Below are positions 1 through 36,948 of a stretch of 36,948 nucleotides of DNA, one piece after another; the first letter of the stretch is position 1; each line of letters begins with the position of its first letter. Under the pieces are notes generated by a model that searched no databases, was not told the origin of the DNA, and saw only the letters and a list, made by a program, of their open reading frames with translations. Position numbers and translations under genes: made by a program. Source of the stretch: a virus; IMG/VR virus record IMGVR_UViG_3300035698_006310, positions 1 to 36,948 of that record; one strand, given 5' to 3'.

Positions 1-410
1 AAGAGAGACTGTATATGATTTTTTAAATCCTCAGAAGTATAACCAACTAGATCTTCCCACTTTCTCCCGTTCTTTGTAATTTGGAGTGCTTTTCTAATAG
101 CACATTCCATCCTGTGATTAATATTCTCTTGAGGATTAGTCTGACGTTTATGATTTCTTTTCACCTTTCTTTTTTCTTTATATTCTTGCGACATAAAATA
201 TTCATTTGCTTGTCTTCTTAATCTATCATGATTTTCTTCTTTATATTTTTTGTTATATTTTTTCACCTTCTCTTGATTTTCTTTTTTATATCTTCGAGAT
301 CTCTCATTCATACACACTTTGCATTGATATCTATAACCATCCTTACTAGAAGATGATTTATGAAATTGTTCTAAATGTTTAATATTCTTACATTCACAAC
401 ACCGCTTCAT
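1..410 (-). CDS. HNH-type endonuclease, N-terminal part (cut by window edge)
   Basis: An open frame starts with ATG at 410 and runs off the left edge, so only about 136 residues are visible. The N-terminus has a zinc-finger pattern C4-x2-C7 ... C30-x2-C33 followed by a very basic, Lys/Arg/Tyr-rich helix. The last visible residues include WEDLVGYTSEDLKNHI, the type of segment that precedes the HNH core in many free-standing phage HNH endonucleases with this finger. The catalytic His-Asn-His residues would lie outside the window, so the nuclease call is inference from family layout. The start overlaps the stop of the upstream glycosyltransferase by one base (TAATG), with GGGAG about six bases before the ATG. 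It is the last visible gene of the glycosyltransferase operon and may be a homing-type element riding on it. Confidence 0.7.
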   Translation of the reverse strand, partial: MKRCCECKNIKHLEQFHKSSSSKDGYRYQCKVCMNERSRRYKKENQEKVKKYNKKYKEENHDRLRRQANEYFMSQEYKEKRKVKRNHKRQTNPQENINHRMECAIRKALQITKNGRKWEDLVGYTSEDLKNHIQSL

Positions 411-1078
411 TACTTACTCCCTATCTTTTTTACAAGTTCACCAGTGAGCCAATCAGATTTATCAGAATACATATTGCTGAGTTTAAAATTCTCTTGCGCT
501 CTTCTCTTTGTTCGTCTTGGATGATTGATATGAACAAGAGCAAGATCCTTACAGTTTATCCAACGGATACCTAATCTCTTAGAACGATTATAAAACTCTG
601 TATCTTCAGCACCCCACGCAAACATATCTTCATTGTAACCTCTACTTGCTTCCCAAGTTTTTCCTAGCATACCATTCCAACAACCTGAACAGAAGTCTGC
701 TTTCTGATTGATCCACATATGCCAAGGATATTCTTTATATGACTTACCCTTAATTTGTATAGGGTCAACGTATCTCAAGTGATGATGGAAAGCATTGTTA
801 GGTTGCCCCATAACCGCACGGAATGTTCTATCAATAAGTAGAGGAGGAATTAGAAGATCGATATCCGTTTGTATTATAACTTTATAATTTGGGATTGCTT
901 TACGGATACACTTATTAAGAATCCTAGTCTTGTAAAACTTCTTATCCTTACTACCACTTACCATAATATCTACTTCGTGTTTCGAATTAGAAAGTCTTAT
1001 ACTCTCTTTGAATCGAGCAACAGTACCCTTAGAGATGCCCTTCGCTGCTACAATAATACATACGTCTTTCTTCTTCAC
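410..1078 (-). CDS. Glycosyltransferase, galactosyltransferase C-terminal type (GT-A fold)
   Basis: 222 residues. The sequence shows a DxD-type metal/nucleotide-sugar site (QTDIDLL, about residues 70-76) and, near residues 146-160, GYNEDMFAWGAEDTEFYNR, which resembles the acceptor/metal segment of the galactosyltransferase C-terminal family (GWG-E-D pattern). HINHPRR follows near residue 184. This supports transfer of a sugar from a nucleotide-sugar donor in the cytoplasm; donor and acceptor are unknown. The start is GTG at 1078, with GGAG seven bases upstream, overlapping the preceding stop as GTGA. It is a paralogue of the gene directly upstream (shared QTDID, SG-WNG and HINHPRR). Confidence 0.8.
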   Translation of the reverse strand: MKKKDVCIIVAAKGISKGTVARFKESIRLSNSKHEVDIMVSGSKDKKFYKTRILNKCIRKAIPNYKVIIQTDIDLLIPPLLIDRTFRAVMGQPNNAFHHHLRYVDPIQIKGKSYKEYPWHMWINQKADFCSGCWNGMLGKTWEASRGYNEDMFAWGAEDTEFYNRSKRLGIRWINCKDLALVHINHPRRTKRRAQENFKLSNMYSDKSDWLTGELVKKIGSK

Positions 1079-1791
1079 GGTTGTACTCCGAATGAATGCA
1101 GTTTAATCTTAGATGCACCAACATTTTTATTTCTATTTCTTAACCAATTGTATTCCTTTGGAAATTTTCTAGCCTCTCGTAAATTCTTTTCCCCCTGCTT
1201 CTTTACTTTCCTACGAGGATGATTTATATGACACAATGGAAACCTTGCAGTGATATACCACTTGATATCTTTCTTCCTAGTGCGAAGGTAGAACTCAGAG
1301 TCAGGTCCACCAAGAAGAGAGATTGCTTCACAGAATCCACCAGACTCAGACCACATAGGAGTTTTCAATCCATTCCAACTTCCCGAAGCTGCTCGAACTT
1401 TCCTACCAAGAATATTAACCCAAGGTATATCTTTGTACAATTTTTTCTTAAGTTCCTTTGGTTCTACAAGATAATAATTACAATGATAACAGGAATCTGA
1501 ATTCATACAGTACGTATAAGTATTCCTAATCAGATTAGGAGGTACAAGCATATCAATATCAGTTTGAACCATTACATTATACTGACCTTTATACTTACGT
1601 AACATATCATTTAAGATTACAGTCTTGTGGAACTTTTGTGTTTCATCTTGATGCTCTCCAACAATAACGTCGAAGGGAAAATTCTTTTCAGACTTTCGAC
1701 AACCCCACAAGAAACGCTCTAACGTTTCTGGATTGACTCGATTTGCAACAACCATTATTGCAATCTTATGAGAGGATTTTCCAGTTTCCAT
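1075..1791 (-). CDS. Glycosyltransferase, paralogue of the downstream gene
   Basis: 238 residues. It shares with the downstream gene a beta-strand start (KIAIMVVANR), VQTDIDMLVPP as the DxD site near residues 94-104, SGSWNG, and CHINHPRR near the end. The GWG-E-D segment of its neighbour is altered here to LLGGPDSEFYLR, so the tryptophan of that motif is missing; this may change acceptor choice or indicate a weaker enzyme. The ATG at 1791 lies 26 bases inside the end of the upstream gene and has only a weak purine-rich site before it. An internal ATG at codon 13 would cut the first beta strand, so the longer start is kept. Substrate unknown. Confidence 0.75.
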   Translation of the reverse strand: METGKSSHKIAIMVVANRVNPETLERFLWGCRKSEKNFPFDVIVGEHQDETQKFHKTVILNDMLRKYKGQYNVMVQTDIDMLVPPNLIRNTYTYCMNSDSCYHCNYYLVEPKELKKKLYKDIPWVNILGRKVRAASGSWNGLKTPMWSESGGFCEAISLLGGPDSEFYLRTRKKDIKWYITARFPLCHINHPRRKVKKQGEKNLREARKFPKEYNWLRNRNKNVGASKIKLHSFGVQP

Positions 1792-2470
1792 ATTCTTTTA
1801 CAACCTTTGTCTGGTATTTACCATGATTTTTATTTTTACTCTTACGGTAAATTGAAGTAGTTTGTGGCGCGGTTGGAGCATCTTTCAACCAGAGTTGTGG
1901 TCGAGAGATTAGAATAAAGGGAACTCGCTGCTTCTGTGCTTCAACAGCAAACCAAATGTCTGCCATATTCTCAACAGGGAATGACTTCCTCGATATCTTT
2001 ATAGTCTTAGTATGGAACGCTGCTGTACCTGTACCAATAATATGGACACCTTTTTCCTTTGCCAATGCTCCTCGATAATTTGTCAGATTCCTTGCTCGAT
2101 AATAATTCCACATACGGTTCATATTAAGAACACAACCATGAACTCCAATCACTGCTCTCTGTTGGTAGTGATCGATTGCTCTCATCATTCTCTGTGCATA
2201 ATTTGGAGGATAGATTATATCATCGTCAACAGTAAAGTAATAACCATTAACATCGTTAAGGTGATGGAACTTACCGATATCTCCACAGTCTCCTTTATCT
2301 TTTCCCATTATCACTTTGATCTTTGGATGAATAAGAATCTTAGGAACATCTGTATACTTATTGAGATATACAAACAGCTTTGTACATTGAGGAAGAATAT
2401 TTGGAATCACTTCCTTGAGGCATTTCTTTCTTGGAGGATACGTCGCCATACCAAAATATACTTTAGCCAT
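1766..2470 (-). CDS. Glycosyltransferase (GT-A-like, DDD motif)
   Basis: 234 residues. FTVDDDIIYPPNY near residues 78-90 is a classic Asp-rich nucleotide-sugar/metal site placed after a predicted GT-A beta strand. The N-terminus (VYFGMATYPPR) is the usual first strand and nucleotide-binding turn of such enzymes. IIGTGTAAFHT and ENMADIWFAVEAQK may form the acceptor side. The family was not identified more precisely than this. ATG at 2470 directly follows the upstream TAA, with GGAG eight bases before it inside the upstream reading frame. It differs clearly from its two neighbours, so the cluster is not a simple tandem amplification. Donor and acceptor are unknown. Confidence 0.75.
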   Translation of the reverse strand: MAKVYFGMATYPPRKKCLKEVIPNILPQCTKLFVYLNKYTDVPKILIHPKIKVIMGKDKGDCGDIGKFHHLNDVNGYYFTVDDDIIYPPNYAQRMMRAIDHYQQRAVIGVHGCVLNMNRMWNYYRARNLTNYRGALAKEKGVHIIGTGTAAFHTKTIKISRKSFPVENMADIWFAVEAQKQRVPFILISRPQLWLKDAPTAPQTTSIYRKSKNKNHGKYQTKVVKEYGNWKILS

Positions 2471-3391
2471 TTATCTAACTCCATAATTAGGATCTGTGAA
2501 TGGTTTTGTTACAAGAGGATGTTTCGCTCGTTCTTTAGGATTCATTTTTGAATTATGATCATCGTGTTTGACAAGAGATTGAGTAGTCAAATACATATTG
2601 TATCCCATACTCACAAGCCTTCTACTTATCTCACTACCAGTACCACTTGATACACAGGGGTTTCTCCACCTCTTGTCTGAGGGTTTATTCAATCTGAAAC
2701 GAAGAGCTGAATAAAAACTCATTGTTGTAAAGAAATCCATATCAACCCACTGTGATCTATACACTGTAAATTTATTATGCTTCTCTTTAATGGGTTCAGT
2801 ATTTGTCCAAACTTTTTTACCTTCTCTGCTATCAAGCCTGAAGTTCAAACAGATCTTACGAATGTCTTTTATATTCTCCCAGATATAACAGCATCTATCA
2901 AAGAATCCTTTTACAAGTCTTCCATCATCATCCAACTTCACATAATAATCATACCCTTGGTTCACCCTAATCTCATCCATTGCATATGTGCATAGCTTCC
3001 AATACTTCTTCTTACCATGATTGATATTCATCTTGTGATACTCTATGCTTAACTTTCCAGAGAAGCGATCAAGAACATTATCATAATCTTCTTCACTGGA
3101 ATCATCAACAACTAATACTTTTATTTTGTGGTTACGTTTATTCTTATAGATATCTCCAAGTAACAAATGAAGATCTTCTGGACGGTTGTATGTATTTACC
3201 CAAACAAAGATCGAACGTTTGGTATCATTCTTAGAAAACTTCTTCATGGGAAGTCCGGGCATTCCTGACGGTGGAACGTCACACTTCCTTGTTCTAAGTC
3301 GTCTACCAGTCTGGTCAACTAGGTATGGAGTCATATCTTTTCTAGTTGGAGCTTTTCGTGGTATTATTCTTTTGGGTTTCTGCCTCTTCAT
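2471..3391 (-). CDS. Family 2-type glycosyltransferase
   Basis: 306 residues. After a basic, Pro-rich extension of about 55 residues comes a GT2-like core: FVWVNTYNRPEDL (first strand), VLVVDDSSEEDYD (nucleotide-binding Asp pair), YDYYVKLDDDGRLVKGFFD (DDD metal site), and a C-terminal SSGTGSE segment that could hold the catalytic side. Shared blocks show it is a paralogue of the gene at 3999-4685: WVN-YNR, VVDD, KK/KE-YWK, DDD-RL-GFFD, QWVDM-F and a His-Asp-His-Ser-Lys C-terminal motif. ATG at 3391 overlaps the preceding stop (ATGA). The basic N-terminal extension is absent from the paralogue and could bind nucleic acid or membrane, which is speculative. Confidence 0.8.
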   Translation of the reverse strand: MKRQKPKRIIPRKAPTRKDMTPYLVDQTGRRLRTRKCDVPPSGMPGLPMKKFSKNDTKRSIFVWVNTYNRPEDLHLLLGDIYKNKRNHKIKVLVVDDSSEEDYDNVLDRFSGKLSIEYHKMNINHGKKKYWKLCTYAMDEIRVNQGYDYYVKLDDDGRLVKGFFDRCCYIWENIKDIRKICLNFRLDSREGKKVWTNTEPIKEKHNKFTVYRSQWVDMDFFTTMSFYSALRFRLNKPSDKRWRNPCVSSGTGSEISRRLVSMGYNMYLTTQSLVKHDDHNSKMNPKERAKHPLVTKPFTDPNYGVR

Positions 3392-4002
3392 AGTTTCATG
3401 TTCCTATACTTCCTCGACGCTTGTGTATGAACGATAACAGGTTGGTCTTCTAAAGGAGGAATACTTGGAGACAACTTCCTCAAAGAATCGTCAAAGATGT
3501 AACAGTAAGAATATGGAAGTGCTTTGTATTTTAATTTGTACTTCTTATAACCATCGCGCTTGATAAGTTTTCTAAGTTCGTGTTGATCTCCCAATCTTTC
3601 TTCACTGGTTTCACAACTCTTCAACCACTCCTTAATAAGATATTCAACCCACACAGTATTCCTCATAAGAATAGTACCAGAAGTGATGCGTGATTGACTT
3701 CCCATTTGAAATACAGAGAAATCTATTTTGCTCTTCTGGTACTCGTCGAATAGAGTTGGGTATGATTTAACTCTAGCGTCTGCATCAATCCACGCAAGGT
3801 AATCGTAGTTCCCTCTGTATTGTCTCAAAGCAGATACAATAGTCTTAGGCTTGAGCATTGTATTCTCAACCCACTTACCTGTAGATTCTATCGGAAGTTT
3901 CTTGAAAGGAATGTCTAATCGTTTACAATCCTTCTGAAGATTCTTAACTTCATCTTCATAGGGAGTATCTTTTGTATAAAAAGTAAAGACTACAAAGCTC
4001 AC
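3388..4002 (-). CDS. Nucleotide-diphospho-sugar transferase family protein
   Basis: 204 residues. LAWIDADARV near residues 70-79 is the metal/nucleotide-sugar Asp motif. SGTILMRNT, LGDQHELRKL and LPYSYCYIFDD, plus the terminal VIVHTQASRKYR, match the layout of the short nucleotide-diphospho-sugar transferases with a conserved Asp-Gln and a His near the C-terminus. This is a different glycosyltransferase type from the GT2-like neighbours. The start is GTG at 4002, overlapping the upstream stop as GTGA, with a strong AAGGAG five bases before it; that fixes the non-ATG start. The sugar and acceptor are unknown. Confidence 0.75.
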   Translation of the reverse strand: MSFVVFTFYTKDTPYEDEVKNLQKDCKRLDIPFKKLPIESTGKWVENTMLKPKTIVSALRQYRGNYDYLAWIDADARVKSYPTLFDEYQKSKIDFSVFQMGSQSRITSGTILMRNTVWVEYLIKEWLKSCETSEERLGDQHELRKLIKRDGYKKYKLKYKALPYSYCYIFDDSLRKLSPSIPPLEDQPVIVHTQASRKYRNMKL

Positions 4003-4685
4003 TTCTTCTCCTTAGTTATTAATGGATTCTTCTTTCTCTCTTCTTGATTCAGCTTGGAGGGGTGATCACCATGAATAACTAACGAAAAAGGAGCTTGATA
4101 AAGATTAATAGAGTGTTGGTTAAAGTATCTCGTTAAACATAAACCTACCCCACTAGACGCTTTACCTGCTCTACAAGGTTTAATTGTATAAGGAAACATC
4201 TTTGGATTGAATATAAAATTCATATCAACCCATTGTGTTCTATAGTATTTATAAGCTAATTCATATAATTCTGCGGGATCTCCTAAAAGTGTCTTACCTC
4301 TTTGCCGTTTTGCTGATAAAATGTCTATGGTTGCCCACTTGGGATCATTTAGATTATTTGCTAAGTCTGCTGCAATATCAAAGAATCCCCCAATCAATCG
4401 CATATCATCGTCTGTTTTAATATAATAATCATAAGAAGAGAACTTCTTAACTCTATTAATACCAAATGCAATGATCTTCCAGTATTCTTCTTTACCAAAA
4501 TGTTGTTTGGTTCTCCAATAATACTTAACAGAGGACTTGATTTCGGAATAGTCTTCGTCTCTGTAATCGTCTACTACCATTACATCGACTTCGTGACCCA
4601 TCGATTGTTCTGCTACATCATTAAGTAAAGTGTCAAGCATATCTTTTCGGTTGTAACTATTGACCCAAAATAAAAACTTAGACAT
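3999..4685 (-). CDS. Family 2-type glycosyltransferase, paralogue of 2471-3391
   Basis: 228 residues. It begins FLFWVNSYNR, followed by VMVVDDYRDEDY, FGKEEYWK, YDYYIKTDDDMRLIGGFFD, YRTQWVDMNF, SSGVG and a terminal HGDHPSKLNQEER. Each block has a counterpart in the 306-residue protein two genes downstream, which indicates a duplication followed by insertion or rearrangement, because an unrelated transferase (3388-4002) now lies between them. The DDD triplet is the expected donor/metal site. ATG at 4685 overlaps the upstream gene by eight bases and lacks a close ribosome site, so translational coupling is likely. Substrate unknown. Confidence 0.8.
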   Translation of the reverse strand: MSKFLFWVNSYNRKDMLDTLLNDVAEQSMGHEVDVMVVDDYRDEDYSEIKSSVKYYWRTKQHFGKEEYWKIIAFGINRVKKFSSYDYYIKTDDDMRLIGGFFDIAADLANNLNDPKWATIDILSAKRQRGKTLLGDPAELYELAYKYYRTQWVDMNFIFNPKMFPYTIKPCRAGKASSGVGLCLTRYFNQHSINLYQAPFSLVIHGDHPSKLNQEERKKNPLITKEKK

Positions 4686-5454
4686 ATGGAATATAAACCT
4701 TTCCAGTTGCGGTCCTACGCTTTAACACTTCATTAAAGATCTTTGTATTCTTCATATAAGATTGTATCCTATTTGATTCAGGAGTTGTAGACGGTACATC
4801 GTGTACCATAAAATATTCATTAGAGTTCGATAGATCATGTATCCCTTCTGGTTGGATTCCAGATATCGATACTCTGTGACTATAATCAGGATGACTCTTT
4901 CCATATGATTTAAAAGTCTTTGAATCGTAATAACCTATAGTATCAAATGCTTTTTTATCATACGTCATGATCGCACCTTGAGGATCTTTAGTAATCGTTG
5001 CAATTCCAATCTGATTTACTACAGACCTCTTATCAGGTCGCTTATCAACTTCTCCATCTTTACAAGCACCCCATAAACCAAGTTGCCTGAAACAGAAGTG
5101 ATGAAAATTAGTTCGCCTCATTGCAACAAAGTAACCACGCTCCCAACCTTTTTTTAGTATCTGACAATCATTATTAAGAATCATACAGTACTTGAAAGGT
5201 TTGAGAATCCTCATTGCTGAATTAGTATTCCGTGCAATACCAACTCGTTCACCATTTTGAAACCAAGACACCCATAATCTATTACATGAATGATATACTT
5301 CACTCTGTCTCGAAGCTGTTGAATCATCTACCACAAATATATTTAACGTAGATATATCAGTATACTTCTCAATCGAATCGAGAAGACGATTTGTACACTC
5401 TGGTCTATCTGTACTAAGAATTGCTATACCGATATCTTTAGTAAGTAGTTTCAT
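4678..5454 (-). CDS. Family 2-type glycosyltransferase
   Basis: 258 residues from ATG at 5454. The frame is open further upstream, to 5517, but those 21 extra codons overlap the preceding gene by 56 bases. ATG 5454 sits seven bases after that gene's TAG, with GGG/AGG-type purines just upstream, so the shorter start is chosen. The core reads IGIAILSTDRPECTNRLLDSI, then FVVDDST, RVGIARNTN (a common GT2 segment) and MILNNDCQIL as the Asp metal site. A predicted acceptor region follows with TYDKKAFDTIGYYD. It is the first transferase of the block in transcription order and is not closely similar to the WVN-YNR pair. Confidence 0.8.
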   Translation of the reverse strand: MKLLTKDIGIAILSTDRPECTNRLLDSIEKYTDISTLNIFVVDDSTASRQSEVYHSCNRLWVSWFQNGERVGIARNTNSAMRILKPFKYCMILNNDCQILKKGWERGYFVAMRRTNFHHFCFRQLGLWGACKDGEVDKRPDKRSVVNQIGIATITKDPQGAIMTYDKKAFDTIGYYDSKTFKSYGKSHPDYSHRVSISGIQPEGIHDLSNSNEYFMVHDVPSTTPESNRIQSYMKNTKIFNEVLKRRTATGKVYIPYV

Positions 5455-5461
5455 TTGGACC

Positions 5462-5743
5462 CTATCCTTTACCTCTTCCTCTACGTGCTTCGTTAATTGG
5501 AATACCAGTAAGTACATTCGGAGTCGAAATAATCTTTCTTGCTAGTGCCCTACACTCAGGATTCTGACACTGTGTTGAAGAATCAGCGTCACCAAAAATA
5601 AATCTCTCCTCTGTGATTCTATTACACGCAGGGCAGAGATATTGATAAACTACTGTTTGTCTTGGATTACTTTCGAAGAATTGTGATAGTCCTTCGTTGT
5701 CTACCCCATTGTCTTGCTTCTTCGTGGGTTCTGAATCTGACAT
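5462..5743 (-). CDS. FmdB-like zinc-ribbon protein
   Basis: 93 residues from ATG at 5743. YQYLCPACNRITEERF followed by CQNPEC gives C37-x2-C40 ... C59-x4-C64, and the YxYxCPxC start plus the ARKIISTPNV tail resembles the FmdB-type small zinc ribbons. The start is inside the upstream 3D-domain gene: the two frames overlap by 77 bases, and AGGAG lies ahead of the ATG within that gene. A TTG one codon upstream (5746) is in frame but less well spaced. The N-terminal 30 residues are polar and probably disordered, and the C-terminus is Arg/Gly-rich. Role unknown; it may bind nucleic acid or scaffold another protein. Confidence 0.75.
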   Translation of the reverse strand: MSDSEPTKKQDNGVDNEGLSQFFESNPRQTVVYQYLCPACNRITEERFIFGDADSSTQCQNPECRALARKIISTPNVLTGIPINEARRGRGKG

Positions 5744-6146
5744 CAATCTTGTCTCCTTTTATTGCTCCACCTATATCGTCTGCAACTACAGTTCCGTAAC
5801 CGGGAATTATTATTACACTTCCAAGAGGAATCTTCTTTGGATCTACTGCAACTCCTTTTGTATATGCGTCTGTACCCGTAGCAGTAATTCCATCAGCAAA
5901 CTTGCCGCAACATTTAGAACAAGGACAGTATGCAGTTGCTTCAACTTCCATTGTCTCAGAAATTATACCGTTGGATATGTCACAATTTATATTAGACCTC
6001 TTCGCCTCTACCAATTCCTTTTTCAGGAGTTTCGTAGTTAGCTTTTGATTCTCACCAACTACACTTACATATCTTACTTCTAATTCAAAATAAGATACAG
6101 AAACAATCAGTACTGCTATAATCAGAATTATTTCAGTCCATTTCAT
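5667..6146 (-). CDS. Membrane-anchored 3D-domain protein (putative peptidoglycan lytic enzyme)
   Basis: 159 residues. Residues 4-20 are a single hydrophobic segment, likely an uncleaved membrane anchor. The C-terminal 90 residues match the 3D (three-aspartate) domain of MltA/YuiC/RpfB-type proteins: VEATAYCPCSKCCGK, GITATGTDAY, AVDPKKIPLGS, VVADDIGGAIKGDKIDVRF and HEEARQWG. The conserved Asp residues fall at about 102, 123-124 and 132-135. Such domains cleave or bind glycan strands, so a role in lysis or in local cell-wall opening is inferred. Four clustered cysteines (C74, C76, C79, C80) are unusual for an enzyme working outside the cell and may bind metal. ATG at 6146 overlaps the upstream stop (ATGA) and has GAGGAG nine bases upstream. 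Confidence 0.85.
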   Translation of the reverse strand: MKWTEIILIIAVLIVSVSYFELEVRYVSVVGENQKLTTKLLKKELVEAKRSNINCDISNGIISETMEVEATAYCPCSKCCGKFADGITATGTDAYTKGVAVDPKKIPLGSVIIIPGYGTVVADDIGGAIKGDKIDVRFRTHEEARQWGRQRRTITILRK

Positions 6147-6322
6147 CGTTTTGCTCTCCTCAGTCTTACACTTTCAAAAAATTGCTTCATTCTTCTCTCA
6201 ACATATGACCAACCGTGAGTGAATCCTCTCAGAGAAGAATTGAAACGCTTAACGCAATCCTCTGAGAACGGTCTATTCTTAGCAATATCCAAATGAATCC
6301 TTGTTGAATTTAGCTTCTTCAT
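6143..6322 (-). CDS. Small basic protein of unknown function
   Basis: 59 residues, not recognised. The ATG at 6322 is preceded by AAAGGAGA with ideal spacing; the frame is open a further eight codons upstream, but that region contains the -10 box of the promoter, so it is not transcribed from it. The protein is rich in Arg/Lys (RRMKQFF, RLRRAKR at the end) and looks helical, with no membrane segment. It is the first gene of the operon that runs through the 3D-domain protein into the glycosyltransferases. Confidence 0.65.
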   Translation of the reverse strand: MKKLNSTRIHLDIAKNRPFSEDCVKRFNSSLRGFTHGWSYVERRMKQFFESVRLRRAKR

Positions 6323-6336
6323 AGTATCTCCTTTAA

Positions 6337-6365
6337 ATTTTACCACAATTTCCTCTGTATGTCAA
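6337..6365 (-). promoter_or_regulatory. Sigma70-type promoter for the glycosyltransferase operon
   Basis: On the minus strand: TTGACA (6365-6360), exactly 17 bases, then TAAAAT (6342-6337), with TGG directly before the -10 (extended -10). The predicted start is near 6330, leaving a leader of only about eight to nine bases before ATG 6322. It lies right after the terminator of the ribonucleotide reductase gene. Confidence 0.85.
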
Positions 6366-6385
6366 GATAAAAATTCTCTATAGAA

Positions 6386-6411
6386 GGAAAAAGAGCAGAT
6401 ATAATCTGCTC
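6386..6411 (-). terminator. Rho-independent terminator of the nrdJ unit
   Basis: A perfect 8-bp stem (GAGCAGAT/ATCTGCTC, 6393-6400 with 6404-6411) closes a three-base loop and is followed on the minus strand by five T residues. It sits 28 bases after the nrdJ stop and just before the next promoter. Confidence 0.85.
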
Positions 6412-6439
6412 AATATTAATTCCCAATAAAAATAAAGAC

Positions 6440-8638
6440 TTAAATGTCTAGTGTTAGCGTACACGCACCTCCACTACAGGCTCTTACTGAACCAAAGTCC
6501 ACTTCGTCTGTTTCTTCTTTCATAGTAGACCAATCGACATCTTTATACTCTCTGGATAGATCTTCGTACAATTTTATATTGTATAGATCCTTCAGAAGAT
6601 ATGTGAATTTTCTAATATCTCCGTCCATATAACGAGTAGTGAACTGTTGACTCTTAGCTTTGAACTCGTACATTTCGGGTGTCTTCTCTGGTATTCCATT
6701 CTTTCCTAATAAGAAGTCGCAAGCTAACCAGAGATTATTATCAAATGCATCCATTGCTCTCTCAATTAATCCACTGGCGTAATAAGAAGCACTTCCATAC
6801 TCTCTCAAAATCTCCTGAGTGAGAGGCACAGAAACGAATGGTGCTTGTGGATAATCTTTATCACCACTCTCAGGAAGCAGAGATACACCAGAGAAATGTT
6901 TACGGTTATTCCAAATGTAATTTACAACTCCGTCCCACTCGTCTTCTCTTACAGTAATAGTATTAGATACGTTATGAATTAACCAAGGCTTGATACAATG
7001 CTTCTTAACAGTTCCAGTCTTAACCCAATTACTTTGAGTTGTCTTTACATTCTCCAACATCTCTAACGCACTAAGATTATTTTTAATCTTCGCACCAACT
7101 GGAATTTCACAAACAAAAGATAGAACTACATCAGTATCTTTCCAGACACTTTGTTCTACAGCCATAGGATTAGTCTTTGCAAAATGAATTGCAGGAGCTT
7201 CAATCTTATTCGCTTGCGCTCTACGTATGTAACGTGTAGAATGATGTGGGTGGATTCCACTAGCAGAACCTAAAATACAACTTGACGTACCGCTAGGCTT
7301 GACACAAGTCAATCTTGCGGCGGGATTGATTCCAATCAACTTAGATATCTTTTCATTAACAGCTTTGATTAATCTTGCCCCTTGCTTTTGTATCTTCGGA
7401 TCAAATGCAATAGCGGGGCTATCCATCATTCCTGTCATTGAAACTCCAAGCAATGCTTCTCTCTTCACAATATTCTCAGTAACCTCTCCGAGATAAGGGA
7501 AGTTTGTATAACCTGCCTGTAGAGTTCCTAGAATTGCTGCTGCTTTACAAGCGTCATAGAAGTCAGCTTCAGTAGTACATTTCTTCATATTAATTTCACA
7601 AAGGTTGCAGAAGCTAATTCCACTATCACCATTATCATCATAACCATACAATCCAATTTCACAACAAGGATTGAACAGAGCTTCTTTATCGTCTGCCCAA
7701 ACAAATCCCGGTTCTCCATATTCTCTTACGTGCTGTATAAGATCTTTGAAAGATTCTTTTTTGACTTCATTGCGAATTAGAAGTGCGCTGTTATTCGACC
7801 TACCTCTTTGTGGATTAGTCGCAAACCAATCTCCAGTCTTTGCTGTAAGCATCTCTTGGTCTTCAGGAGAGAAGAGACAGATTGTAGCAGACCTTCTTAC
7901 TCCACCAGACAATACTGCATCAGATAAGAACATAAGAATATCATAAGCGTGAATCGGTCTTAATTTTTCATCCTTCAAATCAAGTTCAACCTCAATCAAA
8001 TATTCAACGTTCTCTAAAGCTATCCTAAGTCCATCAGGACCGGGAGCCTTAGAGCCACTTGACAATGGAGAACCTTTAGGTCGTATCTTTGTGTAATCAA
8101 ATTCAACTTTCATTCCTCTATACTCTGGGAACGGAGTCTTGTCTGAATCGAAAAAGGAAGACATTAAGACTCCTGCTGCATCTCCCCAACCTTCAATCGT
8201 ATCAGGAATCACATATGTCATAGTACCTTTACTGCGTTCTGCAATCTTTGGTAGCTTTGCTATATGATGTTCCTGTACAGAAAATCCTACACCACAACCA
8301 CAGAGCAGAAGAAACATAGTCTCTTGAAATACTCTTGGCCTGTCTACGTAGGTTGCACTACAGTTGTAGAGTCTTTCGTTCTTTTTAAGAATAGGATCTC
8401 CACCAAACTGCAATGCTCTCTGACTTCCCAAAACCTTTTTACGTAGCAACATCTTTTTAGCGTACTCGATATCTTCTACAAGGTCAGGGTTTACTGCTAA
8501 TACATCTTTATAGTATTCTATATGCATACCAAACACACGGTCAATCTGTTCTTGCCAAGTCTCTCGTCTCTTCTCTTCTGGAAGATAACGAGCATACTTT
8601 GAAACTCTAGTGTACTCTGCGAGTTCTCGAATCGACAT
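6440..8638 (-). CDS. nrdJ: Class II (adenosylcobalamin-dependent) ribonucleotide reductase, monomeric type
   Basis: 732 residues, close to the about 740 of the Lactobacillus leichmannii ribonucleoside-triphosphate reductase family. It makes deoxyribonucleotides with a B12-generated thiyl radical and needs no separate radical subunit or oxygen. Visible landmarks: C93 in YNCSATYVDR (one of the reducing cysteines), the active-site triad N323-C325-E327 in LFNPCCEIGL, SGGVRRSA near 244-251, KPSGTSSCILG in the barrel, and a C-terminal redox pair C721/C726 (CSGGAC) that would shuttle electrons from thioredoxin. ATG 8638 follows the upstream 50-residue gene by three bases, with AAGGA ahead. It is the last gene before a strong terminator. 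Confidence 0.95.
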   Translation of the reverse strand: MSIRELAEYTRVSKYARYLPEEKRRETWQEQIDRVFGMHIEYYKDVLAVNPDLVEDIEYAKKMLLRKKVLGSQRALQFGGDPILKKNERLYNCSATYVDRPRVFQETMFLLLCGCGVGFSVQEHHIAKLPKIAERSKGTMTYVIPDTIEGWGDAAGVLMSSFFDSDKTPFPEYRGMKVEFDYTKIRPKGSPLSSGSKAPGPDGLRIALENVEYLIEVELDLKDEKLRPIHAYDILMFLSDAVLSGGVRRSATICLFSPEDQEMLTAKTGDWFATNPQRGRSNNSALLIRNEVKKESFKDLIQHVREYGEPGFVWADDKEALFNPCCEIGLYGYDDNGDSGISFCNLCEINMKKCTTEADFYDACKAAAILGTLQAGYTNFPYLGEVTENIVKREALLGVSMTGMMDSPAIAFDPKIQKQGARLIKAVNEKISKLIGINPAARLTCVKPSGTSSCILGSASGIHPHHSTRYIRRAQANKIEAPAIHFAKTNPMAVEQSVWKDTDVVLSFVCEIPVGAKIKNNLSALEMLENVKTTQSNWVKTGTVKKHCIKPWLIHNVSNTITVREDEWDGVVNYIWNNRKHFSGVSLLPESGDKDYPQAPFVSVPLTQEILREYGSASYYASGLIERAMDAFDNNLWLACDFLLGKNGIPEKTPEMYEFKAKSQQFTTRYMDGDIRKFTYLLKDLYNIKLYEDLSREYKDVDWSTMKEETDEVDFGSVRACSGGACTLTLDI

Positions 8639-8641
8639 TAA

Positions 8642-8794
8642 TTATTCCTTATCTTTGGTGTCTTTCTTCTGGAAGTCTTCAAGGTTTAAAAATCCATCAC
8701 TCTCTGCATATGGTTCTAGTTTTCTTTCACAGACACATTTCTCCTTACTCTTTCCACATTTCTTACAAAGTGTTTCTTCTGATTCGTTACCCAT
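8642..8794 (-). CDS. 50-residue four-cysteine protein upstream of nrdJ
   Basis: A short gene with a full AGGAGG ribosome site before ATG 8794 and its TAA three bases before the nrdJ start. Cysteines at 10, 13, 20 and 22 (LCKKCGKSKEKCVCER) form a compact C-x2-C-x6-C-x1-C set that should bind zinc or act in redox; the rest is acidic/polar. No family was recognised. Tight coupling to nrdJ suggests co-expression and perhaps a redox or regulatory helper role, which is inference. Confidence 0.7.
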   Translation of the reverse strand: MGNESEETLCKKCGKSKEKCVCERKLEPYAESDGFLNLEDFQKKDTKDKE

Positions 8795-8805
8795 TTTAAT
8801 TCCTC

Positions 8806-9732
8806 CTATTTAGTCTTTCTTTTAATGTCGGCAGAAAGCTGTTCAGCTAAATCTACCTTTGGGATAAACGGCATTGCATCAATCTTTTCTGCTGTAGATA
8901 TCTTACAACGGTATTGTGATTTCTTTTTATGGAGTGTTCCTACAATGTCTTGCATTAATGGAGCGAGAGCATCGTAGAGTCTATTGTTATGTTGAACGTG
9001 GAATGCATTGTAATCCGCTGCTGTACTTTTATAGTATGGTTCATTATTATCCATCTTAAAGTCTACACCGACAAGAACTATCTTTCTGAATCCTAATAGT
9101 AAACAGATCTTAATTGCATATAAGAGAACACACTTATGTCCTTTAAACATTCCATAGAGAACAGCAGGGCAATTTAAAAATGCATTACCAAATGTTACGT
9201 TGCGTGTGCTGTCTTTAGAAAGCAAGTATGTCTGTACACCAAATGTGTTGGGTAACAATGCATTGTATTTAGACTCCTCACTATCAGAGTAAGCAAGAAT
9301 CCTTTTGTTATCTCTTGTTCGGGAATTAAAATCGAAAGTTGTAAATCGATTCATTGGAATGAACTTTGTTATATTTGGATTCTTAGCAATCTGTTTTGGG
9401 AATTTCGTTACACAATCTACAGAAGACCATAGATTCACATTGTTATCAAGAACTTCAGGAGAAGAATTCATTCCGTAAGTTGTGATAGCAGGATGCAACA
9501 ACATCTTTTTGATCTTAGGGTTCTCTACAAACCTACCAAGTGACGGACCTCTACCAATAAGATAAACAGTCTCACCTCCATAGAGATTAAAAAGATTCAC
9601 ATTGGATAGATTGTGGCGAAAGAAAACCGGATGAGAATAGTCTGGATGTACCAAGTGCCCCATAAAAGTAGTCCATAAAGGATCTTCAGTAGGCTTATCA
9701 GTATACTCAAGAATTGGTATATCGTTAGCCAC
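8806..9732 (-). CDS. DUF115/MptE-like or GT42-like protein
   Basis: 308 residues from GTG at 9732. The frame continues upstream to 9888, but that part lies wholly inside another gene; the GTG has GGAG six bases before it and overlaps the upstream stop by only eight bases. VYLIGRGPSLGRF (Rossmann-type GPSL loop) and, near the end, GFRKIVLVGVDFKMD match the pattern of DUF115 proteins and GT42 sialyltransferase-like enzymes, which share a fold. It could be an eighth glycosyltransferase or a nucleotide-binding enzyme; sequence alone does not decide. It lies between the replication-linked helical protein and nrdJ, apart from the main transferase block. Confidence 0.55.
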   Translation of the reverse strand: MANDIPILEYTDKPTEDPLWTTFMGHLVHPDYSHPVFFRHNLSNVNLFNLYGGETVYLIGRGPSLGRFVENPKIKKMLLHPAITTYGMNSSPEVLDNNVNLWSSVDCVTKFPKQIAKNPNITKFIPMNRFTTFDFNSRTRDNKRILAYSDSEESKYNALLPNTFGVQTYLLSKDSTRNVTFGNAFLNCPAVLYGMFKGHKCVLLYAIKICLLLGFRKIVLVGVDFKMDNNEPYYKSTAADYNAFHVQHNNRLYDALAPLMQDIVGTLHKKKSQYRCKISTAEKIDAMPFIPKVDLAEQLSADIKRKTK

Positions 9733-10291
9733 TCGCTTCTCCGAAGAGTTCTTGAGTCTTAAGTTTCGTGAGATCTCGTATGAACCCGATTTTGGATCGG
9801 AGTGACGATGAGAATTCCTGACTTTTTTCAATGAGTGCCTCCAACTTTTTAATATGTATATTGACCTGATTGAACGTTGCGTCTGCATCAGTATAGGTTT
9901 GAATTTCTTTTGCAGTCTTAAGAGTGTACTGATTCTTAAACTTAAGCTTGTGGTGAAGCATTTGAGTAAGACTACTTCTTATAGCTTTCATATCAATGAG
10001 AGCATTCTTCATTAGACAAACATCATCTACAATTTTAGAATGAGATATCATAGCAGACTCCATCTCAGTCGCAAGATTATTCTTATCAACCTTCGAAAGG
10101 TCATCACGAGAAAGCTCTTGGACTTTAACTTTAACCTTTGACATTCTCTCAGCAATTGCAAAAAGTAATTTCTGTTTCTTATCTTCTTCTTCTTGTTCTT
10201 TTTTCATATGAATTCCTCTTAAGTATTGTTGAGTCTGTGCTTCTTGTATAACTTTATCACTCATAGTTTCATAGAATTTCTGTGCTGACAT
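9725..10291 (-). CDS. Helical, coiled-coil-rich protein of unknown function
   Basis: 188 residues, highly charged (Lys/Glu/Gln) and almost wholly predicted helical, with heptad-like stretches around 25-60 and 140-165. No signal peptide, membrane segment or catalytic motif was seen. ATG 10291 follows the primase stop by eight bases, with GGAG five bases before it. Its place after the primase suggests a replication or nucleoprotein role, but no family was recognised. Confidence 0.65.
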   Translation of the reverse strand: MSAQKFYETMSDKVIQEAQTQQYLRGIHMKKEQEEEDKKQKLLFAIAERMSKVKVKVQELSRDDLSKVDKNNLATEMESAMISHSKIVDDVCLMKNALIDMKAIRSSLTQMLHHKLKFKNQYTLKTAKEIQTYTDADATFNQVNIHIKKLEALIEKSQEFSSSLRSKIGFIRDLTKLKTQELFGEASG

Positions 10292-10299
10292 TTATTCTC

Positions 10300-11415
10300 C
10301 TACAAAAGAACTGCGGGATTAGTTGTACTATACTTCTCGATAGCTAATGTTGGTACTATTCTTTGATTGGCACAAACGCATAAAGCGTTGAAGTCTTTGA
10401 TCGATTGAACTACTGGTTGATCCTTCGCCATTAATGACCAGAGGAAAACTCTCTTACCATTCTTAAGCAACTGTGTTGCTTTTTTATTTGCATCAAAATC
10501 TATCGCTTCGTTATCCAAAGCATAAATTATATTCTCTGCTCCACCAAAACGATATTCGAATCTCTTGATCTGATCCTCAGTAATTTTCTTTACACCATTG
10601 ACAGAGATAGAGTTCTCAAGATTCAATGCATCGAAAGTTCCCTCTGCTATAATAACAGGTTTAGATTTATCGACTCTCATTTCGTTCATAAAGAAATCTA
10701 CTTCAACCTCTTCTGGACGATAAGGACAAGTAAGGAACTTAGCAAACCTCGAATTCAAATTCTTATATCTTCTCGAATGAAAATAGTATGGATGATTATC
10801 AGCCTTATCAAAGAATGGAACTATAATATAATCTCTGAAGTAAGAGAACCTAAATTTCTTTCTATCATGAAAATCTGGATGAAGAAGAACCATTTCTGCG
10901 ATTGCTTCTTCTGGAATATTTCTATTAGATAGATAAGCGTGTGCTTCTGGATTTTCTACAACAGGATAGGTACACATAGAAAAGAACTTGTTAACTTTAG
11001 CCTTTGCTCTAGTAACTTCCTCTTTGAGAAGATTCACATAGGATTCTGGTGTGACCTCTTTAATCTCTGCTGCGTTATAAAATATATCAGGCATACTCCC
11101 TTTAGTCTCAGAAAGTATCTTAATATCATTCAGATCTCTTTCAGTAAGACTCTTACTTCTCTTCTCAAGCTCTTGTGGAGCGTGTTGTCCAAAGAAATAG
11201 AGAGCAGTCTTCTTCAAGCCACAATTATGGCAATAAACCATACAAGGCTTGCGACCCTTCTCTCTCATAATATAAAAACGCTTCTTAGACCTGACCTTTT
11301 TAGAATCACCACAAATAGGGCACCTACCCCTATGAGTGTGTCTATCTTGCTTCTCAGGACGCTCTACGAGTGTATAAAATATATCTACATACTCTTCAAA
11401 TGTTAACTCTTTCAT
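10300..11415 (-). CDS. DNA primase, zinc-finger plus TOPRIM (gp61/DnaG type)
   Basis: 371 residues from ATG 11415. It makes RNA primers for lagging-strand synthesis with the gp41-like helicase. The N-terminal zinc finger is C32-x2-C35 (RCPICGDS) and C62-x2-C65 (YCHNCG). The TOPRIM core shows PVIIAEGTFDALNL with the catalytic Glu near residue 258, INGVKKIT-type spacing, and IYALDNEAID as the Asp motif. Another ATG eight codons upstream (11439) is in frame, but the promoter's predicted start lies only about five bases before it; ATG 11415 has AAGGAAG upstream inside the transcript, so it is preferred. It heads the unit running to nrdJ. Confidence 0.88.
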   Translation of the reverse strand: MKELTFEEYVDIFYTLVERPEKQDRHTHRGRCPICGDSKKVRSKKRFYIMREKGRKPCMVYCHNCGLKKTALYFFGQHAPQELEKRSKSLTERDLNDIKILSETKGSMPDIFYNAAEIKEVTPESYVNLLKEEVTRAKAKVNKFFSMCTYPVVENPEAHAYLSNRNIPEEAIAEMVLLHPDFHDRKKFRFSYFRDYIIVPFFDKADNHPYYFHSRRYKNLNSRFAKFLTCPYRPEEVEVDFFMNEMRVDKSKPVIIAEGTFDALNLENSISVNGVKKITEDQIKRFEYRFGGAENIIYALDNEAIDFDANKKATQLLKNGKRVFLWSLMAKDQPVVQSIKDFNALCVCANQRIVPTLAIEKYSTTNPAVLL

Positions 11416-11450
11416 TCTTTTCTTCCTTTTGCTACTCATTGTATATCCCT

Positions 11451-11479
11451 ATTATACGACAAAAATTGTGACTTGTCAA
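11451..11479 (-). promoter_or_regulatory. Consensus sigma70 promoter for primase-nrdJ unit
   Basis: TTGACA (11479-11474), 17-base spacer, TATAAT (11456-11451) on the minus strand: a full consensus match. Predicted transcription start is near 11444. This is the one promoter of the set with TCG rather than TGG before the -10. Confidence 0.88.
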
Positions 11480-11482
11480 GAC

Positions 11483-11545
11483 CTAATACAGACAAAGCCA
11501 CAAAATAAAACACCACTCGTTAAAAAAATTATACAGATAGACCAT
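11483..11545 (-). CDS. Possible 20-residue hydrophobic peptide
   Basis: In the 143-base gap after uvsW, ATG 11545 is preceded by AAGGAG with good spacing and opens a 20-codon frame (ending TAG at 11483). The product is mostly aromatic and aliphatic (for example CFILWLCLY at its end) with two cysteines. A good ribosome site is the only real support; a frame this short can arise by chance. The rest of this gap holds the primase promoter; no terminator for uvsW was seen. Confidence 0.25.
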   Translation of the reverse strand: MVYLYNFFNEWCFILWLCLY

Positions 11546-11582
11546 ACTCACTCTCCTTGTATATTTAGGTTCCTTTGATTTC

Positions 11583-13160
11583 TTATATCTTAACCTTTAA
11601 CTCTTTTTCTTCTACTTTCTTCTCCATTACCGTAAACCCTTCTTCTATATAAAGTTTCTTTCTCTTGTTACCGTGTCGTGATCCATACTTTAGATTGCAA
11701 GAACAGTCTAGTATGTATACGGTATCTTTTTTCTTTGTTTTTCTAACCCCTCGACCTATAGTTTGAGCGACTGTAATCTTGCTCTTTCCTGCGTCTATCA
11801 TACTTACCATATTGATGTTAGGAATATTTATACCTACATGAAATATTTGAAAGTTAGTTACAATAATATAAGGTTTCTTTGAAGATCTACAGTAGGATAT
11901 AATCTCGTCTCGCTCTTCCAGACTCTTCTTCTCTTCTCCACTACCGAAGATACTAAATACTTCTTCACTTCCAGTTGCTTCTTTAATCATATGATACATC
12001 TTAGTTCCATACTCAATATTCTTGACTAATGCAACAACGTTTCTACCGTTGTTAAAATTCTGTTTAAGCATTTGGATAATGTATGGGTTACGGAACTCGT
12101 CATCGTTCTGTAAAAAATCAACCTCTTCGTGCCAATCCATTGCAGAAGATACTCTCTTGAGTCTACTCATAAACCCTTTTGTATAACAGAAATTAAGAAC
12201 CCCAACAGTAACCGAAGATACTGCATCGTATTCTTCTTCAAGTTGTTTCAATTTCTTATGGTCAACAATGTATCCAAACATAGAGAATAATGTGTCTCTG
12301 CTTAATTCATCCTCTGGAAGTGTACCAGTACAACCAAAGAAATACTTTGCATTAACAAACTTCAGTATAGACTTCTCTACAGTCTTACTTGCTGCTCTAT
12401 GGACTTCATCACATATAACCAAGTCCGTATCTTTAAAAAACCTATCACCATCTGCTGTGTCTATAAGATTGTGTGCGGAGTTCGTCATAGCGATTGTAAT
12501 AGGTCGGTTAGTCTGTTTCTTCTTTCCATATAACTTGCCGAGGAAATCTTCTTTGAATCCAAAATCCAACAAGTCATTTGTAAATTGAGTGACAAGACTT
12601 TGCAATGGAACCATAATAATTGCTTTAGATATCATATTCTTATAGAACAGAAAGCCAAGTATAAATGCAATCGTAAGACTCTTACCTGCCGATGTAGCGT
12701 GTAGCGCAATACCTAACCTCTCAGTAAGAATCTTATAAGCTGTCTCGATCTGATAATCTCTTACTTGAAGTTTAATATCATGGCGTTCTTCAAAACGTTT
12801 GCTACAGGCACCAATCAACTTCTCACAGAAAGCGTAGAACTCTTCGTAGGTAAAGTCATCTTTACTAGCGTCTAAGAATGGAAGATCTTTAGGTTTCTCT
12901 TTCCACTCCCACGGAATTTGGTTTGCATCTAAATGTTCAATAGTCTCTTGAATGAATCCTGCTCTAATATTTGCAGGAGAGTATACACTAATCTTTCCAT
13001 TCCATTGACCAGACTTAAACTTCGGAGTGAACTGATATCCTTGTGTATGATGTGAATGCTTCCATACAAGTCTCTTTAATGCTTCATCTCGCTCAGAACG
13101 ATTTCCCCTCTCAGCGGATACAGAATATCTCTGTGCATTAACTCTCGTTATAGTAATCAA
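11583..13160 (-). CDS. uvsW: UvsW-like superfamily 2 DNA helicase
   Basis: 525 residues (T4 UvsW about 500). It unwinds and branch-migrates recombination intermediates and R-loops. N-terminal about 100 residues form the accessory domain; then Q-motif region LQVRDYQIETAY, Walker A HATSAGKS (154-161, the SAGKS form also typical of UvsW), motif II DEVH (251-254), GCTGTLPEDE as motif III, and motif VI QTIGRGVRKT. It starts at TTG 13160, overlapping the upstream stop (TTGA), with AAGGA nine bases before; no ATG is available without losing the conserved start. No promoter is visible between it and the terminator at 13525-13561. Confidence 0.92.
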   Translation of the reverse strand: MITITRVNAQRYSVSAERGNRSERDEALKRLVWKHSHHTQGYQFTPKFKSGQWNGKISVYSPANIRAGFIQETIEHLDANQIPWEWKEKPKDLPFLDASKDDFTYEEFYAFCEKLIGACSKRFEERHDIKLQVRDYQIETAYKILTERLGIALHATSAGKSLTIAFILGFLFYKNMISKAIIMVPLQSLVTQFTNDLLDFGFKEDFLGKLYGKKKQTNRPITIAMTNSAHNLIDTADGDRFFKDTDLVICDEVHRAASKTVEKSILKFVNAKYFFGCTGTLPEDELSRDTLFSMFGYIVDHKKLKQLEEEYDAVSSVTVGVLNFCYTKGFMSRLKRVSSAMDWHEEVDFLQNDDEFRNPYIIQMLKQNFNNGRNVVALVKNIEYGTKMYHMIKEATGSEEVFSIFGSGEEKKSLEERDEIISYCRSSKKPYIIVTNFQIFHVGINIPNINMVSMIDAGKSKITVAQTIGRGVRKTKKKDTVYILDCSCNLKYGSRHGNKRKKLYIEEGFTVMEKKVEEKELKVKI

Positions 13161-13513
13161 AGAACTTTTTCCTTAAGTTTCATAACTTCTAGATCGTGGT
13201 TAAGAGGGAGGACAGAGGTATTGAAATCCATCTCATCAACAGTACCTATTGGGATAACTGATTTCAGTCGCTCTTCTTCATAGTCTTTATCTGACATATC
13301 TGGCATATCTGGCATATGAATGTGAGCAACCTTAACAATTATTCTATTCCCTTTTATTTGTTGATTTCCAATAAACAAAGTTCTCGGAACTTCTACAAAC
13401 ATCCAGACAGATGCTTTGCGATTAAAGTTTACATTAAACCCAAAAGGTACAAACCAATCTCCCGCTTCTAGATCTGCAAGTTTAATTTCTTTCACATCTA
13501 ACTCCACTAACAT
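13157..13513 (-). CDS. Conserved-looking small protein of unknown function
   Basis: 118 residues, not recognised. It is beta-strand rich in the first 80 residues (LADLEAGDWFVPFG, ASVWMFVEVPR, NRIIVKVAHIHM) and has a short MPD-MPD-MSD repeat followed by an acidic, probably flexible C-terminus. The opening resembles small phage proteins predicted to form SH3-like barrels, but that is weak. GGAGG lies seven bases before ATG 13513, immediately after a terminator T-run, and the gene is coupled to uvsW by a four-base overlap. Confidence 0.6.
   Translation of the reverse strand: MLVELDVKEIKLADLEAGDWFVPFGFNVNFNRKASVWMFVEVPRTLFIGNQQIKGNRIIVKVAHIHMPDMPDMSDKDYEEERLKSVIPIGTVDEMDFNTSVLPLNHDLEVMKLKEKVL
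13291..13317. repeat. Three tandem copies of a 9-bp unit
   Basis: The unit CTGRCATAT occurs three times in a row inside the 118-residue gene and encodes the MPD/MSD repeat. In-frame (9 bp) expansion or contraction would change the protein length without breaking it. Confidence 0.7.
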
Positions 13514-13524
13514 TTTGATCCTCC

Positions 13525-13561
13525 AAAAAAAAAAGAAACTCCCCTATATTTCAAGGGGAGT
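13525..13561 (-). terminator. Strong rho-independent terminator of the deoxyribosyltransferase-like cassette
   Basis: A 7-bp GC-rich stem (ACTCCCC/GGGGAGT, 13538-13544 with 13555-13561) with a ten-base loop is followed on the minus strand by TTTC and ten T residues. The T-run abuts the GGAGG ribosome site of the next gene (ATG at 13513), leaving no room for a promoter between them. Confidence 0.9.
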
Positions 13562-13587
13562 AAGGCAGCATCTCCCTAACACCCACC

Positions 13588-14199
13588 CTAGTCGTTTACT
13601 TTTATAAGTTTATACTCTCCATCAAGGAAAGATAAAAGTTCCCCATCGTTTCTGAAAATTCTTCCTCTACCATGACCTGAGTCCAAAAGGAAATACAAAA
13701 TACTCTTATTGATTTTTGACTTCGGTGCTGTCGTAACGAGATAACAAGGAATACCTTTCGTCCATGCCATTACAAGTTCAGCAATAGTTCCACCGAGTTT
13801 ATCTTGTTCATCATAATGCCAAATAAGAAAATTACTATTCTCTACGTAATCAATGTCACCCATAATATGAACAGTACGAACTTCCCCTGTTTCGGGATCT
13901 TCCTCTATCTTCTTAACACCCTTCCAGATTGCTCCCATAGTTTCCAAGAAGTGTTCCCAATGTCCACCTTGTAACCACCCAGTTAACTTCTCTCCAATTT
14001 CTTTTGCAGAGCAACCAACTTTCTGAGCTTCCTCTCTTGTCGGATCAAATGCATAGATACCTCTCTGATTGATAAGTGGAGTAAGGCTTTGCCGCCAACC
14101 AACTCCCGCATCATCTTTTCCGGGTGCTTCCATACTACCAATAAGATATGTTCTATACAGACAATTAAGTATCGTTACTGGATCTTTTTGATTCATCAT
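13588..14199 (-). CDS. Nucleoside 2-deoxyribosyltransferase-like protein
   Basis: 203 residues. TYLIGSMEAP near the start, a GWR segment, IYAFDPTREEA, then NSNFLIWHYDEQDKLGGTIAELVMAW with a conserved Glu fit the nucleoside 2-deoxyribosyltransferase/TIR-like superfamily, which cleaves or exchanges N-glycosidic bonds in nucleosides or nucleotides. IPCYLVTTAP is the last core strand. The exact substrate cannot be inferred. Two ATGs are adjacent (14199, 14196); GGAG is four and seven bases away, so 14196 may be the true start. It overlaps the upstream stop (ATGA) and ends just before a strong terminator, forming a two-gene cassette with its own promoter. Confidence 0.75.
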   Translation of the reverse strand: MMNQKDPVTILNCLYRTYLIGSMEAPGKDDAGVGWRQSLTPLINQRGIYAFDPTREEAQKVGCSAKEIGEKLTGWLQGGHWEHFLETMGAIWKGVKKIEEDPETGEVRTVHIMGDIDYVENSNFLIWHYDEQDKLGGTIAELVMAWTKGIPCYLVTTAPKSKINKSILYFLLDSGHGRGRIFRNDGELLSFLDGEYKLIKVND

Positions 14200-14444
14200 A
14201 CATCTCCATTTTCATTTTTCTTAAAATCTTCATAAGGAGCAAGCATTCTTCTTTCAATCTCCGTAGCACATTGTCTCAATTCCGCACAGTAATTTTTATA
14301 ATTATTATAAGACGGTTCAACATTATCTTTGCAGAATTTATAGAGGATATAATTCAAATCCCCATTCGCTATAACGTTTATAGTCCACATAGCTGTTACT
14401 ATTTTATCACAATCTACTCTACGTTCCTGCTTTATATAGGGCAT
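14196..14444 (-). CDS. DUF6899-like small protein
   Basis: 82 residues. The beginning MPYIKQERR, the central GDLNYILYKF, an AEL...ERR stretch and the ending APYEDFKKNENGDV follow the pattern of the DUF6899 family, found in many phages and some bacteria. Function of that family is unknown to me. ATG 14444 has AAAGGAGA upstream; the promoter's predicted start is about 13 bases before the ATG. It is the first gene of a two-gene unit with the deoxyribosyltransferase-like protein. Confidence 0.75.
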   Translation of the reverse strand: MPYIKQERRVDCDKIVTAMWTINVIANGDLNYILYKFCKDNVEPSYNNYKNYCAELRQCATEIERRMLAPYEDFKKNENGDV

Positions 14445-14463
14445 ATCATCTCCTTTGATAATA

Positions 14464-14492
14464 ATTATACCACAAACCGCCTCTTATGTCAA
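14464..14492 (-). promoter_or_regulatory. Consensus sigma70 promoter for the two-gene cassette
   Basis: TTGACA (14492-14487), 17-base spacer ending TGTGG, TATAAT (14469-14464) on the minus strand. The TGA stop codon of the gp46-like gene lies inside the -35 hexamer. Confidence 0.9.
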
Positions 14493-16312
14493 GATGTTTC
14501 TTCATCTTCCTTTACACTTGTGAATCCCATCCTCTTCTCAAAGACCACTTTAGAGCATTCTTCTTGAGCAGACCACACCCCCTTAGAATCTTTATGAGAC
14601 ACAACGTAGATACCCAGATTAGGATTAGCGATTGCTTTCTCTTTAAGAATCTCGTGGAGTAAAGCAATACCTGTCGAATCGATTCCAGAATCCAGAACCT
14701 CGTCTAATACAAGCAAAGACGTTTCCATTCTATGAAAAGCGTGAAGAACATCAAAGAAGGACAATAGAAGTGAAAGGTTGATCTTAGCTTTCTCTCCTGT
14801 CGAAAGATTGTCGTAACTGTGTGCTTGGAGGTTTCCATCAAACACATCAGCTTCGAGGTCGTTATTAAACTTAATCCTGTGAGGACTAACCATTTTTTCT
14901 AGATACTCGTTGATAGCTTTGTTAAGATACTTACGAAAGACACTAATATAAAAACCATAGAAGTTCTTACCACCAACCAAATCTCTACAAACCTTATGGA
15001 TCTGATAATCTTTGACTGCTGATTCCATTTCAACAGAGAAGTCTTGGAAGTTTCTCTCCAATGTATCGACTTCTTCTGTAATCGCCTCAATACTCACACC
15101 ACCTTCAGACTTAACATTCAATTGGTTCTGATACTCTTGAAGAAGAACACTAGACTGCTTTACTGTAACTGTGTTCTCTTGGTAAGTCTTGAGAGATTCA
15201 TCTGCTTGCTTCATCCAATCTCTCATTTTCTTAATCTTCTCTTGCATCACAGTCTTATCATTTTTCATTGATGTGGCAGAAGTCTTTACATTCTGTCCCG
15301 CATCTGCTAACTTCTGATATAGACTTGTTCTCAACACTGAGGTAGTAGCTTGAGTACAGGTTGGGCAATTATTTTTCGTAGCAACGTGATCATATTCTGT
15401 TTGTAGATTCTGATATTTATTTCTTAATCCTTGAATGGCGGCATCCAATCGAATTATCTCTTCGTTAGTCTCTCCAATTTTAGTAACAGCAATCTCGCGT
15501 TTCTGAACGTGAGAACTCTTTGCTCCACCGAATACTTCTGTCTCTATTTTAAGAATCACATCTTGGGCATTTGTAATCTTTGTAGACTCTTGAAGTATCT
15601 TAGCTTTCAAATCCTCAGAGTTATCTATAACCTCTCCACTCTCTGCTGCTTCTACAAGTGCCTTAAGTCTACTTATCTCACCTTCTTTAGAACCCTTTTG
15701 GATTTCATACTTCTCTAGTTCTGCTTTCTTAGTCTTTACTGTCTCTGTCAATTGAATCTGAAGGTAGTCGAGGAATCCTAGACGAAATACTTCGTTAATG
15801 AAAGTTCTCTTCTCGTGCTTTCCATACTCAAAGAAATGTTTACTTGAAGTCCCATTGAGTACAATAAGATTTTTAAAGACTTCAAAGGAGATCCCGTCGA
15901 GGATGTCTTCTTCAATTACTTTGTTAGCTTGACGTTTCTTTGCTTCCTCACTCTCAGCAACACCATTCTTAATGATAACGATCTTATCGGGTTTCAAACC
16001 ACGCTCGATAATATACTCATCTTGATCTTTCGTAAAACAAAGACGGACTTCACAATCACAACAGTTCTGTATGTTTACTACCTCTGCCTTTTTAATCTTA
16101 CGTTGTGTTCTACCATACAAAGCAAACAGAGGAGCGTCAACCAAAACCACAGTCTTACCAGAACCATTAGAGATTACAGAAAGATTTTCCTCTTCAGTAA
16201 CATCATAGTTCTCACCATATACATAAGTAAGGCCAGTTTTATAATTAAACCGTAACCACTCATTACCCACACTCATAAAGTTCTTTGCTTCTATCCATTC
16301 GAAACGTAGCAA
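14489..16312 (-). CDS. 46: SbcC/Rad50-like recombination nuclease subunit (T4 gp46 type)
   Basis: 607 residues. With the gp47 nuclease it resects DNA ends for recombination-dependent replication and host DNA breakdown. Visible: Walker A NGSGKT (49-54), a long central coiled coil with a zinc hook CPTC (C316, C319) that dimerises two complexes, the ABC signature LSTGEKAKINL, and Walker B LLVLDEVLDSGID near the C-terminus. N-terminal KNFMSVGN is typical of the family. Start is TTG at 16312 directly after the upstream TAA, with AAGGAG six bases before it; no in-frame ATG would keep the first strand. The partner gene lies about 12 kb away on the other strand, unlike the adjacent 46-47 of T4. Confidence 0.93.
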   Translation of the reverse strand: MLRFEWIEAKNFMSVGNEWLRFNYKTGLTYVYGENYDVTEEENLSVISNGSGKTVVLVDAPLFALYGRTQRKIKKAEVVNIQNCCDCEVRLCFTKDQDEYIIERGLKPDKIVIIKNGVAESEEAKKRQANKVIEEDILDGISFEVFKNLIVLNGTSSKHFFEYGKHEKRTFINEVFRLGFLDYLQIQLTETVKTKKAELEKYEIQKGSKEGEISRLKALVEAAESGEVIDNSEDLKAKILQESTKITNAQDVILKIETEVFGGAKSSHVQKREIAVTKIGETNEEIIRLDAAIQGLRNKYQNLQTEYDHVATKNNCPTCTQATTSVLRTSLYQKLADAGQNVKTSATSMKNDKTVMQEKIKKMRDWMKQADESLKTYQENTVTVKQSSVLLQEYQNQLNVKSEGGVSIEAITEEVDTLERNFQDFSVEMESAVKDYQIHKVCRDLVGGKNFYGFYISVFRKYLNKAINEYLEKMVSPHRIKFNNDLEADVFDGNLQAHSYDNLSTGEKAKINLSLLLSFFDVLHAFHRMETSLLVLDEVLDSGIDSTGIALLHEILKEKAIANPNLGIYVVSHKDSKGVWSAQEECSKVVFEKRMGFTSVKEDEETS

Positions 16313-16513
16313 TTATTTCTCCTTTATAGTATCTTTGCAATTATTAAGTATATCAATAATTACAGCAGTGTGGAACTGAAGAACGCCTTTTTCAGACATT
16401 GTTTCAAAGGTTTTTATCAAACTGTCACAAGAAGACGTTGCACCTCTAATGTATGCATCGTGTATCAGAACCAGTACCTCTTTCTTAAATTCTTCTTCTC
16501 CAATTTCATTCAT
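16313..16513 (-). CDS. Small acidic protein of unknown function
   Basis: 66 residues, helical, no recognised family, with three cysteines scattered rather than in a metal pattern. ATG 16513 has AGGAG six bases before it; the gene fits exactly between the helicase stop and the TTG of the gp46-like gene, so all three are likely translated from one message. Confidence 0.6.
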   Translation of the reverse strand: MNEIGEEEFKKEVLVLIHDAYIRGATSSCDSLIKTFETMSEKGVLQFHTAVIIDILNNCKDTIKEK

Positions 16514-16522
16514 AATATACTC

Positions 16523-17848
16523 CTATTTGTCCTTAGAATCTTCAGTAGCGGATTTACCAGAGGCAGTACCACCCAATATTTCATCTGCTCTCATACAGTC
16601 ATACATAACATTGAAGAGATACGTATCGCCATTTTTACAGAATCTTGATTTAGCCATATACATATTAACTTGGTCTTGTGCATCCAACTCGTCATTACGA
16701 TTAATTGTCAAAAGCATATCACATGTTTGAGCAATACCAATTGAATCAGAAATCTTATCCTGATCAACTCTATCTGAAAAGCTATCACGATTAGTCTGTG
16801 CTGCAACTATGAATGGAATATTATAACGCTGTGCAATAGACCTGAGTTCAACCGCAAGACTTAACCCCTTCTCATACAATCCCATATTCTTATGCACAAC
16901 CGAAGGAGAAAGCAAACCAATGTAGTCTACGATAACTATATCAGGCTTTAACATTCCTTCACTTGTGATTTCAAGGTTACGCATCATTGCTTCGATGTCA
17001 GCAGGAGTTGTTTTATAACCGGGCATTTCTTTTATGATAAGGCGATTACCTCTTGTCTCTTTTGATTCTTCAATCAGTTCTCTAAGTTTCTGATCCCTAA
17101 ATTGAGCTACCTCAGACATTGGAGTTTCAAGAAGACAAGCGTCAAGTCTTCTACCAACCTGCTCTTCATCAATCTCTAAAGTGATATAAAGAATCTTTAA
17201 ACCTGTTTGTGCTTGATTCAAGAGAAGATTCGCTACGAAGTTAATCAACCAAAGAGTCTTACCTGAGTTAGACGGTCCTGCAATTACATGAAGTGCTTTT
17301 CTATACCAACCACCAAAGGCATTATCAAACGAAGAGAACCCTGTACTAAGATAAGATCCAAAGCTACTCGGTCCATATCTCTTCTCGATAAAATCATCGT
17401 CATGAAACTCCTCACCGAGATCATTATCAATCATACAGTCATTAAGATAAGCGATTTCATTTCTTATCTTTGTATAATCACCTTGCTCGTAATTGTCATA
17501 ACTGTTTATAAGAAACTGCTTGAGGAAACTACCTTGAGCAAAGTTATCCATTTTATCAACAAGGTAATCGTGAGAGAGATGTTTAATAGTCTCGTAATTG
17601 CTGTAGACTTTATCCCAACAATCAGTTGCCATTTTTAGATCATCACCCTTCAGTTCAACTTCATAAACTTTTCGGGAAGGTATCTTACCATATGTTTTGT
17701 AATGCTTCTGCATAATCTCAAAAAAGTCTTGACACTCATCTGAAAAGAATTCAGTCTTCAGTCTAAGCATATAAGCATTGAAACTATGAGCGTAAAAGAA
17801 TAGTGCGGTGAGTAGATCCAGTTCTGTAATGTTCTTCTCTGCTGCCAT
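16523..17848 (-). CDS. 41: Replicative DnaB-family helicase (T4 gp41 type)
   Basis: 441 residues from ATG 17848. It is the hexameric 5'-3' helicase that works with the primase at the fork. After an N-terminal helical domain comes the RecA core: TGFSSFDNAFGGWY, Walker A GPSNSGKT (about 191-198), YITLEIDEEQVGRR, Walker B IVIVDYIGLL, and AAQTNRDSFSDR as the sensor region, followed by an Arg-containing C-terminal block. A second ATG two codons upstream (17854) is only two bases from GGAG, so the downstream one is preferred. It has its own consensus promoter and leads into the 66-residue gene and gp46. Confidence 0.93.
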   Translation of the reverse strand: MAAEKNITELDLLTALFFYAHSFNAYMLRLKTEFFSDECQDFFEIMQKHYKTYGKIPSRKVYEVELKGDDLKMATDCWDKVYSNYETIKHLSHDYLVDKMDNFAQGSFLKQFLINSYDNYEQGDYTKIRNEIAYLNDCMIDNDLGEEFHDDDFIEKRYGPSSFGSYLSTGFSSFDNAFGGWYRKALHVIAGPSNSGKTLWLINFVANLLLNQAQTGLKILYITLEIDEEQVGRRLDACLLETPMSEVAQFRDQKLRELIEESKETRGNRLIIKEMPGYKTTPADIEAMMRNLEITSEGMLKPDIVIVDYIGLLSPSVVHKNMGLYEKGLSLAVELRSIAQRYNIPFIVAAQTNRDSFSDRVDQDKISDSIGIAQTCDMLLTINRNDELDAQDQVNMYMAKSRFCKNGDTYLFNVMYDCMRADEILGGTASGKSATEDSKDK

Positions 17849-17877
17849 TATCATTTCTCCATTAAGTGTACTTAGAT

Positions 17878-17906
17878 ATTATACCACAAATCTAGACGTT
17901 TGTCAA
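17878..17906 (-). promoter_or_regulatory. Consensus sigma70 promoter for helicase-gp46 unit
   Basis: TTGACA (17906-17901), 17-base spacer ending TTGTGG, TATAAT (17883-17878) on the minus strand, with predicted start near 17871 and GGAG-ATG following. Confidence 0.9.
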
Positions 17907-17910
17907 TACA

Positions 17911-17936
17911 AGACTTCTACTAGAATAGAAGAGTCT
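17911..17936 (-). other. Imperfect inverted repeat at the end of the polymerase gene
   Basis: AGACTTCTA (17911-17919) can pair with TAGAAGAGTCT (17926-17936) with a two-base bulge and a six-base loop. It spans the polymerase stop codon and could be a weak terminator, but there is no T-run after it. Confidence 0.3.
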
Positions 17937-20715
17937 GAACGAATTTATTATCTGAGTCTAAAAACTTAAACCCAAGGATACTATCTAATGTTATCTTAAA
18001 CTTCAATGCTTCAAGTGTAGGGTTAAGAGGATTAAGAATCAACCTGTTAAACATATACTCTACATCAAGTGAGAACCAATTATAAAGCGCAGGATTCCAC
18101 TCTGCACCAATAGGTATAGTCAATGCTTTAATACCAAGGGTGTTTGTAGGGGTTATAAAAACTATCTTACCCTTCTCACCCTCTTGTATCTTAGATAGAC
18201 CTCTCAAATCAGGATCAAAATCTATCAAAGCATTATAAGCCATAGCTCCTGCGATATGATATGGAGTCTTCTTAGCGAAATATACTACAGCATTTTTCTT
18301 GTCTTGTATAGAAATATTCGAACCTTCTTTATACTTCCAGATATTCCTAACGCCTTGAACGTAAGAGATATCATCGATAGGTAGATTAGGAAGTTCATCA
18401 AACTTCTTTCTCAAGATTACAGACAGTTCTCTTTCAGTCAAACCATTCATCAAATCTATAGTCGTATCGTGAAGAAAATCTTTAATAGGTTTAGAGAGAT
18501 TTGATTTCTTAAACTCCATACCCTTAATAGTGTAATCATCTTTCGGATACTGATTCGTTGTCTTGTCGAACACAACCTTCGCAATGTATTTCTTCTTAGA
18601 TGTAATAAGAAGTTTTGAAATCACTTCCTCAGTTTCAAACTGGTATTCATTTGAAGTGAGCATAACATTACTTGTGATATTATCCAAGTTCTCTTTGATC
18701 GCTGCTTTAATCTCCTTATCAATATCAATACATGCTTTGACACACTCTTCTTTATTCTCTTCAGAAATTTCAATTCCTCTGTACTCAAGTATCTTTCCAT
18801 AGTTAATGAAAACCGAATCAGTGTCACAGTACATAGCAGTGAAGAAAGGATTCTTACGCTGTAGATATTCCATAGTGGACTTGATAACATACTGACCAGT
18901 TGCAGTTACAGCTTCAGCAAGATCTGTATGATAGAATCTACTCCACTTAGTTCCAATGAATCCATACAGGGAGTTCAAACGAATCTTATAAACCTGCTGA
19001 ATAGTATTGTACCTATCAGAAAGTTGCTTATCTTTCAAATCTCCTGTCTTCTGATACTTCTGTTTGTATTCAAAGAAGAGTTTCTTATTCTTTTTTCTAA
19101 TAGCAATCCACTGGTCAAGAAGAGCAGGGATAACGCCACGGAAATCTTTAGTGAAGATTGTACCATTCGCTCCGATGCAAAGATTTCTACTCTGAAGGTA
19201 AGTCTTCAACTCTTCGAAGGTATTGAATTGATAAACATCTGGTCTACCTTGAACAGTATTGAGCTTCTCTTTATTATACTTGTTATAAGATTCAAGAATC
19301 TTCTCTTGATAATCTCCAAGTGACAACCAGAGAGGCGAATAGAATTCTACAATGAACGGACCCTTCTGTTCAATCACATTTCCACTTTTAACTTTACCTC
19401 TATAAGCGTCAATAGAAATATTCAAGGCACGGATACAAGAAGGATACAGACTAGCAACGTCGAATACAGTTACATAATCATACAACCCAACTATAGGAGT
19501 CATAACATATGCACCGAGGAACTTCCCTACATCTTCTGGTGCTTCCTGAGTCTCTGGAAGTTGAATGTCTTTCTCTTGACAGTAGCGATAGATTGCAGCG
19601 TCATGAATCCTTAACCACGATACGTCGAGTCCAATAGCTTTATCAAAACTAATTCCCGACATATAACAACACATAACAAATGTTTCCATTAGTTTCTTTT
19701 TGTTATCAAGTTCAAATACAAGTTTTGAATCCTGAATACAATATCTAACAAATCCGTTCCAATCATTCTCGTAGAAATCCTTGAGAGAACCTTCATACTT
19801 AATCTTACCCTCTCCATCGATCTGTACTCCCTCTTCATCTACGACAGCAGCGAGAGCATAAGAACGCATAGGTTTAAGTTCAAACTTTTTATACAGGATC
19901 ATATAGTCTACAATATTGATGCCATTGGTAAGAAATCTTCTTGCTTCATTCTTAATCCAAGCAGTACCATTACCAAAATGTTTCAACGAACCTTCACCAA
20001 AGAGAAGAATCATTCTGTTTAGTATGTAAGGTATATCATAATCAGAACAGTTCCAACCAGTAATGATTTCTGGATCAGTGAGTTTGAGGTATCTCATATA
20101 CTCTCTAAGAACGCCGCGCTCATCCTTGCAGTCTATATATTCTACGTTATCAGCTAGAGTGTGAACCGTATCATTGTAAGGGTGAATACCGAAGAGCTTT
20201 GTTTCATCTGAAGTTGCATCATAAGTAGAGATCAAAGTGACTCCACCTCTTCTTGCGCCTTGTCTATCTGGACCTACATCCCACGCTTGTAAGAATCCAC
20301 CATTATCCATTTCAGTTTCGATATCCATAAACTGAACACGAAGAGGAGGGAGTTCGTCATTCTCTGCGTCGAACTCGAACTCATCTGCTAGGAATTTAAT
20401 TATAGGATTGATATCGTAGGAGAATCTACGAGGGCAGGTTCTAATTGCTGAAGGGAGTTTCTTATCGAAATAATCACAAGAGATCCCTGAAAGGATTGGA
20501 TTACCGAAGAGATCCTTCTTGAGGTTTGGAGTTCCACCTGTAATCTGTTGTACAACAGAATCACCGTGAGGTACGAAGATCTCATTAGCTACAGTCTTTT
20601 GACCGTACTCTTTCTTCCAGTCACCGTTCTTATCTTTTTCGAAATAAGTATATTCGATCTGTTTCTTAAATCTATTATAGTTCACCATTCCGTAGTTGCG
20701 AATCTTGTCCGACAT
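17920..20715 (-). CDS. 43: DNA polymerase family B with 3'-5' exonuclease (T4 gp43 type)
   Basis: 931 residues (T4 gp43 898). Exonuclease motifs: D131/E133 in FMDIETEMD (Exo I), NCSDYDIPY near 222-230 (Exo II), YCIQDSKLVFEL with D329 (Exo III). Polymerase motifs: VFDVASLYPS with D419 (A), NSLYGFIGTKW near 581-591 (B), and MYCDTDSVF with D631/D633 (C). The C-terminus ends FVQTLLF, a hydrophobic tip that could contact a sliding clamp as in T4/RB69; that is inference. AAGGAG sits seven bases before ATG 20715, inside the upstream gene, giving a 41-base overlap. No clamp or clamp-loader gene was recognised in this window. Confidence 0.96.
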   Translation of the reverse strand: MSDKIRNYGMVNYNRFKKQIEYTYFEKDKNGDWKKEYGQKTVANEIFVPHGDSVVQQITGGTPNLKKDLFGNPILSGISCDYFDKKLPSAIRTCPRRFSYDINPIIKFLADEFEFDAENDELPPLRVQFMDIETEMDNGGFLQAWDVGPDRQGARRGGVTLISTYDATSDETKLFGIHPYNDTVHTLADNVEYIDCKDERGVLREYMRYLKLTDPEIITGWNCSDYDIPYILNRMILLFGEGSLKHFGNGTAWIKNEARRFLTNGINIVDYMILYKKFELKPMRSYALAAVVDEEGVQIDGEGKIKYEGSLKDFYENDWNGFVRYCIQDSKLVFELDNKKKLMETFVMCCYMSGISFDKAIGLDVSWLRIHDAAIYRYCQEKDIQLPETQEAPEDVGKFLGAYVMTPIVGLYDYVTVFDVASLYPSCIRALNISIDAYRGKVKSGNVIEQKGPFIVEFYSPLWLSLGDYQEKILESYNKYNKEKLNTVQGRPDVYQFNTFEELKTYLQSRNLCIGANGTIFTKDFRGVIPALLDQWIAIRKKNKKLFFEYKQKYQKTGDLKDKQLSDRYNTIQQVYKIRLNSLYGFIGTKWSRFYHTDLAEAVTATGQYVIKSTMEYLQRKNPFFTAMYCDTDSVFINYGKILEYRGIEISEENKEECVKACIDIDKEIKAAIKENLDNITSNVMLTSNEYQFETEEVISKLLITSKKKYIAKVVFDKTTNQYPKDDYTIKGMEFKKSNLSKPIKDFLHDTTIDLMNGLTERELSVILRKKFDELPNLPIDDISYVQGVRNIWKYKEGSNISIQDKKNAVVYFAKKTPYHIAGAMAYNALIDFDPDLRGLSKIQEGEKGKIVFITPTNTLGIKALTIPIGAEWNPALYNWFSLDVEYMFNRLILNPLNPTLEALKFKITLDSILGFKFLDSDNKFVQTLLF

Positions 20716-21055
20716 TATCAGTCTCCTTAACTGGTTCTCGTGCTAGTTTCTCTTCAGAGACTTCCTCACGAGTTGGGTTCATCACTTGATACATTGCTGA
20801 ATTGTAACCTCTCTCAAACGAATACTTCATAGCATTCTTAATATTACATACTACCCATTCTTTTTCTGCTTGTTCTTTTTCTTCCTTCTTATATGTGTTA
20901 ACAATCTTCCGACAGATATGTTTGGCAAGTGATTCTTGTAATACAATTCCCGCAATTTCAATACCGTTTGTAACAATGAAAGCATTCTCTACAACAGTGT
21001 CACAGAGTTCCATAAACGATTCAAGTAGATTTTCGAATTGCGGATCGAGAGGCAT
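20675..21055 (-). CDS. Protein of unknown function upstream of DNA polymerase
   Basis: 126 residues, mainly helical, acidic in its last third; no recognised family. Residues 60-70 are a Lys/Glu-rich helix. ATG 21055 overlaps the upstream TAA by one base and has AAGGA before it. The last 41 bases are shared with the start of the polymerase gene, so production of the two proteins is probably coupled. Confidence 0.6.
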   Translation of the reverse strand: MPLDPQFENLLESFMELCDTVVENAFIVTNGIEIAGIVLQESLAKHICRKIVNTYKKEEKEQAEKEWVVCNIKNAMKYSFERGYNSAMYQVMNPTREEVSEEKLAREPVKETDNVGQDSQLRNGEL

Positions 21056-21342
21056 TACAGTTCCTTCTTCAACACATCAGTAATAAGTGCCCGACAAACC
21101 CACTCTTGATACTTAGTATGATATTTTTCAAATTCTATCTTATAAGTATTCTCACCAACTTCGATAACTTTACATTCATGGCGCAACCAATTCCAACCAT
21201 GACCTAACAAACCGATAGCGACAACAACTCTATCTCCGACTTCTGGTTCAATCATAGAGAAATCAGATTTCAAACGAGCGAATACTTCTTCTCTATCCCT
21301 TGAGTCTTGTCTTATCCTACGTAATTCGTCATCTTCAAACAT
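21055..21342 (-). CDS. Small protein, possibly SH3/KOW-like
   Basis: 95 residues. After a charged helical start, GDRVVVAIGLLGHGWNW, ECKVIEVGENTYKIEF and WVCRALITDVLK look like strands of a small beta barrel such as SH3/KOW-type folds; this is pattern reading only. ATG 21342 has AAGGAT nine bases ahead. Function unknown; it sits in the run of four unrecognised genes between the RuvC-like gene and the polymerase. Confidence 0.6.
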   Translation of the reverse strand: MFEDDELRRIRQDSRDREEVFARLKSDFSMIEPEVGDRVVVAIGLLGHGWNWLRHECKVIEVGENTYKIEFEKYHTKYQEWVCRALITDVLKKEL

Positions 21343-21351
21343 AAATTATCC

Positions 21352-21882
21352 TTATACTAATACAAAGTGATCAGAGACTCCAAACAAAGTTCTATCGTCT
21401 GTAGTCTTGTATGCTTTGTTCGTAGCGAACTTACTCTTGTACGAATAAGTTTCTCGCTCTGTATCGTTTCTATGAATGTGATGAAGGTTTGCATATACAT
21501 CAGGAAGTTTGGGTTTCTCTTCTTCTCCAAGTTCACCCTTACACGTTCCTGTAATCTGTACAATCTTTCTCTTCTCAAGCTTCTCAGCGATTACCCAAAC
21601 TCTAACAATGTCTTGTTCATCAACTCCTGCATCATTCTTACCAATCAACTTGAACAAGTCCTTGAAACTCGCAAGAGCATAAGAAGGATACATAACATCA
21701 TTATCACTCTCCTTATCATACACTTGTACAATATGAGCAGACTGATAAAACAATGTCTTACCCTTTTCATTCTTCTTGTTAGTCTTGATTCCATATCTAC
21801 GTAACTCTTCTGCAACGAATCGGATACTTGATGAGGGTGAAAATCTAACGATACTCTCAAGTTGACTTAGCGTATCATTCAT
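21352..21882 (-). CDS. Protein of unknown function
   Basis: 176 residues, not recognised. It has a mixed alpha/beta character (RFVAEELRRYGIKT, SAHIVQVYDKESD, IVRVWVIAEKLEKRKIVQITG) and a polar C-terminal tail with several Tyr/Lys. No motif of an enzyme class is visible. It follows the 226-residue gene with an eight-base overlap and AGGG before ATG 21882, and an internal consensus promoter lies about 200 bases upstream. Confidence 0.6.
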   Translation of the reverse strand: MNDTLSQLESIVRFSPSSSIRFVAEELRRYGIKTNKKNEKGKTLFYQSAHIVQVYDKESDNDVMYPSYALASFKDLFKLIGKNDAGVDEQDIVRVWVIAEKLEKRKIVQITGTCKGELGEEEKPKLPDVYANLHHIHRNDTERETYSYKSKFATNKAYKTTDDRTLFGVSDHFVLV

Positions 21883-22555
21883 TAGGTGTCCCTTTCCTAT
21901 CTATGGTGTATTCTATTATCAGAGGTTCCTCACAAGAAAGTCCCTCATTACTATTTGAATTAGTTTTTTGTATGTAGACGACTCCGGCGAGGTTTTCTTC
22001 ATCGAATGTATGGACGAATCTTCCGACCAAAGTCATTATACTTTCCAAGAGCAAGATCATAACGAAGTTCATTTGTTTTGTTTCAATGTTCATATTATAC
22101 ACCAACTCAGTATATTTGTCAAGGATTTTCTTTAGAGTTTCTTTGATAAAGAGGTTCATCATTAACCCATATACTCTAGGTATATCGATGTTCTCGTCTT
22201 TTAACCCCTTTATTTTGATCTGCTCAGTACCATATTCGATCAGAAGATCAGGATCTAAAGTTGCTGCGCTCGTAAAATACGTCGCTAGAAGAAACTCGTG
22301 AATTATTACATTGAGTTTATGATCTGTATTCTTCATAAGATCGACGCTATATAGAACTTGCTTCCAATCCATTGATAGCTGTACATATTTTCTGATAATA
22401 CAGACAGGGCAGCAGTTTGGATGCTTGATAATGGTCGTATCGAATTGTTTAATAGATGATTCTATCACATAGAGCATATCAAGCAACGTATTGAGTTGTT
22501 CTTCACTCAGATCTAAGGCTCTAAGCTCATTCATATCAATTTTCATGTAACCCAT
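21875..22555 (-). CDS. Protein of unknown function
   Basis: 226 residues, mostly helical. A CCPVC cluster at about residues 48-52 might bind metal with a partner, and a hydrophobic run (FVMILLLESIMTLVG) near residues 159-173 might be buried core or a membrane-touching helix. No family was recognised. ATG 22555 overlaps the upstream gene by 13 bases and has only a weak purine stretch before it; ATG 22546 is an alternative. A consensus promoter is embedded in its coding sequence. Confidence 0.6.
   Translation of the reverse strand: MGYMKIDMNELRALDLSEEQLNTLLDMLYVIESSIKQFDTTIIKHPNCCPVCIIRKYVQLSMDWKQVLYSVDLMKNTDHKLNVIIHEFLLATYFTSAATLDPDLLIEYGTEQIKIKGLKDENIDIPRVYGLMMNLFIKETLKKILDKYTELVYNMNIETKQMNFVMILLLESIMTLVGRFVHTFDEENLAGVVYIQKTNSNSNEGLSCEEPLIIEYTIDRKGTPNE
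22094..22122 (-). promoter_or_regulatory. Consensus promoter inside a coding sequence
   Basis: TTGACA (22122-22117), 17-base spacer, TATAAT (22099-22094) on the minus strand, within the 226-residue gene. Predicted start near 22087 would produce a message for the 176-, 95- and 126-residue proteins and the polymerase without the RuvC-like gene. Confidence 0.7.
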
Positions 22556-23355
22556 TCAATTAATTCTTCTTTAGAACCTATGCGATTAGCGAAAGTCTCT
22601 AGACATTTCACCCAAGACTTAAGATCGTTTTTCATTTTGGTCTTATCTTTGGAAGTTTTACCCACAGGTTCGGGGAAGTCGAAACCATATATCCTGTAAT
22701 AGATAGCATAGAACAATGAAAGTGCTACAGCAATAGAGTCAAGCTGATCGTCCTTCTCTTCATATCCAAAGAATCCGTACCTCTTCATATTTTCACAGAT
22801 AATCGCCTTATTAGCGTTGCCTTTTGTCGATGCAATCTTCTTAACACTCGGAATTGGTGCTGTATAAAAATAGGGTATATTATTTTTCCATACTTGGTTA
22901 CGTAATTGTAATCGAAGTGCCCCACGTAGCTCCGCTAGTTGCGTAACGGACCCCTGTGAGTGGTATGAGTAGTCTTCTATAATCACAACATCAGGACAAA
23001 AGTCCTCCACGATATTAGGAACTTGATAGATTATATTCTCAACCTTCTTTTGTACAAGCCATTGCTCGGTTGACGTATCAGTTATCGTCGGTGAAAGACC
23101 TATTTTAATATTTTCTCTCTGGTTTTTACGTACCTTTGCAAGATCTTTATTAAGCTCATCAGGACATTTGACCTCTCCCTCGTACTTAATTTTGAAATCA
23201 GGTGATATTTCTAACGGTCTTGTTATCGGATCTAGGTTGATTAACAAATCAAGTAAACGTTTACCCTCACAAGAGTTAAACCTACACGATGCTACACAAA
23301 CCCCTGTAGAGGACAGTGAAGCATCAATGCCGCAAATTGTAAACGGTTTACCCAT
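22543..23355 (-). CDS. RuvC/RNase H-fold nuclease (putative Holliday junction resolvase)
   Basis: 270 residues. The acidic motifs of the RuvC superfamily are visible: CGIDASLSSTGVCVA (first Asp, residue 10), VVIIEDYSYHSQG near residue 130 (Glu-Asp), and EKDDQLDSIAVALSLF near residue 205 (Asp pair). KGNANKAIICENMKRYGF between them is typical of resolvases of this fold. It may resolve recombination junctions or process DNA during packaging, a role filled in T4 by the unrelated endonuclease VII. AAGGAG lies before ATG 23355, and the predicted transcript begins about 12 bases upstream. First gene leftward from the divergent control region. Confidence 0.85.
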   Translation of the reverse strand: MGKPFTICGIDASLSSTGVCVASCRFNSCEGKRLLDLLINLDPITRPLEISPDFKIKYEGEVKCPDELNKDLAKVRKNQRENIKIGLSPTITDTSTEQWLVQKKVENIIYQVPNIVEDFCPDVVIIEDYSYHSQGSVTQLAELRGALRLQLRNQVWKNNIPYFYTAPIPSVKKIASTKGNANKAIICENMKRYGFFGYEEKDDQLDSIAVALSLFYAIYYRIYGFDFPEPVGKTSKDKTKMKNDLKSWVKCLETFANRIGSKEELIEWVT

Positions 23356-23373
23356 AAAAATCTCCTTGTAACA

Positions 23374-23402
23374 ATTCTACCAGAACCGTAATCATTTGTC
23401 AA
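23374..23402 (-). promoter_or_regulatory. Leftward promoter P1 for the RuvC-like gene
   Basis: TTGACA (23402-23397), 17-base spacer ending CTGG, TAGAAT (23379-23374) on the minus strand. Its predicted start (about 23367) falls inside the TTGTAACAA palindrome at 23366-23374. Confidence 0.85.
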
Positions 23403-23484
23403 GAAAAAAGTTTCGCCCAGTACTCTTATAACTACTATTCAATAGAAGCTACAATTGTTACAAGATACAAGTTGTCAACTGTAA

Positions 23485-23513
23485 ATTATAACAACGTTGT
23501 ACAAGAAGTTCAA
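23485..23513 (-). promoter_or_regulatory. Possible second leftward promoter P2
   Basis: TTGAAC (23513-23508), 17-base spacer, TATAAT (23490-23485) on the minus strand. The TTGTACAA palindrome lies in its spacer and GTTGTCAAC covers the predicted start near 23478, mirroring P1. Confidence 0.5.
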
Positions 23514-23586
23514 CTGTTACAATGTGAGAATTTGGTTCTAGATTGTAACAAGAGTTATTTCTTTTGATATTTTCTGAGAAAAGATC

Positions 23587-23614
23587 TTGACTTCCTGAAG
23601 ATTTCTGTTAGACT
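23587..23614 (+). promoter_or_regulatory. Possible rightward promoter for thyX
   Basis: TTGACT (23587-23592), 16-base spacer, TAGACT (23609-23614). It is weaker than the others. The palindrome ACAATTATTGT begins right after the predicted start, and AGGAG-GTG follows. Confidence 0.5.
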
Positions 23615-23644
23615 TGGCTCAAACAATTATTGTAGGAGAAGAAA

Positions 23645-24310
23645 GTGAAGATAGTCGAACCGTCAGCGAAGTTACTTTGGAATACACGCAACCCAGAGAT
23701 TGAGATTGAGGAAGCAGGAAGAACTTGTTATAAATCCGAAGAAGATATCACAGCAACTTCAGCTCCCGAATTTATCAAAATGATTATCAAACGTGGTCAT
23801 GAATCGGTTCTGGAACATGCTTCCGCTTCATTCCGAATAATTACTGACAGAGGAATCACACATGAAATTGTGAGACATCGACTTGCTTCTTATAGTCAGG
23901 AATCAACACGCTACTGTAATTACGACAGTGAGAAGTTTGGGAATGAGATTACTGTAGTCAAACCTTCACAATTAGAAGCGTACCCCGAACATACAGATAT
24001 TCATAGAACAACTGAAGATTGGCATAAATATCAAGCATTTTGTTCTTGGGAAGAAGCAATAGAGAAAGCAGAGGCGGTATATCTATTTCTTCTTGACAGT
24101 GGAGTATCACCACAAACTGCAAGATCAGTTCTTCCAACTTGTCTCAAAACAGAAATCGTTATGACTTGTAACTTCAGAGAGTGGAGACATTTTCTTAAAC
24201 TAAGAACAGCAAAAGCAGCACATCCAGATATTAGAATCATTGCCAACTCAATTCAGAAACAATTAAACGAGATCACATCAACAGTATTCCCAATGGAGAC
24301 AAACAAATGA
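23645..24310 (+). CDS. thyX: Flavin-dependent thymidylate synthase
   Basis: 221 residues (family 200-250). ThyX methylates dUMP to dTMP using FAD, NADPH and methylenetetrahydrofolate. The signature RHRLASYSQESTR (77-89) gives the RHRxxSxxxxSxR motif; GHESVLEHASASF and NFREWRHFLKLR are further conserved blocks, the latter with FAD/dUMP-binding residues. Start is GTG at 23645 with AGGAG six bases before; the conserved N-terminal strand begins immediately, so this start is firm. First gene of the rightward operon, overlapping the next gene (ATGA). Together with NrdJ it supplies DNA precursors. Confidence 0.96.
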   Translation: MKIVEPSAKLLWNTRNPEIEIEEAGRTCYKSEEDITATSAPEFIKMIIKRGHESVLEHASASFRIITDRGITHEIVRHRLASYSQESTRYCNYDSEKFGNEITVVKPSQLEAYPEHTDIHRTTEDWHKYQAFCSWEEAIEKAEAVYLFLLDSGVSPQTARSVLPTCLKTEIVMTCNFREWRHFLKLRTAKAAHPDIRIIANSIQKQLNEITSTVFPMETNK

Positions 24311-24930
24311 AGACTATCAACTTTGACATACTTTCAAATCCTGCGAAATTCGATATCATCCTGATACCTTGTTCAACTTATCAGAAAAAGAATGGAACTT
24401 CTCCTATCATTGGTGGTGGTATGTTAGAGGAGATTGTAACGAAGTGTCCAAGTCTTCCTGCTCAAATTGGAAAAGCAGTAGAGGCTTATGGTAACTGTCC
24501 TGCAATCTTGAGTCATATTCCTAATACTTCTAAACCTACAAAGTTTGCAACATTCCCAGTGACTCCAAGTAATCTACGAGCAGAGAATCCAGACGATTAT
24601 GTTTATGACCGTCTCAAAGGTAAATTCAAGAAGTATTCATTACTTCCGGGATGGGCGATTGCTCCTCGAAGTGATATGGTAGAGTTTGCATGTATCAAAC
24701 TTGTAGAGATTATAAAGTATTATAAACTTTCTGTAGTTGCTTTACCTTACGAAATGTTTACATTTGATCCTGAAGACAAAGAACACGAAGAAAGAGTCCT
24801 TGCAATCTTAGGAAAGTTCTTTACTGAAGGACTATTCCTAGTTCATAAACCGACAGAAGAAGCACAGGGTACTGTACAAACTCAAACAAGCTCACAAGTC
24901 TATTACGAAGAAGGAGAAACAGATGTCTAA
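24307..24930 (+). CDS. Macro-domain-like (ADP-ribose-binding fold) protein
   Basis: 207 residues. FDIILIPCSTYQKKNGTSPIIGGGMLEEI is the kind of beta-turn-Gly-rich loop used by macro domains to bind ADP-ribose; FATFPVTPS and SDMVEFACIKLVEII, then LSVVALPYEMFTFDPED follow the core order of phage macro-like proteins. The last about 25 residues are polar and probably disordered. Macro proteins bind or hydrolyse ADP-ribose derivatives; whether this one is active is unknown. ATG 24307 overlaps the thyX stop, with GGAG eight bases before, and the gene overlaps the vWA gene by eight bases, so the three are one translation unit. Confidence 0.65.
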   Translation: MKTINFDILSNPAKFDIILIPCSTYQKKNGTSPIIGGGMLEEIVTKCPSLPAQIGKAVEAYGNCPAILSHIPNTSKPTKFATFPVTPSNLRAENPDDYVYDRLKGKFKKYSLLPGWAIAPRSDMVEFACIKLVEIIKYYKLSVVALPYEMFTFDPEDKEHEERVLAILGKFFTEGLFLVHKPTEEAQGTVQTQTSSQVYYEEGETDV

Positions 24931-25534
24931 GAAGAATAGTGTACTAATCGCATGTGTCCTTGATAGGTCAGGTTCAATGCAAGCAATCATCGGAGATGCA
25001 GTAGGAGGGTTCAATGCATTTCTCAAGAGTCAACAGGAAGACAAGTCAGGTGAATGTAAAATGACGGTTGCGATGTTTGATGATCAGTATGAACTCAAGT
25101 ATAACAACATACCCATTGAGAAGGTTGAAGCATTTACAAACGCTTCTTACTGTCCAAGAGGTCTGACAGCACTCTTCGACGCGATTGGTAAGACAATCAA
25201 TAATGTTGGTAAAGAACTCGACGCTATGAGTGAGGAAGAGAAACCTGAGAAGGTTCTCTTTGTAATCCTTACAGATGGTAGTGAGAATGCAAGTAAAGAA
25301 TTTTCACAGAAAGCTATCAGAGATCTTATCAAAGAGCAACAAGAAACTTGGAAGTGGGAATTCATTTATCTTGCAGCAGACGATGCAGGATTTAAAGCAG
25401 GACAAATGCTGGGTGTCCAACATTCAACAAAGTTCTGTAAGGATAACACAAGAGGAGCATATAATGCAGTGATGGATTCTGCTAGTCTGTATAGATCAAC
25501 AGGTAAAGTAGAAATCGATAAAGATATCTCTTGA
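24923..25534 (+). CDS. von Willebrand factor A domain protein
   Basis: 203 residues. A complete metal-dependent adhesion site is visible: DRSGS (14-18), T82 in RGLTALFDAIG, and D118 in ILTDGSEN. VGGFNAFLKSQQ and MTVAMFDDQYEL match bacterial single-domain vWA proteins. No signal peptide or membrane segment, so it should act in the cytoplasm, probably gripping an Asp/Glu of a partner through the bound metal. ATG 24923 has AAGGAG ahead. Its TGA stop lies within the -35 hexamer of the next promoter. Partner and role are unknown; it is linked to ThyX and the macro-like protein. Confidence 0.88.
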   Translation: MSKKNSVLIACVLDRSGSMQAIIGDAVGGFNAFLKSQQEDKSGECKMTVAMFDDQYELKYNNIPIEKVEAFTNASYCPRGLTALFDAIGKTINNVGKELDAMSEEEKPEKVLFVILTDGSENASKEFSQKAIRDLIKEQQETWKWEFIYLAADDAGFKAGQMLGVQHSTKFCKDNTRGAYNAVMDSASLYRSTGKVEIDKDIS

Positions 25535-25559
25535 CATTAGTTTAAGTTTATGGTATAAT
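25531..25559 (+). promoter_or_regulatory. Consensus sigma70 promoter for ssb-uvsX unit
   Basis: TTGACA (25531-25536), 17-base spacer ending ATGG, TATAAT (25554-25559). The predicted leader is about 38 bases, with AAGGAG before ATG 25604. Confidence 0.92.
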
Positions 25560-25603
25560 GTTTTTGTAAGCAATTTTTTAGATAAGAAAAAAGGAGAAAC
25601 AAG

Positions 25604-26515
25604 ATGACAGCACAAGCAGGAAACGACACTAAGAAGGACATTTGGTATAAGCCAGTAAAGCAATCTGATTATAAAGATATCTCCCAGATCGGAGTTGTTA
25701 CTATTCAGATTCGTATTCTTCCCGGTTTTAACCAAGGTATGATGTATGAAGCAATTTTAGAAAAGGATACCTCAACGTCAAAGTATCCAAACAGCAAGAA
25801 GTGGATTCTTCCTGTACTTGTTATCAATGACCCGCTCCATCCAGAACAAAATGGTCAAGTGAAGGTTATGGATATTTCCAAGACGCTCCGTAACGCAATC
25901 TGTAGTAAGACTACTCCACCAAACTATTATGACCTCAATCAAGGTTTTGGTTTTAATATTGTTGTGGAACTTCAACAGAGCAACGATAAGTCACAGTGGT
26001 TCCCAAATTACGGGCAGTCTTATTTCGATAACACTCCTTCACAAGTTAACAGTCAGTACATTATGGAGAAGATGAACGAGGTACAGATTACAGACTTTGC
26101 AGATTTCACAAGAAAGTTGAATGAATACTTTCTTAAGAAAGCTAATCCACAAGAGCAGCGTTCGTATCAGGGACAGGTAAGTCCACAGGCTACCGCTCCT
26201 GCTTCAGAATACAGCGCAGGAGTTACACCGACTCAACCTGCTCCACAGGCAGCACCACAGGCAGCACCACAGCCTAACTATGCACCACAACCTGTTGCTG
26301 CTCCTGTTGCTGCTCCCGTTGCTGCTCCCGTTGCTGCTCCCGCTGCTTCCGCTGCTCCCGTTGCTGCTGTTCCTGCGTATGCTGCTCCTATGAGTATGAC
26401 ACCTGCACCTGCGGTTCCAGTACAATCTGCTGTAGCACCACAACAGGTAGCACCACAACCTGCACCAAGTTCAGATGATGACTTTGGTGAGATCTTCGGA
26501 CAACCAACTGCGTAG
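25604..26515 (+). CDS. Putative single-stranded DNA-binding protein (gp32 role)
   Basis: 303 residues. The first about 175 residues contain strands compatible with an OB-type fold (VVTIQIRILPGF, KKWILPVLVINDP, FGFNIVVELQQS) and several aromatics. Residues 180-285 are a disordered Ala/Pro/Gln tail with PVAA repeats, and the end is acidic with aromatics (SSDDDFGEIFGQ), like the protein-recruiting tip of bacterial SSB and T4 gp32. There is no obvious gp32 zinc site. The own strong promoter and position directly before uvsX fit high-level expression of a replication ssDNA-binding protein. The functional call is inference from architecture and context; sequence identity to gp32 is not evident. Confidence 0.65.
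   Translation: MTAQAGNDTKKDIWYKPVKQSDYKDISQIGVVTIQIRILPGFNQGMMYEAILEKDTSTSKYPNSKKWILPVLVINDPLHPEQNGQVKVMDISKTLRNAICSKTTPPNYYDLNQGFGFNIVVELQQSNDKSQWFPNYGQSYFDNTPSQVNSQYIMEKMNEVQITDFADFTRKLNEYFLKKANPQEQRSYQGQVSPQATAPASEYSAGVTPTQPAPQAAPQAAPQPNYAPQPVAAPVAAPVAAPVAAPAASAAPVAAVPAYAAPMSMTPAPAVPVQSAVAPQQVAPQPAPSSDDDFGEIFGQPTA
26291..26350 (+). repeat. 12-bp tandem repeat encoding PVAA
   Basis: Four near-identical copies of a 12-base unit (CCYGTTGCTGCT) and a degenerate fifth lie in the flexible tail of the putative ssDNA-binding protein. Unit length is a multiple of three, so slippage would change only tail length. Confidence 0.8.
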
Positions 26516-26531
26516 AAGTAAATTTATTAAC

Positions 26532-26564
26532 CCTCTCGGAATATTATAAACATATTTCGAGAGG
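26532..26564 (+). terminator. Long stem-loop between ssb and uvsX
   Basis: A 13-bp stem with one G-U pair (26532-26544 with 26552-26564, outer part CCTCTCG/CGAGAGG) closes a seven-base loop. Only a short AT-rich stretch, not a clear T-run, follows, so it could be a partial terminator or a processing/stability hairpin that lowers uvsX expression relative to ssb. Confidence 0.55.
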
Positions 26565-26586
26565 TCATTTAAACTAAGGAGAAGCT

Positions 26587-27669
26587 TTGGGTATATTATC
26601 AAAAATGTCAAAAGAGAAACAGTTTAGAGATTCGATACAATGTGTTAAAGATATCAAATCTCCGGGTTATATTTCAACTGGATCTTTTGCATTGAACGGA
26701 ATCTTGTCGGGAGACGTTTATAAAGGAGTACCCGACGATACTATTGTTGCACTTGTAGGTCAATCGAACTCTGGTAAGTCATTTATAATGGCGCACCTTG
26801 TTCGTGAAGCAATTCGCAATGGTTATGAAGTTCTTTTATTTGATAGTGAACGAGCAGTAAGACCAGAATTTTATGAGTCACTCGGTTGTGATACGAGTAA
26901 GATTTTTAGAATCCCAGTTGGAACTGTTTCTAAACTCAAGATTGAAGCATATGAGAAGATCACAGAATTCTACGAGAGAGCAGGAGAGAAGGATAAACTC
27001 TATGTCGGAGTTGATTCGATGGGTAATCTTGCTACTCTAAAAGAAATGACAGATGTAGAAAAGGGTAAAAGCGTTGCAGATCAAGGATCAGGAGCTAAAG
27101 ATCAGAACTCAGCATTCAGAATCATCGCCTCACTTGCAACAGATTACAACTTTCCTCTGGTATTCACGAATCATACATACGCACCAATTGGGGATCTATT
27201 TGCAGCAAGGGATAAGATTTCGGGAGGAAGCAAAGCAATATATAATAGTCATATAATAATCTACGTTGAACGTCTTGTTAACAAGGAAGAAGTAGAAGAT
27301 GCACTTGGTAAGAAGAAGAAGACTCACGTAGGGATACGTATCAAAGCTACAACCGTTAAGAATCGTGAATATCCAGAAGAAAGCACTGTTTATATGGACT
27401 TGAGATACGATACAGGTATGAATCCTTTCTCAGGTTTGCTACAATTCGCAATTCGAGCAGGAGTTATAGAAAACAAACCGAGAGGTTATTTAGTAACCGC
27501 AACTGGCAAGACTGTCTTCGAGAAAGACATCAACAACCCTGAAATATATGATGAAGTAGCACTCACTAAGATTAATGAATGGTTAGGTCAACAAGGATAC
27601 TCTTCACTTTCTGATATATTCTCCGACGATGTTGCCAAAGCACTAGGAGAAAATGATGGCAAAGCGTAA
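26587..27669 (+). CDS. uvsX: UvsX RecA-like recombinase
   Basis: 360 residues. It coats ssDNA and drives strand invasion for recombination-dependent replication. Walker A GQSNSGKS (58-65), LLFDSERAVRPEFYESLG, Walker B VGVDSMGNLA with D143, FTNHTYAP near 171-178 (motif 3 region) and a conserved FSGLLQFAIRAG block match T4 UvsX. A TTG start at 26587 has AAGGAG five to six bases before it; an in-frame ATG six codons later lacks a ribosome site, so TTG is preferred. It overlaps the sigma gene downstream by 14 bases. Confidence 0.93.
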   Translation: MGILSKMSKEKQFRDSIQCVKDIKSPGYISTGSFALNGILSGDVYKGVPDDTIVALVGQSNSGKSFIMAHLVREAIRNGYEVLLFDSERAVRPEFYESLGCDTSKIFRIPVGTVSKLKIEAYEKITEFYERAGEKDKLYVGVDSMGNLATLKEMTDVEKGKSVADQGSGAKDQNSAFRIIASLATDYNFPLVFTNHTYAPIGDLFAARDKISGGSKAIYNSHIIIYVERLVNKEEVEDALGKKKKTHVGIRIKATTVKNREYPEESTVYMDLRYDTGMNPFSGLLQFAIRAGVIENKPRGYLVTATGKTVFEKDINNPEIYDEVALTKINEWLGQQGYSSLSDIFSDDVAKALGENDGKA

Positions 27670-28072
27670 AGTATGTAACGATGCAAAGAAACATTATGTG
27701 GATAAGAAAGAACTAAGAGCAGAAATAATACTGTGTAAGGAGAATGGAAGAGCTTCCGATAACCTTGCAGAGATGTTTATAAAAATTACTAAGGGGGTTG
27801 GGTTACGGTTCAAGAATCTAGATTACTATGGAGTAATGGAAGATGTTCAACAGGATTGTCTTCTACTTCTCTGTCAGAAATTTGAGAACTATGATCCTGA
27901 ACGTAGAAGTAAGACAACGGGACAAAAAACTTCTCCGTTTGCTTTCCTTACAACGATTGTTTACAATCATATGCGTTATAAAGTAACAAGAGAAAAGTCT
28001 CGCAAAGAGAAGCAAGATGATATGACTCAGAAAGCCAGAAGATTTATTGAAAAACGAGAAAGAGGAAATTAA
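27656..28072 (+). CDS. 55: Late-transcription sigma factor (T4 gp55 type)
   Basis: 138 residues from the second of two adjacent ATGs (27656; the first is only three bases from AGGAG). YVDKKELRAEIILCKE, FIKITKGVGLRF, YGVMEDVQQDCLLLLCQKFENYDPER and PFAFLTTIVYNHMRY line up in order with T4 gp55, which contains a short sigma region-2-like core for -10 recognition. It should direct host RNA polymerase to late promoters. The C-terminus is basic (KEKQDDM, ARRFIEKRER) and shorter than in T4 (185 residues). It lies directly before gp47; in T4 the order is 46-47-55. The co-activator (gp33) and clamp (gp45) were not recognised here. Confidence 0.85.
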   Translation: MAKRKVCNDAKKHYVDKKELRAEIILCKENGRASDNLAEMFIKITKGVGLRFKNLDYYGVMEDVQQDCLLLLCQKFENYDPERRSKTTGQKTSPFAFLTTIVYNHMRYKVTREKSRKEKQDDMTQKARRFIEKRERGN

Positions 28073-29179
28073 ATGATTATTGTTCTTGGTGATATACATT
28101 TAGGTATGAGGCGTTCAAACAAAACATTCCATAACATTCTGCTTGCAGAAATAAAATCTGTACTCAAGAGAGTCACTAAGAAAGATTCAGTAGTAATACT
28201 AGGTGATATATTCGATAGCAGAAGCTCAGTAGACTTTAAAATCTTAAATGATGCTTGGGATTTCTTTATTGAGCTATCACGGTCTTGTAAAGAAGTATTT
28301 ATTATAGCAGGAAATCACGACCTTTACTATCGTGATAATAAAGCTGAGTTTGTTAATTGTAGATTTCTTAGATTTGAACCCGGAGCGGATAGTGAAATTG
28401 CACCAGTTCATATTTTTAATGAAATCACAGAAGCAAAGATTGGTGGTAAGAAATGTCTATTCATTCCTTGGGTAGACTCTAAAGAAATGAAAGCAAGTGC
28501 TGTTGATGCAATGTTAGGTGATTATGATATTATATTCGGACACTTTGAGATAATAGGTTTGTATGGACAACATGCAGTTGACGAAAGAACAATGTTCGAA
28601 CAAGAGGATTTCCCAGACGATACTGTTATATTATCAGGACACTACCACAACCGCTCACAAAAGGGTAAACTCCAATACGTTGGTTCACTAATCAACTCTA
28701 CATTTAATGATGTAGGTGAGACTAAAGGTATTCATACAATCAAACGAGGTAACAAGGTAGAATTTATCGAAGGTCATAGTCCTCTCTTTGAGTATATAAC
28801 AATCGATAACCCAACTGGATTCCTTACTGCTATCGAATCTGCTTCTAAGGAACAATTGGATAGCATTCGTAAGAGAGTTAAAGGTAATATTATTAAACTC
28901 ATTATGAATGAGTATGGTACAGACAACGATAATGTATTTAAGTTTATAAAGGAAATGACCCCGTTGGAACTAACTGTCAGTTACAATCGAGTTAGTTTCG
29001 ACAACGGGGTTGATGGGGAGGAATTTGAAGGTTTCGATGCTCGTTCCGATATACAAGATATCATCCACAAGTATATCGAACAGGTGCAGGATAATCTTCC
29101 TGATAACATAGATCCAGAAGATATTAAGACTTTGGTTGCCAAGAAACATCAAGAATTTAAAGTAGATCAATCGTGTTAA
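28073..29179 (+). CDS. 47: Mre11/SbcD-like recombination nuclease (T4 gp47 type)
   Basis: 368 residues. All metallophosphoesterase motifs are present: GDIHLG (6-11), GDIFDS (44-49), AGNHDLY (79-85), FGHFE and SGHYHNR for the metal-binding histidines. With the gp46 ATPase it trims DNA ends to expose strands for UvsX. The C-terminal 110 residues are helical and would bind gp46. ATG 28073 follows the sigma-factor stop without a gap, with GAGG seven bases before. It ends in a convergent junction with the tail genes. Confidence 0.94.
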   Translation: MIIVLGDIHLGMRRSNKTFHNILLAEIKSVLKRVTKKDSVVILGDIFDSRSSVDFKILNDAWDFFIELSRSCKEVFIIAGNHDLYYRDNKAEFVNCRFLRFEPGADSEIAPVHIFNEITEAKIGGKKCLFIPWVDSKEMKASAVDAMLGDYDIIFGHFEIIGLYGQHAVDERTMFEQEDFPDDTVILSGHYHNRSQKGKLQYVGSLINSTFNDVGETKGIHTIKRGNKVEFIEGHSPLFEYITIDNPTGFLTAIESASKEQLDSIRKRVKGNIIKLIMNEYGTDNDNVFKFIKEMTPLELTVSYNRVSFDNGVDGEEFEGFDARSDIQDIIHKYIEQVQDNLPDNIDPEDIKTLVAKKHQEFKVDQSC

Positions 29180-29197
29180 AATAATATTTGATCTACT
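29161..29197. terminator. Inverted repeat at the convergent junction (candidate bidirectional terminator)
   Basis: A perfect 10-bp inverted repeat AGTAGATCAA/TTGATCTACT (29161-29170, 29188-29197) with a 17-base loop spans the ends of gp47 and the last tail gene. There is no clear T-run on either strand, so termination strength is uncertain. Confidence 0.45.
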
Positions 29198-30683
29198 CGT
29201 AAACTAAGACTGATTTAAGATCATTATCTGCTGTAACTATAAAGAGTCCATCGCTAAAAGGTGCATTAAATTCTAAAGTACTTCTAGCTTTAGCGAAGTC
29301 TATAATCGCCAGAGTGACTCCACCAGTTGTAGTTCCATCATAAATAGTCATTGACCCTTGATCGTCAAGATTAAGTACTCTATGTAAAACGCCCGCTCCA
29401 TATTTTAATACAATTCCGGCGTTTACTCCTGAAACATATTTTGAAATTGGTGATGTTATAAGCTCACCCTCTCTCGCTATATATGCACCAACACAATCGA
29501 GTGTAATAGCAGTAGTTATCCCGCCTATATTCTCATTTTCTAATGTTATAGGTAATGTCTCTGTATCAGATTTATGTGCTGCATTGACCTTATGTAATAG
29601 AGTATCATTGATATACCAGAAAGCACCTATTGGTGTATATTCTATAGCTAATTTATAGTAAGTTCCTGCAACTGGCGTAAAGTGTGGTCCGATATTACCA
29701 TTGAAACTACCACTATCAACTAAAACTAAATCTCCACTGACTTCAGTTCCTTGTGTATGTCTATACCCAATACTAAATGTTGTTCCATCTAACTGGAAGA
29801 AGTAACCATCAACAGGATTCATCCCTGCTTCAACTGAAGCTGCATCTGTTGTATAAGCTCCCACTCGTCTAACGTTATTTGCAGTAACGGCAGTAACAAA
29901 ACTTACTGCTGCGGTGAATAGCATAGCTGATCCTGCGACAAACCTAGCCTTTCTAACTGATGTATATTTAGCATACCCACTTGCTGTAGTACCAGTTTCA
30001 ATTTCTATCTTACCACCAGATTGGGTTACAGTTGCATCCCTAAGACTACCATCTGTCCAAAAATTAGTATCTTTAACTGTACCTTCAAATGCAGTTCCAA
30101 CTAATCTATAAACAGGACTAATATTTAATTCAGATGTAGGGTTAACCCATGCGTGTCGATCATAATTCTGATCACCTCTTAAAGAAGCAACCACTTGTAG
30201 ATTTCCCTGAGTGCTTAATTCAGTAGGTAATGTAGAGATGATAGGTGCCATTCCTGTAGCAGTTTCAATCTTAGTTGTAGTAACTCCACTAATATCAGTA
30301 TTAGTTACTCTTAATCTGTAGTATGGTGCTATACTTGCAATAGTCCTACTACATGGAGTATTAGCTAAACAAACCGTTTCAGTTGTATACGTTTTAGTTG
30401 AATCTGTAAAATTAGCATCTGTACTTTGATCAATGTAAATAGTACAATCTTGATCTGCCGTATGGAATACTTGAATTCCATTAATTCCAAATGTTTCCTG
30501 TGCTACTCCTGTGAAAGTCGCTGCGCTCGCAAGGTTAGTAGTTGTATAATTACTTGTAGAAGATAATATGTTTTGAATTACAGCAGTACCTAAATGTGAT
30601 CCACCATCTGCATCTTCATGTGTATCGATATAATCACCACTTACAGAGTCAGCTAAATTTACTTTTCTTAATGTGCTAGGCAT
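29193..30683 (-). CDS. Tail fibre/receptor-binding-type structural protein
   Basis: 496 residues from ATG 30683, which has GGAG six bases before it inside the upstream gene; an ATG nine codons earlier overlaps that gene and lacks a site. The sequence is Thr/Ser/Gly/Ala-rich with regular beta-strand patterns, typical of fibre proteins. A central part (about 225-395) with YFFQLDGTTFSIGYRH, TYYKLAIEYTPIGAFWYIND and ITLENEN resembles jelly-roll (concanavalin-like) domains. The C-terminus GLFIVTADNDLKSVLVYE may be a tip domain. It is the last gene of the tail unit. Receptor unknown. Confidence 0.7.
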   Translation of the reverse strand: MPSTLRKVNLADSVSGDYIDTHEDADGGSHLGTAVIQNILSSTSNYTTTNLASAATFTGVAQETFGINGIQVFHTADQDCTIYIDQSTDANFTDSTKTYTTETVCLANTPCSRTIASIAPYYRLRVTNTDISGVTTTKIETATGMAPIISTLPTELSTQGNLQVVASLRGDQNYDRHAWVNPTSELNISPVYRLVGTAFEGTVKDTNFWTDGSLRDATVTQSGGKIEIETGTTASGYAKYTSVRKARFVAGSAMLFTAAVSFVTAVTANNVRRVGAYTTDAASVEAGMNPVDGYFFQLDGTTFSIGYRHTQGTEVSGDLVLVDSGSFNGNIGPHFTPVAGTYYKLAIEYTPIGAFWYINDTLLHKVNAAHKSDTETLPITLENENIGGITTAITLDCVGAYIAREGELITSPISKYVSGVNAGIVLKYGAGVLHRVLNLDDQGSMTIYDGTTTGGVTLAIIDFAKARSTLEFNAPFSDGLFIVTADNDLKSVLVYE

Positions 30684-30684
30684 C

Positions 30685-31107
30685 CTATCTCCAATTTTCT
30701 GTTGGTTCAAACGTTATCAATACGTCTTCCCCATCTACTATATCTTCACTCACACCCGCACCTCCACCGAATAGTTGTTCTGTGCCGTTTGGGTCTATAG
30801 TTACATTGTTACCACTTGTTCCAGTATTATAAATTCCATATGCTTTTGCGGCAATTCCCGCAGGAAGATTTAAAACGATAGCTCCTCCATCGGTATCACA
30901 AAAGATTAATTCGTCTGTAGATACAACAATATATGGTGAACTTGCACTTGTAATTCTTTTTGTTATTGCTCCGCATTTTCCAACTTGATTTGCTGTAACT
31001 CCATGTGGATTAGAAGTATTAGCAATATGCCCATCAAGGTCTGCATCTCTAGCAATCTCTTCATTAAAATCTACAGCCTTTACTCCACTAAGTTCTCTAT
31101 CTGACAT
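30685..31107 (-). CDS. Tail fibre protein with NPHGVT motif
   Basis: 140 residues. GHIANTSNPHGVTANQVG is the well-known fibre repeat (H-x-x-x-x-NPHGVTxxQVG) of phage tail-fibre proteins. The second half (ELIFCDTDGGAIVLNLPAG, YGIYNTGTSGNNVTIDPNG, EQLFGG, ITFEPTENWR) matches the short beta-rich C-terminal module seen at many fibre ends. AAAGGA lies before ATG 31107. It may be a connector or tip next to the larger fibre gene downstream, whose start is coupled to its stop. Confidence 0.8.
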   Translation of the reverse strand: MSDRELSGVKAVDFNEEIARDADLDGHIANTSNPHGVTANQVGKCGAITKRITSASSPYIVVSTDELIFCDTDGGAIVLNLPAGIAAKAYGIYNTGTSGNNVTIDPNGTEQLFGGGAGVSEDIVDGEDVLITFEPTENWR

Positions 31108-31118
31108 TATGTTTCCTT

Positions 31119-32642
31119 TTATACATAGATTTTCTCACCATCCAATGTCACGTATACACCATTAACGACTAAATAATTTTCGTCTGTAGGTATCGGCGCA
31201 ACAATTGGAGCGACTGACGGATTATAAGGAGTAGGTGCAATTGGATTACCTGCATCATCCGTTGTTCTAAGTTTCTCTGGCTCGCATCTCTCGACGATAC
31301 TGTACTTCCATGAACAAGGTTCGTCATCACAAGGTTCGTAAACTGCAACGGTAGGTGAATCGAATACTGCACAATCTGGTGAACAACCATAAAGCATTGT
31401 ATTAATAAGTTTGCCGTTGTACTTTGTATGTGGATTTCTCAAGTAAACTCTTATATCAATACTATCGCCAAATCTAATTGCGAATCCCTGTTCATTATTA
31501 AACAGAGACATATCATATGTTCTATGCGCTTGATCTGTATCTATCTGCATAGGTCTAGGGAAGTTAGTATACGGTAGAATGCTGCGCCCATTAACAAGTA
31601 TATCAAGATAGAGACATACGATTCTTTCTCTAATCTTATTGACAACCATTAAATAGTCTTCAAACAATGAAAGTCTAATTCCTTGGAATAAGAAGTTCAT
31701 TGGACTTCTAACCATATCTAAGTAAACTCTATCTTGTAGAGTATCATTTCCACTTCTATTCTGTAAGAAGATATTTGTCTTGTACCAGTTGTCACCACTT
31801 TCCCACTCAATCAAAGGATAGCCTATAGAGAAAACTCCTAACCCATCATCAATTGCTGTATAGTTTGTGGAGTCATCTGATATATTTGTAGTACCTTCTG
31901 TAACGTATATGATAACATCTTCAAGAGAAGCGAGGGTGGGATAAGAGGCGTGTCTTGTCCAAACTCCTGCTACAACTGTATATAATCCATCTTCAGTAGT
32001 TGTAGTTTGGTTCTTCACTAGAACAATATCACCAACAATTAAAGCGACTCCATCGATTGTCTGTGCCCCGCTTAGAAGTATATTAGCAGTCGTAGCGGCT
32101 CTAGCGAATTCATCTGCCCAGAGTTCTTTATAATTGATATAAGAAACACAACCAGAAATTGAACAAGAGACATTATTAGAATTAAACGAAACTAAGTCTA
32201 CATTATTAATTTTTATTGAGATCTCTATGAAGTCGTCTTCGTAGATTAAGAAGTCACAATCTAAAGTATACTTCTTCATATTATGATCTTCATATTCTGG
32301 GAGTTGTATCTTCTCAATAACGCCACCGTTGACTTTAATCTGCATATCATATTGTGCGCTCTTAGGAAGTGCTACAGGCATTCTGAAAGTTATTCCAGAC
32401 AACCTAAAATCAACAGGCGCATAGAAGCTATCATAGAGAGTATTATAGTTTGTAGTACCTATGACTTCTTTAATTTCAGAATCGAAAGCATCAGCAGACG
32501 TATACGGATCGTAATCAGAAGCAAGAGCAGTTGCACTCTCTTCAGTAGGAATCTTCTGCCAATGACCACGAAGGGTCAAAGCAAAAGCATTACCAACTCT
32601 CCAAGGTTGAATCGTATCTAGATCTTCGACTTGTGCCGACAT
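31119..32642 (-). CDS. Tail structural protein with fibre-type domain
   Basis: 507 residues. Residues about 190-240 contain GAQTIDGVALIVGDIVLVKNQ and LYTVVAGVWTR, a segment common in phage tail-fibre and baseplate proteins. The N-terminus (ALTLRGHWQKIPTEE) resembles the N-terminus of the 208-residue protein encoded upstream (SHWKKFIIQG), suggesting a shared attachment module. A Cys/Pro-rich C-terminal part (SPDCAVF, EPCDDEPCSW) and a Pro-rich stretch precede the end. AAAGGA stands before ATG 32642. Precise position in the virion is unknown. Confidence 0.7.
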   Translation of the reverse strand: MSAQVEDLDTIQPWRVGNAFALTLRGHWQKIPTEESATALASDYDPYTSADAFDSEIKEVIGTTNYNTLYDSFYAPVDFRLSGITFRMPVALPKSAQYDMQIKVNGGVIEKIQLPEYEDHNMKKYTLDCDFLIYEDDFIEISIKINNVDLVSFNSNNVSCSISGCVSYINYKELWADEFARAATTANILLSGAQTIDGVALIVGDIVLVKNQTTTTEDGLYTVVAGVWTRHASYPTLASLEDVIIYVTEGTTNISDDSTNYTAIDDGLGVFSIGYPLIEWESGDNWYKTNIFLQNRSGNDTLQDRVYLDMVRSPMNFLFQGIRLSLFEDYLMVVNKIRERIVCLYLDILVNGRSILPYTNFPRPMQIDTDQAHRTYDMSLFNNEQGFAIRFGDSIDIRVYLRNPHTKYNGKLINTMLYGCSPDCAVFDSPTVAVYEPCDDEPCSWKYSIVERCEPEKLRTTDDAGNPIAPTPYNPSVAPIVAPIPTDENYLVVNGVYVTLDGEKIYV

Positions 32643-32652
32643 TCGCTATCCT

Positions 32653-33279
32653 TTAAACTTGATCACACTCTAACATCCAACCGATAAGAAATACTTTTAT
32701 CCCATATGCATTACCTTCAGCGTATTGAATTCCAAATCGGAGTATGGAGTCTGCTGCGATTGTATATTCGAATGGATCGTATGTACACTCTTGAACAGTC
32801 TCTACCATATATAGGTCGGGAGTTGCAAGAGCGTTACTAATTAACTTCTCTTCAGCAAAAATTGTAAGCGGAATATGTTGTGTAACGGGAGTTGAAATAT
32901 TCAATCCTGTTAGATTTATTGGGACACTTGTTTCGTCGCTACCAAAATCCCACACATTTACTTTGACACAACCATAAGTCATCTCTTGGTGTAAACAGAT
33001 TTTAATCTTCTCTAACCATATAGGAAACTTAGGAGAAGTTAATCGCATAAATGCAAGGTCAGTTTGATTATCCAGATTCCCAGTGTTAGGTTTTGGATAA
33101 GAAGCAAAAGCATAACTCTTCATATCCGCTCTAGGTATACGGGACTTCTGTTGCATATCGAAGTCTAGTCTCGTATCATTAGGAGTAGAGCCTTGAATTA
33201 TAAACTTCTTCCAGTGCGATGTTAGCGCAGTAGGATAAGGTCTTGGTAGATACATTGCTGTGTCGTTTGGATTACCCAT
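32653..33279 (-). CDS. Tail structural protein
   Basis: 208 residues, beta-rich, no recognised family. The N-terminal ALTSHWKKFIIQG resembles the start of the 507-residue neighbour, and SPKFPIWLEKIKICLHQEMTYG and DSILRFGIQYAEG look like strands of a sandwich domain. ATG 33279 has AGGA before it. Its place within the tail-gene run supports a structural role; nothing more specific can be said. Confidence 0.6.
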   Translation of the reverse strand: MGNPNDTAMYLPRPYPTALTSHWKKFIIQGSTPNDTRLDFDMQQKSRIPRADMKSYAFASYPKPNTGNLDNQTDLAFMRLTSPKFPIWLEKIKICLHQEMTYGCVKVNVWDFGSDETSVPINLTGLNISTPVTQHIPLTIFAEEKLISNALATPDLYMVETVQECTYDPFEYTIAADSILRFGIQYAEGNAYGIKVFLIGWMLECDQV

Positions 33280-33288
33280 TTTTTATTC

Positions 33289-34641
33289 CTATGGTGTGTA
33301 GAAGTCACCAACTCCATCAAACCAGAGAAGCGAAATTGCAGTTCGACTTAGTTGATCGTTTGTAATTGCGGTTTCATCAAAGAATCCCCAAGGAACCATA
33401 TTCTTATTATATGAATTTGTATCAGCTTTCAACTCTTGTTGTGTTCCGATAAAGAATGTAGAATCATTCAAAGGTGTAATACCGTGACCTGTTAAAGTTA
33501 TTGACCCGACATCTACATCATTAAGATACATTGTAAGAGTCTGAGTTGCAAGATCTAATTGTATAACGATCAAACACCAAGTTTCTGAAAGTGAAATTGT
33601 AGAACCTGCATCAAACTCCATAGCATCCGAAACTAAAGTCTTAATAGTTCCACCATCATTAATTTCGAATACCAAACTAAACAGATCAGAAAGTGTAGAG
33701 TCAGGATCTTCTCTCTGTAGATACAGTCTATAAGATTGGTCTGCTGTTAACCCATCCTCTGCCCACTTCGATAAGAATACCCATTTATCATCAGCAGCAA
33801 GCGTTGCTCCATCTATTATCTTAAACCAATTCCATAGAGTAAACTTACTTTCTCTCAAATCTAAAGCACCGTCTTGATCGTCCTCAAGAATATATGCTAC
33901 GTTATTCTCTCCTGCTGTACCATGAAATACTGGGAGAGAATCTTGGTGCTTAAAATCTTGATTGTCTATACCATCAACGCCCAAAAGATTTGTAGCAAGT
34001 AATGGAGGTTGTAAAATACCTGTTAGATGATTCTTACCAACATAATCTTCAAGAAGATAAGTTGTAGGATCGACACTATCAAATCCCCATAACGCTCCAA
34101 CGCCATATTGATTGAGTAGGAAGTTACTATAACCTCCCGCGCATGTTGAAAAGATAATTGACCACTCACCTACAACTGTCATCCAACTCTGGAAATAAAA
34201 ATCTTCATCTAAAGCAACTCTGGAAAACATTATATCGTTGAAGAACAATCCCCACTCTAAAAGATTCTTCCCATAGAATTCTGAAGCATTGTTTCTATCA
34301 AACTCAAATGTAAATTTGATAGACTTGTGAGCAGGATATGAATGACCAGAAACATTAAAAGATTTATGAGTATGGTTGCCACTGATTGCGTGATAACCTT
34401 CGAGGGATTCAAACTTAGTCCAGTTGTATCCTGTTTGTCCCGGAGTTTCTGGATACAAATCACCCCAAGAAGCAACCTTAATTGTATTCTCAGTAATGTC
34501 TCCACCTAAAGCAACTACTGCTACGTGTGCAGAGTCCTTAACAACAAGGTTTTTCTTGACAAGTTCTTTGCCAGTATCCTTATCATAGAGCCTTAACTGA
34601 CCCTTTGCAAAAAATTGTGCTTGTTCTGTTAGTTTCGACAT
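33289..34641 (-). CDS. Tail protein with LamG/concanavalin-like domain
   Basis: 450 residues. Residues about 250-400 (FTLWNWFKIIDGATL, KWVFLSKWAEDG, YRLYLQRED, ETWCLIVIQLDLATQTLTMYLNDVDVGS, FFIGTQQE) follow the strand order of LamG/concanavalin-A-like sandwich domains, which often bind sugars. The first about 170 residues form a different beta-rich part with GNHTHKSFNVSGHSYPAHKS, a His-rich segment. AGAGGA precedes ATG 34641. The domain suggests glycan recognition on the host surface, inferred from fold. Confidence 0.7.
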   Translation of the reverse strand: MSKLTEQAQFFAKGQLRLYDKDTGKELVKKNLVVKDSAHVAVVALGGDITENTIKVASWGDLYPETPGQTGYNWTKFESLEGYHAISGNHTHKSFNVSGHSYPAHKSIKFTFEFDRNNASEFYGKNLLEWGLFFNDIMFSRVALDEDFYFQSWMTVVGEWSIIFSTCAGGYSNFLLNQYGVGALWGFDSVDPTTYLLEDYVGKNHLTGILQPPLLATNLLGVDGIDNQDFKHQDSLPVFHGTAGENNVAYILEDDQDGALDLRESKFTLWNWFKIIDGATLAADDKWVFLSKWAEDGLTADQSYRLYLQREDPDSTLSDLFSLVFEINDGGTIKTLVSDAMEFDAGSTISLSETWCLIVIQLDLATQTLTMYLNDVDVGSITLTGHGITPLNDSTFFIGTQQELKADTNSYNKNMVPWGFFDETAITNDQLSRTAISLLWFDGVGDFYTP

Positions 34642-34664
34642 TGAAAATCCTCTAAGGTATTTAT

Positions 34665-36948
34665 CTACACAAGTGAAATTTTAGCAGCAGGAATATCATA
34701 AACATTCCAAGGTAACTTTAATGGAGTAGGACAACCTAATGTAGATCCATCATCTTTAACATTAGTGGTATAATATATTCCAACTGGATTACATTCGTTA
34801 TATAATTGAATAGGCATATAAACTTCTTCATCGAGAGCAGGAATCCATTCTTCAATAGTAGTAGCAGGATCATCTGCGAAGTATTCAATGTAGTGATGCA
34901 TTCCCCAGTTGAATCTCAATAATCCTTCAGCACACCAAGGTTCAAATGATTGATACTGAGAATAAAGATTCAAACGAATCTTCTGTCTTACTATAACAGG
35001 GACCGTGCTTCCATCATCATAAGAATACATAAACCATTCACTCTCAAATCTACAAACATCTTCGTAACCTGAGTAAACATCATTTCGTAATCCTACTTTA
35101 TTGATTGCTACCTTTGCAGGGTATCCTGAAACATCTGGATCAGCAGTCATTGTATCTAAATCATAAAACAATGTCATAGGTTCAAAGTCATATACGTAAA
35201 GAATCTCTCTTTGTGCCGCGCAATTGCAATTCACATCGTCTGGATCTCCGTCTCTTCTCAAGAACAGACTATCTTGAAGCTTCATTGCTGCTTGTTCTTT
35301 AACATACTTAGTTGTACCCGTACCGAGGTTAGGAAAATATACTGGGAAGCTTTCAACGTTCGAACCTTCTTCATACTTCTGTCCAGTGAATCCTAAATTA
35401 ATTAATGCGTGTAGACTATCATGTTCGCTATTGATTGTAGAATAGATTTGAAGAGTATCTTTCATCGCTTGGACTTCTTCGTCCTCAATTAATACTCCAT
35501 CATCGTCATAGAGGCGATAGTAAGGTTGATTAACTCTTGTCTTACTTCTTATTTCTGTATCATAAGACATATTGATTTCGTTATTACGGAACTCTAATGG
35601 AATATTATATGTGGCATTCTCTAAAACGACTGCAAGAGTTTTGAGATTTGAGTTTCTAGTATCAGTACAATAAGCAATCAAGTGTTTATCAGATACTTCA
35701 AGTTTATAAACCTTAAGTATCGAACTATTCAATGGATATCTTCTTAGGATTCTTGTCAAATCCATTTTATCATTCTCTCTGACAAAGCCATTCATCTTTA
35801 CAGAGTAGACACGGAACTTTTCTTTCGTTGAATCTTTATAGCAGAACAATAATGAAGGATCATCTCCAAAAGTTTCAATTGCATTTCCGTCAACCCATAT
35901 AATATCGCTCCAAGAGTCTATATCTATAGGGATATCAGAGCATTGTAGTACGAATAGTCCACCAGATTGTTCACAAGGAGTTGTAACGTCCTCTCCAAGT
36001 AGAGGTGGATCACCAATTAACCAATCACCATCGGCTGTACAAGACTCAGTTGCAGCAATTATCTTATGATCTATCGCCCAACTGGTTGTATCTCCGCTCA
36101 CAAACGTTGCAATCTCGTTATTCTTTTCCCAGTAACCGAAGTTACCGTTCCAAACTACTATATCTCCTACTCTCCAATTGTCTAAACCGTTCAATTCAAT
36201 CGTACCATCGTTAGAAACAGTCCAATAGTCACCGTGAGTTGGTGTTACAGCGGGTGCAGTGCCTGTAGAATTGCTTGCGTCCCAAGTTCCTTTGTCTGTA
36301 TAATAATTATCTACTGAAATAGTCTTCTGCTCTATAACAAAAATGTCAAAAGCAGTCCTTATGTCTATTGTTTTACTAGCAACAATGTTGTATAACTCTT
36401 CTTTGAACTGTGAAGTAACGTTTCTTTGAAGCATTTGGTAGTTCTGATAGTTGTTTGTGTTCATTTTAGAAAGGATTTGGTAATAGAACCCATTAAGATC
36501 GTGGTCATAGTCGTAACCATCTCTTGTTATTGCTAACATTTTCTCTTCAGGATAAGTGAAACCGCCCAATCCATCAGGTAGTATGTACTGATATGTGTAT
36601 GTAAATGTATAAACCATCTTTACATCTTCGATATCAAACGTATAAGAGGTCGCAGAGTCAGTATGGAAGTCTAACCAGAGGAAACCAACGCCCAAAATTG
36701 AATTGATTCTTGGGTAACTACCACTATTGGCAGCAAAAGAGAGTGGTTCGTAACCAATTCCCATACCAGTCTTGACTGTTTGAAGAACAATTTCGTCACC
36801 ATTGTCCTTCCAACGCTTCAAATTGTACAGACTATCAGCGAAAGTGTCTGCTGCATTGTCTAATTTCTCTATCCAGTAGAAGTTTCCATAGTGATACTCT
36901 CCTAAAGTGTCAGCTACATTGATAATTTGTGGTACGAATTCGACATCA
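34665..36948 (-). CDS. Large tail/structural protein, start outside the window
   Basis: The frame is open to the right edge: 42 further codons without a stop lie upstream of the in-frame TTG at 36821 (reading GEYHYGNFYW and KLDNAADTFAD), so that TTG is probably not the start and at least 760 residues are present. The protein is rich in Asp/Tyr/Trp/Asn and beta strands (VYTFTYTYQYILPDG, YYTDKGTWDAS, DNWRVGDIVVWNG); the TPTHGDYWTVSNDG and RVGDIVVWNG pieces resemble small carbohydrate-binding or fibre modules. A Cys-containing segment (CNCAAQREILY) is present. Likely baseplate or fibre component; not identified further. Confidence 0.65.
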   Translation of the reverse strand, partial: DVEFVPQIINVADTLGEYHYGNFYWIEKLDNAADTFADSLYNLKRWKDNGDEIVLQTVKTGMGIGYEPLSFAANSGSYPRINSILGVGFLWLDFHTDSATSYTFDIEDVKMVYTFTYTYQYILPDGLGGFTYPEEKMLAITRDGYDYDHDLNGFYYQILSKMNTNNYQNYQMLQRNVTSQFKEELYNIVASKTIDIRTAFDIFVIEQKTISVDNYYTDKGTWDASNSTGTAPAVTPTHGDYWTVSNDGTIELNGLDNWRVGDIVVWNGNFGYWEKNNEIATFVSGDTTSWAIDHKIIAATESCTADGDWLIGDPPLLGEDVTTPCEQSGGLFVLQCSDIPIDIDSWSDIIWVDGNAIETFGDDPSLLFCYKDSTKEKFRVYSVKMNGFVRENDKMDLTRILRRYPLNSSILKVYKLEVSDKHLIAYCTDTRNSNLKTLAVVLENATYNIPLEFRNNEINMSYDTEIRSKTRVNQPYYRLYDDDGVLIEDEEVQAMKDTLQIYSTINSEHDSLHALINLGFTGQKYEEGSNVESFPVYFPNLGTGTTKYVKEQAAMKLQDSLFLRRDGDPDDVNCNCAAQREILYVYDFEPMTLFYDLDTMTADPDVSGYPAKVAINKVGLRNDVYSGYEDVCRFESEWFMYSYDDGSTVPVIVRQKIRLNLYSQYQSFEPWCAEGLLRFNWGMHHYIEYFADDPATTIEEWIPALDEEVYMPIQLYNECNPVGIYYTTNVKDDGSTLGCPTPLKLPWNVYDIPAAKISLV

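Follow-up and report, generated by a model that had tools for sequence, protein, structure and literature searches.

Operators of the lambda type are palindromes that lie between divergent promoters. In the divergent control region malE-malK of E. coli, arrays of oriented boxes for an activator are positioned upstream of both promoters. Ribbon-helix-helix (RHH) repressors act at arrays of tandem operators such as the omega heptads and the MetJ boxes. In phage T4, oriE requires an early promoter and contains direct repeats of 12 nt; like oriF and oriG, it is placed at a transcription divergence with a shift in strand skew (PMC3016281). Here we describe a conserved array of short repeats that shares traits with each of these systems. 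It lies in an IMG/VR virus record of 36,948 bases, which was analysed over its whole length (the window).

The phage and its divergent gap

By gene content (gp43-type polymerase, RegA, gp41-type helicase, gp46/47, ssb, UvsX, gp55-type sigma, primase, RNR and ThyX) the window belongs to a T4-like phage. A DNA match search returned no near relative in the phage collection, where the best polymerase matches are only ~28% identical, and the RuvC-like protein gave no match among known phages. The locus recurs in four IMG/VR contigs: L005 (64 kb, genome G002), L007 (13 kb), L008 (192 kb, genome G001) and L009 (18 kb), with polymerases that are 87, 77, 71 and 64% identical to that of the window. Queries with RuvC, UvsX, RegA, the polymerase and p207 returned no additional contig with the gap. 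The polymerase gene in L008 (8661-10040) contains an in-frame insert of ~460 residues, between GWNC and SDYD of the exonuclease motif, which looks like an intein that carries a homing-endonuclease domain. The ssb-like protein of the window (25604-26515) ends in a long Ala/Pro-rich repeat. A fast-evolving 226-aa gene between RuvC and RegA (21875-22555) gave no family match; its position resembles that of T4 clamp-loader gene 62.

The main open reading frames of the window run leftward up to 23355, rightward from 23645 to 29179, and leftward again to 36821. This map bears out the statement of an earlier note on this DNA that the window contains a single divergent gap. In L009, the gap is flanked by RuvC and p207, the next rightward gene, and no ThyX match was found in this contig. 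The features of the gap are as follows; the two promoters are predictions based on matches to the sigma70 consensus.

23356..23644: divergent intergenic region between the RuvC-like resolvase (leftward) and ThyX (rightward), from the ORF map and protein families; syntenic in L005, L007 and L008
23366..23374: TTGTAACAA over the -10 and start of P_L; window-specific, absent from L005, L007 and L008
23374..23402, minus strand: leftward promoter P_L, TTGACA (23402-23397), 17 nt, TG.TAGAAT (23379-23374); consensus match, in 4/4 relatives
23438..23448: left bracket TTCAATAGAAG, centre ~76 bp upstream of the P_L start
23455..23463: unit TTGTTACAA; same sequence in L005
23465..23470, minus strand: unit GATACA, of the leftward-pointing TGTATC type; GATACA also present in L005
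23471..23479: GTTGTCAAC; equivalent TTGTCAACTG placed elsewhere in the G001 copies
23486..23494: TTATAACAA; missing from the list in the earlier note
23489..23553: conserved array core; alignable to the G001 core copy only when reversed
23497..23504: TTGTACAA; kept in both G001 copies
23514..23522: CTGTTACAA; most strongly conserved of the sites, occurring as CTGTTACAA or CTGATACAA in L005, in L007 and in each of the two G001 copies
23543..23551: second TTGTAACAA; counterpart TTGTAGCAA in L005, TTGTTACAA in G001
23559..23567: right bracket TTCTTTTGA, a variant of TTCTTTGAA, centre ~58 bp upstream of the P_R start
23587..23614, plus strand: rightward promoter P_R, TTGACT, 16 nt, TGTTAGACT; consensus match, in 4/4 relatives
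23623..23633: everted ACAATTATTGT at the P_R start; not kept in L005

The palindromes and the everted copy described in the earlier note could all be located, at or beside their reported positions. The motif TTGTNACAA is far denser in the gap than elsewhere in the window, rather than equally frequent throughout. Exact copies number three within the 289-base gap versus two in the remaining 36.6 kb (five in total); the mean expectation for the gap is 0.03, and none of 5000 dinucleotide shuffles of the region reached three. With one mismatch allowed, the gap contains five sites versus 0.49 expected, a count matched by one of 5000 shuffles. The variants TTGTACAA and GTTGTCAAC, taken singly, would carry little weight. 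The 64-kb relative has only two exact TTGTNACAA sites, both in the gap, and G001 has 14, including one in the gap and eight at 187.1-188.4 kb. A single-strand DNA fold of the gap is unremarkable (z = -1.35), and an Rfam search of the window and L016 gave no match.

A GTNAC-type array occupies this gap in all four syntenic relatives, where it is flanked by the same pair of divergent sigma70 promoters. In L009 (2059-2393), tandem TAGTTACTA repeats at a pitch of 7-10 bp, a variant of the same GTNAC core, replace the array. Array and promoters are thus kept together; the earlier note would have been contradicted by sites lost next to retained promoters. That the sites cluster by chance in AT-rich intergenic DNA is hardly credible and can be ruled out by conservation: some listed variants such as TTGTACAA are individually unremarkable, but the shuffle tests and three bracket pairs in G001 (see below) also speak against this explanation.

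Architecture of the bracketed module

Both core promoters predicted in the earlier note exist as consensus matches, but its second leftward promoter (23513-23485) is absent in the relatives, where inspection of the alignment revealed no convincing -10. The same note had placed sites on transcription starts, in the geometry of operators laid over promoters. The elements behind this description (the site at 23366, the everted copy and the second leftward promoter) are the parts that the relatives have not conserved, and the conserved sites sit between P_L and P_R, upstream of both core promoters. An operator reading of the start-point sites is unsupported because these sites are not conserved, and a lambda-type promoter-overlapping operator was rejected since the overlapping sites at 23366 and 23623 are lost in relatives. 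The locus resembles lambda-type operators in its palindromes between divergent promoters and differs from them in that the conserved sites lie off the core promoters and no CI/Cro-type HTH_3 match was found in four records, at least three of them fragments. From the proposed phage operator region acting in both directions, we retain two-way control as the favoured reading and drop the promoter overlap.

The repeat unit is larger than the earlier note had it: it is bracketed and includes GTNAC/GTATC/GTAGC repeats. Inverted brackets (of the TTCAAAGAAG...CTTCTTTGAA type, or TTCAATAGAAG) enclose outward-pointing TTGTNNC units, mostly TTGTNAC, and the non-palindromic units are mostly directed toward the nearer bracket and the nearer promoter. 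The 24 bases CTTATAACTACTATTCAATAGAAG around the left bracket are identical in L005, in a block that runs up to this bracket and the first unit. Counted from predicted transcription starts, the two bracket centres fall at -58 to -62 on one side and at -70 to -76 on the other in 5/5 divergent modules with two recognisable brackets. The two positions differ by roughly one helical turn and are probably close to the positions of class I activators. Sites placed upstream of both promoters, at a constant helical distance, are expected of an upstream activator array and are observed in these five modules relative to predicted starts. Spacing between units is irregular, with 7-10 bp in places and 27-31 bp in others. 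E. coli malE-malK is alike in that its oriented boxes form arrays which lie between two divergent promoters, upstream of each; the sequence here is different, the array is phage-borne and has inverted brackets, and its activator is putative.

Conservation of the array core reaches well beyond 9-mers. The window core aligns with the core copy of G001 with a score of 67 in reverse and 22 in forward orientation, where 300 shuffles gave at most 32; forward alignment with the 153-kb copy of the same genome scores 48. The opposite orientation of the G001 core copy suggests that between the window and G001 the array either turned around while the promoters stayed in place or gave way to an inverted copy. 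When IMG/VR was scanned with a DNA pattern of the array core, the module appeared only in the two G001 copies; the remaining matches have neither brackets nor units and look like chance.

Three copies in a 192-kb relative

Convergent bracket pairs that fit within 160 bases occur exactly three times in G001, versus 0.25 expected in shuffles, and each pair encloses an array:

85,799: module 1, in the gap equivalent to the RuvC/ThyX gap of the window
153,252: module 2, at a second divergent sigma70-type early promoter pair, with accessory early-type genes on either side
187,527: module 3, in a repeat-packed stretch with few genes

None of the other good sigma70-type promoters listed for G001 has the module. 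On its right side the third copy lacks a -10 that could be recognised, and on its left side no promoter is well placed; its locus of ~1.5 kb contains 49 units versus 10.6 expected, with a spacing peak at 8-10 bp. At 186.9-188.5 kb (L016:3900-5600), GTNAC/GTATC/GTAGC units point one way and then the other. Several G001 proteins (L016:5634-7291, L035:15790-16425, L028 near 832) share an N-terminus like MDxxESIxRFxxLLE, which resembles T4 capsid-targeting sequences.

The repeat-dense third locus, which lacks a strong promoter, would suit another role of the DNA, for example in packaging, in segregation or in anchoring to a host protein. We consider such a role improbable: two of the three copies lie between strong divergent promoters with fixed spacing. 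Still less probable is a mobile or invertible element, in which a small segment, either MITE-like or flipped by a recombinase, would have the brackets as its terminal inverted repeats. Three G001 copies with inverted ends and an array inverted between relatives fit this idea, but target duplications are not apparent by eye, and the core copy holds its position across relatives even though RuvC identity falls to 40%. Searches with the tyrosine (PF00589) and serine (PF00239) recombinase families also gave no match in the window, G001, G002 and the L009 contig, at least three of which are fragments.

Proposed two-way control and the question of an origin

As our preferred reading, to which we give an even chance, the bracketed array is a conserved two-armed cis-acting control module upstream of divergent early promoters of the host-sigma70 type, with a predicted binder. 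A phage or host protein would bind the units cooperatively, and the complex would set the output of both promoters from upstream, acting as an activator or modulator does rather than by blocking the core promoters. It would control RuvC/RegA/polymerase leftward and ThyX/ssb/UvsX/sigma rightward, and expression of the replication genes on both sides would thereby be coupled. This reading is supported by site enrichment and by retention of the array with both promoters in all syntenic relatives, by the fixed bracket spacing in five modules, by units that mostly point toward the nearer promoter, by a conserved core that tolerates inversion between fixed promoters, and by the same module at the second divergent early promoter pair of G001. 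It is weakened because the near-consensus promoter hexamers should need no activator, because unit spacing is irregular, because the third G001 copy lacks proper promoters in its repeat-packed, gene-poor stretch, and because no regulator match was found in the families tried.

For the binding protein, these families gave no candidate; neither RHH_1 nor HTH_3 matched over the cut-off. The earlier note had recognised no DNA-binding repressor gene in the window. One weak sub-cut-off RHH_1 match lies in G001 at 176,019. HTH_3, the sole HTH family tried, gave no match in four records, of which at least three are fragments, and ten unassigned window proteins contain no Pfam domain of the regulator kind. 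The array is similar to RHH tandem operators in its short direct and inverted repeats at a pitch of 7-10 bp, and dissimilar in that no RHH gene exceeds the cut-off and the conserved core promoters are left uncovered.

The earlier note had named a replication origin as the alternative. We regard an origin similar to T4 oriE as a real, if lesser, possibility: the array would serve the initiator as a platform, in the manner of iterons, and priming transcripts would come from the early promoters on either side. Like oriE, the locus has a direct-repeat array, conserved in the syntenic relatives, next to an early promoter, which is predicted from sequence. The likeness to T4 origins extends to divergent transcription and the T4-like phage, and perhaps to a skew shift; unlike here, the T4 origins have no common local motif, and the 12-nt repeats of oriE are evenly spaced (PMC3016281). 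By comparison, one bracketed module with outward-pointing units recurs here at three loci, and G001 would have at least two such origins with one common sequence module.

To examine strand composition, we fitted out the coding-strand effect from the GC3 skew of G001 and applied several window sizes and two skew measures. The GC3 skew jumps upward at both promoter-bearing modules, each in the top 0.3-6% of positions (10-30 kb windows), with a pair-rotation p of at most 0.003, and these two modules score highest among 24 divergent junctions. The skew of leftward genes in G001 is 0.13-0.18 left of 85.8 kb, ~0 at 91-115 kb, 0.11-0.17 at 117-153 kb and 0.04 beyond. In the window, leftward genes have a skew of 0.184 left of the gap versus -0.016 right of it, with non-overlapping bootstrap intervals. 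These jumps favour an origin, as does the 1.5-kb repeat-packed third locus, but the jump at this third module has the opposite direction, G002 shows little change, AT skew gives no matching signal, and with fourfold sites the core jump is nearer 97 kb (18-kb window). Low skew in G001 also coincides partly with late genes, recognised by CTAAATA upstream, so that gene class, early or late, is a partial confounder of the signal. G001 genes show an enrichment of CTAAATA upstream (CTAAATAA: 9 versus 0.4), and the motif is probably the late promoter; a promoter of this type has been reported for phage Aeh1 (PMC1524935). The alternative thus gains from the additional genomic copies and the skew jumps and loses from this confounding. 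Furthermore, an origin does not require fixed spacing between brackets and promoters, and an initiator was not found.

We favour upstream two-way control over an oriE-like origin, and the two readings are compatible: the same complex may double as a replication origin. The conserved array probably controls early transcription in both directions, and it may mark the start of DNA replication. More speculatively, and rather doubtfully, this T4-like lineage may build its origins on one module, with bracketed GTNAC arrays between divergent early promoters, functional in either orientation, combining transcription control with origin function at several loci in one genome. For an uncultured T4-like clade, the array provides a putative control module that can be recognised from sequence and through which a single DNA element would link the replication genes of the two strands. 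Should the module prove to be an origin, sequence searches could test what T4-type origins have in common, a question of long standing.
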